Shown here: piece by piece, positions 1-64,000 of the stretch
Numbering within the stretch: position 1 is the first letter of the stretch
Layout: each line of letters opens with the position of its first letter
Source: Halorhabdus amylolytica
GTDB lineage: Archaea > Halobacteriota > Halobacteria > Halobacteriales > Haloarculaceae
DNA: 64,000 nt
NCBI RefSeq assembly: GCF_004944975.1
Contig: NZ_SPQG01000014.1
Span: forward strand, 1 to 64,000
Direction: 5' to 3'
Notes under the pieces: model-generated
The model's database searches: none
What the model was told of the DNA's origin: nothing
The model's input: only the letters and a program-made list of their open reading frames with translations
Translations under genes and position numbers: made by a program

Positions 1-90
1 TACTAGTGGAACAACCTTCAGACTGATCGAATCTAACCGTCTAAACAAGGCTCAGACAAAGTATTTACCAAGGGCAGCTTTTGAATTATT

Positions 91-474
91 ATGGTATCTC
101 CCTTGACACGACGAGGGTACCTCCATTTATCGGGAGTAACAGCCGTAGCCTCTGCCGGTTGTCTCGGGTTTGAGAATCACGATGTACCTGACTTGGCGAT
201 TTTCAATTACCGGAATCGGGAAACTACAATTACCACGGTAGTTACTCGTCTTTCCGACAACCGAGAGATCCTAAATAATACCATCACGATACCGAAAGAT
301 GGCAATCACGCGTACGAAAATCCAATCGAAAGAGAGGGGGTACATCAAATTCGTGTGTCCACTGAGGACGGCCAGGAAATCCAGTTTGAATGGGACACTC
401 CATCGGATGAAGCATATGGCATTCACATCACCATAAATGAAGAGAATATAGAATTTAGTTTCGTTGCGGCGTAA
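91..474 (+). CDS. Small Tat-type lipoprotein, function unknown
   Basis: 127-residue protein. The N-terminus has a twin-arginine motif (TRRGYL) followed by a short apolar stretch ending in a lipobox-like SAGC, so it is probably exported by Tat and lipid-anchored through Cys24, as is usual for haloarchaeal lipoproteins. The remainder is a small beta-rich domain with one Cys and many Thr/Ile. It converges on top6A, 123 bp away. A TATA-like stretch (agtatttac, about 61-69) lies about 25 nt before the ATG. I do not recognise a family. GC is lower than in the neighbouring topoisomerase genes, so it may be a recent arrival. Confidence 0.7.
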   Translation: MVSPLTRRGYLHLSGVTAVASAGCLGFENHDVPDLAIFNYRNRETTITTVVTRLSDNREILNNTITIPKDGNHAYENPIEREGVHQIRVSTEDGQEIQFEWDTPSDEAYGIHITINEENIEFSFVAA

Positions 475-597
475 CTTCACTGCACTAACTCGACGCACGG
501 TCCGAGAGTGGACAGACTTAACAGTATCTTCAAACCATTTCACGCTGAGACAACCGAGTGGTACGCAGGTTGCGGTCACCGATCTCCTCGTGTCGGC

Positions 598-1710
598 CTA
601 CAGGACACCCATCTCGTCGAGTCGCTCCGGAAGATACGTATCCGTCACGAAGTCTAGGCCGTAGGAGGCCAGGGCCTGCTGTTCGGACTTCTTGTCGATG
701 TCGAGTTGCAGTTCGATCTGTTCTTCCCAGTAGTCGGTCTGGAAGCGGGGGTCTTCCAGTTCTGATTCGAGGGCGTTGATGTCCGAATCCGCGAGGGGAT
801 CGGTCGGCAGGTCGTACTCGACGATGTCCTCGGGCTGGACGCCGATGAACTGCGCTTGTGGCGTCGCCAGGTACTTCGAGAGGTGGGCGGACTTGATCGA
901 CCCGTAGGCGACCGAGCCGTAGATCCGGTAGGACCACGGGTCGCCGTCAGTGAACACCGTCACCGGCAGATCGAGTTCGTCGTGGAGGCGCTTGGTCAGC
1001 CGCCGGGTCGCACGGGCGGGTTGGCCGCCAAGGTGGACGACCAGGGCGTTGTACTCGTCGTCGAAGCCGTTCTCGACGAGCCGATCGCGCATGCCGCCGG
1101 TCTCGACACAGAGGACGAAGTCGGCGTCGTTGTCCAGAAATTCGATCGTGTCGGGGTCGTTGGGGATCTGGTACCCGCCCTGGCCCACGTCGTCCTGACA
1201 GTGGATCTCTCTGTCCCCGCGGTTGGTCTGCTCGCGGAGCCGGAGGGGACCCATCACCTTCGCGCCCGATTCCTCGGGACGCATGTGGAACTCCTCGCGG
1301 CGCACGTCCGAAACGATCTCTAAGTCTTCGATGAGCTGGTTGGACTCGTCCTGACTGTTGAACTGCGCCTCATCGAGATCCCAGGACTCGCTGAGGTAGT
1401 ACAGTTCACGCAGGGTCGAGGAACGGTCCTCTTCGAGTTGGTTCGCGAGGAAGTCGATCGAGTAGATGACCTTCAGAAGCTTCTGGGCACCCCGGACGCT
1501 GTTGGCCGAGCGGGTGCTCTTCCGATCGCCGTAGACCCAGACCTTCTGTTCGGGGTCGTACTCGATGTTGCTCTTCGTCCGCGTGGGAACGTCCATGTGC
1601 GGGACATCGCCCTGCTCGAACTGGTCGTAGAACTGCGCCGCCAGCGCGAGCAACCGCTCGCGGGCGTCGCCTTCCGTCTCCGTTCCCGTCTCGTCTGTGT
1701 CAGTACTCAT
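598..1710 (-). CDS. top6A: DNA topoisomerase VI subunit A (Spo11-like)
   Basis: 370 residues, the usual length. Subunit A of the type IIB topoisomerase makes the double-strand break through a tyrosine in a winged-helix (CAP-like) domain; here RELYYLSES places Tyr104/Tyr105 at the active site. The later Toprim domain has an acidic cluster including ETGGMRDRL and the [12 protein letters not shown] metal motif. The ATG overlaps the last bases of top6B (1707-1710), so the two are translated from one mRNA in equimolar amounts. Together with gyrase it controls supercoiling and decatenation. Confidence 0.97.
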
Positions 1711-4142
1711 TGTTCACCGTCCACGGTCAGTTTCGCGCTTTCGATCCCATCCACCGAGACGTCGAAACTCGCCTCGCCGTCGATCTCGTAGGTCAGGGCC
1801 GCCTCCTCGCCGCTCGCGACGGTCGGCGACCACTTGAGGAACCATTCGCCGTCCATCTCGACGACCCGGGCGTCGTCGCCGTCGGCCTCGACGCTGTCCG
1901 GTTCGACAGTGACGATATCGGTGATCTCCGGCTCCGCGTTTGTCGAGTCGTTGTTCTCGACGACCAGCCGGACCGTCCCGTCCTCGACCTCGCGGGTAAG
2001 GAGGACGTTGTTCATGATCCGTGCCAGCGAATCGTCGATGTCCAGCGTCGGGCGACCGGTCACTTCCGAGAGTTTCGTCGCCATCTCCGGGAGGATCGTC
2101 CCGAGTTTGTCCTGTTTCTCCCGGCGTTGACGCATCGACCGGCGCTTGTTCAGGAAGGACTTGAGTTCGCGGGCGGCCTCCCGAATGGCGAGTTCGATCT
2201 CGTCTTCGATCTCGGGAACGTTCGCGATCGCGTCCTTCGATTCGCTGGTGAAGGGTACGTTCGTCGAGGCGAGGTGGACCATCACGACCGCCGGACCGCT
2301 CGGAATGCCGCTGCCGCCCGGCTGATCGAGGCCGTAGTTGCGCCAGTTGATCGTCTTGACGACGTCCGTCGTGGCACAGGCCCCACGCTGGTAGACCAGC
2401 GGGACGCGATTGGCGAAACGCATCACGTCGATCGGACCACCATCCTCCAACTGGCCGCCGTAGGCGATCCCGGCTTCGACGATGAACGGATCGCCGCCGT
2501 GGACCGAAGCGTCCCGGGTCGCCGCCGCGTAGAAGTCGGCGTCAAATTCCTTGCGCAATCCCTCCTCGACCAGTCGCTCGGTGATCGGCGCCAGGCAGTC
2601 CGTCGGCGGCGAGATGATATCGGTCTCCCGCATCGCCTCCAGGAGTTGCGAGGCACTGTCCCGGTCGTCGGCGATGGTCGAGACGTTCGGCGGATCGTCG
2701 GGGACCGTCACCATCGCGCCCCAGATCTCCTCACGGACGTTCTCCCGGGCGGTTTCGCCGATCGTCGCGTCGTCGTATTCCTCGGTATTTTCGGCGGCCC
2801 GCTGGACGTAATCGTCGAGTTCGTCCCGGGTACAGCGATGGCGCTCGTCCTCGCTGTCGAGGAACTTCGCGGCGATCCGGTCGGCCAGCCCCGAGAGCGT
2901 GGCGTCGTCCTTTCGGGAACTCGTCGCGTCGTCGACCAGTCCATAGAGGTCCGAGGCAAGCGTCTCTCGGGGCTCGCCGTCGTCGGTGTCGCCGACGACC
3001 TCGGCCCAGGCTGCGGCCGTGGCCTTTTCCCGGACCGTACTCCCGAAGGTCGTCCCGAACCCGTCGGCCACGTCTTCGGCCGCCTCGTCGACGATTTCCC
3101 GGAGTTCGTGGTGGGCGATCCGCTCGCGCTCTCCGATGGTGTCAGCCACCTCCCGGGCGAAGGACTTCGTCGCATCCTTGCCCTTGTTGGCGACTGCGGC
3201 CCGGACGGCCACCTCCACGTCACCTTCGTGATCCTGTGGCGGTCGCCAGGCCATCTCGCGGCCGAAGTGACGATCCCGGAAGTTATCGAGGACCTTCTCG
3301 GCAGTCGTCGCGCCGACGCGGGTGAACTCTCCCTGGAGGAACCCCGAGATCGAATATGAGTCAGTCGCTTCCAGCATCTTCAACAGCGTGCCGAGTTCGA
3401 CGCCGTGGGGGTGAGGCCGTATCTCTTCGGTCTCGGCCGGCAGTGCCGCGCCCTCAGCACGCTCAAACTTGGCCGCCTCGTCCATCTTCGGATCGCGGAA
3501 CTCGATACGGGCGTGGGGATTGACGACGGCCGTGTGCTTGATGTAGTCGTGAAGTTGCTGGCGGGCCCGGAGATTGGCTTCCATCTCGATCTCGATGCGG
3601 GTCCCGTGTGGACGATCCCACGTCGTCGTTTCGTCGACGCTGATCTCCGGTTCGTTGTCGTCGGTGTCGATGATCAACTCGAAGTACTGGGCCGCTTTGC
3701 TCCCCTTCGTCCGCGAGGTGATCTTCGCCGGTTTGCCGGACGTCAATTGCGAGTACAGCACGGCCGCGGAGATTCCAATCCCCTGCTGACCGCGATTCTG
3801 TTCCCTGACATGAAATCTAGAGCCATATAATAATTTTCCAAATACTTTCGGAAGCTGTTCCTTCGTAATTCCCGGTCCATTGTCCTCGATAACCAGCCGA
3901 TAGTAGTCGCCTAAGTCTTCTATTTCTACGTATATGTCTGGAAAAATATCGGCTTCCTCACAGGCGTCGAGACTGTTGTCGACGCCCTCCTTGACAGCCG
4001 TGACCAGCGCCCGGGCTCCCGAGTCGAACCCGAGCATGTGCTTGTTCTTCTCGAAGAACTCGGCGATGGAGATCTGACGTTGACTCTCGGCCAGTTCTTC
4101 GGCGATCCCCTCCTCACCGAGCGTCGACTGCCTCCCTGCCAT
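1707..4142 (-). CDS. top6B: DNA topoisomerase VI subunit B (GHKL ATPase)
   Basis: 811 residues, longer than non-halophile homologues (about 530) because of an acidic insert at roughly residues 300-480. The ATP-binding Bergerat fold is clear: DNSLDA, then EDNGPGIT, then GQQGIG. Subunit B dimerises on ATP and gates DNA passage for the A subunit. A TATA-like tttaac on the minus strand (4171-4176 complement) lies about 29 nt before the ATG, consistent with a leaderless transcript. The stretch around 3795-3955, encoding part of the ATP-binding motifs, uses rare AT-rich codons (ATA, TTA, AGA) unlike the rest of the gene. Confidence 0.97.
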
Positions 4143-4207
4143 CCTTTCGAATGAGCAACCGTCCCGCGGTTAAAGTCTTCCCGGTGCGTGCCAGGAACCC
4201 TCACTCA

Positions 4208-4278
4208 TCGGTCAGTTCGAGGGTGACGGTCCGCCCCGGAAAGCCTTACTTGTCGGTCAGTTCGAGGGTGACGGTCCG
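4208..4278. repeat. Tandem copy of the 3' end of the TrmB-like gene
   Basis: A 26-bp sequence occurs at 4208-4233 and again at 4253-4278, 45 bp apart. The second copy is the coding end of the TrmB-like gene (VTLELTDK, stop). The first copy lies just past the stop and would encode nearly the same tail (VTLELTDE, stop). It looks like a short tandem duplication of the gene tail. Confidence 0.85.
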
Positions 4279-5322
4279 TGCCTGATACTCCTCCAGGAAC
4301 GCCCCCGCACCGCCGACAGTCACCTCGCCGTCGTCGGTCTCCAGGACGAAGGAGTGTTCGATCGGGAACTCGTTGTTGATCGGGTCGACGATCCCCTGTC
4401 GGGTGTTGAGGACCCGGCCGGTGATCGTCTCGGTCGATTCTTCACCGTCGTTGGGAAGGGTCTCGACACAGGCGGTGATGTCGTCCCCGTTTCGCAATCG
4501 CAAGGTCGCCTCGAAGACGGCCTGCTCGAAACTGCCGTAGGTCCGGGGCAACGGCGCCGGATCGTTCACCCGGCGTTGCTCGGCCGACAGCCAGAAGTTG
4601 GCCATGAACGAGCCATAGAGCGTCGGGACGATCCGCTCTTGGACCAGCGAGATGGCCTGTTCGTCGCTGTTGGCAGTGGACATCACCTCCGAGGAGGAGA
4701 TCAGTCCCAGGTCGTGATCGACACTGACGATCACCGGAATCGACTCGTTCCAGGTCCTGACGACGCTCCCAATCGGTCGGTCGTAACCCACGAGTTCCTC
4801 TTCGTCCGGTTCGCCATTCGTCACCAGCAGTAACACGAGAATGCCGCGTTCGACGGCGTCCTGTAAAGCTTCGGTCACGCGTCCGAAGTGCGAGTAGGGG
4901 ATCGAAATCGCCACACGGCGTTCGGCCTGATCGATGTACTCGTTGATCCGCTTGAGGACGGTGACCCTCGACTTGATCACGTCGAAGCGCTGCGGTCGAC
5001 TTTCGGACTCGGAATAACGACGTTTCAGCGCCGGTTCGATCTCCTCGAGACGTTGTGAGAGGAGTTCGACCACTTCCTCCGGCGGTTTCGCGCGGATTTT
5101 CGTCGGGACGACGTGATCGTTGACCTCGACGAACCCTTGATCCTCGAGTTCCTCACAGACGCTGTAGACGTACCGCTTCGAGACACCCGTCGCGTCGGCG
5201 ATCGTACTCGCTTTCGCCTCGCCGCTTTCCAGAACAGCGAGATATGTTCGAATCTCCGTATCCGAGAGCCCGAAGCGCTTCAACTGCGGTGTCAGCGTCG
5301 AATCGTCGAAGTCACTCATCAC
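4246..5322 (-). CDS. TrmB-family transcriptional regulator
   Basis: 358 residues. Residues about 8-85 form a winged helix-turn-helix (SDTEIRTYLAVLESGEAKAS, then GVSKRYVYSVCEELEDQGFV), as in the sugar-responsive TrmB family; residues 110-260 resemble the phospholipase-D-like effector domain of TrmB-type regulators. The C-terminal 90 residues are beta-rich. It is divergent from gyrBA and lies behind top6BA, so control of these operons is plausible but not shown; TrmB relatives normally sense sugars or metabolites. The alternative Met two codons in cannot be excluded. The last eight codons are duplicated downstream. Confidence 0.85.
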   Translation of the reverse strand: MMSDFDDSTLTPQLKRFGLSDTEIRTYLAVLESGEAKASTIADATGVSKRYVYSVCEELEDQGFVEVNDHVVPTKIRAKPPEEVVELLSQRLEEIEPALKRRYSESESRPQRFDVIKSRVTVLKRINEYIDQAERRVAISIPYSHFGRVTEALQDAVERGILVLLLVTNGEPDEEELVGYDRPIGSVVRTWNESIPVIVSVDHDLGLISSSEVMSTANSDEQAISLVQERIVPTLYGSFMANFWLSAEQRRVNDPAPLPRTYGSFEQAVFEATLRLRNGDDITACVETLPNDGEESTETITGRVLNTRQGIVDPINNEFPIEHSFVLETDDGEVTVGGAGAFLEEYQARTVTLELTDK

Positions 5323-5514
5323 CGTCCCCTCCTGCGATCAATCGACCGACTACGGTGTCCCCACCCACCGTGACCCTAATCGGGAGGTTGATGAGGGACA
5401 ATCCCCTATTAAAACCAAGACCAACACTCCCGTTCTCGCGAGCTGCCATGTACCACGCGAAGAGCCCACGACTGATAAATTGTTTGTATTATTTCTTCAT
5501 ATAATTCGATGACG

Positions 5515-9953
<4,439 letters not shown>

Positions 9954-10272
9954 GAACGCGACCACGCTATCGCGGATGGGAACATTCTTGCCCGTAAACG
10001 GATGTGAACGGTCACCGGATCCTGCCAGTTAGCCCGGGAAGAACACGTTCGACGAACGTGAGCGATCAATCGAGAGCGAACAGCGGGAAAAGCGACGTAT
10101 TAGACTGGCAACGGGAAAAGCGACGTATTTGACTGGCAACCGTGACTTCCTCGACACGTTGCCGCTTCAGGTCAGGATGGACGGGTCTGTTCCTCGATCG
10201 AGCCGTCAACGTCAGTTTTCAGGGGGCTCTGTCACCGTCGCATTTAAGACCGGCTATCACGAAAAATGACTC
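9954..10272. other. Intergenic gap after gyrA: palindrome and tandem repeat
   Basis: No convincing gene in these 319 bp. It holds a near-perfect palindrome at 10045-10061 (CACGTTCG, one base, CGAACGTG), possibly the gyrBA terminator or a protein site, then two 28-bp tandem repeats at 10084-10139, and the TATA box of the next gene (tttaag at 10243-10248). Confidence 0.6.
10084..10139. repeat. 28-bp tandem repeat, two copies
   Basis: Two adjacent 28-bp units (10084-10111 and 10112-10139), each starting CGGGAAAAGCGACGTATT and differing at one position. It lies between gyrA and the next gene and outside any ORF I would call. Confidence 0.9.
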
Positions 10273-10806
10273 ATGTCATCAATCGAACTCACGCCGAGTC
10301 AAAAAAACATCTTGCAGGAACTTGTCAACCTCTATCGAGAGTCAGAGAACGCCGTCAAGGGAGAGGAGATCGCCGAGAAGGTGAACCGCAACCCGGGCAC
10401 GATCCGCAACCAGATGCAGTCGCTGAAAGCGCTACAGCTCGTCGAGGGGGTTCCGGGGCCGAAGGGTGGATACAAACCGACGGCGACGGCCTACGACGCC
10501 CTCCAGATCCAGGACATGGACCACGCGGCGGAAGTCCCGCTGTTCCACAACGGCGAACGCATCGAGGAGGCCAACGTCGCCGAGATCAACCTCGCAAGCG
10601 TTCACCACCCGGAGAACTGTCGGGCGGAAGTGACGCTGCAGGGCTCGCTCGCCGACTACGAGGAGGGTGACAGTGTGACCGTCGGTCCGACGCCGCTGTC
10701 GAAACTCCAGATCGTCGGCACGCTGGACGGCAAGGACGACACTGGCAACAAACTCATCCTGACGATCGACGACATGGTCGCGCCGGCCGAGACGCCCGAA
10801 CATTGA
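10273..10806 (+). CDS. Rrf2-like winged-helix regulator
   Basis: 177 residues. An N-terminal winged helix spans about residues 5-70 (SQKNILQELVNLYRES, RNPGTIRNQMQSLKAL, EGVPGPKGGYKPT); the glycine-rich wing resembles Rrf2-type proteins. The C-terminal half (about 85-170) is a conserved beta-rich domain seen in haloarchaeal homologues with no function I can name. There are no Fe-S cysteine triads, so it would not be an iron-sulfur sensor. TATA at 10243-10248 lies about 27 nt before the ATG. Monocistronic. Confidence 0.75.
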   Translation: MSSIELTPSQKNILQELVNLYRESENAVKGEEIAEKVNRNPGTIRNQMQSLKALQLVEGVPGPKGGYKPTATAYDALQIQDMDHAAEVPLFHNGERIEEANVAEINLASVHHPENCRAEVTLQGSLADYEEGDSVTVGPTPLSKLQIVGTLDGKDDTGNKLILTIDDMVAPAETPEH

Positions 10807-10915
10807 CCGGAACGTCGTTGGGACCGTGACGGATACCCCGACCACGTCAACCCGTACCATTCCATCGGAAGGCGACTTCAAAGCCTTTGTATCCACCCCT
10901 CACTGACGGGTGAGT

Positions 10916-12079
10916 ATGACCGAGAGGGTGGTCGTCCTTGGGTCCGGATACGCGGGCGCAGGGGCGATCAAACGCCTCGAATCGGAGCTTGGCGCGGACG
11001 TCGATCTCACCTGGATATCCGAGCGACCATATCACCTCGTCCTCCACGAGGTCCATCGCTGTATCCGCGATCCGAGCGTCCGGGATGACATCACGATCCC
11101 GATCGAGGAGATCAAGTCCCCGACGACCACGTTCCGTGAGGGACTCGTCGAGACCGTCGACACCGACGCGAGGACAGTTCATCTCGCCGACGGCGAGTCG
11201 ATCGACTACGACTACCTGCTCGTCGCGGTCGGCAGTCAGACAGCCTTCTTCGGCATCGACGGGCTTGAAGAACACGCGCTGACGCTGAAGAGCCTCGACG
11301 ACGCCCTGGCGATCCACGACGCGATCGTCGACGCGGCCGGGAGCACGTCGAACGACGATCCGGCACGGATACTCGTCGGCGGTGCCGGCCAGACCGGCGT
11401 CCAGGTCGCCGGTGAGATCGCGGCCTACCGCGACGAACACGACGCCCCCATCGAGATCATCCTCGTCGAGGGACTGGAGTCGGTGGTTCCGGGCAACGAT
11501 CGGGACTTCCAGCGGGCGATCCACGAGCGCCTCAGGGATCGCTCGGTGCGGATCAGGACAGGCAAGTTCATCGAGGGTGTCGACGCGGAGACGGTCCACC
11601 TCGAAGACAGTGAGGAGATTCCCTACGACGTGTTGATCTGGACCGGGGGCATCACCGGTCAACAGGAGATGAACGATGTCTCGATCTCCAAGGACCGGGA
11701 GAGCAACCGACTGAAGGCAACGACGACCTTCCAGACCGACGGCGAGCGCGTCTTCGCCATCGGTGACGCCGCCCTCGTCGAGCAGCCCGGTGACGAACCC
11801 GCGCCCGCGACGGCCCAGGCAGCCTGGCAAGCCGCGGACGTCGCCGCCGAGAACATCGCCCGTTCGATCCGGGGCCAGCCACTGAAAGAATGGCGCTTCG
11901 AGGACAAAGGGACCGTCGTCTCGGTCGGCGACGAGGCCGTCGCGACGGACGTGCTGTACTCGCCGGTGAAGACGTTCGACGGCATGGCCGCGGAACTTCT
12001 CAAAAAGGTCATCGCTACTCGCTGGATCGCGGACGTCTCCTCGCTCTCCCGGGCCATCTCGGCCTGGGGACGGATGTGA
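10916..12079 (+). CDS. Type II NADH dehydrogenase-like FAD oxidoreductase
   Basis: About 387 residues from the ATG at 10916; a GTG two codons upstream (10910) is also possible. It has the two dinucleotide-binding folds of the NDH-2/sulfide-quinone reductase family: FAD site GSGYAGAGAI at the N-terminus, NAD site VGGAGQTGVQVAGE near 150, and the second FAD motif with FAIGDAA near 280. A C-terminal amphipathic helix could hold it on the membrane. The likely role is electron transfer from NADH to menaquinone without proton pumping. The paired cysteines of sulfide-quinone reductases are absent. Confidence 0.85.
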   Translation: MTERVVVLGSGYAGAGAIKRLESELGADVDLTWISERPYHLVLHEVHRCIRDPSVRDDITIPIEEIKSPTTTFREGLVETVDTDARTVHLADGESIDYDYLLVAVGSQTAFFGIDGLEEHALTLKSLDDALAIHDAIVDAAGSTSNDDPARILVGGAGQTGVQVAGEIAAYRDEHDAPIEIILVEGLESVVPGNDRDFQRAIHERLRDRSVRIRTGKFIEGVDAETVHLEDSEEIPYDVLIWTGGITGQQEMNDVSISKDRESNRLKATTTFQTDGERVFAIGDAALVEQPGDEPAPATAQAAWQAADVAAENIARSIRGQPLKEWRFEDKGTVVSVGDEAVATDVLYSPVKTFDGMAAELLKKVIATRWIADVSSLSRAISAWGRM

Positions 12080-12197
12080 TTCCCGCGGAAAACGTTCAGT
12101 GAACGCGTATTTTCATCTCGACATCCCAGTAGACAGGTGTGACCTTTCACCCCCGATCGGGGCCGACATCCGAACTCGTCTGGGCGGTCCCTAGCCG

Positions 12198-12246
12198 GGT
12201 GTGGCCATCACGTAGTCAGGTGTGGCCATCACGTAGTCAGGTGTGG
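12198..12246. repeat. 21-bp tandem repeat, 2.3 copies
   Basis: The unit GGTGTGGCCATCACGTAGTCA occurs at 12198-12218 and 12219-12239, followed by the first seven bases of a third copy. It lies between the convergent ends of the flavoprotein and psmB genes. Confidence 0.9.
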
Positions 12247-12257
12247 TCCCCGGGCCG

Positions 12258-12989
12258 TCATTCGATCCCTTCGAAGTCGGGATAGTCTTCGATCTCGACG
12301 CCTTCGTCGGTGATCTCGGCGACGTACAGCCCGTCCCCGGAACCGGTGTCGCGCTCGGCGGCCGCCTGGACCGCTGTGGCGGCCACGTCAACCGCCTCGT
12401 CGTTACTCATGTCCGTCTCGTAGCGGTCCTCCAGGGTACCGTAAGCGACGGTCAGTCCCGAGCCAGTGACAGTGTAATCGTCTTCCATGACGCCACCAGC
12501 GGGATCGATCGAGTAGACGTGATGGCCGTCGTCGTCGACACCACCGAGAACCGGATTGATCGCAAGGAAGGGGCCGCCCCTGGCGAAGTTGCCGGCCAGT
12601 GTCGAGAGGGCCTGCATGCTCATCTCACTGCCGCGACGCGCCTCATAGAGGTTGACCTCGGCCCGGAGTGTCCGGATGAACGACTGGGCACCGCCGACAC
12701 TACCCACCAGCGTCAGTGCCGCCGTCGGGTGGATCTGTTCGACTTTCTGGACGCGCTTGTTCGAGACGAAGCGGCCGCCGAGGCTGGCGCGCATGTCCGT
12801 CGCGATGACGACGCCCTCCGCCGTGGTGATGCCGATAGTCGTCGTTCCGGTCTCGGTGACCTCGCGGTCGGTCCCCGAGTCAGGGAGCGAACCGAGTTCG
12901 GGCTCGTACACCGGAGAGCCACCGTCGTCCAGGGAGTCGATCCCCGGCTGTCTGAGCGAGAAATCACTATCGAAGTGGTGATCGGACAT
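12258..12989 (-). CDS. psmB: Proteasome beta subunit precursor
   Basis: 243 residues. An acidic propeptide of about 48 residues ends TETG, and autocleavage would expose Thr49 of TTTIGI as the N-terminal nucleophile. The mature domain has the Ntn-hydrolase signatures DMRASLGG and GSVGGAQSF, and GSGLTVAYGTLE near the end. It forms the catalytic inner rings of the archaeal 20S proteasome. A PAC2-family protein, possibly an assembly factor, is encoded at 51.9-52.7 kb. The alpha subunit is not in this window. Confidence 0.96.
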   Translation of the reverse strand: MSDHHFDSDFSLRQPGIDSLDDGGSPVYEPELGSLPDSGTDREVTETGTTTIGITTAEGVVIATDMRASLGGRFVSNKRVQKVEQIHPTAALTLVGSVGGAQSFIRTLRAEVNLYEARRGSEMSMQALSTLAGNFARGGPFLAINPVLGGVDDDGHHVYSIDPAGGVMEDDYTVTGSGLTVAYGTLEDRYETDMSNDEAVDVAATAVQAAAERDTGSGDGLYVAEITDEGVEIEDYPDFEGIE

Positions 12990-13065
12990 CAGCGCGGGCT
13001 ACTGACCCGGCGAAGAAAAAACCACGTATCGACGCGTGTGATCGACCGCGCTCGGGAATGTCCGA

Positions 13066-13239
13066 TCACGGTTCGGCGGCGGTTCGGTCGTACGCTTCAC
13101 CGAGGCGTTCGACGACCCGGTGGATCGGCAACGAGAGCCCCGCCCGACGGAGGCCGATCGCGACGGGCAACAGCAGGATTCCGACGAGCAGGCTCAACTG
13201 GTACAGCACGAACAGGCTGGCGCGGTTCAGTACGTCCAT
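13066..13239 (-). CDS. Small membrane protein (57 aa), unknown function
   Basis: Start MDVLNRASLFVLYQ, then one clear hydrophobic helix (LSLLVGILLLPVAIGL, about residues 15-30), a Pro- and Arg-containing turn, and a charged C-terminal helix. A TATA-like tatataag (complement, near 13270) lies about 28 nt upstream of the ATG, supporting expression. Codon use is GC-rich like the neighbours. No family recognised; the single-pass topology suggests a small membrane-anchored or accessory subunit. Confidence 0.6.
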   Translation of the reverse strand: MDVLNRASLFVLYQLSLLVGILLLPVAIGLRRAGLSLPIHRVVERLGEAYDRTAAEP

Positions 13240-13509
13240 TGTCCTCGGTGAAGGTCGACCGACGGAGGTATATAAGTATTTCTAGCTTCAATCTGGTAGT
13301 TTTATAGATTATGATGGATGATCGTGCCGCAGTATTGCGATTAAAGTGTGCTTGGATTGTTCCCAATCGAGACGGGATAGATCGGTCCGGGTACATAAGA
13401 GGGTGATTGGAACGGCGGTGCGTAGCCATAAGTTATAGCCATTATCGGGATGACGTGCGCCCGTCGGCGAATCAAAAAGCACGAATAGGCGCGCCGGTTG
13501 TGTTCGAAC

Positions 13510-13884
13510 ATGAACTACCTCGTGGCGATGGAAGCAGCCTGGCTGGTTCGAGACGTCGAAGACATCGACGACGCGATCGGGGTTGCGGTCAGCGAAGCCG
13601 GCAAGCGGCTCAACGACCAGGACATGGACTACGTGGAGGTCGAGGTCGGCGCCACGACCTGTCCGGCGTGTGCCGAACCGTTCGACTCGGCGTTCATCGC
13701 GGCCGATACCGCACTCGTCGGCCTCGTCCTGGAGATGAAGGTCTTCAACGCCGAGAGTACAGAACACGCCCAGCGTATCGCCAAGAGCGAGATCGGCGGC
13801 GCCCTTCGGGACGTGCCGCTGAAGGTCATCGAGACGGTCGAATTCGCGGAGGACGAAGAGCCCCCCACCGAGAGCGAACAGTGA
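13510..13884 (+). CDS. DUF555 (UPF0212) family protein
   Basis: 124 residues from the ATG at 13510 ([13 protein letters not shown]); three upstream codons in frame are unlikely to be used. It matches the archaeal DUF555/UPF0212 family, short proteins with a CPAC motif (here TTCPACAEP, near residue 53) and a repeated alpha-beta domain. Function is unknown; the Cys pair could bind zinc. The last residues are acidic. The next gene is 113 bp downstream. Confidence 0.85.
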
Positions 13885-13997
13885 GTGACGGGTGATTCCG
13901 GCAGGGACGGCGACGGCCAAGCGATGACATCCCGCTCACTACCGACCCCGCACGGACTGCCGGTGCCTTTTTGTATAACCCATGGTTATTCAGCGAT

Positions 13998-14540
13998 ATG
14001 GAACTGCCGACGCCCCAGGACCTCCGCGAACGCCGCAACGATCTCGATCTCACCCAGAGCGAACTCGCCGAGCGCGCAGACGTCTCCCAGCCACTGATCG
14101 CACGGATCGAGGGCGGCGACGTCGACCCGCGCCTCTCGACGCTCAGGCGGATCGTGGACGCACTCGAAGAAGCCGAGGGCGGCATCCTCAGGGCCGAGGA
14201 CCTGATGAATAGCCCGGTCGTCAACGTCGCCCCGGACGACAGCGTCCGAGGAGCCAAGGAACTGATGGACAGCGAGGGCTACTCCCAGGTGCCAGTCGTC
14301 AGAGACGGTCGACCGGAAGGGCTGATCGGCAACGTCGACATTCGCCAGCGAGAGGAGGACAACGTCGGCGAACTCCCCGTCGCCGAGGTCATGCACGAGT
14401 CGATCACGACCGTCGAACGCGACGCGACCGTCGACGAAGTGGACACGTACCTCGACCACCACGCCGCGGTCCTGGTTGTCGAGGACGGCGAGACGGTCGG
14501 CATCATCACGGACGCGGACATCGCCGCCCACGTCAGCTGA
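13998..14540 (+). CDS. XRE-type HTH regulator with two CBS domains
   Basis: 180 residues from MELPTPQDLRERR; an upstream in-frame ATG at 13971 is less likely. Residues about 5-60 are an XRE/lambda-type helix-turn-helix (LTQSELAERADVSQPLIARI). Residues about 65-180 are paired CBS motifs (AEDLMNSPVVNVAPDDS and VAEVMHESITTVERDAT), which usually bind adenine nucleotides. This architecture is widespread in archaea and suggests a regulator responding to ATP/AMP or S-adenosyl compounds. Targets are unknown. Confidence 0.9.
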   Translation: MELPTPQDLRERRNDLDLTQSELAERADVSQPLIARIEGGDVDPRLSTLRRIVDALEEAEGGILRAEDLMNSPVVNVAPDDSVRGAKELMDSEGYSQVPVVRDGRPEGLIGNVDIRQREEDNVGELPVAEVMHESITTVERDATVDEVDTYLDHHAAVLVVEDGETVGIITDADIAAHVS

Positions 14541-14593
14541 TCGACTGCTGGGGGATCAAGCAAGGAAGATCGACCTTCTGTGGCCGGTGTCGC

Positions 14594-15622
14594 TCAAGAC
14601 AGTTCGAGTCCGCTGATCGAGACACCGTCCGACCCGTCCGCCACACGGCCGACGATCCGTCCGTCAGCCGTGGACTCGACGACACTCATGGCGTCGTCCG
14701 GATCGAGGGCGGCCACGAACCCGGTCCCCATGTTGAACGTACGGTGCATCTCCGCATCGTCGATGTCCCCCGCCTCCCGGACAAACTCGAAGATTGGCGG
14801 GGCGTCGAAGGGTTCCTCGATCACGTACCGATACGGACCCATCCGCGTGAGGTTGGTCCAGCCACCACCAGTCACGTGTGCGGCTGCGTGCGCGCCATGT
14901 TCCCGGAGCGGATCGAGCAGGTCGGTGTAGATCCGCGTCGGTTCCAGTAACTCCTCGCCGATCGTCTTCGAGGGGGTCGGCGGGAAGGGATCGGTGTACT
15001 CCCCCTCGCGAGTGACGGCCTCCCGGGCGAGTGTTAGGCCGTTGGAGTGGATCCCGCTGGATGGCCAGCCGACAATCGCGTCGCCGACCTCGGCCTCGCC
15101 GGGGAACAGTCCATCTTTGGGTCCCAGACCGGCGGCGGTCCCGGCGATGTCCAGGCCATCGATCACGTCGGGCATGACTGCCGTTTCACCGCCCACCAGC
15201 GCGACGTCTGCGAGTTCGGCTCCGATGGCAAGGCCTTCACCGATCTGCTCGTTCGTCATCGGATCGGGTTCCTCGACGGCGAGGTAGTCGACGAACGCGA
15301 CCGGTTCGATCCCCGCAGCGACCAGGTCGTTGACGTTCATCGCGATGCAGTCGATGCCGACCGTCGAGTAATCATCGAGTGCCTCGGCGACGAGCAACTT
15401 CGTCCCGACGCCGTCAGTGGCCAGCGCGAGGTACCGCTCACCGATGTCGACCAACCCGGCGAAGTCGCCCTCGAACCCCTCGGTTGCGCCGATCAGCGCC
15501 TCAGTGGCGGCCTCGCTCTCGTCGATGTCGACGCCCGACTCCGCGTAGGTCAATCCCTCCCTGGCCGGGTCCGGATCGGCCCCGGATGGACCGTCCTCGC
15601 CCTTCGGATCCGTATCGGTCAT
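14594..15622 (-). CDS. purM: Phosphoribosylformylglycinamidine cyclo-ligase (AIR synthetase)
   Basis: 342 residues from MTDTDPKGED. It performs the ATP-dependent ring closure of FGAM to AIR in de novo purine synthesis. Signatures: glycine-rich ATDGVGTKLLVAEAL, DCIAMNVNDLVAAG, VGGETAVMPD, and HVTGGGWTNLTR. The N-terminus has an acidic extension of about 20 residues before the family start TYAESGVDID. Length is normal. A convergent GNAT gene would be on the same strand upstream, so it may be read through from there. Confidence 0.96.
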   Translation of the reverse strand: MTDTDPKGEDGPSGADPDPAREGLTYAESGVDIDESEAATEALIGATEGFEGDFAGLVDIGERYLALATDGVGTKLLVAEALDDYSTVGIDCIAMNVNDLVAAGIEPVAFVDYLAVEEPDPMTNEQIGEGLAIGAELADVALVGGETAVMPDVIDGLDIAGTAAGLGPKDGLFPGEAEVGDAIVGWPSSGIHSNGLTLAREAVTREGEYTDPFPPTPSKTIGEELLEPTRIYTDLLDPLREHGAHAAAHVTGGGWTNLTRMGPYRYVIEEPFDAPPIFEFVREAGDIDDAEMHRTFNMGTGFVAALDPDDAMSVVESTADGRIVGRVADGSDGVSISGLELS

Positions 15623-15668
15623 ACCCGAGTGACCGCGCGGTACGGGCAAAAGCCCACCGCTTGGCAGG

Positions 15669-16844
15669 TCAGAAGAACTCCCGGAGGAACACCTTCTCGG
15701 GTGGGAACAGCCGGTCGAGGCGCCCACGGACGTCCGGACTCTCGACGGTCACTCCGCCACGACGGACTGCCGTCGCGGCGTCGTGACTCCCGACGACGAG
15801 CCCCGAGAGGGTACCGATATCCAGCCGTGCGTCGGGATCCCCGTCTGGATTCCGGATCGTCTCGCCGATCCCGTCCTCGACCCGGAGGCGGACGGTTTCG
15901 TCGTTGTTCGAGCCGAGCGGATCGTCGACAGCGAGAGTTACCGTCCCCTCGACATCGTCCGGATACGGCACTGTCTCCAGTGCCATTTCTACGTCAGTCA
16001 CGCGAACCATGGGCCCAGGTTCGACCGTACACTCGATGGCGTTCGGCTCGGTCACGAGGGCGAACAGTTCGGACTCCTCCGCCCGCTCGAAAGTGATCCG
16101 ATCGGTCTGTGCCCGGTGATCGCCGAGGAACCCGAGGAGTTCGCGATAGGCTTCGTGATCGATACCGGCCATGTACGCCACCTGGAGGTGATCGTCGTCG
16201 AGAGAATGAACGACGTAACCCGCAGGTGTCCCGTCACGGTCGTACCGGTAGACGTGACGCCGTCGGTCGCCCCACTCGGTGAAGATCCGTCGGCGCCACC
16301 AGGTCTCACTCCGACGCAGGGACAACGTCTCGCCCTCGCCGGCGGTCAGGTGAACCGTCTGGAGTGAACGCCAGTCCTCGGGTTCGACGGGGCGGAACGT
16401 CCCCTCGTCATCACCGATACCGACGAGCGCGTCCGGGTCGCACTCGTAGGTACTCACCCTGTTTGCGGTCGTCCAGCCGAATTGACGGTAAAAGGCCGTC
16501 TCGAACGGCCAGAGGGCGACGAGCGGGATCGACTCCGCCGCGTACGTCCCCACGACATCACCGAGCATTCGTCGGGCGTACCCGCTATGGCGGTGTTCCG
16601 GCGGCGTCGCGACCGTGCCGAGCCCGCCGAGGGTGATCCACTCGCCCCGGAATCGGGCGTCGAAAGTGTACTGCCGAGAGATACTTCGGAGTTCGTCGTC
16701 CTCGAACAGTCCGTAGCGCTCGCCCGGACTCGCGCGGTCGACGTCACCTTCGTCCCAGGGTCCATTGTCCGGATGGAAGGCGTACATCCGGATACGTTCG
16801 TACTTGTCCGCTTCCGACGGCGAAACGCGGCGATACTCGACCAT
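15669..16844 (-). CDS. Eis-like GNAT acetyltransferase
   Basis: 391 residues, the size of the Eis family, with three parts: an N-terminal GNAT domain containing the acetyl-CoA loop RHSGYARRML, a degenerate central GNAT domain, and a C-terminal sterol-carrier-like fold. The C-terminal residue is Phe (FLREFF), matching the free carboxylate that acts as base in Eis enzymes. Bacterial members acetylate aminoglycosides or protein lysines; the substrate here is unknown. It ends 47 bp before the purM start, same strand. Confidence 0.88.
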   Translation of the reverse strand: MVEYRRVSPSEADKYERIRMYAFHPDNGPWDEGDVDRASPGERYGLFEDDELRSISRQYTFDARFRGEWITLGGLGTVATPPEHRHSGYARRMLGDVVGTYAAESIPLVALWPFETAFYRQFGWTTANRVSTYECDPDALVGIGDDEGTFRPVEPEDWRSLQTVHLTAGEGETLSLRRSETWWRRRIFTEWGDRRRHVYRYDRDGTPAGYVVHSLDDDHLQVAYMAGIDHEAYRELLGFLGDHRAQTDRITFERAEESELFALVTEPNAIECTVEPGPMVRVTDVEMALETVPYPDDVEGTVTLAVDDPLGSNNDETVRLRVEDGIGETIRNPDGDPDARLDIGTLSGLVVGSHDAATAVRRGGVTVESPDVRGRLDRLFPPEKVFLREFF

Positions 16845-16955
16845 GCGCCATGGTCTCGCGGCGACGAAAAGAGCGTATCGTTCGCGAAGAGTGGAGCTAC
16901 CGAAGCCGCGTTCAAAGCCCAGGGCCGAACAGGACGGTCATCGATCGCGTGCAGT

Positions 16956-17579
16956 TCACAACCCGGGGCCGAGCAGGGCGGCTACCGCGAGGACGATCGA
17001 CGGGACCGCCACGGCGGCGTAGAGCACGCGGTTCCAGCGAAGGACGGTCTTCCCGTCAAGCGGTCCGAAGGGCAACATGTTGAACCCGGCCAACAGGAGA
17101 TTGATCGTGACGCCGAAGGCGGCGACGTCGCTCACGGTCGAGCCGGTCAGCAGCGCGACCGGGAGAAACGCGCCCGCGAGCGCCAGATTCGTCACCGGGC
17201 CAGCCAGTGCGATCAACCCGGACTCCCGGAGCGTGATCTGACCCCGGTGGACGACCGCTCCGGGCGCGGCGAAGATGAACCCGGCCAGCGCGGAGACGAT
17301 GGCCAAAAATAGCATGCCATAGTCGGCCCGGAAGGCCGCGATCTGGCCGAACCGGACGGCGACGACCTTGTGTGCGAGTTCGTGGAGGACAAACGCGACG
17401 CCAACCGTTCCCAGGCTCGTCAGGAGCTGTCGGGCGAACGTTATGAGAAGTTCCTCGACGGGCCCAACGGTCGCACCCTGCAGCAAGTAGGGGTTGAGGA
17501 ACAGCGTGAACGCGACGCTCAGCGCGATCCAGGCGGCGAACAGATCCAGCAGTTCGCGTCGGCCGAATCGGATCTGCAT
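16956..17579 (-). CDS. M50-family membrane metalloprotease
   Basis: 207 residues from MQIRFGRREL; a GTG two codons earlier overlaps the TraB stop. Zinc motif HELAH at residues 66-70 lies in a hydrophobic helix, and the second motif NMLPFGPLDG near 165 supplies the third ligand, as in site-2 proteases of the SpoIVFB/Rv-type group without PDZ or CBS domains. About five or six membrane helices. Probably cleaves membrane-bound regulators. It is directly downstream of and overlaps the TraB gene, so the two are likely co-transcribed. Confidence 0.9.
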   Translation of the reverse strand: MQIRFGRRELLDLFAAWIALSVAFTLFLNPYLLQGATVGPVEELLITFARQLLTSLGTVGVAFVLHELAHKVVAVRFGQIAAFRADYGMLFLAIVSALAGFIFAAPGAVVHRGQITLRESGLIALAGPVTNLALAGAFLPVALLTGSTVSDVAAFGVTINLLLAGFNMLPFGPLDGKTVLRWNRVLYAAVAVPSIVLAVAALLGPGL

Positions 17580-17581
17580 GG

Positions 17582-19087
17582 TCACGACACGAGTCCCCAG
17601 AGCAGCTCTGCACCGTTACGAGCCCCGTCGAGCATGTGTGTGGCAACCTGGTCGACGCCACCGACTTCCGCGAACATGACCGGGAGGACGGTCGTCGCAA
17701 AGAGCACGCTAGCGATGAAGCTCCCGACGTTCGTCAGCGCGACGACGAGGATCAACCGGAACAACGGCACCTCCCGCATCTGTCTGAGTAATTCCGGGAT
17801 CGGCAACTCCTGATCGTCGAGTAGTTCGTTCAGTCTGTTGATGTCGCCGATGTTGACGTCGAGATAACGCAGTTCGACGTAGCCGGCGAACCAACCCGGC
17901 GCGAGCAGGGGATTGACACTGGTCAACCACGCGACCGCGCCGCCGACCCCCGCGCTGGTCCAGTGGGCGCCCGCCAGCCGGGCCAGTCCGGCGGCGATAA
18001 CGCCGTTGACGAGGAACCACAGCGCGAACAGCCGCAGCAACCATCCCTGCTCGGCACCGCCGAGCAACAACAGGAGGAAGAACGCAGCGAACCCGAGCGT
18101 GAAGAGATACCCCAACAGCTTGTACACCGAGAACCTCCGTCCGGAGATGGTCCCGGTCAGTTCATCCATCGGCGGGAGCGTCTCGGGGTCTTCGAGATAC
18201 CGTTCGATCCCCTCGCGGTGGCCCGCACCGACGACGGCGACGACCGACGCCCCAGCCTCTCGGAGCCCCAACAACTGGTGGGCGATGTATGCGTCGCGTT
18301 CGTCGATCAGCGCCTCGGCTCCGCCCGGCGAGAACCGCCGGAACTCCTCCATCATCGCCGTGACGACGTCAGTGTCAGTCAGCTCCTCGATGTCGAACTC
18401 TTCGACGTCTTCGATGTCGTCCCCGGCACTCCTCGTGAGCGCGAAGGCGAGCGGGATCGCGAGCAGCGCCCCGACACCGAGGGCCACACCGAGGACGTCG
18501 ATCACGCCCGCCAGCGGTCCGAGAGCACCGATCGAGCCGACCAGTGAGACGCCACCCAGGATGGTGGCGATGACGGCCACGAACAGGCCAACGGTCAGGC
18601 CGATCGTCCAGGCGGCCGTCCAGGGCCCGGCAACGCCGACGAGCATGCCCCCGAAGAGTTTCAGCTTTTCCATGCCAGTGAGACGTCGCCAGAAACGCTG
18701 GATCGTCGTCTGGATGTTCCGGTCGACCAGAGCCACGTCGATCCCTTCGGCCTCGGCAGTCTCGACGCCCGCCATCATGTCCGCGCCGGGCGTGACGTCA
18801 AAGCGGTCGCCAAGCCGCGCCTGAACGTACGAGAGCATCCAGTAAGCCAGAAACTGGAAGACGGTGTTGCCCTCCAGAAGGTCACTGGGTTGGATGTCCT
18901 CGGGGGACTCCCCTTTGAGCTGTCGGTAGCGGCCCTCGTCGAGTTCGACGGCCACCATGTCCGGCTGTTCCGACTCGATGGTCTCGCTGACGCGCTCGGC
19001 ACTCTCCTCGGAGACGTGGGCAGTCCCGACCAGACGGATCGATCCCTGCCCCGACGTGTCCGGCGGTTCCCCGACTGGGTCGCTCAT
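17582..19087 (-). CDS. TraB family membrane protein
   Basis: 501 residues. The N-terminal soluble domain carries the TraB signature (VGTAHVSEESAE at about 20-31; VAVELDEGRY), and a second motif VVGAGHREGIERYL near 285. It belongs to the TraB/PrgY/GumN fold, distantly related to TIKI proteases with GxxH and E residues as metal ligands. Several membrane helices follow the middle (about 140-220) and C-terminal (about 320-500) regions. Bacterial PrgY limits peptide pheromone activity; archaeal substrates are unknown. Overlaps the M50 protease, hinting at a shared proteolytic role. Confidence 0.88.
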   Translation of the reverse strand: MSDPVGEPPDTSGQGSIRLVGTAHVSEESAERVSETIESEQPDMVAVELDEGRYRQLKGESPEDIQPSDLLEGNTVFQFLAYWMLSYVQARLGDRFDVTPGADMMAGVETAEAEGIDVALVDRNIQTTIQRFWRRLTGMEKLKLFGGMLVGVAGPWTAAWTIGLTVGLFVAVIATILGGVSLVGSIGALGPLAGVIDVLGVALGVGALLAIPLAFALTRSAGDDIEDVEEFDIEELTDTDVVTAMMEEFRRFSPGGAEALIDERDAYIAHQLLGLREAGASVVAVVGAGHREGIERYLEDPETLPPMDELTGTISGRRFSVYKLLGYLFTLGFAAFFLLLLLGGAEQGWLLRLFALWFLVNGVIAAGLARLAGAHWTSAGVGGAVAWLTSVNPLLAPGWFAGYVELRYLDVNIGDINRLNELLDDQELPIPELLRQMREVPLFRLILVVALTNVGSFIASVLFATTVLPVMFAEVGGVDQVATHMLDGARNGAELLWGLVS

Positions 19088-19113
19088 CGTCCGTTCTACC
19101 AGTCCCGAGTTCC

Positions 19114-19701
19114 TTACGATTGTCGGGTTGGCTCCGCTGGGTTCCGGGCGACGACTACGAGCGTCTCACGGCGGTCCGCGACGCGTTCAAGGTCGAACCC
19201 GTGGTCTTCGAAGTGTCTGGCGACGGTCTCGGCATCGTATCGCTCGGACAGCGGTGGCCCACGATCGCCAGCCCCGGACGCCGACCAGTCCGCGATCACG
19301 ATTCGGCCGCCCGGCTCGACGACCCGTGTCAGTTCCATCAGAGCCTCGTCGCTGGCGAACTCATGGTAGGTCATCGTCGAGTAGGCGCCGGCGAGTGCGT
19401 CCATCCGGACAGGCATCGCGTCGATCGTCGCTGTCACCCGGTCGACGGTCACGGGAACACCGAACTCCTCGAAGGCGGCGTGCATCGTCGGCTGGAGGTC
19501 GAGCGCGAGGATCCGCCCGACCTGCGGCGCGATCGCACGGGTGTAAAATCCCGTGCCACTCCCCAGGTCGCCGACTCGATCATCGGGCCCCGGATCCAGC
19601 GCGGCGAGCAACTCATCGACCGAGAGATAGGCGTATCTGGACTCGTCCTCCAGCCGTTCGGCACCGTCAGCGTCGAACGTGTGGTGGCCCATGTCCGTCA
19701 T
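19114..19701 (-). CDS. Class I SAM-dependent methyltransferase
   Basis: 195 residues from MTDMGHHTFDADGAERLED. SAM site VGDLGSGTGFYTRAI (motif I) and LALDLQP (motif II), with EPGGRIVIADW as a post-motif strand. It resembles UbiE/Coq5-like methyltransferases, whose substrates are quinones or small molecules. Nothing nearby fixes the substrate. Upstream 230 bp to the PEBP pseudogene contain no gene I can support. Confidence 0.85.
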   Translation of the reverse strand: MTDMGHHTFDADGAERLEDESRYAYLSVDELLAALDPGPDDRVGDLGSGTGFYTRAIAPQVGRILALDLQPTMHAAFEEFGVPVTVDRVTATIDAMPVRMDALAGAYSTMTYHEFASDEALMELTRVVEPGGRIVIADWSASGAGDRGPPLSERYDAETVARHFEDHGFDLERVADRRETLVVVARNPAEPTRQS

Positions 19702-19932
19702 CGGAACCCTGTAGACAAAAACGGCCGGACGACGGTGAAAGTCCACCGGTTTCACGTCCCCGAATCAACCGACTGCTCGGCCGGTTCGTCGGACGAGCGG
19801 CGACCGCTCCGGGCCGTGATCGAGGCTGCGAGAGGTACGTTCCCCCTCGAACGTCGAGCCGTTGTCCGTCCGCCGTATCCGTGACGGTCAATCGTTGGGC
19901 TGGTACTCGTCCGTCGCGTTCGTGACCGTCAA

Positions 19933-20486
19933 TCAACGATCGTCGGTCGCTGTTGTCGTGGTCTGTCCAAGTCGCGTGCCGTCCATCGCGGAGCGCACGG
20001 TTGATCGTCCAGATCTCGGCTCGATCGACAGCGCCGATTCGAGCGCAGTCATCGTGAACCGATACGTATGAGGACCGTCGTCTTCCGGCGGGGCGGATCC
20101 ACGATAGCCGACAGTCCCGAAGTCGCTCGTCCCCTGGCGTCTCCGATCCTCGGCACTGTCCCGGATGCAGGAAGTCCCTCGGGGATCTCCCGCCGTGTCC
20201 CCGGTAGGTCCCAGAGCACCCAGTGGACGAAGTCGTCCGCGTCCGAGTCCTCGACGATCAGCGCCACGGTCTCGGTGCCGTCCGGGACGAACTCGATCGT
20301 CAGGGGCGGCGAACGGTCCGCTCCGTCGGCCGTGGACTGTTCCGGGATCGAACCGTTGTCGTCGAACGCCGGCGAACCGAACGCGAGATTATTCGCCGAT
20401 ACTGTCGTCGTCTCCTCCTGACAGCCGACGATCGCGAGTGTACTCGCCATGCCAAATCGCCGGAGCCACGCTCGGCGAGTGTCCAT
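19933..20486 (-). pseudogene. Frameshifted PEBP (YbhB/YbcL-like) lipoprotein gene
   Basis: The 5' part starts MDTRRAWLRRFG, a Tat-like signal with lipobox IVGC, and runs through a phosphatidylethanolamine-binding domain (SPPLTIEF, VEDSDADDFVHWVLWDLPG). Near 20131-20138 the reading frame leaves the family: downstream, the other frame continues the domain exactly as expected (QGTSDFGTVGYRG, then APPEDDGPHTYRFTMTAL) to a stop at 19933. One missing base in the C-run (cccctgg) accounts for it; the joined product would be about 184 residues. Either a real inactivation or a sequencing error. Read without repair, the ORF ends at 20049 with a meaningless tail. Confidence 0.8.
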
Positions 20487-20558
20487 AGTCGCGGGTTCGA
20501 GACCACCGGAAACGGTCTGTCCCGCGGGCTTGATAAGCAGCGACACGTAGAGGGTACT

Positions 20559-20738
20559 ATGATACAGATCGTACCGCCGACCGAGCGGGAGTGTGAGCGT
20601 TGCGGGCGGACGGAAGTCTGGGACGAAGATCTGGGCGTCTGGCGCGTTCCTGACCAGGAAAACGCCACACGCGGACAGCCCCACTGTCTCCACGAGTGGG
20701 ACATCAACGGGGCGTACAACCCCGTCGCGGACGTCTGA
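20559..20738 (+). CDS. HEWD-type small zinc-binding protein
   Basis: 59 residues, MIQIVPPTERECERCGR start. It has a CxxC pair (CERC), a later Cys-x-x-His (CLHEWDIN) and the HEWD sequence that names this haloarchaeal small-protein family. The spacing suggests a single zinc site. Function unknown. It is divergent from the PEBP pseudogene, with 72 bp between starts. The 88-bp palindromic element begins within its stop codon. Confidence 0.75.
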   Translation: MIQIVPPTERECERCGRTEVWDEDLGVWRVPDQENATRGQPHCLHEWDINGAYNPVADV

Positions 20739-20822
20739 TACGGATTATTGTCGTGATGTATCGGTATCCGTCGACCCCCGGGTCTGCGTCATCGGAAAAT
20801 AATCTACAATAATCCGTATGAG
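20735..20822 (+). repeat. 88-bp palindromic element, copy 1
   Basis: Ends are inverted repeats of 17 bp with one mismatch: CTGATACGGATTATTGT (20735-20751) and its complement at 20806-20822. The centre contains a GC-rich small palindrome (GACCC/GGGTC). A second copy at 49072-49160 is about 88 percent identical. In both, the TGA stop of the upstream gene is part of the left repeat. Could be a MITE-like mobile element or a shared 3'-end/terminator structure. Confidence 0.85.
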
Positions 20823-20892
20823 GGGTCGTCGCCCCGTCCGGAAAGCGATCGAACACGTACAATTATATTCCTCGATGTCATATCCACACTCA

Positions 20893-21051
20893 ATGACAAC
20901 GAAGTGTAAACTCTGTCGACGACCGCTCGATCCATCGGAACGCGAACGCTGCGTCTGTGGCTGGGCGATGGACGAAACCTGTCGTGAGCGTCACGGGTCG
21001 TGGTGTCCGCGCGGGCCCGGGGACCGCTGGATTGGCGTCGAAGAGTTCTGA
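20893..21051 (+). CDS. Small zinc-finger protein (52 aa)
   Basis: From MTTKCKLCRRPLD; in-frame ATGs exist upstream (20875, 20818). Cysteines are arranged CxxC, CxC, then single Cys residues at ETC and SWC, enough for one or two zinc sites (treble-clef-like). A TATA-like attatattcc at about 20861 lies about 30 nt before the chosen ATG, which favours this start. No family recognised. It follows the HEWD protein and the palindromic element. Confidence 0.6.
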   Translation: MTTKCKLCRRPLDPSERERCVCGWAMDETCRERHGSWCPRGPGDRWIGVEEF

Positions 21052-21164
21052 TCGGCCCGCCCGGTAACGAACGTTGTCAGTGCTCTCACGACTCATGAAG
21101 TCGTTCTCCGAGAGATGCTGCGAACGCATTCTGTGAACAATTCGTGTCGTTTGTACCCTCACGA

Positions 21165-22187
21165 TCACAGGGCGGGAATCAGGCCCTGCTTGAAGATCCC
21201 GAACGTCGTCAACAGGCCGATCAGCAACGTTGTGAGGACGATCGCGACCGCCGGCGGGTCGACGTGCGTGTCGGCGTGCGCATAGAGCACGCGTCCGGCG
21301 AGTTCGCCGACGAGCGCACTCGCGACGCCGAACACCGCTCCGACCAGCAGCGCGAGTTCCGCCCCCGCGCTGGGCAACGACAGGGCGGCGATGCTCGCGG
21401 GGAGGGCAAGATGGTAGGTGACGGGGATCCGTCGCTCCCCAATCACCAGGAACGCCATCGACGCTGCGGCGATCCCGAACGCCAGGTAGTAGCTCTCGGT
21501 AACGGAAGCGACGTAGGCCGCGAAGATCCCGACAACCAGTCCCAGTACCGCCTGTTCCTGCCAGCCGTACTGCTGGGTCGCCCACGGTTCGACCGCCGGG
21601 CGAACGGTACCGTCGCCCTCGTCGTCGCCCGACAGGGCGGTCCTGATCTCCCCGCGCTCGTACGGAGACATGTCGAGAATGCCGTTGCGGATCTGACCGA
21701 CGAGTGGGTAGCCGAAGGCGACGCGGGCGAAAAGCCCCGTTATGACGACGCTCGTCATGACCGGGTCGACGGGCAATCCGACAGTCCAGACGAGCGTCGC
21801 GATCCAGTAACCCACCACACCGAACGCACCGCCGGCTAGCATCGCGTCCGGACGGACGCCGATCGCCCGGTAAACGTCCTTTGCGTTGTGAAACGGGAAG
21901 TCCGAATCGGGACGTTCCCGACGGCCAACGTAGGCCGCGGCCGCGACGCCACCCGCGAAGGCGACATGTGGACCGAACGCGGGGCCGTAACCGATCAAGG
22001 CCGTCAGACCCGTCGCAGCCGGATCGCCCGGTGTGGCACCGGCCAGGTAGTTGCCCGCTTCGCCCACGACGATCGTGAATCCAGCGAGACTCAGAGCGGC
22101 GGTGCCGCCGATCGCCGCGCCGATCGCCCCGCCCGCGAAGGCCACGAGTAACAGTTCGACCGCGAAGAAACCCGCCTCAGCGACCAT
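21165..22187 (-). CDS. Conserved multi-spanning membrane protein, unknown function
   Basis: 340 residues with about nine or ten hydrophobic helices rich in Gly and Ala, split by a hydrophilic loop near residues 175-215 (SPYERGEIRTALSGDDEG). The first half has AGEAGNYLAGATPGDPAAT and GYGPAFGPHVAFAGG, glycine-rich stretches suggesting a transporter-like fold. I do not recognise a transporter family. It stands alone between the zinc-finger gene and the sulfatase-like gene. Confidence 0.75.
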   Translation of the reverse strand: MVAEAGFFAVELLLVAFAGGAIGAAIGGTAALSLAGFTIVVGEAGNYLAGATPGDPAATGLTALIGYGPAFGPHVAFAGGVAAAAYVGRRERPDSDFPFHNAKDVYRAIGVRPDAMLAGGAFGVVGYWIATLVWTVGLPVDPVMTSVVITGLFARVAFGYPLVGQIRNGILDMSPYERGEIRTALSGDDEGDGTVRPAVEPWATQQYGWQEQAVLGLVVGIFAAYVASVTESYYLAFGIAAASMAFLVIGERRIPVTYHLALPASIAALSLPSAGAELALLVGAVFGVASALVGELAGRVLYAHADTHVDPPAVAIVLTTLLIGLLTTFGIFKQGLIPAL

Positions 22188-22328
22188 CGCGTCTCACCCC
22201 CAGAACGTGCACGGAGGACCGTACCAGGACCATGACTGTCTCCATCGGTAGTTACCTCTGTCCCAGGGGGTGCAGTTAGTAGTGACTATCTCGGGACAGC
22301 GAACAGTCCCGTACCCGGTGCGTCCCGA

Positions 22329-23804
22329 TCACTCGACGTATCCCAGTGCGTCGAGTTGCTCTCTGGCCTCCGCGCCGACGTCCCCCAGGACGTCACCACC
22401 TTGGACTTCCTTCCATTCGCCTCCGACTGCTTCCTCGAAGCGTTCGAGAGCAGCCTCGACCCTCGCATTCTCCGGGTCGTCGGTGTCGATCAAGTCCCGT
22501 TCCTCCCCGGGGTCGTCGTCCAGTCGGTAAGCCTCGTCACGAATCCATTCGTTTCGGATGTACTTCGCGTCGGGCGTCCGCCCAGCCCGGATCCGCGAGT
22601 CGAACCGGGAATTCTCGGGAATCTCGATCCCCTCCGAAGACGCCTTCGTCTCCAGATTCTCCCGTTCGATCACGGGATAGTGATACTCGGCGAAGGCGAA
22701 TGCACCGTCCCTGAACTGGCGGTACTCCGCGGACAGTAACGACCGCGTCGGATCGAACTCGGTTCCCAGTGGATCCACGCCTGTCACGTCCAGGACCGTG
22801 TGATAGAGGTCGAGGAGTTCTACCTGTGTGGCGTCCCGACCGGTCGGCAAGTCCGGGTGTTTGACCAGCAGGGGAACGTTGATCAACGGTTCGTAGAGCG
22901 CGAACTCGTGGCTGTAGATATCGTGTTCGCCGAACAGTTCGCCGTGGTCGGCACACACGACAACGGCCGTCTCCTCCCAGCGACCCGTCTCTTTCAGCCA
23001 GTCGAACAACTGGCCGACGTGGTGGTCCATATAGGCAATCTCGGCGTCGTACAGCGACCGGATCGCTGCCCACTCTTCGTCGTCGATATCGTAGGCCCCA
23101 GCGTTATACAGTTTTGTGTCCTGACAAACCTCGTCGGGATCGACGCCGGGCGCGAACTCCGTGCGGAATTCCTCGGGTGGGTGATAGGGTAGATGGGCGT
23201 CCATCAGATTGACGAACGCGAAGAAGTCATCGTCGGTACTGTCGATGAAGGCCTTCGTCTTCTCGATCGCTTTCGGGGTTTTGGAGTCGTCACCCTCGCT
23301 CTCGAGGTACTTATGAAAGTAGTTGCCGACGTTGATCAGCCCGGCGACGGCTTTCCGGAGGACCTCGTAGTCGTTCAGCGCCTTCCAACTTCGGGCCAGC
23401 GGCCCCGACAGGAACTCTCCCGGCAACAACTCAAAGAAGTTGTCCTGCTCGTCGAAGCCATCCGAGAGGTGCGTATATGGAGTTATCCAGGCGTTAGAGG
23501 TGAAACAAGCCGTTTCGTAGCCGGCCGCTGACAGCGACTGGGCGAGAGTGGTCTCCCCTTCGAGGTAGGGATTCTCCTGAGTTGCGCCGTGTTCGCTGGG
23601 ATATCGACCCGTGAACATCGATCCGTGGGAAGGAACGGTCCAGGGGGCTTGCGCGACAGCTTGCTCGTAGATCCGAGCGTCCTCGGCGAATTCGGCCAAG
23701 TTCGGGGTCGTCGGCCGGTCGTGCCCGTAGATAGAGAGGTGGTCCTTCCGGACCGTATCCAGCACAACGAACAGCACGTTATCCGGGGATGAATCGTTGC
23801 TCAT
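22329..23804 (-). CDS. Alkaline-phosphatase-superfamily (sulfatase-like) enzyme
   Basis: 491 residues from MSNDSSPDNVLFV. Metal ligands are visible: Asp16 in VLDTVRKDH and the DHGE pair (VVCADHGELFGEH). At the nucleophile position, where true sulfatases have Cys or Ser for formylglycine (CxPxR), this protein has Thr56 in PWTVPSHGSMFTGR. Thr is the nucleophile in phosphotransferases of this superfamily (EptA, LtaS types), so phosphodiesterase or phosphotransferase activity on glycans or lipids fits better than sulfate hydrolysis. No signal peptide or membrane helix is seen, so it seems cytoplasmic. First gene of the glycosylation locus. Confidence 0.88.
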   Translation of the reverse strand: MSNDSSPDNVLFVVLDTVRKDHLSIYGHDRPTTPNLAEFAEDARIYEQAVAQAPWTVPSHGSMFTGRYPSEHGATQENPYLEGETTLAQSLSAAGYETACFTSNAWITPYTHLSDGFDEQDNFFELLPGEFLSGPLARSWKALNDYEVLRKAVAGLINVGNYFHKYLESEGDDSKTPKAIEKTKAFIDSTDDDFFAFVNLMDAHLPYHPPEEFRTEFAPGVDPDEVCQDTKLYNAGAYDIDDEEWAAIRSLYDAEIAYMDHHVGQLFDWLKETGRWEETAVVVCADHGELFGEHDIYSHEFALYEPLINVPLLVKHPDLPTGRDATQVELLDLYHTVLDVTGVDPLGTEFDPTRSLLSAEYRQFRDGAFAFAEYHYPVIERENLETKASSEGIEIPENSRFDSRIRAGRTPDAKYIRNEWIRDEAYRLDDDPGEERDLIDTDDPENARVEAALERFEEAVGGEWKEVQGGDVLGDVGAEAREQLDALGYVE

Positions 23805-23893
23805 TGATCTCCGGAACGGGGTGCCGATACTTGATATTCGCGATCCGTGTGCTGTACGGTCGATCCCTTCCGACAGCAGACCGCCGCCAGAGT

Positions 23894-24964
23894 TCAGCCC
23901 GTCGTCGGATCGTCGCCTTCGAGCAGCGTTTCGTAGATGTCGACCAGTCGTTCGCCCACCCGGTCGAGGCTGTGCTCCTCGGCAGTCTCGCGGGCGTTCT
24001 CCCCCAGGCGTGCCCGGAGATCGGGGTCTTCGGCCAGTCGTTCGACGGCCTCGCGGAACTCCGCGTCCGTCTCGGCCTTCAGGCAGTCCTCGCCGTCGGT
24101 GAAGAACTCCTCGAAGACCGGAATATCCCGGATGACGACCGCTTTCTCGGCGGCCATCGCTTCGAGGACGGCGATACCCTGGTTCTCCGTCTTCGTGGGG
24201 AACAGGTAGATGTCTCCCGCACCGTAGGCCTCGCGGATATCCTCGACCCAGCCGGTGAAGGTGACGTTCTCCGGCGGGTTGGTGGTCCAGCGCTTGACCG
24301 TCGAAGAGGCCAGCGGCGTCGTGCTGTAGGGACCGAACCACGCGAACTCGTAGTCGGTCTGTTGGGCAACCCGGCAGAAGGTGCTCAGCCCTTTGCGTTC
24401 GAAGACCTGCCCGACCGCGAAGACCACGACGCCGTCGAGGTCGTGTTTCTCGCGGGCGGAGGCGCGGAACTTCTCGTAGCCTTCCAGACTCTCTAAGTCG
24501 ACGCCGTTGGTCATCGGCATGATCGGGGCCGTCACCGGGTACGACTCCAGAACGCGCTCGGTGTACTCACTGGGACAGAGTACGAGGTCGGCCTGGGAGT
24601 AGAACCACCGCAAGTAGGTGCCGAGGGGCTTGGAGACGAGGTTCGATCCACGGAAACTCTCCTGGAAGTCCTCCGCGGTGACGTGAGAGTGCAGGATCAG
24701 GGGGATGTCGTGGCGCTTTGCGTGTCTCGCGACAGCGATCGACCCCGGGCCGATCAGGTTGCAGTGGGCCACGTCGAACTCAGTCCACGGTGAACCGCTA
24801 CCGAGATGCGAAAGGCCGGCCGTCAGCGGGTTGCGACCGTCCCACGGCGACGTTTCCACATCGACGCCCTGCTCGGCCAGCGCGGTCCGTTGATGACTGG
24901 CCGCCGTGGTGATCCCGGAAGAGCCAAGATACCGCTCGAAATCGAGATAGTTGAGTATGCGCAT
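23894..24964 (-). CDS. GT4-type glycosyltransferase
   Basis: 356 residues from MRILNYLDFERYLGSSGI; the longer frame upstream is non-coding in character. GT-B fold: N-terminal acceptor domain with HSHVTAEDFQESFRG, then the donor domain with VGQVFERKGLSTF and the E-x7-E-like motif KTENQGIAVLEAMAAEKAV. Probably transfers a sugar from a nucleotide donor to a lipid-linked glycan on the cytoplasmic face. It precedes the sulfatase-like gene in the same direction. Confidence 0.9.
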   Translation of the reverse strand: MRILNYLDFERYLGSSGITTAASHQRTALAEQGVDVETSPWDGRNPLTAGLSHLGSGSPWTEFDVAHCNLIGPGSIAVARHAKRHDIPLILHSHVTAEDFQESFRGSNLVSKPLGTYLRWFYSQADLVLCPSEYTERVLESYPVTAPIMPMTNGVDLESLEGYEKFRASAREKHDLDGVVVFAVGQVFERKGLSTFCRVAQQTDYEFAWFGPYSTTPLASSTVKRWTTNPPENVTFTGWVEDIREAYGAGDIYLFPTKTENQGIAVLEAMAAEKAVVIRDIPVFEEFFTDGEDCLKAETDAEFREAVERLAEDPDLRARLGENARETAEEHSLDRVGERLVDIYETLLEGDDPTTG

Positions 24965-25161
24965 GTCCCGAGGCAGGCCCACTGCGCGGAAAACGCTACC
25001 GACTCGGTTCGCTATCGATCCGACGACACGACGCGGGAGGGGACTGTTCGAGCCGACCGGCGCGGGACGGCGTCTCGATAACCTGGGTCCGCCCGGTCGT
25101 CGGGAAAAGGCTTCGAGACGATCGGTACTGAGAACAGTCCGAAGACCGTTCCACCCAGTCC

Positions 25162-25608
25162 TCAAAAGCGGTGGAACTTCTTCAGAACGTCCTCGGGGAC
25201 GGGGTTCGTGTATTCGAACGACTCGTCCTCGCAAAGTGCCTCGAAGTCACGATCGGTCGTGACGATCCGGTCCGCATTCGCTTCCCGGGCGATAGCGATG
25301 TAGAAGCAATCGTAGACGTCGTGGTTCTTCTCGGCGCTGATCTCGTAGGCTCGCTGGACTGTTCGCGTCTCGACAACCACGGACTCCAGGGGGTACTCCA
25401 ACAGCGACGAGACCGCGTTCCGTGCCTCGACCGTCGAGAAGTCCAGATCTTCCAGGACCCACTGGACGCGGAGTGGAAGGTACCCGAACGACACCAGCGT
25501 GTGTTCACCTTGCAGCGCGGGCACGAGCTGCTCGGCAACGTATCTGTGTCCCGGATGGTCCTCGATCAACTGTATCGCGAGCGCGTTGACGTCGGGAACG
25601 AGCCGCAT
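25162..25608 (-). CDS. vapC: VapC-like PIN-domain toxin
   Basis: 148 residues. PIN-domain acidic residues are visible: Asp6 in MRLVPDVNAL, Glu in the middle, DVYDCFYIAIA and TTDRDFEAL. It would be an Mg-dependent ribonuclease. The ATG follows the stop of the antitoxin directly (TAAATG, 25606-25611), typical for toxin-antitoxin pairs. It lies between the GT4 gene and the aglB operon and could stabilise this locus. Confidence 0.88.
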   Translation of the reverse strand: MRLVPDVNALAIQLIEDHPGHRYVAEQLVPALQGEHTLVSFGYLPLRVQWVLEDLDFSTVEARNAVSSLLEYPLESVVVETRTVQRAYEISAEKNHDVYDCFYIAIAREANADRIVTTDRDFEALCEDESFEYTNPVPEDVLKKFHRF

Positions 25609-25872
25609 TTACCGTCCCCCGAACGTCGCCTCACCGGCGTCACGGAACGCATCCTCGGCCCATTCCTCGTCCGATTTACCCGCAGTGAGCGTCTGTAACT
25701 CGGGAAGGTCCCGAACGAGTCGAATATCTCCGCCCTCCCGGACGACAGTGAACTCGGTCCCGGCATCGATCTGTAGTGCCTCACGCAACTCCTTTGGGAT
25801 CGTCAGTCGACCACGATCGTTGATCTCGACGCTCCCGTATTCCTCGGCTGGTGAATCCTCGGTACTGCTCAT
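25609..25872 (-). CDS. vapB: VapB-like AbrB/SpoVT antitoxin
   Basis: 87 residues from MSSTEDSPAEEYGSVEI. The AbrB swapped-hairpin DNA-binding domain is clear (VEINDRGRLTIPKELREAL, residues about 13-50). The C-terminal tail (about 60-87) is the probable toxin-binding segment. AbrB antitoxins usually repress their own promoter; the 110 bp upstream, AT-rich, would hold the operator. Confidence 0.88.
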   Translation of the reverse strand: MSSTEDSPAEEYGSVEINDRGRLTIPKELREALQIDAGTEFTVVREGGDIRLVRDLPELQTLTAGKSDEEWAEDAFRDAGEATFGGR

Positions 25873-25982
25873 TCTTTCACCCCATATCAATCCATGTTCT
25901 TCGATCACCATATACCTTGGTGAGAGGATGAGTTTGATCTGAAAATGATGAAATCGAGTCTCTCCGTATCTGGCCGTGATCG

Positions 25983-26948
25983 TCAATACGTTAGCGACTG
26001 CGTGGAGTGATCAAGCGCGAGGACTGCGCCGGCCCCGATAGTTCCGGCCACGAGAACGCCAGCCAGCCACATCGGTCCTGCGTTCGCCGAGGCCCCGAGC
26101 ACGTCGCCGGCCGGTTTCCGGAGGGAGCCGACCATCAGGGCGATCAGGAACGTCAGCGTCGCGGCCCTGTAGTTGTCCAGTGCCCATCGGATCAGCCGTG
26201 CGAACGCCAGTAGCCCGACCAGACCACCGACGCCCGCCACGGCGACTGTCGTCGCCGGCGCGAGCACCTCCTCGACGGTCCAGGTCCCGGTGACGAGTCC
26301 GATGAGTCCGTCGACGAACGCCTTGAGTTCCCCGGTGAAGTGTTCGTAGAGGCCAAAGAGGTACAGGAAGAACGCGCCCGAGACGCCGGGCAGGATCATC
26401 GCCGAGACCGCGATCGCCGCGGCACCGAAGACGATCGGAAGTATCGGATCGCCCCCGCCAGTGTCCCGCGTTGCCCCCGCAACGAGAAACGCGGTCCCGA
26501 ACCCGACGACGCCGGCGGCGACGCGACCGGGAGAATCGAGCGCGAGTAACTCTCGAAGGACGACGGCGGAGGCCCCGATCAGCCCGAAGAAGAAGGCTCC
26601 CGTCAGCCCCGGAGCGGTCGTGATAGCCGTGTGCATGAGACGCGAGACGGCAACGATCGACGTCAGGACGCCCGTCCCCAGGACCACGAGGAACGGGATG
26701 TCCATGGCGAGGAGGTGACCCTTGAGAGACTGTCTCCCCTTCGTGCTGTGAATCCGGAGCAGATGTCTGGCCGCTCGCGGATCCAACGCGGCGACGGCCG
26801 CGATCAACCGCTCGTAGATGCCGGTGATGAACGCGATCGTCCCACCCGAGACGCCCGGGACCGAGTCGGCGGCCCCCATCGCGACGCCTTTCAGGTAGAC
26901 GACGAACCACGCTCGAACACCCGGTCGATCCCGCTGTCGGTCCGTCAC
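25983..26948 (-). CDS. DUF368 polyprenyl-phosphate transporter (PopT family)
   Basis: 321 residues, GTG start overlapping the aglB stop (GTGA, 26945-26948). Eight or nine helices with the repeated family motif GAADSVPGVSGGTIAFITGI and AVSAMILPGVSGAFFLYLFG. Bacterial DUF368 proteins (PopT) return undecaprenyl phosphate to the cytoplasmic face. Translational coupling to AglB, which releases dolichyl (pyro)phosphate outside, suggests that this protein recycles the dolichol carrier. A second copy is at 62290-63303. Confidence 0.9.
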   Translation of the reverse strand: MTDRQRDRPGVRAWFVVYLKGVAMGAADSVPGVSGGTIAFITGIYERLIAAVAALDPRAARHLLRIHSTKGRQSLKGHLLAMDIPFLVVLGTGVLTSIVAVSRLMHTAITTAPGLTGAFFFGLIGASAVVLRELLALDSPGRVAAGVVGFGTAFLVAGATRDTGGGDPILPIVFGAAAIAVSAMILPGVSGAFFLYLFGLYEHFTGELKAFVDGLIGLVTGTWTVEEVLAPATTVAVAGVGGLVGLLAFARLIRWALDNYRAATLTFLIALMVGSLRKPAGDVLGASANAGPMWLAGVLVAGTIGAGAVLALDHSTQSLTY

Positions 26949-29900
26949 GGTTCGATCGGAACTGTCCCGCCCGGAGCCGTTTCGACGAACCGACGCTCGT
27001 CTATCGTGGCCGAGGGATCGGCGGGGAGCGACTCAGATCCGTCCGTACTGTTCCCGGACCCGTCAGTGCTGCCGTCTCCGTCCCCCGTCTCGCCCCCGTC
27101 TTCACCCTCGTCGCCGCCGATCTGTCCGAGTTGCTGTCGCTGCAGTTCGACAGTCACGGGCGACTCGTCCTCGCCGATCACCTGTGCCTCGGTGACGTTT
27201 GCCTGCCCCGTGTACTGGATCAGGTAGCCGGTCTCGTTGAAGCTACCGCCGACCGTGAACTGATACGGGCCCGTCGCGCGAACGCTAACGTTCGTGTACC
27301 CGTTCTCGGGACCCCAGTTCTCGTAGCCCTCGGTCGAGTAAGGGAGCGTCATCGAGAACTGCCCGTCCGGACCGGTCTCGGCCTGTTGCCGGTACCTGAA
27401 CGTCTGGTTGCTGTTCGGTATCTCCATCTCGACGGACGCCGTGACGTTCGCGTTCGCCGGTCCCTCACCCTCGACGGTCGCCCCAGGTACGCGTTCGAAG
27501 ACCTTCGTCCAGGCGGAGTACGGCTCCGCAAAGCTGGTCAGCTGTCGGGTATCCACACCCGACTGGAGCTGCTGGTTGCGCGCGAACTGGGCCAGCCCGG
27601 GTTGGCTCGCGATGAACGGGTTCTGACTCATGTCGTCGACCTGCACGAGCCGGTAGTGCTGGAGGGCAGGGACAGGTTCGCTGGGAATCTTCCCGAGACC
27701 ACCGATCTGGGCCGTGCCGTCCTGCTCGACGAACTGTTCGGCGGCGGTCCGATTGTCGAACAGCCGCAGTGACTGTGCCGAACCGTTCTGGTTTCTGGCC
27801 GGGATGTGCCAGGTGGCCTGGCTTCCGTCGGTCAGTTCTACTTCCGTATCCTCCCAGTCGACGACCGGGATCTGACCGCTGGGCAGCGCGGTCCCCATCG
27901 CGTTGGTCGTCGAAGCCGCACTGCCGTGATAGCGGTACAGCCGGACGACCATCGTCTCGTAGTAGGCCTGCTTGTGAACGGTGAAGTACCTGCCTGTGAG
28001 GGAGGTTCCCCGCTGGGTCTGGGCGAGTCCGCGAACCCGCCGGAAGTACGTCGATTCGTCGACACCGTCGACGAAATTCGGCGGTGCGAAGAACTTCCCC
28101 CAGGCCATACCGGGGTACCCGCCGTGGGTCGTCGCCATCTTCCAGTCGACCATCACGTATCGAGTCTGGGCGTCGGTAGTCTCCTCGCTCACTACCTCGA
28201 GGGCGTCACTGGCCTGGGATTCGTTTTGCGCGATAAGGAACGATGCTGCTTGGCGTGCGTTCCCCTGGAACGGGTTTGCGACCGGGATCCGTTCCCCCTC
28301 CTGGGTTATCCAGTGCCCGTAGTCCCACCACGACAGCACGCCGTAGGCGCCATCCGGGTACTCGAAGTCGTCCGTGCGCTCGTAGGTTCCGTAGAAGTTC
28401 ATCTGATCGGCGTTGCCGGCGCCGCCGTAGTTGCCGACTGCCGGCGTCTCGGTTTCCATGTACTCGAGGCTGCTCTGCCAGCCCTGGATACCACCGGGAC
28501 CGTTCTGTGCGGAGCGATCGAGGGCGGTCGGAGCGAGAAAGACCATCGGGACGACGAGTGCCACGACCACACTGCCGACGACCAATAGCTGGTACGTTTC
28601 GACACCGTCGGTCTCGCTGAACGAACGCAGATACCGGAACAGTCGCGTGACGACAAGCGCCGTCATCGTCGCCGCCGGGACGGTCAAGTAGTACGCGAAG
28701 CGCTGCTGGGTGAACGTCGCGGCGACGAAGAGCACGAACCACAGGGCCACGAACAGGTACGCCGGGTCGAGTTCGTCGTCGGTGTACTGGTGGGCGAGCG
28801 CGAGCACGACGCCGATCCCCGCGATCAGTGGCGTGATCCCAAGCCAGGAGATCAACGTATCGGCCTGTCCGATGGGGAGCGGCTGGACTTCGCCGACGGT
28901 GACGGCCGACCCGGTGTGTGGATTGAAGGCGAACCCGACGAACCGGAGAAGCTGATCGACGAAGTACCAGAACACGTCCGGCAAGAGGACTGCGACGAGA
29001 CCGACACCGACAATGAGACTGCCAAAGACGGTCACAGGATACTGCCAGGTGTCCAGATCTCGACTGTCCCAGACACGGGCTAACCAGGAGAGGGCACCGA
29101 CCCACAGCACACCGGCGATCGCCAGGCCAGGCTGGACCAGCGAGGTTTCGGTCATCCCGAGTCCGACGGAATCCAAGCTGGCTAACGAGAGGAGGCCAGC
29201 GACGCCGAAGATAGTACCAGCGGCGATTCCGACGTGTTCGGGACTCTCACCGCGGAGATAGGCAAGCGGCAACTGGAGAGTTACATACACTCCGAGAATG
29301 CCGACGAGGAGGGTGCCCGGTGGCCAGACAGACATGTAGAGGGCGAGTGCCGCGCCCGCGATCGCACTCCATCCAAGCGGACGACGCAACGACTCCCAGT
29401 CCCGGTCGACGAAGAGTTCGTAGACCGGCTTCTCCCGTTGGGCGACGCGAAGGGCGATCAATATGGCAAGAACGGCGATCACCTGGAAGAAAACCTCCGC
29501 AACGTGATGGTCGGAGAACCCCACGAGGCTCCGTCGCAGCAGTTCACCGCCCGAGAGCGCGACCAGCACCGCGGCGATCACACCTCCGATCCGGTCGCCG
29601 ACGTGTTTCCCCAGGTAATACGTCGGGACGACGATCGCCGCGCCGAAGACTGCCGGTGCGAAGAGATGGACCATCCGGATCAACTGATCGCTGGGGTTGC
29701 CCAGTCCGACGATCAGGGCAGCGGTGGCGATGAGCTGATCGTAAAACGTCCCGAACTGGCTGACTGACGTGCCGAAGGGGAATTCCGTCCAGGCGTCGAA
29801 CGGCATCGTGTTCGGCCAGTTCGTGACCGTATAGGAGACTTGCCGCAGGTGATACCACGCGTCGTTACCACTGAAGAGGATATTGCCGTCGACGACGAAA

Positions 29901-30040
29901 TTCTCCCACGTTCGCGCCCGCAGCCAGAACATGAAGCCGAACAGGCCGACAACGACGAAGACGTGATACCACGTCGACAGCCAGTCGACCGCCCGTCCAG
30001 CGACCGAATCGTCGGTGAACCGCTCGTCCAGCACACTCAT
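26945..30040 (-). CDS. aglB: Oligosaccharyltransferase AglB (Stt3 family)
   Basis: 1031 residues, close to haloferax AglB. The N-terminal half has about 13 membrane helices with the first acidic metal motif in the loop after the first helix (SGNDAWYHLRQV). The catalytic WWDYG motif lies near residues 569-573 (LSWWDYGHWITQ). The extracellular C-terminal domain ends in a Gly/Ser/Asp-rich tail. It transfers the lipid-linked glycan to Asn-X-Ser/Thr of S-layer and other surface proteins. Operon with the DUF368 gene. Confidence 0.97.
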   Translation of the reverse strand: MSVLDERFTDDSVAGRAVDWLSTWYHVFVVVGLFGFMFWLRARTWENFVVDGNILFSGNDAWYHLRQVSYTVTNWPNTMPFDAWTEFPFGTSVSQFGTFYDQLIATAALIVGLGNPSDQLIRMVHLFAPAVFGAAIVVPTYYLGKHVGDRIGGVIAAVLVALSGGELLRRSLVGFSDHHVAEVFFQVIAVLAILIALRVAQREKPVYELFVDRDWESLRRPLGWSAIAGAALALYMSVWPPGTLLVGILGVYVTLQLPLAYLRGESPEHVGIAAGTIFGVAGLLSLASLDSVGLGMTETSLVQPGLAIAGVLWVGALSWLARVWDSRDLDTWQYPVTVFGSLIVGVGLVAVLLPDVFWYFVDQLLRFVGFAFNPHTGSAVTVGEVQPLPIGQADTLISWLGITPLIAGIGVVLALAHQYTDDELDPAYLFVALWFVLFVAATFTQQRFAYYLTVPAATMTALVVTRLFRYLRSFSETDGVETYQLLVVGSVVVALVVPMVFLAPTALDRSAQNGPGGIQGWQSSLEYMETETPAVGNYGGAGNADQMNFYGTYERTDDFEYPDGAYGVLSWWDYGHWITQEGERIPVANPFQGNARQAASFLIAQNESQASDALEVVSEETTDAQTRYVMVDWKMATTHGGYPGMAWGKFFAPPNFVDGVDESTYFRRVRGLAQTQRGTSLTGRYFTVHKQAYYETMVVRLYRYHGSAASTTNAMGTALPSGQIPVVDWEDTEVELTDGSQATWHIPARNQNGSAQSLRLFDNRTAAEQFVEQDGTAQIGGLGKIPSEPVPALQHYRLVQVDDMSQNPFIASQPGLAQFARNQQLQSGVDTRQLTSFAEPYSAWTKVFERVPGATVEGEGPANANVTASVEMEIPNSNQTFRYRQQAETGPDGQFSMTLPYSTEGYENWGPENGYTNVSVRATGPYQFTVGGSFNETGYLIQYTGQANVTEAQVIGEDESPVTVELQRQQLGQIGGDEGEDGGETGDGDGSTDGSGNSTDGSESLPADPSATIDERRFVETAPGGTVPIEP

Positions 30041-30198
30041 CTATCGAAGACCCTCCGTAGACTCATTAGGCGTGGAAACTGCCAACGCGCGCATAAGCCT
30101 TATGAAGTCCCCGGATGGTCATATCGAGGGTTGGATCGATAGACCGCCTGGATCGTCGAAAGCCAACCATTATCTCGTAGACTGGCCCATCACAGTAC
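30041..30198. promoter_or_regulatory. Divergent promoter region of aglB and GT2 genes
   Basis: 158 bp between divergent starts. It contains a palindrome CATAAG-C-CTTATG at 30092-30104, a possible binding site for one regulator of both operons, and a TATA-like ttatctcg at about 30171-30178 before the plus-strand gene. Confidence 0.45.
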
Positions 30199-31134
30199 AT
30201 GCGTGTCTCCGTCGTCCTCTGTACGCACACGCTCGACCGTTACGACGATTTCACCGAAGCGGCCGAGAGCGTCCAGTCCCAAACGTACGACGACGTAGAG
30301 TTGGTACTCGTCAGCGACGGCAGCGATGCGGTTTTCGAACAGTTCCGGACTGATTTCGGCGAGGACGACGACGTAACGCTCGTCAGGCTTACGGAGAATC
30401 AGGGCTTGCTCAAGGCCCGAAACGCTGGGGCCGAGGCGGCCTCCGGCGAGGTAGTCGCCTTCCTCGACGACGACGCGATTGCCGCACCTGACTGGATCGA
30501 GCGACTCGTCAGAGGATACGAGGAAAAGAATGCACTCGCAGTCGGCGGCAAAATGGTACCGCAATGGGTAGCTGGCAAGCCCGACTATCTGCCCGAGGAG
30601 TTCTACTGGCTCGTTGGAGTAACCCATCGCGGGTTCGGGCCTGACGGTGACAGGGATGCGGTTGGCGAGGTGCGCAACACGTTCGGATCGAACATCTCCT
30701 TTCGGCGTGACGTCTTTCTAGAACTCGCCGGGTTCGATACCGAGATCGGGGGTCGCCAGGGTGACGCTAATCTCCAGGGCGGCGAAACTGAATTATGTGC
30801 GCGTTTACGGCAGAAGCACGGGCAGAGCGTCTGGTACAATCCGCGGGCCGAAGTCGCACACAAGGTCTTCGAATACCGGACTGATCCGAAGTGGTTGCTC
30901 GATCGAGCATTCTGGCAGGGGTACTCGAAGCGAGCGATGGAAGTCCTTATTGGAGAGTCGAGTGACGAAGAATCGGACTTTCTCGGGGCATTATTCGGGG
31001 AATACACTCCGGACCGTATCGCTGAACTTCTCAAGGACCCTTCAGTCGAGAAAGGGGTACAGCTGTTGATGCTCTTCGTGTTGACAGCCGTGGTTGGAAC
31101 AGGCTACCTCTATGGGATGACGAAGTATCGCTGA
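30199..31134 (+). CDS. GT2 glycosyltransferase, AglG/AglE-like
   Basis: 311 residues. GT-A fold: VSVVLCTHTLDRYDDF at the N-terminus, DDVELVLVSDGSD, FLDDDAIA as the DxD metal motif near residue 93, and GGETELCARLRQ as the acceptor motif. A C-terminal hydrophobic helix (about 285-305) anchors it in the membrane. It resembles Haloferax AglG and related enzymes that add hexuronic acids to dolichyl-phosphate glycans; the exact sugar cannot be told from sequence. Confidence 0.88.
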   Translation: MRVSVVLCTHTLDRYDDFTEAAESVQSQTYDDVELVLVSDGSDAVFEQFRTDFGEDDDVTLVRLTENQGLLKARNAGAEAASGEVVAFLDDDAIAAPDWIERLVRGYEEKNALAVGGKMVPQWVAGKPDYLPEEFYWLVGVTHRGFGPDGDRDAVGEVRNTFGSNISFRRDVFLELAGFDTEIGGRQGDANLQGGETELCARLRQKHGQSVWYNPRAEVAHKVFEYRTDPKWLLDRAFWQGYSKRAMEVLIGESSDEESDFLGALFGEYTPDRIAELLKDPSVEKGVQLLMLFVLTAVVGTGYLYGMTKYR

Positions 31135-31170
31135 CGACAGACTTTTTGATCGACCGGTACAGATCAGGAT

Positions 31171-32298
31171 ATGGCCGATCTCTCGATTGAGGACCTCAAT
31201 ATCGCTATTGCCCACTGGCACGTCAACACGTGGGGAGGGGCCGAGTACCTCGTGACCCAGATGGCCGACGCGCTTGACGTGAACACGATCTATACTATGG
31301 GAACGCCGTCACCGGATACCCCCAATCCGTATGGTGAGGTGTCCTTCCACGATGTCTTGCCGTCGCTGTCCCCATGGCCGTTGCGTCGTCTCCAGAGCCG
31401 CGCGGATCGGGTCTTCGAATACGCGCTGTGGGAAGACATCGACTGGCGTGATTTCGGCGATCCCGACGTGTTGATCACGTCAGGCTCGACGACCCGGGCA
31501 GTCATCACGCCGGACGACACGCTGCATTTGAACTACTGCCACTCCCCTCCGCGGTGGTTTTACGACCTCTATCACGATCGGAAGGATTCGATCGTCGGAC
31601 AGCTCGCCCGACCGCTCATCAGACATCTCCGAACGCGGGACGTGGCGATCGATCCGCGTGTCGACCACTACCTGGCGAACAGTCCCGTGGTGGCCCGTCG
31701 ACTCCGGAAATATTACGAACGGGATTCGACAGTCGTCTATCCTCCTGTCGATCTTGAGGCATGTTACGTCGGTGAAGACGAAGGGTACTACCTCCACCTC
31801 GGTCGACTCGATGAGGAAAAAGGCGTTCCCGAGATTGTCGAGGCGTTCGACGGGACGGACCATCGAATCGTCTTCGCCGGCGGCGAAGGTGACGTCGAAC
31901 ACTCCGTTCTCGACCGCATCCACCGCGCCGAGAATATGGAGTACCACGGTTTCGTTCCGGAGTCCGAGAAGTACGACCTGCTGGCCAACTGTCGTGCAGT
32001 TGTATTCAATGGGCGCAACGAGGACTTCGGTATTGTCCCAATCGAGGCCAACGCCAGCGGCAAGGCCGTGCTGGCTCGGGACGAAGGATTCCCCGAGATG
32101 TACGTCACTGATGGGGAAAACGGGTATACGCACGACGGGTCTTCGGGCGACATTCGATCGGCGATACGGCGCCTGGAAAACGAAGAGGTAACCATTGAAC
32201 CTGCCAGGATAGACGATCAATTCGGTAGTGGTCGTTTTGAAACACGATTGCGGAAGTCGATCGACAACCAGTTGTCGGCGTTCTATTGGAGAGGCTAA
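31171..32298 (+). CDS. GT4 glycosyltransferase
   Basis: 375 residues. N-terminal acceptor domain begins IAIAHWHVNTWGGAEYLV; the donor site has GRLDEEKGVPEIVEAF and the E-x7-E motif in EDFGIVPIEANASGKAVLA. No signal or transmembrane helix. It starts 36 bp after the GT2 gene, with a TATA-like segment missing, so the two are probably one operon. Likely a glycan-extending enzyme for the N-linked oligosaccharide. Confidence 0.9.
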   Translation: MADLSIEDLNIAIAHWHVNTWGGAEYLVTQMADALDVNTIYTMGTPSPDTPNPYGEVSFHDVLPSLSPWPLRRLQSRADRVFEYALWEDIDWRDFGDPDVLITSGSTTRAVITPDDTLHLNYCHSPPRWFYDLYHDRKDSIVGQLARPLIRHLRTRDVAIDPRVDHYLANSPVVARRLRKYYERDSTVVYPPVDLEACYVGEDEGYYLHLGRLDEEKGVPEIVEAFDGTDHRIVFAGGEGDVEHSVLDRIHRAENMEYHGFVPESEKYDLLANCRAVVFNGRNEDFGIVPIEANASGKAVLARDEGFPEMYVTDGENGYTHDGSSGDIRSAIRRLENEEVTIEPARIDDQFGSGRFETRLRKSIDNQLSAFYWRG

Positions 32299-32619
32299 CA
32301 CAGGCTATTGTGCCACTGGTTCCCTGTATCATGAACAGAATTGCTTGCGATGGCCCCACACCTATGCCAGAGAAGGGATATACACATCGTTCGCTTCCAA
32401 ATACATATTGGCAGAACCCTTATTATGCTATGAGCGGAATCTCATGGACGGTGATACAACGTATCGCTGTATCGGACACCGACCGCGATGCTCCGGGGCG
32501 TGGTGGGGGGGCCGCGGAACAACCCTCAACTCCGCTCGGCGGTCTGATCCGTGTGAGCGATCGATTCGACGGATTCGAACCGAACAGGGTCTGCAGACCA
32601 TGACCGGGGAGGTGATCGG
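32299..32619. other. Intergenic gap between GT4 genes
   Basis: About 320 bp, AT-rich in the first 160 bp. No homologous ORF recognised. A TATA-like ttattatgc near 32420 could start a separate transcript. The 3' end contains a seven-codon minicistron and a Shine-Dalgarno sequence leading to the next gene. Confidence 0.5.
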
Positions 32620-32625
32620 TTGATG
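32600..32625 (+). promoter_or_regulatory. Shine-Dalgarno site and TGATG coupling that set a start
   Basis: ggaggtgat at 32608-32616 is a strong match to the 16S rRNA tail, seven bases before the ATG at 32623. The same bases lie in a minicistron (MTGEVIG) whose TGA overlaps the ATG (TGATG). Such leadered initiation is uncommon in this window. Confidence 0.65.
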
Positions 32626-33678
32626 TCCCTACCCAAGGTGACGATGATTGCGACGGCCGAGAGGGAGGACTGCGGGATCGAAACGTATACGTCGTCTCTA
32701 CAGTCATCCATGGACGTTGACATCGAGCGATTCGGGGTCCCACTCCGGTCGCGGAACCCGCTGGACTACATCCGCCGTGGCATCGCTATCTTCCGCGATG
32801 ACAGCGACACTATTCACCTCCAGCACGAATACGGAATTTACGGCCCGAAATCGGTCTGGAGTTGGCCGTTTCTGCTGGCGATCTGGGCGAAACGAAAGAT
32901 CGACGACGTCACCGTAATCACTACCTTCCATAGCGCGTGGTCCGACGACACGGTCGATCCGCCGCTGGAGAACCTGAAACGGATCTACGTCACCGCGAAC
33001 AACCGACTGCTCGCGGCGATCACGGACGAAGGCCTCTTTCTCTCCGAGGAGACGCTAGAGGAGTTCCGGAAGACAGCCGACGTGAACGCACGGGTGATCC
33101 CGCACGGCGTACAGACTGACGTCCGTCACACCGACGAGGCGGAAGCGAAACGGCACTTCGGCGTCGATCCAGACGAGACACTCGTTGTCGGACCGGGTTA
33201 CGTCCGTCCCCAAAAGGGATTCGAAGACGTAGTGGAGATGGCCCGGGAGTCCAACAAGTACACGTTCATGATCGGTGGCGGCGCCCAGGACGACTCCCAC
33301 CGGAGCTACGCCGACGGTATCCGTCGACGGATTCCGGACGGCATGCAGATGACCGGGGTCTTGGACGAAGATGACTTCCACAGGCTGTTTAGTGCCATGG
33401 ACGTCGCCGTACTGCCGTACAATGTCGTTACCCAGAGCGGGATCATCAACTGGTGTGTCGCGTACGACGTCCCGGTGGTCACCTCGGACCTTGATCGGTT
33501 CAAGCAGCTAGAATCCGAGTATGGCTTCCCGTTGACCTATCCGAAGGGCGATATCCAGGCAGGACTCACCACGGTGGGTGAGGCATTGGAGCGGGATTTC
33601 ACTGACGAGATCGAGCGCTATCGGAGCGAACACTCGATGAGTAGAGTGGCGGAGGTCCACAAGGACCTCTACAGTTAG
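32623..33678 (+). CDS. GT4 glycosyltransferase
   Basis: 351 residues from MSLPKVTMIATAERE; the ATG is chosen because of the adjacent Shine-Dalgarno site (a TTG one codon upstream is the alternative). GT-B fold: acceptor domain with GIETYTSSL and HLQHEYGIYGPKS, donor domain with GPGYVRPQKGFEDVVEM and a shortened E-x7-E region (SGIINWCVAYDVPVVTSD). Its stop overlaps the stop of the convergent GT2 gene by 4 bp (33675-33678). Confidence 0.88.
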   Translation: MSLPKVTMIATAEREDCGIETYTSSLQSSMDVDIERFGVPLRSRNPLDYIRRGIAIFRDDSDTIHLQHEYGIYGPKSVWSWPFLLAIWAKRKIDDVTVITTFHSAWSDDTVDPPLENLKRIYVTANNRLLAAITDEGLFLSEETLEEFRKTADVNARVIPHGVQTDVRHTDEAEAKRHFGVDPDETLVVGPGYVRPQKGFEDVVEMARESNKYTFMIGGGAQDDSHRSYADGIRRRIPDGMQMTGVLDEDDFHRLFSAMDVAVLPYNVVTQSGIINWCVAYDVPVVTSDLDRFKQLESEYGFPLTYPKGDIQAGLTTVGEALERDFTDEIERYRSEHSMSRVAEVHKDLYS

Positions 33679-34535
33679 CTGAGCCTTCTGAGAATTTCTG
33701 CTCTGTAGGCCGGGAGAAACGTGATGAGCAGTAGGACAGCCGACTTGATGTCACCCTCCCGTATGTTTCTGAGGAGAACGTCACGGTGCGGACGCTTAGA
33801 AAGTTCAATACTTTGACGTGATAGAGATCGTCGCTCGACGATCCGTCGGTCGTCGGAGGACGCCTCGATCTCGGGGAGTTGCTCTTCCAGTGAATCTATC
33901 GCTTTCATCCGGTTGCGGTACATCATTTCCACATCGGAGCTCAGCGAGCGGTCCCGCATCCGAACGTGGGTTAGCGCCTCCGGAATGTGTGCTACTGTGG
34001 CAGCGTCACGGAGCACACGGGTCCACAGGTGGTAGTCCTCGCCACCACTGATATCACTGGGAAACTGTTTATCATCGACTACATCGGCTGTTACGACGAT
34101 CGAGGATGTTGCAATGTTTCCAGTGATACCGTCGTTCACGAAGAAGTCTACGTGAGGATCCTCAGAGTCTAGTAACATGGCTGGTCGAAACTCCGTGGTG
34201 TCCCCAGTATGTTCGATCACGTCGGTGTAGACGAAATCTGCATCCGCTTCGACACATCGTGAAAGTTTCTCCTCCGTGAACCAATCATCCGCATCCAGGA
34301 AGGCGATGTACTCACCCGAAGCCGCACGCATCCCGGCGTTCCTGGCTGCCGAGACACCACGCGGCGCTTGATGGATGTATGTATCGGCACGCGACTTGAC
34401 GTGATCCTCACCAGAACTGTCCACGATAACCCACTCGACATCGTCGTACGTCTGGGCTTGGATGCTCTCTGCGGCCCTGTCGAGCAGGTGGTGATCGTCG
34501 TAGACTGGAGTGACGACGGAGACTGTCTGTGACAT
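33675..34535 (-). CDS. GT2 glycosyltransferase
   Basis: 286 residues from MSQTVSVVTPVYDDHH. GT-A motifs: VVTPVYDDHHLLDRAAES, VEWVIVDSSGEDH, and FLDADDWFTEEK as the DxD. The C-terminal part has a short amphipathic or hydrophobic stretch (SAVLLLITFLPAY) that may touch the membrane. It is the only glycosyltransferase on the minus strand between 30 and 39 kb. Donor and acceptor are unknown. Confidence 0.88.
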   Translation of the reverse strand: MSQTVSVVTPVYDDHHLLDRAAESIQAQTYDDVEWVIVDSSGEDHVKSRADTYIHQAPRGVSAARNAGMRAASGEYIAFLDADDWFTEEKLSRCVEADADFVYTDVIEHTGDTTEFRPAMLLDSEDPHVDFFVNDGITGNIATSSIVVTADVVDDKQFPSDISGGEDYHLWTRVLRDAATVAHIPEALTHVRMRDRSLSSDVEMMYRNRMKAIDSLEEQLPEIEASSDDRRIVERRSLSRQSIELSKRPHRDVLLRNIREGDIKSAVLLLITFLPAYRAEILRRLS

Positions 34536-34652
34536 TTCTCTTGATCCGGCACCCACTGTTCATTTCGCCGTGATTAGAAAAGTATCTATTGACTCAGTAC
34601 TTACTTCCCTCACAATCGTGATTAGAAAGCCGCGACGTAATAGGGTGATCGT

Positions 34653-34754
34653 ATGAAACTCTCCTACGCAGTGAACGAGACGTCAAAGAACGTGAAGCAG
34701 CGTGAGTGCTGGCGGAGCGGGATGATGGTGCACGTCGTCGGGACTGAATCATGA
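34653..34754 (+). CDS. Possible 33-aa upstream ORF coupled to the next gene
   Basis: MKLSYAVNETSKNVKQREC start; TGA overlaps the ATG of the following gene (ATGA at 34751-34754). It may be a leader peptide for coupling or the remnant of a lost glycosyltransferase gene, as no homologous domain is visible. Low confidence. Confidence 0.3.
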   Translation: MKLSYAVNETSKNVKQRECWRSGMMVHVVGTES

Positions 34755-35704
34755 AGGTAAGATACGCACTTGAACAGATACGGAAGCACTGGAGGGATCC
34801 TGGGTGGTGGCACACGCGATTCGTTTCCCGCGTCGCTGGGCCGGCTATCGGGAAGATACACAGGCAAAGTGGTATCAACTACATGGACCAAGACTGGGAC
34901 AATCTCCTCATTCTCGATGCCTGCCGCGCGGATATGTTCGAGGATACCATCGGCATCGACCAGTTCGACAAGTACGAACGCGTCGTCTCACCGGGATCGT
35001 CTAGTCCGGAATGGATGGAAGCAACCTTCACTGGTCGAAAGTTTCCCGATACGGTTTATCTTTCGGGTAATCCCTGGATTGCCAAGACTGCCTCGGACAA
35101 CTTCCACGACCTCGTCAATATCTGGGTCGACGACTTCGACGTCGACGAGTCGGAACTCAAGAGTAACATCGTCCTTGGGGAAGTCGACAGTGCTGAGAAC
35201 GGGACTGTCCACCCCGATAGGGTTAACGAGGTTGCCCGCCAGATGCACGAACAGTATCCCAACAAACGGCTCATCGTTCACTATTTCCAGCCCCATGCGC
35301 CAGTCTGTGGGAACGCCGATGGTACACGACGTGAAGAAATAGACGACGACCTCCATCCCGGTGCCATCCGCGAGGGAAAAGTCACACGGGAAGAGGTCTG
35401 GGAAGCCTATGAGGAGAACCTCCAGTACGTCTACCACTACGCGACACAGCTAGCCGAGGAACTTAGTGGACGGTCGATATTCACCGCAGACCATGGCGAA
35501 CTATTCGGAGAGTGGCTATGTCCCTTCCCCATCCGAGGCTACATGCATCCGTCGAGAGTACGGCATCCGGATCTGGTGACAGTCCCGTGGGCCGTCTCGG
35601 AACACGGCCAGCGTCGGCGAGTCGAGACGGGTTCGGTCACGTCGGTCGAAACCGACGAAGAGGTCGTCGACGAACGACTCCGCGGCCTCGGGTACAAGGT
35701 ATGA
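34751..35704 (+). CDS. Alkaline-phosphatase-superfamily protein
   Basis: 317 residues. Contains DNLLILDACRADMFEDT with the first metal Asp, HYFQPHAPVCG, and FTADHGELFGEW with the DHGE pair. The nucleophile region reads VVSPGSSSPEWMEATFTGRKF, with Ser where the other two enzymes of this locus have Thr. It is shorter than typical sulfatases (about 450-500). Likely modifies the glycan or its carrier lipid with a phospho- or sulfo-ester. In the flippase operon. Confidence 0.82.
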   Translation: MKVRYALEQIRKHWRDPGWWHTRFVSRVAGPAIGKIHRQSGINYMDQDWDNLLILDACRADMFEDTIGIDQFDKYERVVSPGSSSPEWMEATFTGRKFPDTVYLSGNPWIAKTASDNFHDLVNIWVDDFDVDESELKSNIVLGEVDSAENGTVHPDRVNEVARQMHEQYPNKRLIVHYFQPHAPVCGNADGTRREEIDDDLHPGAIREGKVTREEVWEAYEENLQYVYHYATQLAEELSGRSIFTADHGELFGEWLCPFPIRGYMHPSRVRHPDLVTVPWAVSEHGQRRRVETGSVTSVETDEEVVDERLRGLGYKV

Positions 35705-35880
35705 ATTCCCGGAAGGAAAGACCGACGCACTTCGTCGTCGGATTCCCGACGTACGACAACGCAGACACAAACGAGCGTACAATCGAAATATTCGAAGATA
35801 AGGCTGTATCGCCGACGAAACGGTCTGTACTACCGGTACGGACCAGTGACTGTATAGCCTCTGAGAAACGGCCGTTATAG
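35701..35880 (+). CDS. Short ORF (59 aa) between AP-family gene and flippase
   Basis: MNSRKERPTHFVVGFPTYDN start; its ATG overlaps the upstream stop (ATGA, 35701-35704), and it ends 27 bp before the flippase. No family recognised; sequence is charged without helices or motifs. It may be the broken start of a former gene. Position and overlap are the only support. Confidence 0.35.
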   Translation: MNSRKERPTHFVVGFPTYDNADTNERTIEIFEDKAVSPTKRSVLPVRTSDCIASEKRPL

Positions 35881-35907
35881 CGGTTCTGATGGACCGAATG
35901 TGAACCA

Positions 35908-37350
35908 ATGAGTGACAAAGAAGTCGGTGATACTGAGTTCGGGTTGCAGGTGAGTCTTGGGTTCGTCGGTGAGGTTGTGACGGCCGTTGTCGGTCTCGCC
36001 GGTTCTGTGATTCTCGCCCGTACGCTTGGCCCAAGCGGATACGGTCTCTTCTACGTCGCCCTCGCTGTCTCTAACTTCTTCGAAAATCCCGTCAACGGCT
36101 GGGCCGCGGCCTGCAAGAAACGTCTTACCGAAACGAGCTTCGACGAACACGAGGCGATAGGATCAGTGCTCCTGACAGTGACGGTAACAGCCGTATTCGG
36201 TGCCCCGCTCGCGTTCGTCGTGCTAACGTTGGTAAGTGAAAATGCGTTGCTTCCGTTAGCAGTCCCTGTTCTGCTCGTTCCGATGTCTGCATATCGAGCA
36301 CTGAAGACCATCCTCACTGGTCGTGAGAACTTCTCGCTATCTACATGGTCGAAAGTCGTCCGAACGATACTCAAAGTGTTCTTACAGGTCGGATTCGTCC
36401 TCCTCGGGCTAGAGGTCTGGGGGATGATCGCTGGGACGGCGTTCGCCGCCCTCCTGACGATTCCGCTGATCTATCGATGGATAAACGTCCGGCCGAGAAG
36501 GCCTTCAGTCGATTCACTTCGATCGATCATGACGTTTGCCAAGTGGTCGATTCCAAATGGACTTGTCAGCACCACTCTTTCGAAGATGGACATCGTCCTG
36601 CTGGGGTGGCTGGCAACCGCGAGTGCCGCTGGGGACTACCGCGTCTCACTGTCGCTTTCGATGCCCGCTATCTTCCTCTCGGGAGTCATCACGACGGGTC
36701 TGATGGGGCGAATATCGAATCTTGAATCCCGTGGGGAGGGGTGGAATACTGATCTCCGGAACGCACTGTCGTTTAGCAGTATCCTGGCGATACCCCTCTT
36801 TATTGGGAGCGTCGTACTCGGCGAAACCATTGTCGTGACTGTCTACAGCAACCAGTACGCTGGGGCAGGACTCTTCCTTGCCGGTCTCACACTGTACCAG
36901 TTACTGGTCACGCAAACGACACCGCGGACCTCGGTCATCCATGGGCTCAACCGACCCGGAACGAACTTTCGTATCTCCTTGACTGGGCTCGTGTTGAACG
37001 TGAGTCTTGGCATCAGCCTCCTGTACCTGTACGGACCGATAGGCATTGTCGTCGCGACGGTCTTGACACAAACGTTCGTATATCTGAGCCGGACCTACGT
37101 CGTCACGAAGCTGACTGACAGGCCGATTCTGATTACTCGACCGTTCCTCGAACAAGCCGGAGCTGGAATGGTGATGGGTGCAATTGTATGGGGCAGTCGC
37201 CAGCTATTCACTCTCAACCAGTGGTACAAGGTGGTGGGGCTTGTCGGTGTGGGTGGACTTGTTTACGTGGTAGTGTTGCTGACTGTTTCGCCGACTCTTC
37301 GAGTGACCGCCTCTGGAATCTTCTCGGACTTTCTAGAACGGTACAAGTAG
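35908..37350 (+). CDS. Oligosaccharide flippase (Wzx/MATE type)
   Basis: 480 residues and 12-14 membrane helices. Starts with LARTLGPSGYGLFYVALAVSN, characteristic of polysaccharide biosynthesis (MOP-superfamily) exporters. It probably moves the dolichol-linked glycan across the membrane before AglB transfers it, the role proposed for AglR in Haloferax. It lies 10 kb from aglB in the same locus. Codon use is less GC-rich than in housekeeping genes of this window. Confidence 0.9.
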   Translation: MSDKEVGDTEFGLQVSLGFVGEVVTAVVGLAGSVILARTLGPSGYGLFYVALAVSNFFENPVNGWAAACKKRLTETSFDEHEAIGSVLLTVTVTAVFGAPLAFVVLTLVSENALLPLAVPVLLVPMSAYRALKTILTGRENFSLSTWSKVVRTILKVFLQVGFVLLGLEVWGMIAGTAFAALLTIPLIYRWINVRPRRPSVDSLRSIMTFAKWSIPNGLVSTTLSKMDIVLLGWLATASAAGDYRVSLSLSMPAIFLSGVITTGLMGRISNLESRGEGWNTDLRNALSFSSILAIPLFIGSVVLGETIVVTVYSNQYAGAGLFLAGLTLYQLLVTQTTPRTSVIHGLNRPGTNFRISLTGLVLNVSLGISLLYLYGPIGIVVATVLTQTFVYLSRTYVVTKLTDRPILITRPFLEQAGAGMVMGAIVWGSRQLFTLNQWYKVVGLVGVGGLVYVVVLLTVSPTLRVTASGIFSDFLERYK

Positions 37351-37450
37351 ACACGACGCTCGGTGATTGGTATGCCCCCAAATTCCAGGAGAATACGCGC
37401 GATAGATGGGTATATGGATTCGACTGGCTCAGTCAGGTTCGAGTATAGAA

Positions 37451-38830
37451 TTACATATAGCCAAGATCTTCCAGCCGATCCCGGGTACGATCGTCGACAG
37501 CGTCGGCAAGTCGGCCACCACCGGAAGTGGCCTCTCTCCTTGCGGTTTCAAGATCCGTGACGTACTCGTCGGACACAGACGAGGGGATCTTCGCCTCGTC
37601 GTCGATACGGTGTTCAGTGCTCCGTTCGACGCGATACCGGTGGCGTGCGCCAGTTGTATCCCACTCGTAGGAATCACAGTCAGTATACGCGACTCGAATA
37701 CCGCGGTTCCAGAACTCGCGACGCTGCTCGGGCGGATGAACGTCACCGAGGCGTTCCGTCGGAGCGATCTTGCGCTCCAGTGATATCCGTTCTCCGTTCA
37801 CGATTCCGGAGACCAACACGTCTATATCGAGCAACGAGACCACCTCTTGGAGAGTGCCCATCTCCAACGCCTTCGGCGGATTGATTACCTCTAGGGGAAC
37901 GTGGGTGATCGCTGCGGAGGGTATCTTGTGACCCAACGTTCGTTCTGACTCACGACCCAATTCTTCCCCGTGATCAGCAGTGACGATCACAGTGGTATCC
38001 TCGGCAGTTGCCTCACGAAGGCGATCCAAAAAATGACAAACCCGTCGGTCAAGATATTCTACGGCACAGCCGTACAGTTCGGAAAACCGGTCTAGATACT
38101 GCGGGAACTGTTCCAGCCCACGATTGTTCACCTCCCAAACGCTGTGTTTGCGCGATGTCCAAGAAAGTGAAACGCTCGTATCGTATGACCGGAGTCTCTC
38201 GTGAGGGGCGTGAGCATCAACGAGGTTGATGAACAGAAAGAACGGTTCCTCACGAGTCGCAAGTCGACGACCGGCCCGAAGTGTCGCTCGCGCCCCGTAG
38301 TCCCCCAGTCGGGGAACAGGCCGGCCCAGGGTGGCGTTGTTCATTTTCAAATACATAGCATTGGCGAGACTGGGGGTCAGAGACGACTCTCGGAGGGCCT
38401 CACCGAGATACGCGAGATGGCGACTGATTGCAGGACCGTCATATTCTTGAATGAACTCCGCCGTGTCGATTCCGCCCGGGAGAAGGTCCTCCATCCCGTG
38501 AAGGTGGGCGAAGTCATCGAACCACGCATCGAAACTGAACCGTTCCGAGAGAAAACTGTTTGCGCTGGCCCCTACGTGGCGGTGAGGTAGATCCGAGAGA
38601 AATGTATCCTCACGGGAAAGGGCGCGGTAATCGGGATTATGTGCATGAACACCGTGCTGGTGGGGAAGGCGACCGGTGAACATCGAGGCGTGGCTCGGAA
38701 CAGTCCACGAACTGGGGGCGTAGGCCCGTTCAAACGAGAGCGTTGACCGCTCACGGATACCGCTAGCCCGCTCGTCGAATACGTCTTTCCGGACAGTATC
38801 CAGCACGAGCAGGACGACGTTGCGATTCAT
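37451..38830 (-). CDS. Alkaline-phosphatase-superfamily (sulfatase-like) enzyme
   Basis: 459 residues. Begins MNRNVVLLVLDTVRKDVFDE (metal Asp11), then SSWTVPSHASMFTGRLPHQHG with Thr43 at the nucleophile position and VTADHGEELGRE as the DHGE motif. It is a paralogue of the enzyme at 22.3-23.8 kb; both have Thr instead of the formylglycine Cys/Ser. Acting on phosphoglycan or phospholipid linkages is more likely than classical sulfatase activity. No signal peptide. Confidence 0.88.
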   Translation of the reverse strand: MNRNVVLLVLDTVRKDVFDERASGIRERSTLSFERAYAPSSWTVPSHASMFTGRLPHQHGVHAHNPDYRALSREDTFLSDLPHRHVGASANSFLSERFSFDAWFDDFAHLHGMEDLLPGGIDTAEFIQEYDGPAISRHLAYLGEALRESSLTPSLANAMYLKMNNATLGRPVPRLGDYGARATLRAGRRLATREEPFFLFINLVDAHAPHERLRSYDTSVSLSWTSRKHSVWEVNNRGLEQFPQYLDRFSELYGCAVEYLDRRVCHFLDRLREATAEDTTVIVTADHGEELGRESERTLGHKIPSAAITHVPLEVINPPKALEMGTLQEVVSLLDIDVLVSGIVNGERISLERKIAPTERLGDVHPPEQRREFWNRGIRVAYTDCDSYEWDTTGARHRYRVERSTEHRIDDEAKIPSSVSDEYVTDLETARREATSGGGRLADAVDDRTRDRLEDLGYM

Positions 38831-39308
38831 CGGTACGGTATGGACTCCTGAGTGAACGGTTATGACCTTGACGGATACTGGGACCTAGGGAATTGTACGA
38901 CGACATTGTAGACTGTGTCGGATATGTTGGCCCGGCGATCGACAGATTTTCTCGCAGCTGTGGACGGGAAGCGGCTAGAAAACGTCTAGTTCGGTATGTG
39001 ATAGGCAGAGATACGACTCGACGAAGGACCGTTCCCCACGTGTCACGGCGGACGCACAGCGTCCGAAAGCGTCCCAGCATGGCACAAAGAGTCGTACCAA
39101 TGTGGCAGTCTGTTGCGTTCTCCTCCCACGCTACGCTTCCTGCTCGTGCTCCCTCGCGTGTCCGAGTATGTCAGAGCCACAACTCGACATCATCGACTGT
39201 GCCCCTCACGCTATGGCTGACATCCTCTCCGGCACTCACCCTTCTCCTCTCACGACCATTGTTGGTGAGTGTAGCGATACGAGGTTCGTAATTCCCTCCC
39301 CCGGAGCA
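38831..39308. other. Intergenic gap without recognisable gene
   Basis: 478 bp. Short ORFs exist on plus (for example a frame through 39168-39326 starting MSEPQLDIIDC), but none has a recognisable domain or a clear promoter. It may hold gene remnants in the middle of the glycosylation locus. Confidence 0.5.
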
Positions 39309-39986
39309 TCACTGTTGTCTCTCTGATCGTTCCCGGGTTGCCACAACTGCCATATTATCTTCGTCGGGAGATGTTTCCGTAGAGGTCGGGCGAACGTTTT
39401 GGACTGTAAAGCCCAGAGCTGCAAGTCGATCGCGGACCCATTCGGTCGGCACACCGTGCATCCCGTGTGACTCAATCACCACTGCGTCGGGGACAGTATC
39501 TGGTGTGAGTCCATTGAGGATCGGCCGTTCACCTCCGTCACAGTCAGTAATGAGCACATCATGGTCGGGAAGTTCCTCGACTGAGAGTCGTTTCGGCTCC
39601 CCCATTTTCCCCCAGACCATGTCTCCGCCTTCAACCAGTCCGTGAGTGACTGATGTCCACTCGTCCACGTCGTTGAGTTCCACGGTTTCTCGAGCCCACG
39701 ACACGCGGTCTTTCCCCGCTTCGAAGCCGTAGACTCTCCCGTGTCGGGTCGTTTCTCTGGCCGCTCGAACAGTCAATACGCCCATTCCGGAGCCTATCTC
39801 AACGACAGTGTCACATGGATCGACGACTCGGGCAATCCCTTCTACCATCCCCGGTTTGTGAGCCCAGTTTTCGTCCGTCGCGTCAAGCAGTTTCGGGTGA
39901 CGAACGGCGACGCCATTGAATACCCCGATTTTTCGCGGGAGATGTGGCCGGAGGAGTCGGTCGTACAACTGCTGAACGAGTAACAT
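39309..39986 (-). CDS. FkbM-like SAM methyltransferase
   Basis: 225 residues. SAM-binding motif VVEIGSGMGVLTVRAA near residue 60, then YGFEAGKDRVSWARET and VLITDCDGGE. Similar proteins in glycosylation loci O-methylate sugar residues; Haloferax AglP methylates hexuronic acid. Methylation of the terminal sugar is thus a plausible role. The closest neighbours are glycosylation genes on both sides. Confidence 0.8.
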   Translation of the reverse strand: MLLVQQLYDRLLRPHLPRKIGVFNGVAVRHPKLLDATDENWAHKPGMVEGIARVVDPCDTVVEIGSGMGVLTVRAARETTRHGRVYGFEAGKDRVSWARETVELNDVDEWTSVTHGLVEGGDMVWGKMGEPKRLSVEELPDHDVLITDCDGGERPILNGLTPDTVPDAVVIESHGMHGVPTEWVRDRLAALGFTVQNVRPTSTETSPDEDNMAVVATRERSERQQ

Positions 39987-40118
39987 AGAACAATAGACGA
40001 TGTATCGGGTGAATAAAATTTTTGGGATCCATTACCGCCTGCGGTGGCGTCAGTACACACGTCTGAGAGCTATCAAACACAGGGAATACCGCGGCCGAAA
40101 CGCCTACGCGAAGCGCTT

Positions 40119-41381
40119 TCATCCACGAGTCGGGACGACCTTTCGGAGTCGCTCCGTCCGTTCACTCTCTCGGCCACGGATGCAAGCCTTGAGCAGACAT
40201 CCCAGATACAGTATCACCAATCCGTACATCGGCATTGTTGCGAAAGACAACACCGGTTCTCCCACCAGCATGACAACGTCGGAAACACCGAACAGTTCAC
40301 TTACGGCACGGAGTTCAGTTCTGCCGAAGTTGTAGCTGAGTACGATAGTTCCGAGAGCGTAAAGGGCCTGAACCGTCCGATGTCGTTCAACGTAAAGCAA
40401 TACGAGTAGCGGAGCGTAGATGATGTACGTGTCCAGATCTTGTGACGTCGGCATCACGAACCAGACGCCAAGAATCGTGACTAGCAACAGCGTCGCACGG
40501 TCGCTCAACGAGTCGGCAGGGACGAGGTAGTATACGATCAACGTGATACAGACGACAACAACGAGAATCACAGGGGTCCACACCGCCGGGTCCACGTTCG
40601 GAAACACCTGACTGAGTGCACGGAGGGGCGTCACCGCCTCGTTGTCGGGACTTGCCCCACCGCTAAACTGATCGTAGCGGACGCGACTCGTGCCTGCAAC
40701 AGTGAAAAACCGCCGATACGCGTCGAAACCGAAAACGAGTACTCCGAGTAACGTCGCACTGACTCCGGTCAGAATCGCTGCACCAACGGCTCGCCAGCGA
40801 CGGACTCGTACCAGATACGCCCCCCAGAACGCTGGATATCCCTTCACGATCGCTGCCAGTGCCCATAGTGAACCACCGTCATCGTAGTCCGATTCGATCA
40901 ACAGCCAGCCCATACCGAGGAAGGTCGCGAAGACGCCGACGAACGACGCGTTGATCACGTTGACGATCGGATACACACTCAGAGACGCGAACCCGAAGAT
41001 CGCGATCCGGTCCAGTCGCTGGAGGTCGATCCGTCGACCGAGAAACCGCACGAGAGCATACGCATAGCCCACAGTGACAACGATACTCAACCCACGATGG
41101 ACGAATAGAGCCGACTGGTACTCGAACAGGAGTGCATATGGGTAAAAATACAAAAGGGATGCCGGTGTGTACGTCCACAATCCATGTCCAGTTTCGTAGA
41201 CAACTTGGCCGGACATGCTCTTCTCCGCCGCGAAGTAAAACACGTCGAACGTCGTCGGCGGGTTCGGGCGCAACAGAGCGAAGAATACGGCAGTAAGAAC
41301 CCCTGCGACGATTCCAGCGAACAACGCCGTACTCGCCCGTCGTCTCCGACTCGACAATATCATTTTGAGACCCATCATCAA
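40119..41381 (-). CDS. GT87-like membrane glycosyltransferase
   Basis: 420 residues, about ten or eleven helices. The first extracytoplasmic loop holds PNPPTTFDVFYFAAEKSMSG with the conserved Asp of the GT-C fold, followed by YTPASLLYFYPYAL; such features fit the DUF2029/GT87 family of polyprenyl-phosphate-mannose-dependent transferases. It may add the last sugar on the outer face from a dolichyl-phosphate donor. Divergent from aglJ with 222 bp between. Confidence 0.78.
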   Translation of the reverse strand: MMMGLKMILSSRRRRASTALFAGIVAGVLTAVFFALLRPNPPTTFDVFYFAAEKSMSGQVVYETGHGLWTYTPASLLYFYPYALLFEYQSALFVHRGLSIVVTVGYAYALVRFLGRRIDLQRLDRIAIFGFASLSVYPIVNVINASFVGVFATFLGMGWLLIESDYDDGGSLWALAAIVKGYPAFWGAYLVRVRRWRAVGAAILTGVSATLLGVLVFGFDAYRRFFTVAGTSRVRYDQFSGGASPDNEAVTPLRALSQVFPNVDPAVWTPVILVVVVCITLIVYYLVPADSLSDRATLLLVTILGVWFVMPTSQDLDTYIIYAPLLVLLYVERHRTVQALYALGTIVLSYNFGRTELRAVSELFGVSDVVMLVGEPVLSFATMPMYGLVILYLGCLLKACIRGRESERTERLRKVVPTRG

Positions 41382-41603
41382 TTTCTGTCCAACAGCTCAC
41401 ATAATGATTGTGGTTCAGTAATCACTGGTGCTCTGATCATGTATCTACCGTTTTCATGTGCTCGTTTTCAACCATGCACACCACAACCACGACACACTTC
41501 TCGTACATAAACTTCTAAAGGAACCCGAGACGACCGAGGATATCTTCTTGCCCGGAAAACAATTCCCGCACACTTTTCCACCCCGCCGACACACAAACCC
41601 ACA

Positions 41604-42650
41604 ATGGCGGGCTACGACGATGTCTGCGTCCTGATCCCGACTTACAACGAGGCGGGAGCGATAGCCGACGTCGTCGAGGGTTTCCACGACGAGGGTCTCG
41701 AGAACGTCCTCGTCATTGACGGGGGCTCCGACGACCACACGCGGGACATCGCCGCCAAACACGGGGCACGCGTCGTCCAGCAGTCGGGCTCGGGCAAGGG
41801 TCAGGCCGTTCGAGAGGCCATCCGGCTCATCGACGAACCGTACATCCTCATGGTGGACGGCGACGGCACGTACCGACCGGAAGATGCACACGCTCTCCTC
41901 AAACCGCTCCTCGCGGGCGAAGCCGACCACGTGATCGGTAACCGCTTCGCGGACATGGGACCGGGGGCAATGACGCGACTCAACCGCGTCGGCAACCGTC
42001 TCATCAATCGCGCGTTCGCTCGCATCCACGGGCGGGACCTCCAGGACATCCTCTCGGGCTACCGGGCATTCACCCGCGAATCGGTCGACCGTTTCGGCCT
42101 CACGTCGGAGGGGTTCGGGATCGAGACGGAACTCGCAGTCGAGTGCGTCAAACACAACGTCACGACGGCTGTCGTGCCGATCCGCTACGAGTCCCGGCCC
42201 GACGAGACCGAGACGAATCTGCGCCCATTCCGAGACGGCAGCGTGATCCTCCTGACGCTGTACCGGATGGCCAAGACGAACAACCCCCTCTTTTACTTCG
42301 GGAGCGTCGGCATCGCGAGTCTGTTCGCGGGCGCCGGCCTCGGAGTGTATGTCGTCGTCGAGTGGGTCACGCGTGGGATATCACACAACGTCCTCGCACT
42401 GGTCGGTGGGATCGCAGTCATCTTCGGTGTTCAGTTGCTCATGTTCGGCACTCTCTCGGATATGATCGTCAAGCTCCACCGCGAACAGATGCACCAACTC
42501 GATCGGGCGTTGACCGACGATCGAGACGGGTCTACGAGTGACGGACTCGAACAGGAACCCGGACGACCGATCGAGTACGGGAGAGGCGAGGAGACGCCGA
42601 CCGTCTCGAAGACAGAAGCCAGCGAGCATCGGGAAACCGACGAGGTGTGA
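41604..42650 (+). CDS. aglJ: AglJ: dolichyl-phosphate glycosyltransferase starting N-glycan assembly
   Basis: 348 residues; Haloferax AglJ is about 300. GT2 fold with VLIPTYNEAGAIADVVEGF, VIDGGSDDHTRDIA, MVDGDGTYRPEDAH (DxD) and DILSGYRAFTRE, as in Dpm1/AglJ proteins. Two C-terminal membrane helices (about 225-285) precede a soluble acidic tail of about 50 residues, longer than usual. In Haloferax AglJ adds the first sugar (glucose) to dolichol phosphate. Its place at the end of this locus agrees with that role. Confidence 0.9.
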   Translation: MAGYDDVCVLIPTYNEAGAIADVVEGFHDEGLENVLVIDGGSDDHTRDIAAKHGARVVQQSGSGKGQAVREAIRLIDEPYILMVDGDGTYRPEDAHALLKPLLAGEADHVIGNRFADMGPGAMTRLNRVGNRLINRAFARIHGRDLQDILSGYRAFTRESVDRFGLTSEGFGIETELAVECVKHNVTTAVVPIRYESRPDETETNLRPFRDGSVILLTLYRMAKTNNPLFYFGSVGIASLFAGAGLGVYVVVEWVTRGISHNVLALVGGIAVIFGVQLLMFGTLSDMIVKLHREQMHQLDRALTDDRDGSTSDGLEQEPGRPIEYGRGEETPTVSKTEASEHRETDEV

Positions 42651-42752
42651 ACGGCTCATCGTTGGTCTCGCTGTCACGAGACGTCGGTGGCATGGGGGAG
42701 CCGACGTGGACGCGAGACAGATCCGAAAAGACCTGAATGCGACCAATCGTCC

Positions 42753-43076
42753 TCAGAAGGGGAACATCGCTCGCAGTTGACCGAGCAGGCCGCTGGGATT
42801 TTGGGCACGCTTTCGCTCGAAGACCGGGTGTGCAGCGTTCAGCAGTTCCTGTTCGCTCTCGAAGGACTGACGATCGACCTCCGTGAGGACCTCCCGGAGC
42901 GTTACCGTGCTCCCGGAGGCGTTGTACGGCACTTCGAGGTCGCCGTACTCGGATCGCAACTGCTCGCTCGTGGCCGGGAACGAGACGTTCTCCATGCGAG
43001 CGTCGAGCGCCGGAATGCCGAACTCGATGACGTCGGGTTCGCTGAGATCATCGTCGGCTGGTGGACGCACTCCCAT
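42753..43076 (-). CDS. DUF5789-like small protein
   Basis: 107 residues from MGVRPPADDDLSEPDVIEFG; the frame upstream overlaps the rhomboid start and is not coding. Features LDARMENVSFPATSEQLRSE and GSTVTLREVLTEV match a haloarchaeal short-protein family (DUF5789). Function unknown; the fold may be a small helical domain. Divergent from the rhomboid gene with 88 bp between starts. Confidence 0.7.
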   Translation of the reverse strand: MGVRPPADDDLSEPDVIEFGIPALDARMENVSFPATSEQLRSEYGDLEVPYNASGSTVTLREVLTEVDRQSFESEQELLNAAHPVFERKRAQNPSGLLGQLRAMFPF

Positions 43077-43164
43077 CAGGTATACAGACGGCCCCCCTCC
43101 CTGTAAAATCCTGTGGGCCGCGATCGCCGTCAGTGCTATACCACGCCGGGCCGTTGTGAGGGCC

Positions 43165-44904
43165 ATGTCGGCGACGCCGTCTCCCGGCCCGTTCGATCCC
43201 GTCGTCGCTGCCCTGGAGATCCGTTCGCTGATCGAGTCGATTCCCCTGTTTGCCTGGCAGGCGATCCTGCTCGGCGCGGTCGCCGTCTCGATCGCCATCC
43301 TGTATCGCGTCGCCCGCCCAGGCGGTCGCTGGGGACAACGCCTCCGAACCCGGTTCGTCCTCGGACTCCCGTGGGGGACACTCCTTGGCCTCGGTGTCGT
43401 CGTGATCGTCTATCTCTTCGTCCAGGGTGGCCTGGGGAACCAGTACGATCCGGTGAGTCTCCCGTTCCGTGCAACATCATACGCGTACCCGCTGGGTGTG
43501 CTGCTGGCAGGATTCTCTCATCTCGGGTGGGGCCATCTTCTGGGGAACCTGCTCTCCGGACTGGTGTACGGCTCGATAGCGGAGTACGCCTGGAGTCACT
43601 ACCCGACCGATCGGGGTTCCCAGTCGTTCACAGTCCGTCTGTCGAACCCGTTCGTCAGGATCGGCCTGTTCACCGGCGGGATCGTGCTTGCCGGACTCGT
43701 GACCGCCGCCTTCTCGTGGGGGCCGATCATCGGGTTTTCGGGTGTGGTCTACGCCCTGGCCGGGTTCGCGCTCGTCTGCTATCCGATCGCGACAATCGTC
43801 GCCGTCGCCGGATGGAGTCATCTCTGGCACCTTTGGGGCACGTTCGTCGACCCCTATTCGATCGCCGAGCCCACAGTCCGGTATTCGGGAGTAGGGTGGG
43901 CAAACACGGCCGTCCAGGGTCACGCATTCGGGTTCCTCATCGGGATCCTCGTCGCCGCAGTGGTGATCCGACGCCGCGACAGATCGGCCGATCCCGGTCG
44001 GATCTGGCTGGCGACGATGGTATACGCCATCGCCAACGGTCTCTGGAGCATCTACTGGTATCTGGGAAACAACCAGTACGTCCGACTCGAAGGGATCGGG
44101 ACGGCAGTTCTCTTCATCCTCGCCGGCCTGATCGTCCTCGCAGTCTCCGGATCCGATCGCCCGCTACTCGATCGTTTCCCCGGTATAGACGTCAGTCCCG
44201 GGCAGTTCGAATTTCCGTCGGGGCGGCGGATCGCCGCCGGCGTGATCGTCTTCTCGCTGATCGGGATGTCGATGGTCGGTGCCGCTGTCAACCTCTCGGC
44301 GCCGTCGGGGGTCGACATGCCCGAGAACGCCGTCGAAATCCGCGACTATCAGGTCGCCTACGTCGAGAACGTGACGAACCAGCAACTCGCAGTCGTGGAC
44401 GTCCCCTTTCTCGATCAGGTCACAGCGGTCCGGACCAGCGGCGTCGTCGTCTACAGCGAGCAACGGAACCTCTGGCACCAGGTGGTCTCGAAGCGGGCCC
44501 TCGAAGCCAGGGGCAGCGAACGGGTCCTCCTGGGCGGCATCGGCTGGCGACAGGACGTCGCGGCCTATCGGGCGGGTTGGTCGGTCATCGGCGGTAACGT
44601 CACCTATCGCGTGTTTCTCCGTCCCGGCGGCGGGGACGAACGGCTGGTCTACACGTCGAACCCTGCTATCGCCGACGTGATACTATCCAATCGAACCGTC
44701 ACTATCCGCCCGGCTAGGGAAGCGTTCGAGGTCGTCGTCGCCCGGGACAACGAGACCCTCGGCGCCCGACCGCTCCCGGACGACGGCGGGAACGTCACAG
44801 TCGGCGGGATCAGGTTCGACCGATCCAGCCAGGAACTCTACGCATCGATCAACGGAACGCAACTCCGCGTGGCCAGCCGTCGGGTCCCACCGACCAGGCA
44901 ATGA
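43165..44904 (+). CDS. Rhomboid-family serine protease with exposed C-terminal domain
   Basis: 579 residues from MSATPSPGPFDP. Rhomboid motifs: HLGWGHLLGNL, IIGFSGVVYAL with catalytic Ser192, and QGHAFGFLIG with catalytic His253. Membrane helices span about 25-400; the last 180 residues form a soluble beta-rich domain with several N-glycosylation sequons (NVT, NRT, NET, NGT), probably outside the cell. Haloarchaeal rhomboids have been linked to maturation of glycosylated surface proteins. Confidence 0.9.
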   Translation: MSATPSPGPFDPVVAALEIRSLIESIPLFAWQAILLGAVAVSIAILYRVARPGGRWGQRLRTRFVLGLPWGTLLGLGVVVIVYLFVQGGLGNQYDPVSLPFRATSYAYPLGVLLAGFSHLGWGHLLGNLLSGLVYGSIAEYAWSHYPTDRGSQSFTVRLSNPFVRIGLFTGGIVLAGLVTAAFSWGPIIGFSGVVYALAGFALVCYPIATIVAVAGWSHLWHLWGTFVDPYSIAEPTVRYSGVGWANTAVQGHAFGFLIGILVAAVVIRRRDRSADPGRIWLATMVYAIANGLWSIYWYLGNNQYVRLEGIGTAVLFILAGLIVLAVSGSDRPLLDRFPGIDVSPGQFEFPSGRRIAAGVIVFSLIGMSMVGAAVNLSAPSGVDMPENAVEIRDYQVAYVENVTNQQLAVVDVPFLDQVTAVRTSGVVVYSEQRNLWHQVVSKRALEARGSERVLLGGIGWRQDVAAYRAGWSVIGGNVTYRVFLRPGGGDERLVYTSNPAIADVILSNRTVTIRPAREAFEVVVARDNETLGARPLPDDGGNVTVGGIRFDRSSQELYASINGTQLRVASRRVPPTRQ

Positions 44905-44981
44905 GAGGACGCCTGAAAGTACCCGATCCCCGGTCAGACTGACTGCCGACACAATTTTCAGTCGGCCTTCGATACCGGACG

Positions 44982-45605
44982 TCAGATCCATTCGATGCGG
45001 AACAGTTCCACGTCGATCTCCTGGCTGTCGGCGTCGTGGAACTCGAACTGCCGGGGCAGGTCGAACGAGGACCGATAGGCGGCCGTGACCGTGCCGCCGT
45101 TGTCCCCCGCGAACGCCTCGACAAAGTCCACGCTGCCCGCGTTATGGATCGAATAGGAGACGTCCGCGATGTCCAGGGCTGTCCGCAGAAAGGTACGATC
45201 GGCGTGTTCGTTGCCGGCCTGTGCGCCGAAGGGCGGGTTCATCACGACTGTCACCGGGTCATCGGGACACAGCGGGACCTGCGTCGCGTCGGCGCGCAGC
45301 CAGGAGACGGCCGTGTTCGTCCCGACCCGGCGGCGGTTCTCCCTGGCCGTCTCCAGGGGGTCGGGATCGAGGTCGACACCGACCACGCGGGTAGCGCCCC
45401 GTAGCGCCGCACCGAGTGCGAGCATCCCCGTCCCACAGCCCAGGTCGATCACAGTCCGACCGTCAAGGTCGTCGTTGAGGTCCGCGAGGTGGATCAGGTG
45501 CGATGCGACTGCCGGCGGCGTGCGGTACTGTTCGAGGTCCGCCTGCGGGTTGTCGAACCCGACGACTACGCCGAGTTGCTGGGCAAGTTGCCGTTTCGTG
45601 CTCAT
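44982..45605 (-). CDS. METTL5-like RNA/DNA N6-adenine methylase
   Basis: 207 residues. N-terminal QLGVVVGFDNPQADLEQYRT, SAM motif VIDLGCGTGMLALGAAL and catalytic NPPFGAQAGN, the order typical of METTL5-family proteins. Eukaryotic METTL5 makes m6A in 18S rRNA; archaeal members probably act on rRNA too. Nothing adjacent narrows this. GC-rich, typical codon use. Confidence 0.88.
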   Translation of the reverse strand: MSTKRQLAQQLGVVVGFDNPQADLEQYRTPPAVASHLIHLADLNDDLDGRTVIDLGCGTGMLALGAALRGATRVVGVDLDPDPLETARENRRRVGTNTAVSWLRADATQVPLCPDDPVTVVMNPPFGAQAGNEHADRTFLRTALDIADVSYSIHNAGSVDFVEAFAGDNGGTVTAAYRSSFDLPRQFEFHDADSQEIDVELFRIEWI

Positions 45606-45743
45606 CAGTCACCGACGCGCCGATCGACGCGTCTGTCGGAGTGTTGCCCCCGTCGAGGGAAAAGTCTTCGACGACGGAAGACCGCCGATCGAAACGGCCG
45701 GACGACCCCACCGGGCCACAGTCCACCACTCCACGACGCCAGC

Positions 45744-45831
45744 GTGTCGGTCCTCCATCGACCACCGTCGAGACCGCCAGCACCTCGTGGTGAGCGCCTC
45801 AGCTACTCCACATGTGTCGGTCCTCCATCGA
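45744..45831. repeat. Degenerate duplicate of the 3' end of a small gene
   Basis: An 18-bp sequence, GTGTCGGTCCTCCATCGA, occurs at 45744-45761 and 45814-45831, with weaker similarity extending to either side (CACGAGGT/CTCCA). The second copy is inside the zinc-protein gene; the first is beyond its stop. Confidence 0.75.
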
Positions 45832-45936
45832 CTGCGGCGCTCGATACCCGAGAACCTCGTGATCCTGCGATTCGTGCCACGACGCCATGCGCTCGTCGAT
45901 GTACTCCGAGCAGTCCATGCAGTACCAGGTTGCCAT
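45799..45936 (-). CDS. Very small zinc-ribbon-like protein (45 aa)
   Basis: MATWYCMDCSEYIDERMASW start; an in-frame upstream Met (45984) is possible. CMDC plus two His (WHESQDHEV) form a CxxC-x13-H-x5-H pattern that could bind zinc like a C2H2 finger. Family unknown. Its 3' end is duplicated 70 bp downstream. Confidence 0.5.
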   Translation of the reverse strand: MATWYCMDCSEYIDERMASWHESQDHEVLGYRAPQSMEDRHMWSS

Positions 45937-46063
45937 TGATGTTCCCTCCGGGAGAGCGGCGCCGAATCGCGCGACGCTCGCCACACCTCGATAATTGACC
46001 GTGATAGAGGATAATCTTTCCGGTACTATCTATCACGGACGGCCGACCGTTCGATACTGCCAC

Positions 46064-47113
46064 TCACCAGGTGCCGTGGAAGGTATCGAACGAGAGCGAG
46101 TCGAGTGGCTTTTCGCCGATCGCGATCTCGTACTCGCCGGGTGTGAGCATCGGTTGTTTGAACTGCGGGCCGTCGTCGGTCGTGATCCGGGGGCAGGCCG
46201 TGTTGACGTACGCGTCCAGCCCGAAGTTCGTGAGTTTCTGTGGCGTGACGTTGTTCATCGTCAGGAGGTAGGCGTCGTCGTTTTCTTCGACGATCTGGCG
46301 AGCCCTTTCGAGGCGACCCTGGCCGATCTTCGTCGAGTAAATGATGCCCCAGGTATCTGCGTCCATCGCGCGGTGAATCGCCCCGTAACGCTGTTTGATC
46401 AGCGCCTCCGCGTCGGCGATGTCCACGACGTTGTTGACGGGGTCGGCGATGACGACGCGTTTCTCGGGGTGGTCCATCGCCAGTCCGAGCGGGTGGAACT
46501 TCCCGCCGCCGACGTAGAGGATCTGGTCGGCCGCGACGTCCGCCGAGGCGTAGTTACACCCCAGCACCTGGCCCTCGTGGGTCAGACGTTCGTCGCCACG
46601 CCGAGTGTGGACCTCATAGCCCCGATCCACGAGGAATTCTCGCATCTCCTCGAACTTGTTCATGTGCTGGGCAGTCGTGACCAGCCCGATATCCTCGTCC
46701 TCGTCGGGATCGTCGAACTCCGCGAGAGACTCCTCCATGATCGGGAGGACGTCGACGTTCGAGAACAGCGGGACGTAGATGATCTGCTCGGACTCGTTCA
46801 TCGGGCTGTGGCCGAAGTGGACGAACACGTCGCTGTGGCGCATCAACTCGGTGTCGAGATCACAGGCACCGTAACAGGGCTCACCCGAGAGCATTACTGT
46901 CACGTCATCCGGAAGCGTCCGCCGGAGATCGTCGGCGACGGCCGGCCCACGCCGCTTGAGTCCCTCCGGAAACTGCAATCCGACGGTGTTTGCGTTTCGC
47001 TCCGCGACGGCGTCGCTGATCCGATCGAGCTCGTAGTCCCACTCGCGGTCGTGTCTGAGCGCCATTCCGGTCGCCGTCAGATCGCCCGGGGAACGCTCGC
47101 TCTCCTGACTCAT
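46064..47113 (-). CDS. dph2: Diphthamide synthase subunit Dph2
   Basis: 349 residues from MSQESERSPGDL. Three conserved cysteines, in EPCYGACD, LGCNYAS and NTACPRIT, bind the [4Fe-4S] cluster of this non-classical radical SAM enzyme. It forms the C-C bond between SAM's 3-amino-3-carboxypropyl group and a histidine of elongation factor 2. Archaea use a homodimer. The protein has ordinary length and no unusual features. Confidence 0.94.
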   Translation of the reverse strand: MSQESERSPGDLTATGMALRHDREWDYELDRISDAVAERNANTVGLQFPEGLKRRGPAVADDLRRTLPDDVTVMLSGEPCYGACDLDTELMRHSDVFVHFGHSPMNESEQIIYVPLFSNVDVLPIMEESLAEFDDPDEDEDIGLVTTAQHMNKFEEMREFLVDRGYEVHTRRGDERLTHEGQVLGCNYASADVAADQILYVGGGKFHPLGLAMDHPEKRVVIADPVNNVVDIADAEALIKQRYGAIHRAMDADTWGIIYSTKIGQGRLERARQIVEENDDAYLLTMNNVTPQKLTNFGLDAYVNTACPRITTDDGPQFKQPMLTPGEYEIAIGEKPLDSLSFDTFHGTW

Positions 47114-47237
47114 TGGAAACCGATAGCGGGTCGGCGCGTAAAACGACGGCGTTCCCGGCACAGACGCCGGTTTTCGCCACGGTAGCGCATCACGTTCGGC
47201 CGACACCGCAAGTCACTAGCGACCGGCTGTCAGGCGC

Positions 47238-47384
47238 TCACTCGACAGTCTCTCGGAGGTCTTCGATGTGTGATTCGAGGACGCGAAGCGTCGCGTCCGC
47301 GTCCGTGTATCCCTGTTCGTAGTCCTCGAACGCCGCGTCGGACTGTGCCAGGAACTGTTCGACTGCGGATTCGACGTCACTCAT
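47238..47384 (-). CDS. Small acidic helical protein (48 aa)
   Basis: From MSDVESAVEQFLAQ; MPFGEQD seven codons earlier is an alternative. Sequence predicts two amphipathic helices, strongly acidic, no Cys. Lies between dph2 and a regulator, 53 bp downstream of the latter, so could be co-transcribed with it. Family unknown. Confidence 0.5.
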   Translation of the reverse strand: MSDVESAVEQFLAQSDAAFEDYEQGYTDADATLRVLESHIEDLRETVE

Positions 47385-47436
47385 GTCCTGTTCTCCGAAC
47401 GGCATCGCCTCAAGCGTTCGGATACGCGATCGAACG

Positions 47437-48201
47437 CTACCTGACGGCATAGGAGATCTCGCTGTCCCGCAACGCGTCGGTCACCCGCCCGACGGCGTCG
47501 GTCGTCGCGACGACGACCACGTCCAGCCCGCGGCTCGCGGCGTCCGCGGCAACTTCTCCGGCCGCGAAGTGCGTCCGGGATTCGATCTCCAACTCGCGGA
47601 GGACGCCCACGGCCTCGACGCCAGCCGCCGTCACGAGGTCGGCGGACCCTGTCGCGTCGCGGATCCGCTCGTTGTCGGGCGTCTCGTCGGAACGGACAGG
47701 CGGGACCTGGATGATATCGACTTCGCCGGGCTGGAGTTCGATGACACCCTCGAAACCCGTGACGCCCACGACTTTGCTGGCGGCGGCGTCGGTCGTCGCG
47801 ACGCCGGTCGCGCCGTCCTCGCCCGGTCTCGCGCGGAGTAGCCCCTCGTCCATGAACAGCGTGACGGTCTCGCCCTCCGCAATGTCCTCGACGGCGACCG
47901 CCGCGTCCTCCTGGACGCTCCCCAGGACGTCCTCGGTGACGTGGTCGGCGAACCGTCGTACATCGGTGGCCGCCGAGAACAGCCAGTCGACGCCCTCGTT
48001 GGTGACCCGGTACCGGGAGCGCCCTTCCTTCTCGACGAATCCGTCCTCGACGAGGTCCCGGATGTACTCGCTGACGGCCTGGCTGGTGACGCCGACCGCG
48101 TCGGCGATCTCGCCCTGGCTGACCGCTGGCTGGCGCTCGGCGATCTCGACCAGGATCCGAAAGCGGGTCGCCGCCCGCTTGTTGTCGAGGACATCGATCA
48201 T
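47437..48201 (-). CDS. Winged-helix transcriptional regulator
   Basis: 254 residues from MIDVLDNKRAATRF. N-terminal winged helix about 5-75 (SQGEIADAVGVTSQAVSEYI, then DGFVEKEGRSRYRVT), MarR/IclR-like. The remainder (about 80-254) is an alpha-beta domain rich in Val and Ala, including IELQPGEVDIIQVPP, presumably a ligand-sensing domain. Divergent from the phosphoesterase; the 30-bp repeats between them are candidate operators. Confidence 0.8.
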   Translation of the reverse strand: MIDVLDNKRAATRFRILVEIAERQPAVSQGEIADAVGVTSQAVSEYIRDLVEDGFVEKEGRSRYRVTNEGVDWLFSAATDVRRFADHVTEDVLGSVQEDAAVAVEDIAEGETVTLFMDEGLLRARPGEDGATGVATTDAAASKVVGVTGFEGVIELQPGEVDIIQVPPVRSDETPDNERIRDATGSADLVTAAGVEAVGVLRELEIESRTHFAAGEVAADAASRGLDVVVVATTDAVGRVTDALRDSEISYAVR

Positions 48202-48238
48202 GCCCGGCAGATCGGCACGCTGGCCTATAAACCCCGCC

Positions 48239-48335
48239 ATCCTTATCGACGAATGGACACGCGCCGGGATCCTTATCGACGAATGGACACGCGCCGGGCC
48301 CCGCTATCCCTATCGACGGAGGGATACACGTTGGG
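48239..48335. repeat. 30-bp direct repeats in a divergent promoter
   Basis: Two identical adjacent 30-bp units at 48239-48268 and 48269-48298 (beginning ATCCTTATCGACGAATGGAC), then a third degenerate 30-bp copy at 48306-48335. They fill the space between a regulator gene and a phosphoesterase gene. Confidence 0.88.
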
Positions 48336-48388
48336 CCCCGCCCCTGACGACGACACGTTTACCCCGCCGGTCACCCTTCCCTCCGAGG

Positions 48389-49075
48389 ATGGGACCGACC
48401 TACCGGGACCGTGCGGTGATCCTCGGGGAGACGCTCGTCCTCGCCGATCTCCATCTCGGACGGGAACAGTCCTCTAACGTCGAGCTATCTATGGGGTCCG
48501 AGCGCGCGATCGTCGAACGCCTCGGCGATCTGCTCGATATCCACAACGTCACGGAAGTCGTCATCGCCGGTGACGTCTTAGAATCGTTCGACTCCCTCCC
48601 TCCCGGCGTCGCGTCTGCCTTCGGGCGTATCGAGGACTGTGCCACCGAGTACGGCTGTCGCCTGATCGTCACGCCGGGTAATCACGATATCATGCTCGAT
48701 GCCCTCTGGGACGGCCCGACCCCCGCGGAGTACGAACTCGAAGACACCGATACGGTCGTGCTTCACGGCCACGAACTCCCCGAGACCGACGCCGACCGGT
48801 ACGTCGTCGGTCACGATCATCCGGCGATCGAGATCGAAGGACAGAAGCGACCGTGCTATCTCCGCGGCGCCGGTGCGTATCGCGGGGCCGACGTCCTCGT
48901 CCTGCCGGCGTTCAACGAACTCGTTGCCGGCGTCCGGATCAACGGGCTGACGACGGCGGACTTCCACTCGCCGCTGATCGGGAACGCCGACGCGTTCCGG
49001 CCGATCGTCCGTGACGAACGATCCGGGGAAACCCTCGAATTCCCGCCACTCGGATCGTTGCGCGAACACCTCTGA
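48389..49075 (+). CDS. Metallophosphoesterase
   Basis: 228 residues from MGPTYRDRAVILGETLV. Calcineurin-like motifs in order: DLHLGRE, GDVLES, GNHDIM, GHELPE and GHDHP. This resembles the archaeal YkuE/MJ0037-type group with conserved DLHLG; it may act on cyclic nucleotides or nucleic acid ends. The second copy of the palindromic element begins in its stop codon. Confidence 0.88.
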   Translation: MGPTYRDRAVILGETLVLADLHLGREQSSNVELSMGSERAIVERLGDLLDIHNVTEVVIAGDVLESFDSLPPGVASAFGRIEDCATEYGCRLIVTPGNHDIMLDALWDGPTPAEYELEDTDTVVLHGHELPETDADRYVVGHDHPAIEIEGQKRPCYLRGAGAYRGADVLVLPAFNELVAGVRINGLTTADFHSPLIGNADAFRPIVRDERSGETLEFPPLGSLREHL

Positions 49076-49160
49076 TACGGATTATTGGAGTGATGTACCG
49101 GTATCCGTCGACCCCCCGGGTCGGCGTCATCCGGAAAGAATCTACAAGAATCCGTCTGAG
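49072..49160 (+). repeat. 89-bp palindromic element, copy 2
   Basis: Same element as at 20735-20822: left end CTGATACGGATTATTGG (49072-49088), right end 49144-49160 nearly its complement. The TGA of the phosphoesterase is inside the left end. This copy has more mismatches between its ends (about four), suggesting decay. Confidence 0.85.
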
Positions 49161-49201
49161 TGCTGCCAACAGTTTTGGTGCCGGGTAGAGTATCGACACA
49201 C

Positions 49202-49315
49202 ATGGAAGCCGCCGTCGCCATCCTGCTCGTATCGCTGCTCGTGATCGGCGTTTTGATCGTCCTGACCCGCTGGCTCGTCCCGAAGACGCTCGCCGAGGAA
49301 CCCGCCAAACACTGA
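49202..49315 (+). CDS. Tiny membrane protein (37 aa)
   Basis: MEAAVAILLVSLLVIGVLIV start, one strong hydrophobic helix and a short charged tail ending AEEPAKH. Codon use is GC-rich and coding-like. The first bases after copy 2 of the palindromic element hold no clear TATA. Possible single-pass regulatory peptide; function unknown. Confidence 0.45.
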   Translation: MEAAVAILLVSLLVIGVLIVLTRWLVPKTLAEEPAKH

Positions 49316-49352
49316 CTCCTGTCCCCGCCCCGACGATAGACAGTGACGACGC

Positions 49353-50612
49353 TCAGACGCCCATCCTATCCTGGAGGGTCCGCGCGGCAACGCGGCCACT
49401 TTCGAGTGCCCCCTGGATCGAACACCAACGTGTGTAATCCCCGGCCAGGACGACCTGCCCGTCCGGTGCGTCCGGGTCTGGCAAGCCGGCCCGGAATCCC
49501 GGCGGCTGGTCGAACTGCGCGAAGGGAACGCGTTCGGTTCGCAGATGTTCGAGGTCAGCCACGGTCCGTTCGGGGTACCACGACGACAGTGTGTCGCGGG
49601 TTTCCTCGAACAGTGCCTCGTCGTCCGTCTCCGGAACGCCGAGGAACGTCGCTGCCAGGAGTTGTTCGCCCGCTGGGGCGTACTCCGGCGCGACCGTCGA
49701 CAGCTGAGCGACCTGATTGGGTCGATCGTCGACCACGTTCAATAGCAACCGCTTCCCGGTGTCGAGTGGGGTCGACGATGGCAGGCTCGTATAGACCGTC
49801 GCACAGCCCCGCGTGCCGTCCGGCGTGTCGACGCCGGTGAGTTCCCCGGCTGTCTTCGGGTCCGTCGCGACGACGACCCCCTCGGCGCCGATCGTCTCGT
49901 CGTCGACAGTGACGGCGTCTGCCTCCACCGCCTCGACGGTCGCGTCAGTTTCGATACGGACGCCAGCGCCGCGGGCGCGTTCGGCGAGTTGTCGAGGAAT
50001 CGCCTCCATGCCCTCGGCCGGGACCGTCGCCCGACCCTCGCCAAGCATCTTGAACGTGTACTCGAAGACGCGCGCGTCAGTCGAGAGCGACCGATCGAGC
50101 GTAATCCCACCGTAAAACGGCGCTACGAAACGTTCAGCGAACCGCCGAGAGAAGCCACGATCAGCCAGAGACGACTCGATCGTTCGGCTTGGCCGATCGC
50201 CGTCGATGATCGCCGCCGGGTCGGCGTTCGCGAGTTCGCGGCGGAGCCTCAGGATCCGCAGTTTGTCCGCGAGCCGGATCTCCCGGTTGAACAGCGTCTC
50301 CGTCAGCGCGCCAGGATCGCGAAACGGGTCCGACAGGACCGAGCGCTTACCCGGCCGCGCCAGCGTCGCGCCGGGCGAAAACGCCCGGAGGGAAAGCGCG
50401 TCGAGATCGAGTTCGCGCCTGACCGCCGGATAGCTGTCGAACAGCACCTGAAATCCCCGGTCGAACGTGTAGCCGTTCTCCCGCGTCGTCCGGACGCGCC
50501 CGCCGACGCTCGACTCGCGCTCGAAGACAGTCACGTCCAGACCCGACTTCGCGAGGTGACGTGCCGCGACCAGTCCCGCGAGTCCGCCCCCGGCGACAAC
50601 CACTCCTGTCAT
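49353..50612 (-). CDS. FAD-dependent amine-oxidase-like oxidoreductase
   Basis: 419 residues from MTGVVVAGGGLAGLVAAR. FAD-binding GGGLAGLVAARHLA and FERESSVGGRVRT at the N-terminus, and VLAGDYTRWCSIQGALESGR at the C-terminus, as in protoporphyrinogen oxidase/phytoene desaturase-type flavoproteins. Could act in carotenoid or tetrapyrrole metabolism, but no pathway genes are adjacent. Divergent from the threonine-synthase-like gene, 110 bp away. Confidence 0.88.
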   Translation of the reverse strand: MTGVVVAGGGLAGLVAARHLAKSGLDVTVFERESSVGGRVRTTRENGYTFDRGFQVLFDSYPAVRRELDLDALSLRAFSPGATLARPGKRSVLSDPFRDPGALTETLFNREIRLADKLRILRLRRELANADPAAIIDGDRPSRTIESSLADRGFSRRFAERFVAPFYGGITLDRSLSTDARVFEYTFKMLGEGRATVPAEGMEAIPRQLAERARGAGVRIETDATVEAVEADAVTVDDETIGAEGVVVATDPKTAGELTGVDTPDGTRGCATVYTSLPSSTPLDTGKRLLLNVVDDRPNQVAQLSTVAPEYAPAGEQLLAATFLGVPETDDEALFEETRDTLSSWYPERTVADLEHLRTERVPFAQFDQPPGFRAGLPDPDAPDGQVVLAGDYTRWCSIQGALESGRVAARTLQDRMGV

Positions 50613-50722
50613 GGCCTGCCCTACGTACCCGACCGGGAAAATCCTCAGGGGCCGAAACTGCACTTGGACTCGCGTTCGGGCCGACCGGACAGCACTTGTC
50701 GCCCCCGCCCACATGGGCACGT

Positions 50723-51898
50723 ATGAACGATGTCGCCCCCGCCAGCCTGTACTGTCCGGACTGTGCGGAGCTGGTCGAGTGTCGTAACGTGACCGTGACC
50801 TGTCCCGACTGTGGGGGGATACTACGGGTTCGACTCGATCCGAGCGTGCTCCCCGATACGCCCGACGAACTGGGTGATCCGGGACGATCGGGACTCGATC
50901 GATTCGCCGCTTTGCTCGGGCTAGACCCCACGGAATCCAGCGGACTGGCCGCGGGCGGCTCGACGCCCGTCGAGTGCTCCTCGCTGGCGGCGGACGCGGG
51001 CGTCGAGACGCTCTGGATCGCTGACGAAGGGCGAAACCCGACCGGGAGTACCGCAGATCGGGAGATGGCGTTCGCGATTCTGGCGGCGGCCGACCGTGAC
51101 ACCGAACGGGTCGTCCTTCCCTCGACCGGCCACGCGGCACAGTCCGCGGCGGCCTACGCCGGTCGGGCTGGCATCGAGTCGCTGGCGTACGTCCCCTCGC
51201 GAACGCCGTTCCTCAACAAGGCGATGGCGAACGTCCACGGCGGCGACCTCTCGGTCGTCGAAGGACGATACAGCGACGCACTCGCGGCCTACGAATCCAG
51301 CGACGAGCACGGATTCCCGGTCGATCCGCGGTCTCCCTTCCGCCGCCTCGGTGACGTGACCCTGGCCTGGGATCTACTCGCCGGGCTCGACTGGATTGTC
51401 CCCGACGTGATCGTTCTTCCAGTCGGTCACGGCCACCGGATCGCCGGCCTGGAGACGGGGCTCCGGGCAGCGGTCGACGCCGGCCTGATCGAAGCGATGC
51501 CCCGACTGTACGCCGCCCAGCCCGAGGGTTGCGATCCGATCGTGACTGCCTGTAAACCGGGTTCGAACATCAAACCGGATGCCGCTCCGGACACGATCGT
51601 CGGTCCACTGGAGGTTCCGGACCCCGTACTCGGTCAGGTCGCACTCGAAGCTATCGAAGACAGTGATGGCAGTGGGATCGCCGTTTCCGACGACGACGCG
51701 CTCGCTGTCGCAGTCGAGGCGAACGCCACGGCGGGCGTCGAGTGTAGCGCGACCGGCGGCGTTGCCCTCGCAGGCGTGAGTTCGCTCATCGAAGAGGGAG
51801 AGATCGGGCCGAGCGAATCCGTCCTCGTGGTCGATCCACTCGCCGTGGCCGCCGAGGCAGACATCCTCCGGAGCCACCTGATGAGTACAGGAATCTAA
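50723..51898 (+). CDS. Threonine-synthase-like protein lacking the PLP lysine
   Basis: 391 residues from MNDVAPASLYCPDC. A zinc-ribbon-like N-terminus (CPDC, CPDC) precedes a fold-type-II PLP domain. The phosphate-binding LPVGHGHRIAGL and NPTGST (105-110) are retained, but the position of the Schiff-base lysine (SFKDR in threonine synthase) is STADR, so residue 111 is Ala. Without it normal PLP catalysis should fail; the protein may be a pseudoenzyme, a regulator, or an enzyme with a shifted lysine. Sequence is otherwise intact and full length. Confidence 0.85.
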   Translation: MNDVAPASLYCPDCAELVECRNVTVTCPDCGGILRVRLDPSVLPDTPDELGDPGRSGLDRFAALLGLDPTESSGLAAGGSTPVECSSLAADAGVETLWIADEGRNPTGSTADREMAFAILAAADRDTERVVLPSTGHAAQSAAAYAGRAGIESLAYVPSRTPFLNKAMANVHGGDLSVVEGRYSDALAAYESSDEHGFPVDPRSPFRRLGDVTLAWDLLAGLDWIVPDVIVLPVGHGHRIAGLETGLRAAVDAGLIEAMPRLYAAQPEGCDPIVTACKPGSNIKPDAAPDTIVGPLEVPDPVLGQVALEAIEDSDGSGIAVSDDDALAVAVEANATAGVECSATGGVALAGVSSLIEEGEIGPSESVLVVDPLAVAAEADILRSHLMSTGI

Positions 51899-51953
51899 GG
51901 GAGCGACAGCGATCGAGGAGACGTCCGGAAGAAGACGATGAAGTACTGACGAC

Positions 51954-52709
51954 TTACCCGATGTATCGGAGGTCCTCGTCGGCCGGGCTGGAGGGGCCTT
52001 GTTCCATCTCCTGGATCTTCCGGACGACTTCCTCCATCTCGTCGGCCCGCTCCTCGAGGGAGCCGTAGTCGACCTCCAAGCCCAACAGCTCCTGCAGAAT
52101 CTCCAGGACTGCCTGGGCGCTCTTTGGATCGACCAGGTAGCCCGACGTCTCGCCCATCAGGCACGACGCGGGGAGATCACGGCGCTGACCCAGTCCGAGC
52201 AACAGCCCGGAGACGCCGACGATCCCGCCGGCCGGTTCGTTCTCGCGGAATTCGACGCCTGCGTCTTCGAGTTCTTCGATGACTGTGTCTGTCGTCGCGG
52301 CCCCGATCACGTCGTACTCTTCGATGAGTTCGCCCGTCGGGACGCCCCCCAGAGCCATTATCTCATCGACGCCGAAGGATTCACCCACGTCGAGGAACGT
52401 CGAGACCAGCCCGTAGTGGCCACCGTTGTCCTGTGCCTGGTGATCGCCCGAGAGGACGAGTAGATCACGACCCTCCTCGGGTGTCACGGCGTGGAACTCT
52501 GCGCTGGCGAGTTCGACGTCACCCTCTTCGACGGATACCTGTGGCGGGAAGTGCGTCGAGTAGACGCGCCTGACGAGTGTACTGTCGAGTTCCTCCAGCA
52601 AATGCTCGACAGCTAACTTTCCGACGTGTCCGACGCCAGGGAGTCCCTCGACCAGTACCGGCGAATCGAGGTCGACCTCGGCGAGTGCCTCGATCTCGTA
52701 GTCGTCCAT
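51954..52709 (-). CDS. PAC2-family (proteasome assembly chaperone-like) protein
   Basis: 251 residues. VLVEGLPGVGHVGKLAVEHL near residue 19 and the SGLLLGLGQRRDLPASCLMG segment near 165 are typical of the PAC2 family. Archaeal members associate with proteasome or ATP-grasp functions; exact role unsettled. The C-terminus is a coiled coil (about 215-240). Last gene in the rpl44e-rps27e-eif2a-nop10 operon, 5 bp after nop10. Confidence 0.88.
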   Translation of the reverse strand: MDDYEIEALAEVDLDSPVLVEGLPGVGHVGKLAVEHLLEELDSTLVRRVYSTHFPPQVSVEEGDVELASAEFHAVTPEEGRDLLVLSGDHQAQDNGGHYGLVSTFLDVGESFGVDEIMALGGVPTGELIEEYDVIGAATTDTVIEELEDAGVEFRENEPAGGIVGVSGLLLGLGQRRDLPASCLMGETSGYLVDPKSAQAVLEILQELLGLEVDYGSLEERADEMEEVVRKIQEMEQGPSSPADEDLRYIG

Positions 52710-52714
52710 ACCGC

Positions 52715-52897
52715 CTACTGCCGATTGCGCCGCTTAAGTGCGCGTCGATACTCGCCGTTGGGATCTTCCGGTGAGAACGGAGCAGGTGCACTGTTGACGG
52801 TCGGCGCGCCACATGCAGGACAATCCGAAGCAAGCGTATAGACCGGGCGATCGTGTTCGTCCTCCCAGGCCGAACACACCCGGATGTCGGCTTTCAT
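52715..52897 (-). CDS. nop10: H/ACA RNP protein Nop10
   Basis: 60 residues from [20 protein letters not shown] zinc-binding loop and the C-terminal [17 protein letters not shown] are standard for Nop10. It is part of H/ACA guide RNPs that convert uridine to pseudouridine in rRNA. ATGA overlap with eif2a (52894-52897) gives translational coupling. One of the two usual Cys pairs is changed (VCSAW), common in haloarchaea. Confidence 0.93.
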
Positions 52898-53694
52898 TCC
52901 TCTTCGACGTTGCGCTCGCGGTGGAACTCGGCGGTACCCCCGTGCTCGGCGACCTCCTCGCTCGCGCGCTGTGCGCTCGCTTCCAGTTCCGATTCGGCCG
53001 TCTTGTAGTCCGGAGCCTGGACCTCGATACGATATTCGGGTGAACCGACGTACGTGACCTTCAGGTCGATCTCCTCGGGCACTTGCCCGTTCCCTTCGGC
53101 GGCCTGCAGGGCTTCTTTGATCGCGTCGACACCGTCGGGTGCGGGACATTCCAGGTCGACGTAGCCAGTGACCTTTACGTATGGGACAGAGACGTTTTCC
53201 CGAGCGGCCTCGACGATCGCGTCGATCTCGTCGTCGTTCAGATCGGTGTCCGCGAGCGCTTCGTCACCGTGAATGGCTGCCGCCTCGAAACCGTCGTACA
53301 TCGATCCGAACTCGGCGATGAGTCCCTCGGCGATCGAAGCGTAGCGGTCGTCCTCGATGTCCTCGCCGAAGGCGATGGTCATCCAGTTGTCGGCCTTTTG
53401 CTCGTTTTTCCACTCCTGGATCTTCTCTTTGCGCTGGTGGTCGTTGACGTCCTTGATCGAGAGGTCGATCTGCTGGGCGCTCTCGTCGACGTCTAAGACC
53501 TTCGCGACGACGGTCTGACCCTCGTTGACGTGGTCGCGGACGTTCTTGATCCAGCCGGAGGCGACCTCGCTGATGTGGGCCAGCCCGCGTTTGTCCTCGT
53601 ACTCCTGGAGGTCGACGAACACGCCGAAGTCCTCGATCTCGTCGACGCGTCCGACGACGAGTTCGCCCGGTTCGGGCCAGCCGCTGAACTTCAT
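52894..53694 (-). CDS. eif2a: Translation initiation factor 2 subunit alpha
   Basis: 266 residues from [14 protein letters not shown]1 domain at about 10-82 ([20 protein letters not shown]), a helical domain, then the alpha-beta domain that contacts the gamma subunit. It binds initiator tRNA as part of aIF2. The ATG overlaps the stop of rps27e (53691-53694) and the 3' end overlaps nop10; this gene order is conserved in archaea. Confidence 0.96.
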
Positions 53695-53864
53695 CGTTGC
53701 TCGACGGTCTCGACGATCTCGCCTTCGATCGTGGCCTTGCCGCCCGTCGGACGGGCCAGGGTATGCCCGCAAACGGCACAGGCAACCTCGCTTGCGGCCT
53801 TACCGAAGACGACCTGTTCGTTCTCACAGTCCGGACAGCGCACGCTGTAGAAGCTCCCGGGCAT
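53691..53864 (-). CDS. rps27e: 30S ribosomal protein S27e
   Basis: 57 residues from [15 protein letters not shown]. Zinc ribbon with CPDC and CAVCG, and the C-terminal [11 protein letters not shown]. Normal length. Between rpl44e (2 bp upstream) and eif2a (4-bp overlap). Confidence 0.95.
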
Positions 53865-53866
53865 GG

Positions 53867-54148
53867 TTATTCCTGAAACTCCAGTCGACCGGCGCGCCAT
53901 CCCTCACGGAGGTGGGCGTTGCCACACTCCGAGCAGCGGTACGTGAGGTTGGTCTTCTTCGTCGGCTTGTCGCCACCAGGAACCTTCGAGAACTTGCCGT
54001 CGTTCCCGATGCCCGACTGGCGTTCGCGCTGGCGACCGTTGACCTTCGTCATGCCCGAGGCCCGACCCTGTCGGACCTTCTCGACCTCGTGTTCGTGATG
54101 TTCGTTGCAGTTGGGGCAGTAGGTGTTAAACCGGCGTGGCATCTCCAT
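53867..54148 (-). CDS. rpl44e: 50S ribosomal protein L44e
   Basis: 93 residues from [14 protein letters not shown]; Met3 could also start. Zinc site formed by CPNC and CSEC, with [15 protein letters not shown] conserved. First gene of the translation operon; it binds the E-site region of the large subunit. A TATA-like gcttaaa-type sequence on the complement near 54180 fits a promoter. Confidence 0.95.
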
Positions 54149-54312
54149 GATATCGACCTTGCGGGTGGGTTGGACAGCGCCGCTTAAAACCCGTTTGGTT
54201 CAACGCCGTCAGCGGGCCGTCATCCACTCACAGACGGTGGAAACGACCCCAGCGTGGGCCTCTCGTTGCAGGCTCCGAAGCTCTTAATGCCCAGTTGGGC
54301 CAAGCGGCGTCC

Positions 54313-54564
54313 ATGAAACGACTCATCGTCCACGGGGACCCCGGGATCCGGAAGGACGCGGTCATCGAGTACGACGGCGAAGAGTACGTCTGCTTCGGGG
54401 TGGCTCGCCAGGGCGACTGGCACGGGCCGGATCGCCCGCAACTGTGGTGTACGATCGGCAGCGAGGACGACCGAGAGGACTTCGAGTTGCGGAATTTCGT
54501 CCCGATGCACCTGGAAACGCTTTCGGCCGATGCCGGAGCGATCTCGGTCGTCGAACCGGCCTGA
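54313..54564 (+). CDS. HAH_0734-family small protein
   Basis: 83 residues from MKRLIVHGDPGIRKDAVIEY. Matches the haloarchaeal HAH_0734 family, which keeps HGDPGIRKDAVI and RQGDWHGP. Function is unknown. It is divergent from the ribosomal operon with 164 bp between and ends 37 bp before the convergent DUF2298 gene. TATA-like cttaatgc at about 54282. Confidence 0.82.
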   Translation: MKRLIVHGDPGIRKDAVIEYDGEEYVCFGVARQGDWHGPDRPQLWCTIGSEDDREDFELRNFVPMHLETLSADAGAISVVEPA

Positions 54565-54601
54565 TCGACGCCGACAGCTACCCACGTTCTCTCCTGTCCG
54601 C

Positions 54602-57007
54602 TCAGCCGTCGAGTGCCGACTGGTCGACCCGGTAGATCGTCGTCCCCTCGAACTGTTTCTCGACGGTCACGGCCCGGAGTTCCGTGACAGTCATGTCCGG
54701 ATACGCGTCCCGCTCGATCGGGCCGACGTAGACGTACTCGACGTCGTACTTCGCGAGTAGTGATCGCTGTTCGTCCGGGTCTCCCGTGAACATCGTCTCG
54801 ACGTCTTCGAGCCGTTGCTCGTACGGTCCGTCGCCGCGGTACTGAGCCTCGTGGAACCACCCCAGAACAGTTGGCAGCCCCGTCAGACTCGCCGGGGCAC
54901 TCGATCCCTCGCCGTTGTCCGGATCCCAGGTATAGCCGCCGGGAGCATCCATCAGGACGACCGGCCGCCCGTCACGATCGTCGAGCCAGTGGATCGCCGC
55001 CGCTTCCTCGGGATACTCCGATTCGAGGTACGTGAGGCCGTCGATGGTCGGGTTCTGGCTACTGAAGTTGTTCGAGACGGCAAGCGGCATGTAGATCCCC
55101 GAGGAGACGACGAGCACCACGAGCGCGATCCGCAGTCCGGTCGGTCGCAAGCGACCCAGGCTCGGACTCGGTCGAGAGAAGTGTTTCGAGAGGATCCAGG
55201 CGAGGGCCGGACCGAACGCCACGCCCCAGAGTACCCACACCTGCATGTATACCTTGAAGACAGTGTTCATCCGCCCGCTCCCCTCTTTCAGATAGACGAA
55301 CTCCACCAGTGTCACGAGCCCGATACCCGCCACGACAAGGACAGTTTCGAACCCGACGAAATCACGGTCCGAGCTGTGTATCCCGTCGTCTATCCAGTCG
55401 ACACTCCCGACGACGGGGATCTGATCGTCCGAGCGATAGCGAGCGAGCAACCAACTCACGCCGACGAGCGGCACGAACAGGCCAAGCGCCGCGAAGTCTG
55501 CCAGCCCGCCGACGATCACGACGACAACGGCCGCAAACGCGTCCCTCCTGACGCGGTCGCCCAACACCTGTCGCGAACGACCGTAGAGATACGCGCCGAA
55601 GACCGCCACAAAGAGACCGTGGACGAGCAGGAGTTCCCCCAGGGAGGACCGATCCGGGAGAATCGACACTGTCCGTCCGCTGGCCGGCCCCAGCCAGAAC
55701 GGCAGCGACCAGAGAACGCCCAGGATGACGATCGCGATGGCGACGCCGATCCCCAGAACGATCGACGTTCCCTCCCGTCTGAGACCGGTATCGGGGAAGT
55801 GATTCGCGTATCGAGACGGAAGCAACGAACGTGCCCTAGAGGGCGAGAGGACGACCGTCAGGAGGGCGAGGCCGGCCGTCGTCGGGAACGACCACGTGTT
55901 CGTCACGGCCAGCAATCCCGCGACCGGTGGCAGTACGCCAACCAGCAGCGCCCGGCGTCGCCAGACCTCCCGTTCCGGCGTTCGGTAATACGAAAGACAG
56001 ATAGCGGCGGCAAGCAGGAGAAACGCCGTGCTCATCATGTGCGCGTGGAGGTCAGCGTTGAACCACGCGAAGAATGGGAACTCGTTGATCGTCGGCGAAG
56101 TCGCCTCCGGGCCGGCATTGGGGAACTGGAACGCGAAGTCGGCCCGCCGATCGGAGATGACGCGACTCGCATCGAAATAATAGAAGTTCCCGATTCCGGT
56201 CGCCAGATTCCGCAGTTCGACGCCGAGCAAGTCGGCGATCGGCGATGCCACGCCGTCCGGCAAGACGGCAAGCAGAAGTCGGCCGGGCGTCGAGAGGTTG
56301 CTCGCGATCCCGACTGCAAAGACACTCAGGCCGCCTGCGAGGCGGCGCGGGATCGGTCGATCAGCTGCGACGTTACTCGCGATGCCGTACGCGGCGGTAA
56401 CGAGCATCGCATAAAAGCCGGACAGCGCGAGATTGTAGGCGAAACGGCCGGCCGTCCCGGTGAGTCGGGAGAGGATCGCCGCAATGAGGTGGCCTCCGTA
56501 GTAGTAAGCAACGGGTTCACCCGCGAACCACATGTCCTCCGGGGGGAGCGTCTCGGCCCGGAGCAACGACTTCAGGAGCCCGAAGTCCAGCATCTTCTCG
56601 CCGATCGACAGCGGGAGCGGAGCGATGACGGGATCTGTCGCGCCGAACGGGGCCGCGAACACCCGGACACCGACGAAAAAGAGAAACGCAGCCGCGAAGA
56701 CGACGTACGTTTCTCCCACGCGACGGAGATCGATATCAGTTCCCCGAGAGCCAGACAGGAGCGTGAGGCCGGCCAGGACAGCGACGCCGAGCCAAATGCC
56801 GATCGTGATCGACAGTCGGCCGACGAAGAACGTGACGAGCCAGATCACCGTCACCGAGAGTGGGATCGCGACGCCGGACCCGTAGTCCTCAAAGCGGGGG
56901 AACAACCAGCCCGTGACGACACTCCCGGCCAGCAACAACGCGAGATAGAGCGCAAGCCACAGTGCGACGAGCCCGAATTCCATCACCCGGGGTAACGTAG
57001 AAGTCAC
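54602..57007 (-). CDS. DUF2298 membrane protein (GT-C-like)
   Basis: 801 residues with about 18-20 helices. Characteristic motifs FEDYGSG in the first loop and EPVAYYYGGHLIAAIL, and NEFPFFAWFNADLHAHMMS, belong to the DUF2298 family of archaeal and chloroflexal membrane proteins, thought to be GT-C glycosyltransferases. It is separated from the GT2-GtrA pair only by a divergent promoter, so may use the dolichyl-linked sugar that the pair makes. Confidence 0.85.
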   Translation of the reverse strand: MTSTLPRVMEFGLVALWLALYLALLLAGSVVTGWLFPRFEDYGSGVAIPLSVTVIWLVTFFVGRLSITIGIWLGVAVLAGLTLLSGSRGTDIDLRRVGETYVVFAAAFLFFVGVRVFAAPFGATDPVIAPLPLSIGEKMLDFGLLKSLLRAETLPPEDMWFAGEPVAYYYGGHLIAAILSRLTGTAGRFAYNLALSGFYAMLVTAAYGIASNVAADRPIPRRLAGGLSVFAVGIASNLSTPGRLLLAVLPDGVASPIADLLGVELRNLATGIGNFYYFDASRVISDRRADFAFQFPNAGPEATSPTINEFPFFAWFNADLHAHMMSTAFLLLAAAICLSYYRTPEREVWRRRALLVGVLPPVAGLLAVTNTWSFPTTAGLALLTVVLSPSRARSLLPSRYANHFPDTGLRREGTSIVLGIGVAIAIVILGVLWSLPFWLGPASGRTVSILPDRSSLGELLLVHGLFVAVFGAYLYGRSRQVLGDRVRRDAFAAVVVVIVGGLADFAALGLFVPLVGVSWLLARYRSDDQIPVVGSVDWIDDGIHSSDRDFVGFETVLVVAGIGLVTLVEFVYLKEGSGRMNTVFKVYMQVWVLWGVAFGPALAWILSKHFSRPSPSLGRLRPTGLRIALVVLVVSSGIYMPLAVSNNFSSQNPTIDGLTYLESEYPEEAAAIHWLDDRDGRPVVLMDAPGGYTWDPDNGEGSSAPASLTGLPTVLGWFHEAQYRGDGPYEQRLEDVETMFTGDPDEQRSLLAKYDVEYVYVGPIERDAYPDMTVTELRAVTVEKQFEGTTIYRVDQSALDG

Positions 57008-57083
57008 CTAAACGTCTTGTGAACCCCAATCCAGTTGTATCGAAGTCGAACTGCTTTTACTCGCGCCCGCGAACCTCCACGCA

Positions 57084-57857
57084 ATGAGTCGGTCTGTCGG
57101 TGTCGTGGTGCCGGCCTACCGCCCGGACATCCCCACGCTCGAATCATACGTCAACGCCCTCAAGGAGGGAGTCGAGCCGGCCACCATCCGGATCGAGATC
57201 GACGTCCCCACCGACGAGACGATCGAGCGAGTCGAGTCGCTCGGCGTGGACGTCAACGCGGCCCCCTATCGCCGCGGGAAAGGTGCAGCGATCACGGCCG
57301 GGTTCGAGGCTCTGTCCACCGACGTCCTGGCCTTCGCCGATGCCGACGGGTCGACGCCCCCGTCGTCGATGGCGGACGTGATCGAGCCGGTCGTCGAGGA
57401 TCGGGCCGACTTGGCCGCAGGATCGCGACGGCATCCAGACGCAGATGTCCGATCGCATCAGACGCTCGCACGGCGGTTCCTCGGCGACGGCTTCGCCTGG
57501 TTCGCCCGCCGCATGCTCGACGCGGAACTGTACGACTACCAGTGTGGCGCGAAGGCGATCGGGCGGCCGGCGTGGTCAGACGTCCGCGAACACATCTTCG
57601 AGCCCGGGTTCGCGTGGGACGTCGAGCTGGTGGCCATCGCCGGGGCCATGGATCTCAGGATCGTGGAGGTGCCGATCACGTGGGAGGACCAGCCGGGTTC
57701 GACGGTCTCGCCGGTCCGAACCGCGGTGGACCTGGGCGAAGCCGTCTTCAGCGCTCGCCACCGTGCGAAACGCATCAGGGACAGTCGTCTCCACCGGATG
57801 ATCGCCGCGGGGCGAAACGAATCGACGGCGCTGATCGATCGGGACCACCATGAGTGA
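57084..57857 (+). CDS. GT2 family dolichyl-phosphate glycosyltransferase
   Basis: 257 residues. VGVVVPAYRPDIPTLESYV, AFADADGSTPPSS (DxD near residue 90) and LYDYQCGAKAIGRPAWSD match the DPM/AglD-like GT2 group. Unlike AglD there is no membrane domain; instead GtrA is encoded next and overlaps by 8 bp (57850-57857). Together they would charge a polyprenyl carrier with sugar and flip it. Confidence 0.88.
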   Translation: MSRSVGVVVPAYRPDIPTLESYVNALKEGVEPATIRIEIDVPTDETIERVESLGVDVNAAPYRRGKGAAITAGFEALSTDVLAFADADGSTPPSSMADVIEPVVEDRADLAAGSRRHPDADVRSHQTLARRFLGDGFAWFARRMLDAELYDYQCGAKAIGRPAWSDVREHIFEPGFAWDVELVAIAGAMDLRIVEVPITWEDQPGSTVSPVRTAVDLGEAVFSARHRAKRIRDSRLHRMIAAGRNESTALIDRDHHE

Positions 57858-58347
57858 CGCAGACGAATGGCTTGACGGTCGCCTGGAATCGTTGCTCTCG
57901 GGCGTGCGTTTCGGCAAGTTCGTCTCGGTCGGCGTGATCGGGGCGATCAGTGACAACGCCGTCCTGGCTGTCCTGGGGCTCGTCTTCGCCGTTCCGGAGA
58001 TGTGGGCCAAAGCGGCGGGGATCGAAACCGCGATCCTCGTGATGTTCGCTGTCAACGAGCGCTGGACGTTCGCGACGGAGGGATCCTCGGGAACGCGAGC
58101 GGTACTCAGGCGCCTCGGACGATCTCATCTGGTCCGTTCCGGCGGGGTCACCGTCCAACTGATCGTCTACTGGCTCCTGACACAGCAGCTCACAGTGACG
58201 CTGTACGTCTTCGGGACAGATCTATGGTTCCTCGCCGCGAGTCCGATCGCCATCGCCATCGCGATGGTCGTCAATTACGTCTTCGAGAGTCTGTTCACCT
58301 GGCGCGTCCATCTGGAAAACGAGTCCGCGAGGCACGGCAAGAACTAA
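57850..58347 (+). CDS. GtrA-family membrane protein
   Basis: 165 residues, four helices: FGKFVSVGVIGAISDNAVLA begins the GtrA signature, and VNYVFESLFTWRV ends it. GtrA proteins are thought to help move polyprenyl-phosphate-linked sugars. Its start overlaps the GT2 gene. The initiator tRNA gene begins 53 bp downstream. Confidence 0.9.
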   Translation: MSDADEWLDGRLESLLSGVRFGKFVSVGVIGAISDNAVLAVLGLVFAVPEMWAKAAGIETAILVMFAVNERWTFATEGSSGTRAVLRRLGRSHLVRSGGVTVQLIVYWLLTQQLTVTLYVFGTDLWFLAASPIAIAIAMVVNYVFESLFTWRVHLENESARHGKN

Positions 58348-58368
58348 CGGACGGCATCCGAATCACAA

Positions 58369-58379
58369 CCCTTAATTGG
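58369..58379 (+). promoter_or_regulatory. Likely promoter of tRNA-Met
   Basis: A TATA-like cttaattgg is centred about 27 bp before the tRNA 5' end. Confidence 0.5.
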
Positions 58380-58400
58380 CGACCTGAATTACCATAAGGT

Positions 58401-58746
<346 letters not shown>

Positions 58747-58923
58747 AATTTCGGTCACGGTAATGTGAACCACACGAAACGCTCAGTTCGCTCGCGTTTC
58801 TCTCTTGGAAATAGAAATGCTGTGCTGACCACATTGAGACGATTCCGCCGCTTGATGGCGATTATCCGAGCCGAACCAGTTAATTACCCTGTCAACAGTA
58901 AGTCTGGTGTGTCCTCCCCCGCG

Positions 58924-59736
58924 ATGTCTGCCGACGGGCCGAAGACGATCGAGTGTCGACTTCCCGATGACAGGACGTTGGCCTACACGGTCGCTGGCGA
59001 GGCGACTGGTCCGACCGTCGTCGCCAATCACGGCATCCCAGGTTCGCGACTGTTCGCTCGGTTGCTCGCCGACGCTGCCAGGAGTGCAGGGGTTCGGCTG
59101 CTCGTTCCCGACAGACCGGGATACGGCCGCTCGGACGCACCACCGGAGGATCGAGGACTGCTGGACTGGCGACGCGACTACGAGGCGCTGCTTGCTCACG
59201 AGTCGGTGGAAACCGCGACAGTCTTGGGGTTTTCCGGCGGTGGACCGTTCGCACTCGCCGCCGCAACCAGCGACCGGACGGGCCGGATCGCACTCGTCAG
59301 CGCTACCATCCCTGGGAGCGGCGGGGCGCTCACAATGCTGGCTCGCGTGCCGTTCTTGCTCCGTGGGTTCTTCCGACTCGGGGACTGGCGAGCCCGCCAG
59401 TCTGGTCCCGAGGTCCTCGTCAACCAACTCACCGGCCGTGACCTGTCGCCCGAAACTGTCGAGGCAGTCGCGGCCGACTATCACGAGGCACTCCGACAGA
59501 ATGCCCATGCTCCGGTCCGGGAACTGCGATCGTCGGCGACAACACAGACGTTCGACCTGCCCGACACCGCACTCCGTGTCTGGCACGGAACGGCCGACGA
59601 GAACGCGCCACTCGCCCCGGTTCGTACTCTCGCTACCGAAGTCGGCGGCGAGTGTACGTCAGTTGATGCCGACCACCTCGGGACGCTACTCGAATGCCGG
59701 CGCGACGCCATAGCATGGCTCTCCCAAGAGTCGTAA
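58924..59736 (+). CDS. Alpha/beta hydrolase
   Basis: 270 residues from MSADGPKTIECRL. Nucleophile elbow GFSGGG (Ser104), oxyanion motif NHGIPGSR, acid in WHGTADENAP and His in DADHLGTLL. Related to haloalkane dehalogenase/epoxide hydrolase-like and peroxidase-like hydrolases; substrate unknown. First gene after the tRNA-Met repeats, so it may have entered with the accessory region, although its GC content is high. Confidence 0.88.
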   Translation: MSADGPKTIECRLPDDRTLAYTVAGEATGPTVVANHGIPGSRLFARLLADAARSAGVRLLVPDRPGYGRSDAPPEDRGLLDWRRDYEALLAHESVETATVLGFSGGGPFALAAATSDRTGRIALVSATIPGSGGALTMLARVPFLLRGFFRLGDWRARQSGPEVLVNQLTGRDLSPETVEAVAADYHEALRQNAHAPVRELRSSATTQTFDLPDTALRVWHGTADENAPLAPVRTLATEVGGECTSVDADHLGTLLECRRDAIAWLSQES

Positions 59737-59903
59737 GTGATACTGATAAACAGCAGTGGCTACATCAGGTAGGTCTGAGTCGGTCACGCGATGACTGACT
59801 GAATATTTCTATGACAGTAGTATCTATTTTCATGTTGTTATAAAACGGTTCACAAGATAGTTGATTTCAAAACTGCTGGAGATGAATTACCTGCTCAGTA
59901 GGT

Positions 59904-60617
59904 ATGCTTACTTCACAACAACTAAGCGTTCTCTGGCGATTTTCCACAGTGATGCCCTCCAATCTAGCCCCCTTGTCCCGCGAGCTGTCGCGTCCATACT
60001 ACGAGGACGCCTTCCCCGGACACGATATCTTTCACGCGAAGCGCGTGCGTGACGTCGCTCTCCGGCTTGCGACGAAGCATCCAGACAACGTCAACCGGGA
60101 TGTACTTGCCGCAGCAGCGTGGCTGCACGATATCGGACGGCCACTCGAACGCATCGGGGAAGTCGACGATCACGACGACTGGGCGGCCGACGAAGCCACG
60201 AACCTCCTCACGGCGGAAGGTGTGGCGTCGGACCAGATCGAGGCGGTCGAACACTGCCTACGGGCACACAGCATCCGGACGAGTTCACCGGATCCTGAAA
60301 CGCTCGAGGCACAGTTACTCTTCGATGCTGACAAACTCGACGCAACTGGTGTGGTCGGGCTCGTTCGCCTCGCCTGTATCGTCGGTGAACGCTCCGGACA
60401 CATTGGCGAGCAGTACGCCATCATCGATGACGCAGCAACACTCACCGGCGGTGCCCCCGAGTTGCCAGATGTCGATCTCTTGCGCGAGTGGGCGCGTGAA
60501 CGCCTTGATGCGTTGTATACGGAGCCAGGTCGTTGCCTCGGAGAGTCACGCTGGGACGTGATGGAGGATTTCTTTGACCGATTTGCCCGCGAGATCGATC
60601 CAGACATTACGCGGTAA
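59904..60617 (+). CDS. HD-domain phosphohydrolase
   Basis: 237 residues; MPSNLAPLSREL at 59952 is an alternative start. HD motif: HDIFHAKRVRDVAL, then AAAWLHDIGRP and a later Asp (FDADKLDATG). This is the YedJ-like HD family acting on nucleotides or phosphoesters. Upstream 167 bp are AT-rich with no other gene. Codon use begins to shift here to lower GC. Confidence 0.86.
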   Translation: MLTSQQLSVLWRFSTVMPSNLAPLSRELSRPYYEDAFPGHDIFHAKRVRDVALRLATKHPDNVNRDVLAAAAWLHDIGRPLERIGEVDDHDDWAADEATNLLTAEGVASDQIEAVEHCLRAHSIRTSSPDPETLEAQLLFDADKLDATGVVGLVRLACIVGERSGHIGEQYAIIDDAATLTGGAPELPDVDLLREWARERLDALYTEPGRCLGESRWDVMEDFFDRFAREIDPDITR

Positions 60618-61096
60618 ATTTGCTACAGCACTGCCTTTCTGGCCGAATACTAAATTTGGATACAGACATCTCTACAGCGATTGCGCTCACTCCCCGTCAA
60701 TCAGCGATTGATTTTCTGGACGGGCACCAGTTTGGCTGTACGTGACTTCCCGTGACACGCACTCGGCCGCTCGCCCATCGAAGAAAGCACTCGACGCTGT
60801 GTTCGTGAGGAGATCACCCCGATGCTCTCGAGCGATGACGACCGCAAAATCTGCGACGGACACGAAGGGATTTGAACCGGATGCAGACGTTCCTGCTCGC
60901 CTCACTTCGTTCGGCTGTGCGGGCTGCGACTGCCAGGATTCAAATTCCCCGATGGCACATTTGCTGCTCGCGGATTGCTCGCAGCAAAATGTTACGGGCG
61001 CGAAGGGGTCTCGTTTGACTGTCGAACGGATCGTCCTGTAGGGCATGAGACGATTGAATTCGAGTAGTTGAAAATACCAACAACTGAACTGAACTA
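60618..61096. other. Gap with mobile-element remnants
   Basis: 479 bp. Holds the mirrored T-arm module (60867-60949), a hairpin (60960-60989, TTTGCTGC/GCAGCAAA) and a tRNA-Arg 3'-end copy (60995-61007). A minus-strand frame (60687 to about 60870) resembles the end of some coding sequence but I cannot name it. Confidence 0.55.
60867..61009 (-). repeat. tRNA-Arg 3'-end copies with inverted T-arm and hairpin
   Basis: Read on minus: CCCCTTCGCGCCC (tRNA-Arg end), hairpin TTTGCTGC/GCAGCAAA, reversed T-arm GGGGAATTTGAA, a GC-rich spacer, then GGTTCAAATCCCTTCG (T-arm and acceptor again, 60864-60879). The same order of parts follows the real tRNA-Arg 2.6 kb away. Likely an old attachment site. Confidence 0.75.
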
Positions 61097-61387
61097 TCAG
61101 TCCAGTGCACCAAGGTGAGTAGCTGCCTCACGTACAATCTGCTCGACGGTATCCGCTGCTAGTTGGCCTTCTATCTCGTGAATATCGGCGTGTTTGATCG
61201 TAACGAGGATCCAGGGATTGACGTAGCTCTCGCGGGGAAGTCCGCCACTCGTGAAGTCCGTGTCGGCGAGTGGAATCGCTGCTGAGCGTCGTGTCGCCGT
61301 GACGACCGCATAGACGGCTTCTTCGTCACGAAGGGGCGGCGTTTCTGTACTCCAGCAGGCGTAGAATACCCGAAACGAGACAGACAT
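61097..61387 (-). pseudogene. N-terminally truncated MazF/PemK-like toxin
   Basis: 96 residues from MSVSFRVFYACW. From about residue 15 the sequence follows archaeal PemK/MazF proteins (RDEEAVYAVVTATRRS, IPLADTDFTSGGLPRESYVN, IKHADIHEIEGQL). The usual first strand (GDVV...RPxLVV with the catalytic residues) is absent, and no antitoxin is adjacent. So it is probably a remnant rather than an active ribonuclease; a different N-terminus cannot be excluded. Confidence 0.6.
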
Positions 61388-61436
61388 ATTGGATGATATA
61401 GCAACATATAGATGTATAGTGTTTTCATTTGTGGAT

Positions 61437-62134
61437 ATGGAAAGACGAACTGTTTTGGAAGCCATTGGGGCGGGAGGAATCGGCATGTTAGCGAACACTG
61501 TCGCGGCTAAGCCTGGGGGGAAAGAGAATCCTAAGAATACCAGACAAGTTACTGCACAATCAGAAACTAGCGAGGAATCAAGTGTCGTAACGAAGAAACA
61601 AGAGGTGACAGCAAAAGATGCGCGACAATATGTATCAAATATCCCAAACAATTTGGCGGATTCATTAAAGAGGGACAATCTAGTTGAGCATAGCCAAAAC
61701 AATATTGGATATCATCAAATGTCTGATGGTCGTCTACGAGGAGGAATTGAAAATATCAAATAAAGTATTCTGATGGGGTTCTGCATGAGAACGTTCTCAT
61801 ACATAAAGAAACTCCAGATGAAGGCCATCTAACCCTCATGATGCCTGTTGATGATAGGGAGCCAAAAGCATTTTACAAACCAAAAGATGAGTCAAAGACC
61901 GTCCGCTACGACGCATCAGGACGTCGTCAAGTGGAAGAAGAGGAGTCAGTAACTACATCAGGAAGTTGTCACACTCGCAGATGTTACAAATGGTGCCATG
62001 CCTGTTTTGCTTGTTGTCCAGACGTGCATGTTCTTCGTCCGTGTCCAGGTTGTTGGATACCAGGAGAATGCAAAGTAATTGATGAACGGTGCAATGCGCC
62101 ATTCTGCGAAGGAAAGTGTTCAGGGGAGACATAA
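61437..62134 (+). pseudogene. Tat-exported precursor with Cys-rich C-terminal domain, frameshifted
   Basis: Two ORFs join into one: 61437-61763 (MERRTVLEAIGAGG, Tat-like signal) and the frame that runs from 61751 to 62134. Past 61748 the second frame reads KYQIKYSDGVLHENVLIH and on without stop into MMPVDDREPKAFYKPK, clearly coding. One A missing in the run at 61750-61753 restores a single frame of about 232 residues. The last 60 residues contain 12 Cys (including CYKWCHACFACC), suggesting a disulfide-rich secreted peptide, similar in layout to halocin C8 precursors though the Cys pattern differs. AT-rich; foreign origin likely. Confidence 0.65.
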
Positions 62135-62289
62135 GACAGTGACCCTAAGCGGATAGGAGAAAGGCTAAATTGACGTTGTCAATCGCTCTATCAGAGATTA
62201 TTTATATAATCTAAGAATAGAATCCACAAATATTCAAACCCCCTCTGTTGAACCAGAGATAATATAACTATGTAGATAACAGTGTTTCA

Positions 62290-63303
62290 ATGATGCCACC
62301 GAGTGAACGTTCTTCCACGGATATGGAAACTGGTATAGATAGTTCATCTATACTTCGAAGATCTACTAAGATATTTACTATAGGACTGCTTATGGGGAGT
62401 GCCGACGCAGTTCCCGGTATTTCCGGTGGAACAGTTGCACTTATTTCAGGAATCTACGGACGTCTAATCACAGCTGTCACAGCGATCACTCCTCCTCGAT
62501 TTTTTGATTTACTACGAGCAGTACTTCCACTAGGTACTGGCATTTCAAGACAACGTGCTAGTGAACTTCTCAAAGAGTTTGATGCGGGGTTCGTCGCTAC
62601 TTTGCTCACAGGAATCGCAACAGCTGTTGTGATTGTGGGGATAATTATTGAGTACGTAGTGGCACGTGCCCCTGTACTGCTCTTTGGGTTCTTTTTCGGT
62701 CTCATCGCTGCTTCCGCAGTAATTCTCTGGCGAGAACTCACAATGAGGACAATTGGTCACTGGCTGGCAGCATTCGTTGGATTCTCTCTTGCATTCGGAC
62801 TTTCTGGTGGTGTGCAGCTGCTTGAAGGCGGGAGTCTTGTGGTTGTTTTTATTGCAGGCGCGTTCGCAGTGAGCGCGATGATCCTCCCTGGAATTTCAGG
62901 CTCTCTTCTGTTGATTATCCTCGGTCAGTACCTCTCGATGTACGAGTCACTCAACAGTTTCTTGGACGGGATCAGCGGGTTGGTTACTGGTGGTGAATTT
63001 GAAGCGATCATCGCTCCCGGACGCGAAGTTTTTACGTTTCTTTTTGGCGGTTTGATTGGTCTGTTTACTGTTGCACGCCTCATCCGAAGACTGCTCAATA
63101 AGAATCGAGAAGCAACATTGGCATTTCTGGTTGCTCTCGTCTTCGGAGCACTACGAGCACCGATTTCGGAGATTTCTAATATCAAGGATGTGACTTGGAC
63201 AATGGCAACGGTCGTGGAGTTCGGTGGATTAGCGTTCGTAGGGACAATGCTAGTACTCATTCTCAATTGGTATGCGTTAGATATTGACTTCGGCAGCTTG
63301 TGA
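62290..63303 (+). CDS. DUF368 polyprenyl-phosphate transporter, second copy
   Basis: 337 residues. Same motifs as the copy next to aglB: GSADAVPGISGGTVALISGI and AVSAMILPGISGSLLLIILG, with eight or nine helices. Codon use is much more AT-rich than in the first copy, so it came by transfer rather than recent duplication. Downstream of the Cys-rich gene, 155 bp; could be cargo that protects or supplements dolichyl-phosphate recycling. A start at residue 2 or 12 (Met) is possible. Confidence 0.88.
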   Translation: MMPPSERSSTDMETGIDSSSILRRSTKIFTIGLLMGSADAVPGISGGTVALISGIYGRLITAVTAITPPRFFDLLRAVLPLGTGISRQRASELLKEFDAGFVATLLTGIATAVVIVGIIIEYVVARAPVLLFGFFFGLIAASAVILWRELTMRTIGHWLAAFVGFSLAFGLSGGVQLLEGGSLVVVFIAGAFAVSAMILPGISGSLLLIILGQYLSMYESLNSFLDGISGLVTGGEFEAIIAPGREVFTFLFGGLIGLFTVARLIRRLLNKNREATLAFLVALVFGALRAPISEISNIKDVTWTMATVVEFGGLAFVGTMLVLILNWYALDIDFGSL

Positions 63304-63469
63304 GTAACTAACTTCTACAATTCACCGTCCTGGAATCAACAATTCCTGTTAGGATAATTCGCAGGTTCAGTGAGCAACTGGTTCAATATCTCCGGCACGA
63401 AAGAAAAAAGCCGCCGAGCTGCATGGAACCGCTGTATCTTGCACAGACCTTCTGACAGGCCGCAAACGA

Positions 63470-63562
63470 TTTGAACCACGCGAACACGGTCGCCTCGTTT
63501 CACTCGGCGCTGCGTGTTCTCCACTTCAAATCCCTTCGATAACGCTGACAGTGCTCACTGTC
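63470..63562 (-). repeat. Mirrored T-arm element and hairpin behind tRNA-Arg
   Basis: Read on minus after the tRNA: a perfect palindrome GACAGTG/CACTGTC with 2-nt loop (63547-63562), then reversed T-arm CGAAGGGATTTGAA (63529-63542), a GC-rich spacer, and GGTTCAAATC at 63472-63481. Same organisation as behind the initiator tRNA. Confidence 0.75.
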
Positions 63563-63577
63563 GTTCGCACAGAACAG

Positions 63578-63650
63578 CGGGCGCGAAGGGATTTGAACCC
63601 CTGACCTCTTGGTCCGGAACCAAGTACTCTGTCCACTGAGCTACGCGCCC
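63578..63650 (-). tRNA. tRNA-Arg (CCG)
   Basis: 73 nt on minus. Acceptor GGGCGCG/CGCGCCC, D-arm TAGCTCAGTGGACAGAGTA, anticodon stem CTTGG/CCAAG with loop TTCCGGA (anticodon CCG), T-arm GGGGTTCAAATCCC. No intron, no encoded CCA. A TATA-like ttttatcc (complement 63674-63681) is about 27 bp upstream. Its 3' end has been copied into the accessory region. Confidence 0.95.
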
Positions 63651-63696
63651 TCACGTGATCGTTTTCCAGGGACGGATAAAACGGTTGTGAACTGAG

Positions 63697-64000
63697 TCAG
63701 GGCGTCTCGCTGGTCTCGATCGTGAACTCGCCCGTCGGGTAGGCCGTACAGGTCAGACAGTACCCCTTCTCCAGTTCATCGTCGCTCAGGGTGTCGTTGT
63801 TGGAGTGACGGATGAACTCGTCGGCGTCCCCGTCCTCGATATGCCCGCCACAGGAGAGACACTGCCCCTGCCGACAGGAATAGGGCAGATCCCAATCCTC
63901 GTCCTCGCCGGCTTCGAGGATCGTCTCGTTGTTGGCGACCTCGATCGTCTCCCCCTCCTTCGCGAACTCGATCTCGTAGTGTTCGACCTCGTCCTCGGGA
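63697..64000 (-). CDS. [2Fe-2S] ferredoxin, 3' part (runs off the window)
   Basis: C-terminal 100 residues. Plant/halobacterial-type cluster motif CRQGQCLSC (C-x4-C-x2-C) and the fourth Cys in YCLTCTAYP. An acidic segment (DADEFIRHSNNDTLSDDEL) matches the halophilic ferredoxins that serve as electron carriers of 2-oxoacid oxidoreductases. The start is beyond position 64000. Confidence 0.92.
   Translation of the reverse strand, partial: PEDEVEHYEIEFAKEGETIEVANNETILEAGEDEDWDLPYSCRQGQCLSCGGHIEDGDADEFIRHSNNDTLSDDELEKGYCLTCTAYPTGEFTIETSETP

Follow-up and report, generated by a model that had tools for sequence, protein, structure and literature searches.

We found that positions 61437 to 62134 of the window, a 64,000-nucleotide stretch of the Halorhabdus amylolytica genome that was analysed as a whole, hold a frame-disrupted copy of one precursor gene, as judged from comparison with intact homologues, and that its relatives make up an uncatalogued family of predicted exported, disulfide-rich peptide precursors, in which the interest lies more than in the window copy. 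Our best explanation, to which we give a probability of about 0.6, is that the locus is a disrupted copy of a gene whose product, exported by Tat, would be the precursor of a disulfide-rich peptide, and that in relatives the freed tail would act in a halocin-like manner. The parts of the locus are as follows.

61437..61763, + strand: 5' half of the disrupted gene, with the Tat signal and first part of the pro-domain; stop codon TAA at 61761-61763
61437..61508, + strand: twin-arginine signal, MERRTVLEAIGAGGIGMLANTVAA; RR invariant in the 28-member family alignment
61749..61760, + strand: frame-shift zone; kind and place of the indel ambiguous; homologues align across it
61751..62134, + strand: 3' half of the disrupted gene, with the remaining pro-domain and Cys-rich tail; profile E 8e-15
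61967..62119, + strand: predicted disulfide-rich tail, first to last Cys; 12 Cys, subfamily motif CPxCW; from sequence and alignment

The first reading frame (61437-61763) encodes 108 aa with the N-terminus MERRTVLEAIG, and the second is open from 61751 to its stop at 62134, with its earliest ATG at 61838, past a conserved stretch; by our estimate, a run of 127 codons with no stop would arise by chance in roughly 1 of 1700 random frames at 43% GC. A sequence-only reading of this DNA had already noted that the second frame is stop-free upstream of its first Met, and had merged the two frames into one protein by adding one A at 61750-61753. A single added base does join the halves without a stop, but it may stand at any site within 61749-61760, and a change of -2 bases at the junction fits equally, with the spacing of the aligned homologues suiting the latter slightly better.

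We then compared a profile of five homologues, with the window left out, against 1125 frame segments of the window. Exactly two were matched, 61751-62131 (E 8e-15) and 61365-61760 (E 9e-6), and these are adjacent, on the same strand and in the correct order. Intact single-frame homologues of 220-240 codons from five other haloarchaea align to both halves and span the junction, with E values from 1e-8 to 1e-16:

L005, genome G261: E 1e-16, intact, spans the junction
L006, genome G256: E 2e-13, intact, spans the junction
L007, genome G237: intact, spans the junction
L008, genome G239: intact, spans the junction
L003, genome G080, of the same taxonomic family as the host: E 1e-8, intact, spans the junction

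Because the intact homologues and the window-free profile match both parts, 61437-61763 and 61751-62134 are one gene whose frame is broken, which bears out the merged protein of the sequence-only reading; the search among haloarchaeal proteins that it had called for returned relatives spanning both halves, and none that ends as an intact protein at 61763. That a short Tat gene and an independent gene for an unrelated Cys-rich protein lie side by side here is thus highly improbable: each half does have a stop or start of its own, but the intact homologues carry both halves in one frame, and no Met occurs in the second half until 61838, after the conserved stretch. Programmed frameshifting at 61749-61760 was ruled out because the homologues need none.

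Unless a sequencing error accounts for the shift, the Halorhabdus amylolytica copy, its frame being broken, could not produce its tail. It is possible, if less likely than not, that a sequencing or assembly error is all there is to the disruption and that the window gene is intact and functional, a situation that would be compatible with our best explanation for the family. Apart from the shift, each half reads as open sequence typical of the family, the Cys count of the tail is even, and there are short A runs within the shift zone; these runs are merely 3-4 bases long, however, and broken halocin C8-like genes in three genomes (G206, G405 and G435), together with a truncated relative in G409, make decay plausible. 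The relative in G409 (L169:5535-6167) is close to the window protein, and its tail stops early (CPNCIVNGC, then stop codons); it is probably a second truncated member of the window subfamily. The host genome has no intact or second family member, its other matches being to Tat signals only, and scans of genome contigs and viral contigs, as well as a tblastn search of plasmids, found no close homologue.

The family, defined here by alignment (A4) and iterated profile searches, is large, and the 127 members examined, in 119 loci, are all from Halobacteriales, with several copies per genome in many hosts and tandem members at four loci (L103, L118, L119 and L179). No member was found in 85 genomes outside Halobacteriales (of 100 drawn across the phylum), and no Pfam or NCBIfam model covers the family beyond the Tat signal. 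Part of the family may be among the candidates listed in a survey of antimicrobial peptides of archaea from 2019 (Makarova and others, in mBio). The shared layout consists of a Tat signal, a nearly Cys-free core or pro-domain, and a variable C-terminal tail that carries nearly all Cys residues. In structure predictions, the core (residues 52-158 of member L021) is a unit of about 105 residues with two helices and five strands at pLDDT 85-96, and the tail is unordered. The window gene shares this layout, with its own RR (codons 3-4) falling on the invariant family RR in the alignment and a pro-domain followed by a Cys tail with an even count (12), so that the Tat signal, central domain and 12-Cys tail attributed to the joined product from sequence alone are supported; it departs from the single uninterrupted reading frame of the family (broken at 61749-61760), and its C-terminus is CSGET, with no Trp end. 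Foldseek found nothing significant in the PDB for either the precursor or A5, a neighbouring protein described below, and a second structural comparison of the core returned middling Z scores near 5 (lysozyme inhibitor Ivy, Ugi-2 and monellin), which may represent a common structural arrangement only.

The Cys count of the exported part is even in 126 of the 127 members, with values of 4, 6, 8, 10, 12, 14, 16, 18, 20 and 22 and one member having none; the sole odd count after re-examination is that of L236, with 11 Cys. For a first set of 59 members, the binomial p for even counts is near 1e-16, a value that is nominal because the sequences are related. The Cys number changes many times across the family and remains even. 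Gain or loss of Cys residues two at a time would suit disulfide bonding, and the even counts point to tails in which all Cys would be disulfide-bonded. In most close pairs, core and tail have diverged at much the same rate, which means that a strongly hypervariable tail is not the rule. The mean GC content of family genes falls 7.5 points short of that of their surroundings (p = 3e-8), a pattern that fits horizontal transfer and recalls mobile conflict genes.

Alternatively, the tail might never be freed as a peptide and might bind metal or act in redox reactions, either secreted or on the cell surface, which we regard as quite unlikely. Several tails do carry CPxCW and CxxC pairs, and the tail is predicted to be unordered in the absence of bonds or metal; however, Cys numbers that run from 4 to 22 but stay even, at spacings that keep changing, are better explained by disulfide pairing than by metal sites of a fixed kind, and Tat delivers to the oxidising outside. 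Pfam, NCBIfam and PDB sequence searches, moreover, matched Tat signals only, with no zinc domain for the tail, and no zinc family or solved structure was matched; a Cys domain like that of a known intracellular zinc protein had been named in the sequence-only reading as one outcome that would speak against it.

The best-described point of comparison is halocin C8, whose precursor ProC8 is exported by Tat and yields, once cleaved, the immunity protein HalI and a C-terminal 76-aa peptide (PMC11509114). That precursor has in common with the family a Tat signal, a pro-part and a Cys-rich C-terminal peptide in which the Cys count is even, and in Haloferax its gene is followed by A5, as are several members of the new family. 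The two differ in Cys number and in Cys spacing, the latter already stated by the sequence-only reading, and the family tails are polar whereas the halocin C8 peptide is hydrophobic. The halocin C8 query retrieved records annotated as halocin C8-like, which validates it sufficiently for searching. A halocin C8 profile had no match in the host genome or in the 119 family loci, and hhalign of the family against halocin C8 matched at the signal only, with no match to the HalI part (a very distant relation could escape this comparison). We therefore do not count the window gene or its relatives as halocin C8 family members, as the profile similarity ends at the Tat signal, and we reject homology of the leaders beyond the signal, short of a very distant relation. 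The "halocin-like" label given earlier stands for the layout, is tentative as to function, and would mislead if read as placing the gene in the halocin C8 family.

In three genomes, we also observed halocin C8-like genes whose profile match falls in two pieces, suggesting that frameshift decay of such genes is frequent:

G206:C1:2302822-2303685: halocin C8-like gene, match in two pieces
G405:C1:3540091-3540915: halocin C8-like gene, match in two pieces
G435:C17:51678-52505: halocin C8-like gene, match in two pieces

Two further systems bear comparison. In Haloferax mediterranei, HFX_0892 (HmHapP) is a secreted precursor from which an extracellular protease produces an antagonistic peptide (PMC12893001); compared by description only, its active part is a helical N-terminus, and the paper's text makes no mention of cysteine. 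Haloarchaeal class II lanthipeptides have precursors under 100 aa beside LanM (PMC10105419), and while these too are small Cys-bearing peptides of Halobacteriales, the family consists of long Tat precursors, and no lanthionine-synthetase family appeared among the neighbours scanned against Pfam.

Within 500 bp of the precursor, 33 of the 119 loci have at least one scanned module (ABC-2 genes counted) and 86 have none. Three kinds of neighbour, namely A5, an HExxH protein and an isoprenoid-synthase-like protein, were never found further than 1 kb from the precursor in the examined locus windows, and none of the three adjoins the window copy. ABC-2 transporters were dropped as partners, being frequent nearby but neither concentrated at short distance nor clearly enriched.

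A5 is a protein of about 260 aa with the motif YTGxNRCxPCT, two predicted membrane helices and a CPxC...ESCC...C tail. It adjoins the precursor at seven loci from three taxonomic families, always within 273 bp, and although it is widespread (356 of 392 genomes), in the family-locus windows it occurs solely next to a precursor. In Haloferax lucentense (L191, E 1e-56) and at L197 of G343, the gene immediately after a halocin C8-like gene is again A5, which is intact in Haloferax; in Halobacterium (L192, L194 and L195), A5 stands in broken form next to such genes. At most other halocin C8-like loci, A5 is not within 1.5 kb, so the link between A5 and halocin C8 is recurrent but not general.

L191:6224-7021: A5 beside a halocin C8-like gene
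L197:679-1470: A5 beside a halocin C8-like gene
L192:1863-2457: A5 beside a halocin C8-like gene
L194:2893-3838: A5 beside a halocin C8-like gene
L195:10244-10838: A5 beside a halocin C8-like gene

The second neighbour, a predicted exported HExxH-family protein, lies within 256 bp of the precursor in 9 of 11 cases. The HExxH motif is present in most copies and lost in some, and we consider the protein a candidate maturation protease.

L119:4224-5462: uncatalogued exported protein beside a precursor
L254:2675-3985: uncatalogued exported protein beside a precursor
L269:2731-3966: uncatalogued exported protein beside a precursor
L293:2535-3743: uncatalogued exported protein beside a precursor
L105:5162-6319: uncatalogued exported protein beside a precursor
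L282:4726-5916: uncatalogued exported protein beside a precursor

Taken with the halocin C8 layout, these neighbours suggest a route for the intact relatives. The folded precursor would leave the cell by Tat, the motif for which is seen; its compact pro-domain would keep the tail inactive or protect the producer; the tail would form 4-7 disulfides in most members, going by the even Cys counts; an extracellular protease, at some loci probably the adjoining HExxH lipoprotein, would free it; and the released peptide would act on other cells in the manner of a halocin. By analogy with halocin C8, the family peptides are probably antimicrobial.

The third neighbour is an isoprenoid-synthase-like protein of about 285 aa (E 5e-7 to nonaprenyl diphosphate synthase), found at seven loci and within 277 bp of the precursor at every one of them. 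All seven copies have DDxxD and lack the second DDxxD. Their partner precursors carry a C-terminal Trp in 7/7 cases, mostly as Gly-Trp, while Trp is among the last three residues in just 10 of the 120 other members (Fisher p = 2e-7).

L103:5128-5997: isoprenoid-synthase-like protein beside a Trp-ending precursor
L167:6509-7372: isoprenoid-synthase-like protein beside a Trp-ending precursor
L175:4558-5418: isoprenoid-synthase-like protein beside a Trp-ending precursor
L260:4693-5544: isoprenoid-synthase-like protein beside a Trp-ending precursor
L265:4984-5817: isoprenoid-synthase-like protein beside a Trp-ending precursor
L281:3066-3902: isoprenoid-synthase-like protein beside a Trp-ending precursor
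L287:3012-3848: isoprenoid-synthase-like protein beside a Trp-ending precursor

This pairing of a DDxxD synthase-like protein with a Trp-ending precursor resembles the ComQ-ComX and PalQ-PalX systems of Bacillus and Paenibacillus, in which ComQ has the first Asp-rich motif and lacks the second, and PalQ prenylates a C-terminal Trp (PMC10853753), favouring Gly before it (PMC13290415). The loci here differ in being archaeal, with Tat precursors of 200 aa or more and a predicted disulfide tail. The precursors at these seven related loci are thus candidate archaeal tryptophan-prenylated peptides by analogy, a prediction that we regard as strong; the window gene is not, as it ends in GET and has no isoprenoid-synthase-like neighbour. 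To our knowledge, disulfide-rich, tryptophan-prenylated peptides have not been proposed in archaea before.

These same loci invite the thought that the family members are secreted signals, i.e., pheromones, and not weapons, with the tail sensed by relatives and some tails lipidated on Trp in the manner of ComX. The seven pairs of a DDxxD protein and a Trp-ending precursor speak for it, as does the fact that ComQ and PalQ modify a signal and a RiPP, respectively, in this way. We nevertheless consider it unlikely: the pair is confined to 7 of the 119 loci, the neighbours seen include no conserved sensor or kinase, tails are highly diverse inside one genome, and A5, being common to halocin C8 loci, favours the halocin link.

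The surroundings of the window copy are distinctive in composition and in content:

61250..63500: AT-rich stretch with both genes, 43-50% GC against a window mean of 61%
62290..63303, + strand: VCA0040-like polyprenyl-phosphate translocase, second genomic copy; Pfam PF04018, E 5e-55; directly downstream of the precursor and co-directional
63577..63650, - strand: tRNA-Arg(CCG), bordering the AT-rich stretch on its far side

The GC content is 44% for the precursor gene and 48% for the gene after it, and 61250-63500 is probably acquired, foreign DNA. The translocase is just 41-44% identical to copies in the genus; the host's other VCA0040-like polyprenyl-phosphate translocase, at 26088-26909 (- strand) of the window, is 44% identical to it. 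Upstream of the precursor lies a divergent 96-aa gene (61097-61387, - strand) with no Pfam or NCBIfam match. The order of precursor then translocase recurs at L167 (G224, from another taxonomic family), where an isoprenoid-synthase-like gene lies upstream of the Trp-type precursor. These cases of pairing, though just two in number, suggest that polyprenyl-phosphate may be the target or involved in immunity, and we infer that the translocase at 62290-63303 is a candidate immunity gene.

A broader proposal joins these observations, namely a modular peptide system in which a common Tat pro-domain would be combined with many all-disulfide tails and with a protease, A5 or ComQ/PalQ-like Gly-Trp prenylation, the lipid carrier being hinted at as a target. 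We put this forward tentatively, as an idea somewhat more apt to fail than to hold.

Few haloarchaeal antagonistic peptides are known to us at the sequence level. The window locus is itself disrupted, and its worth is as an entry point to the family. A family with multi-copy genomes, paired-Cys tails and partner genes would widen the pool of archaeal peptides open to testing, and would make peptide maturation, modification and resistance testable in halophiles.
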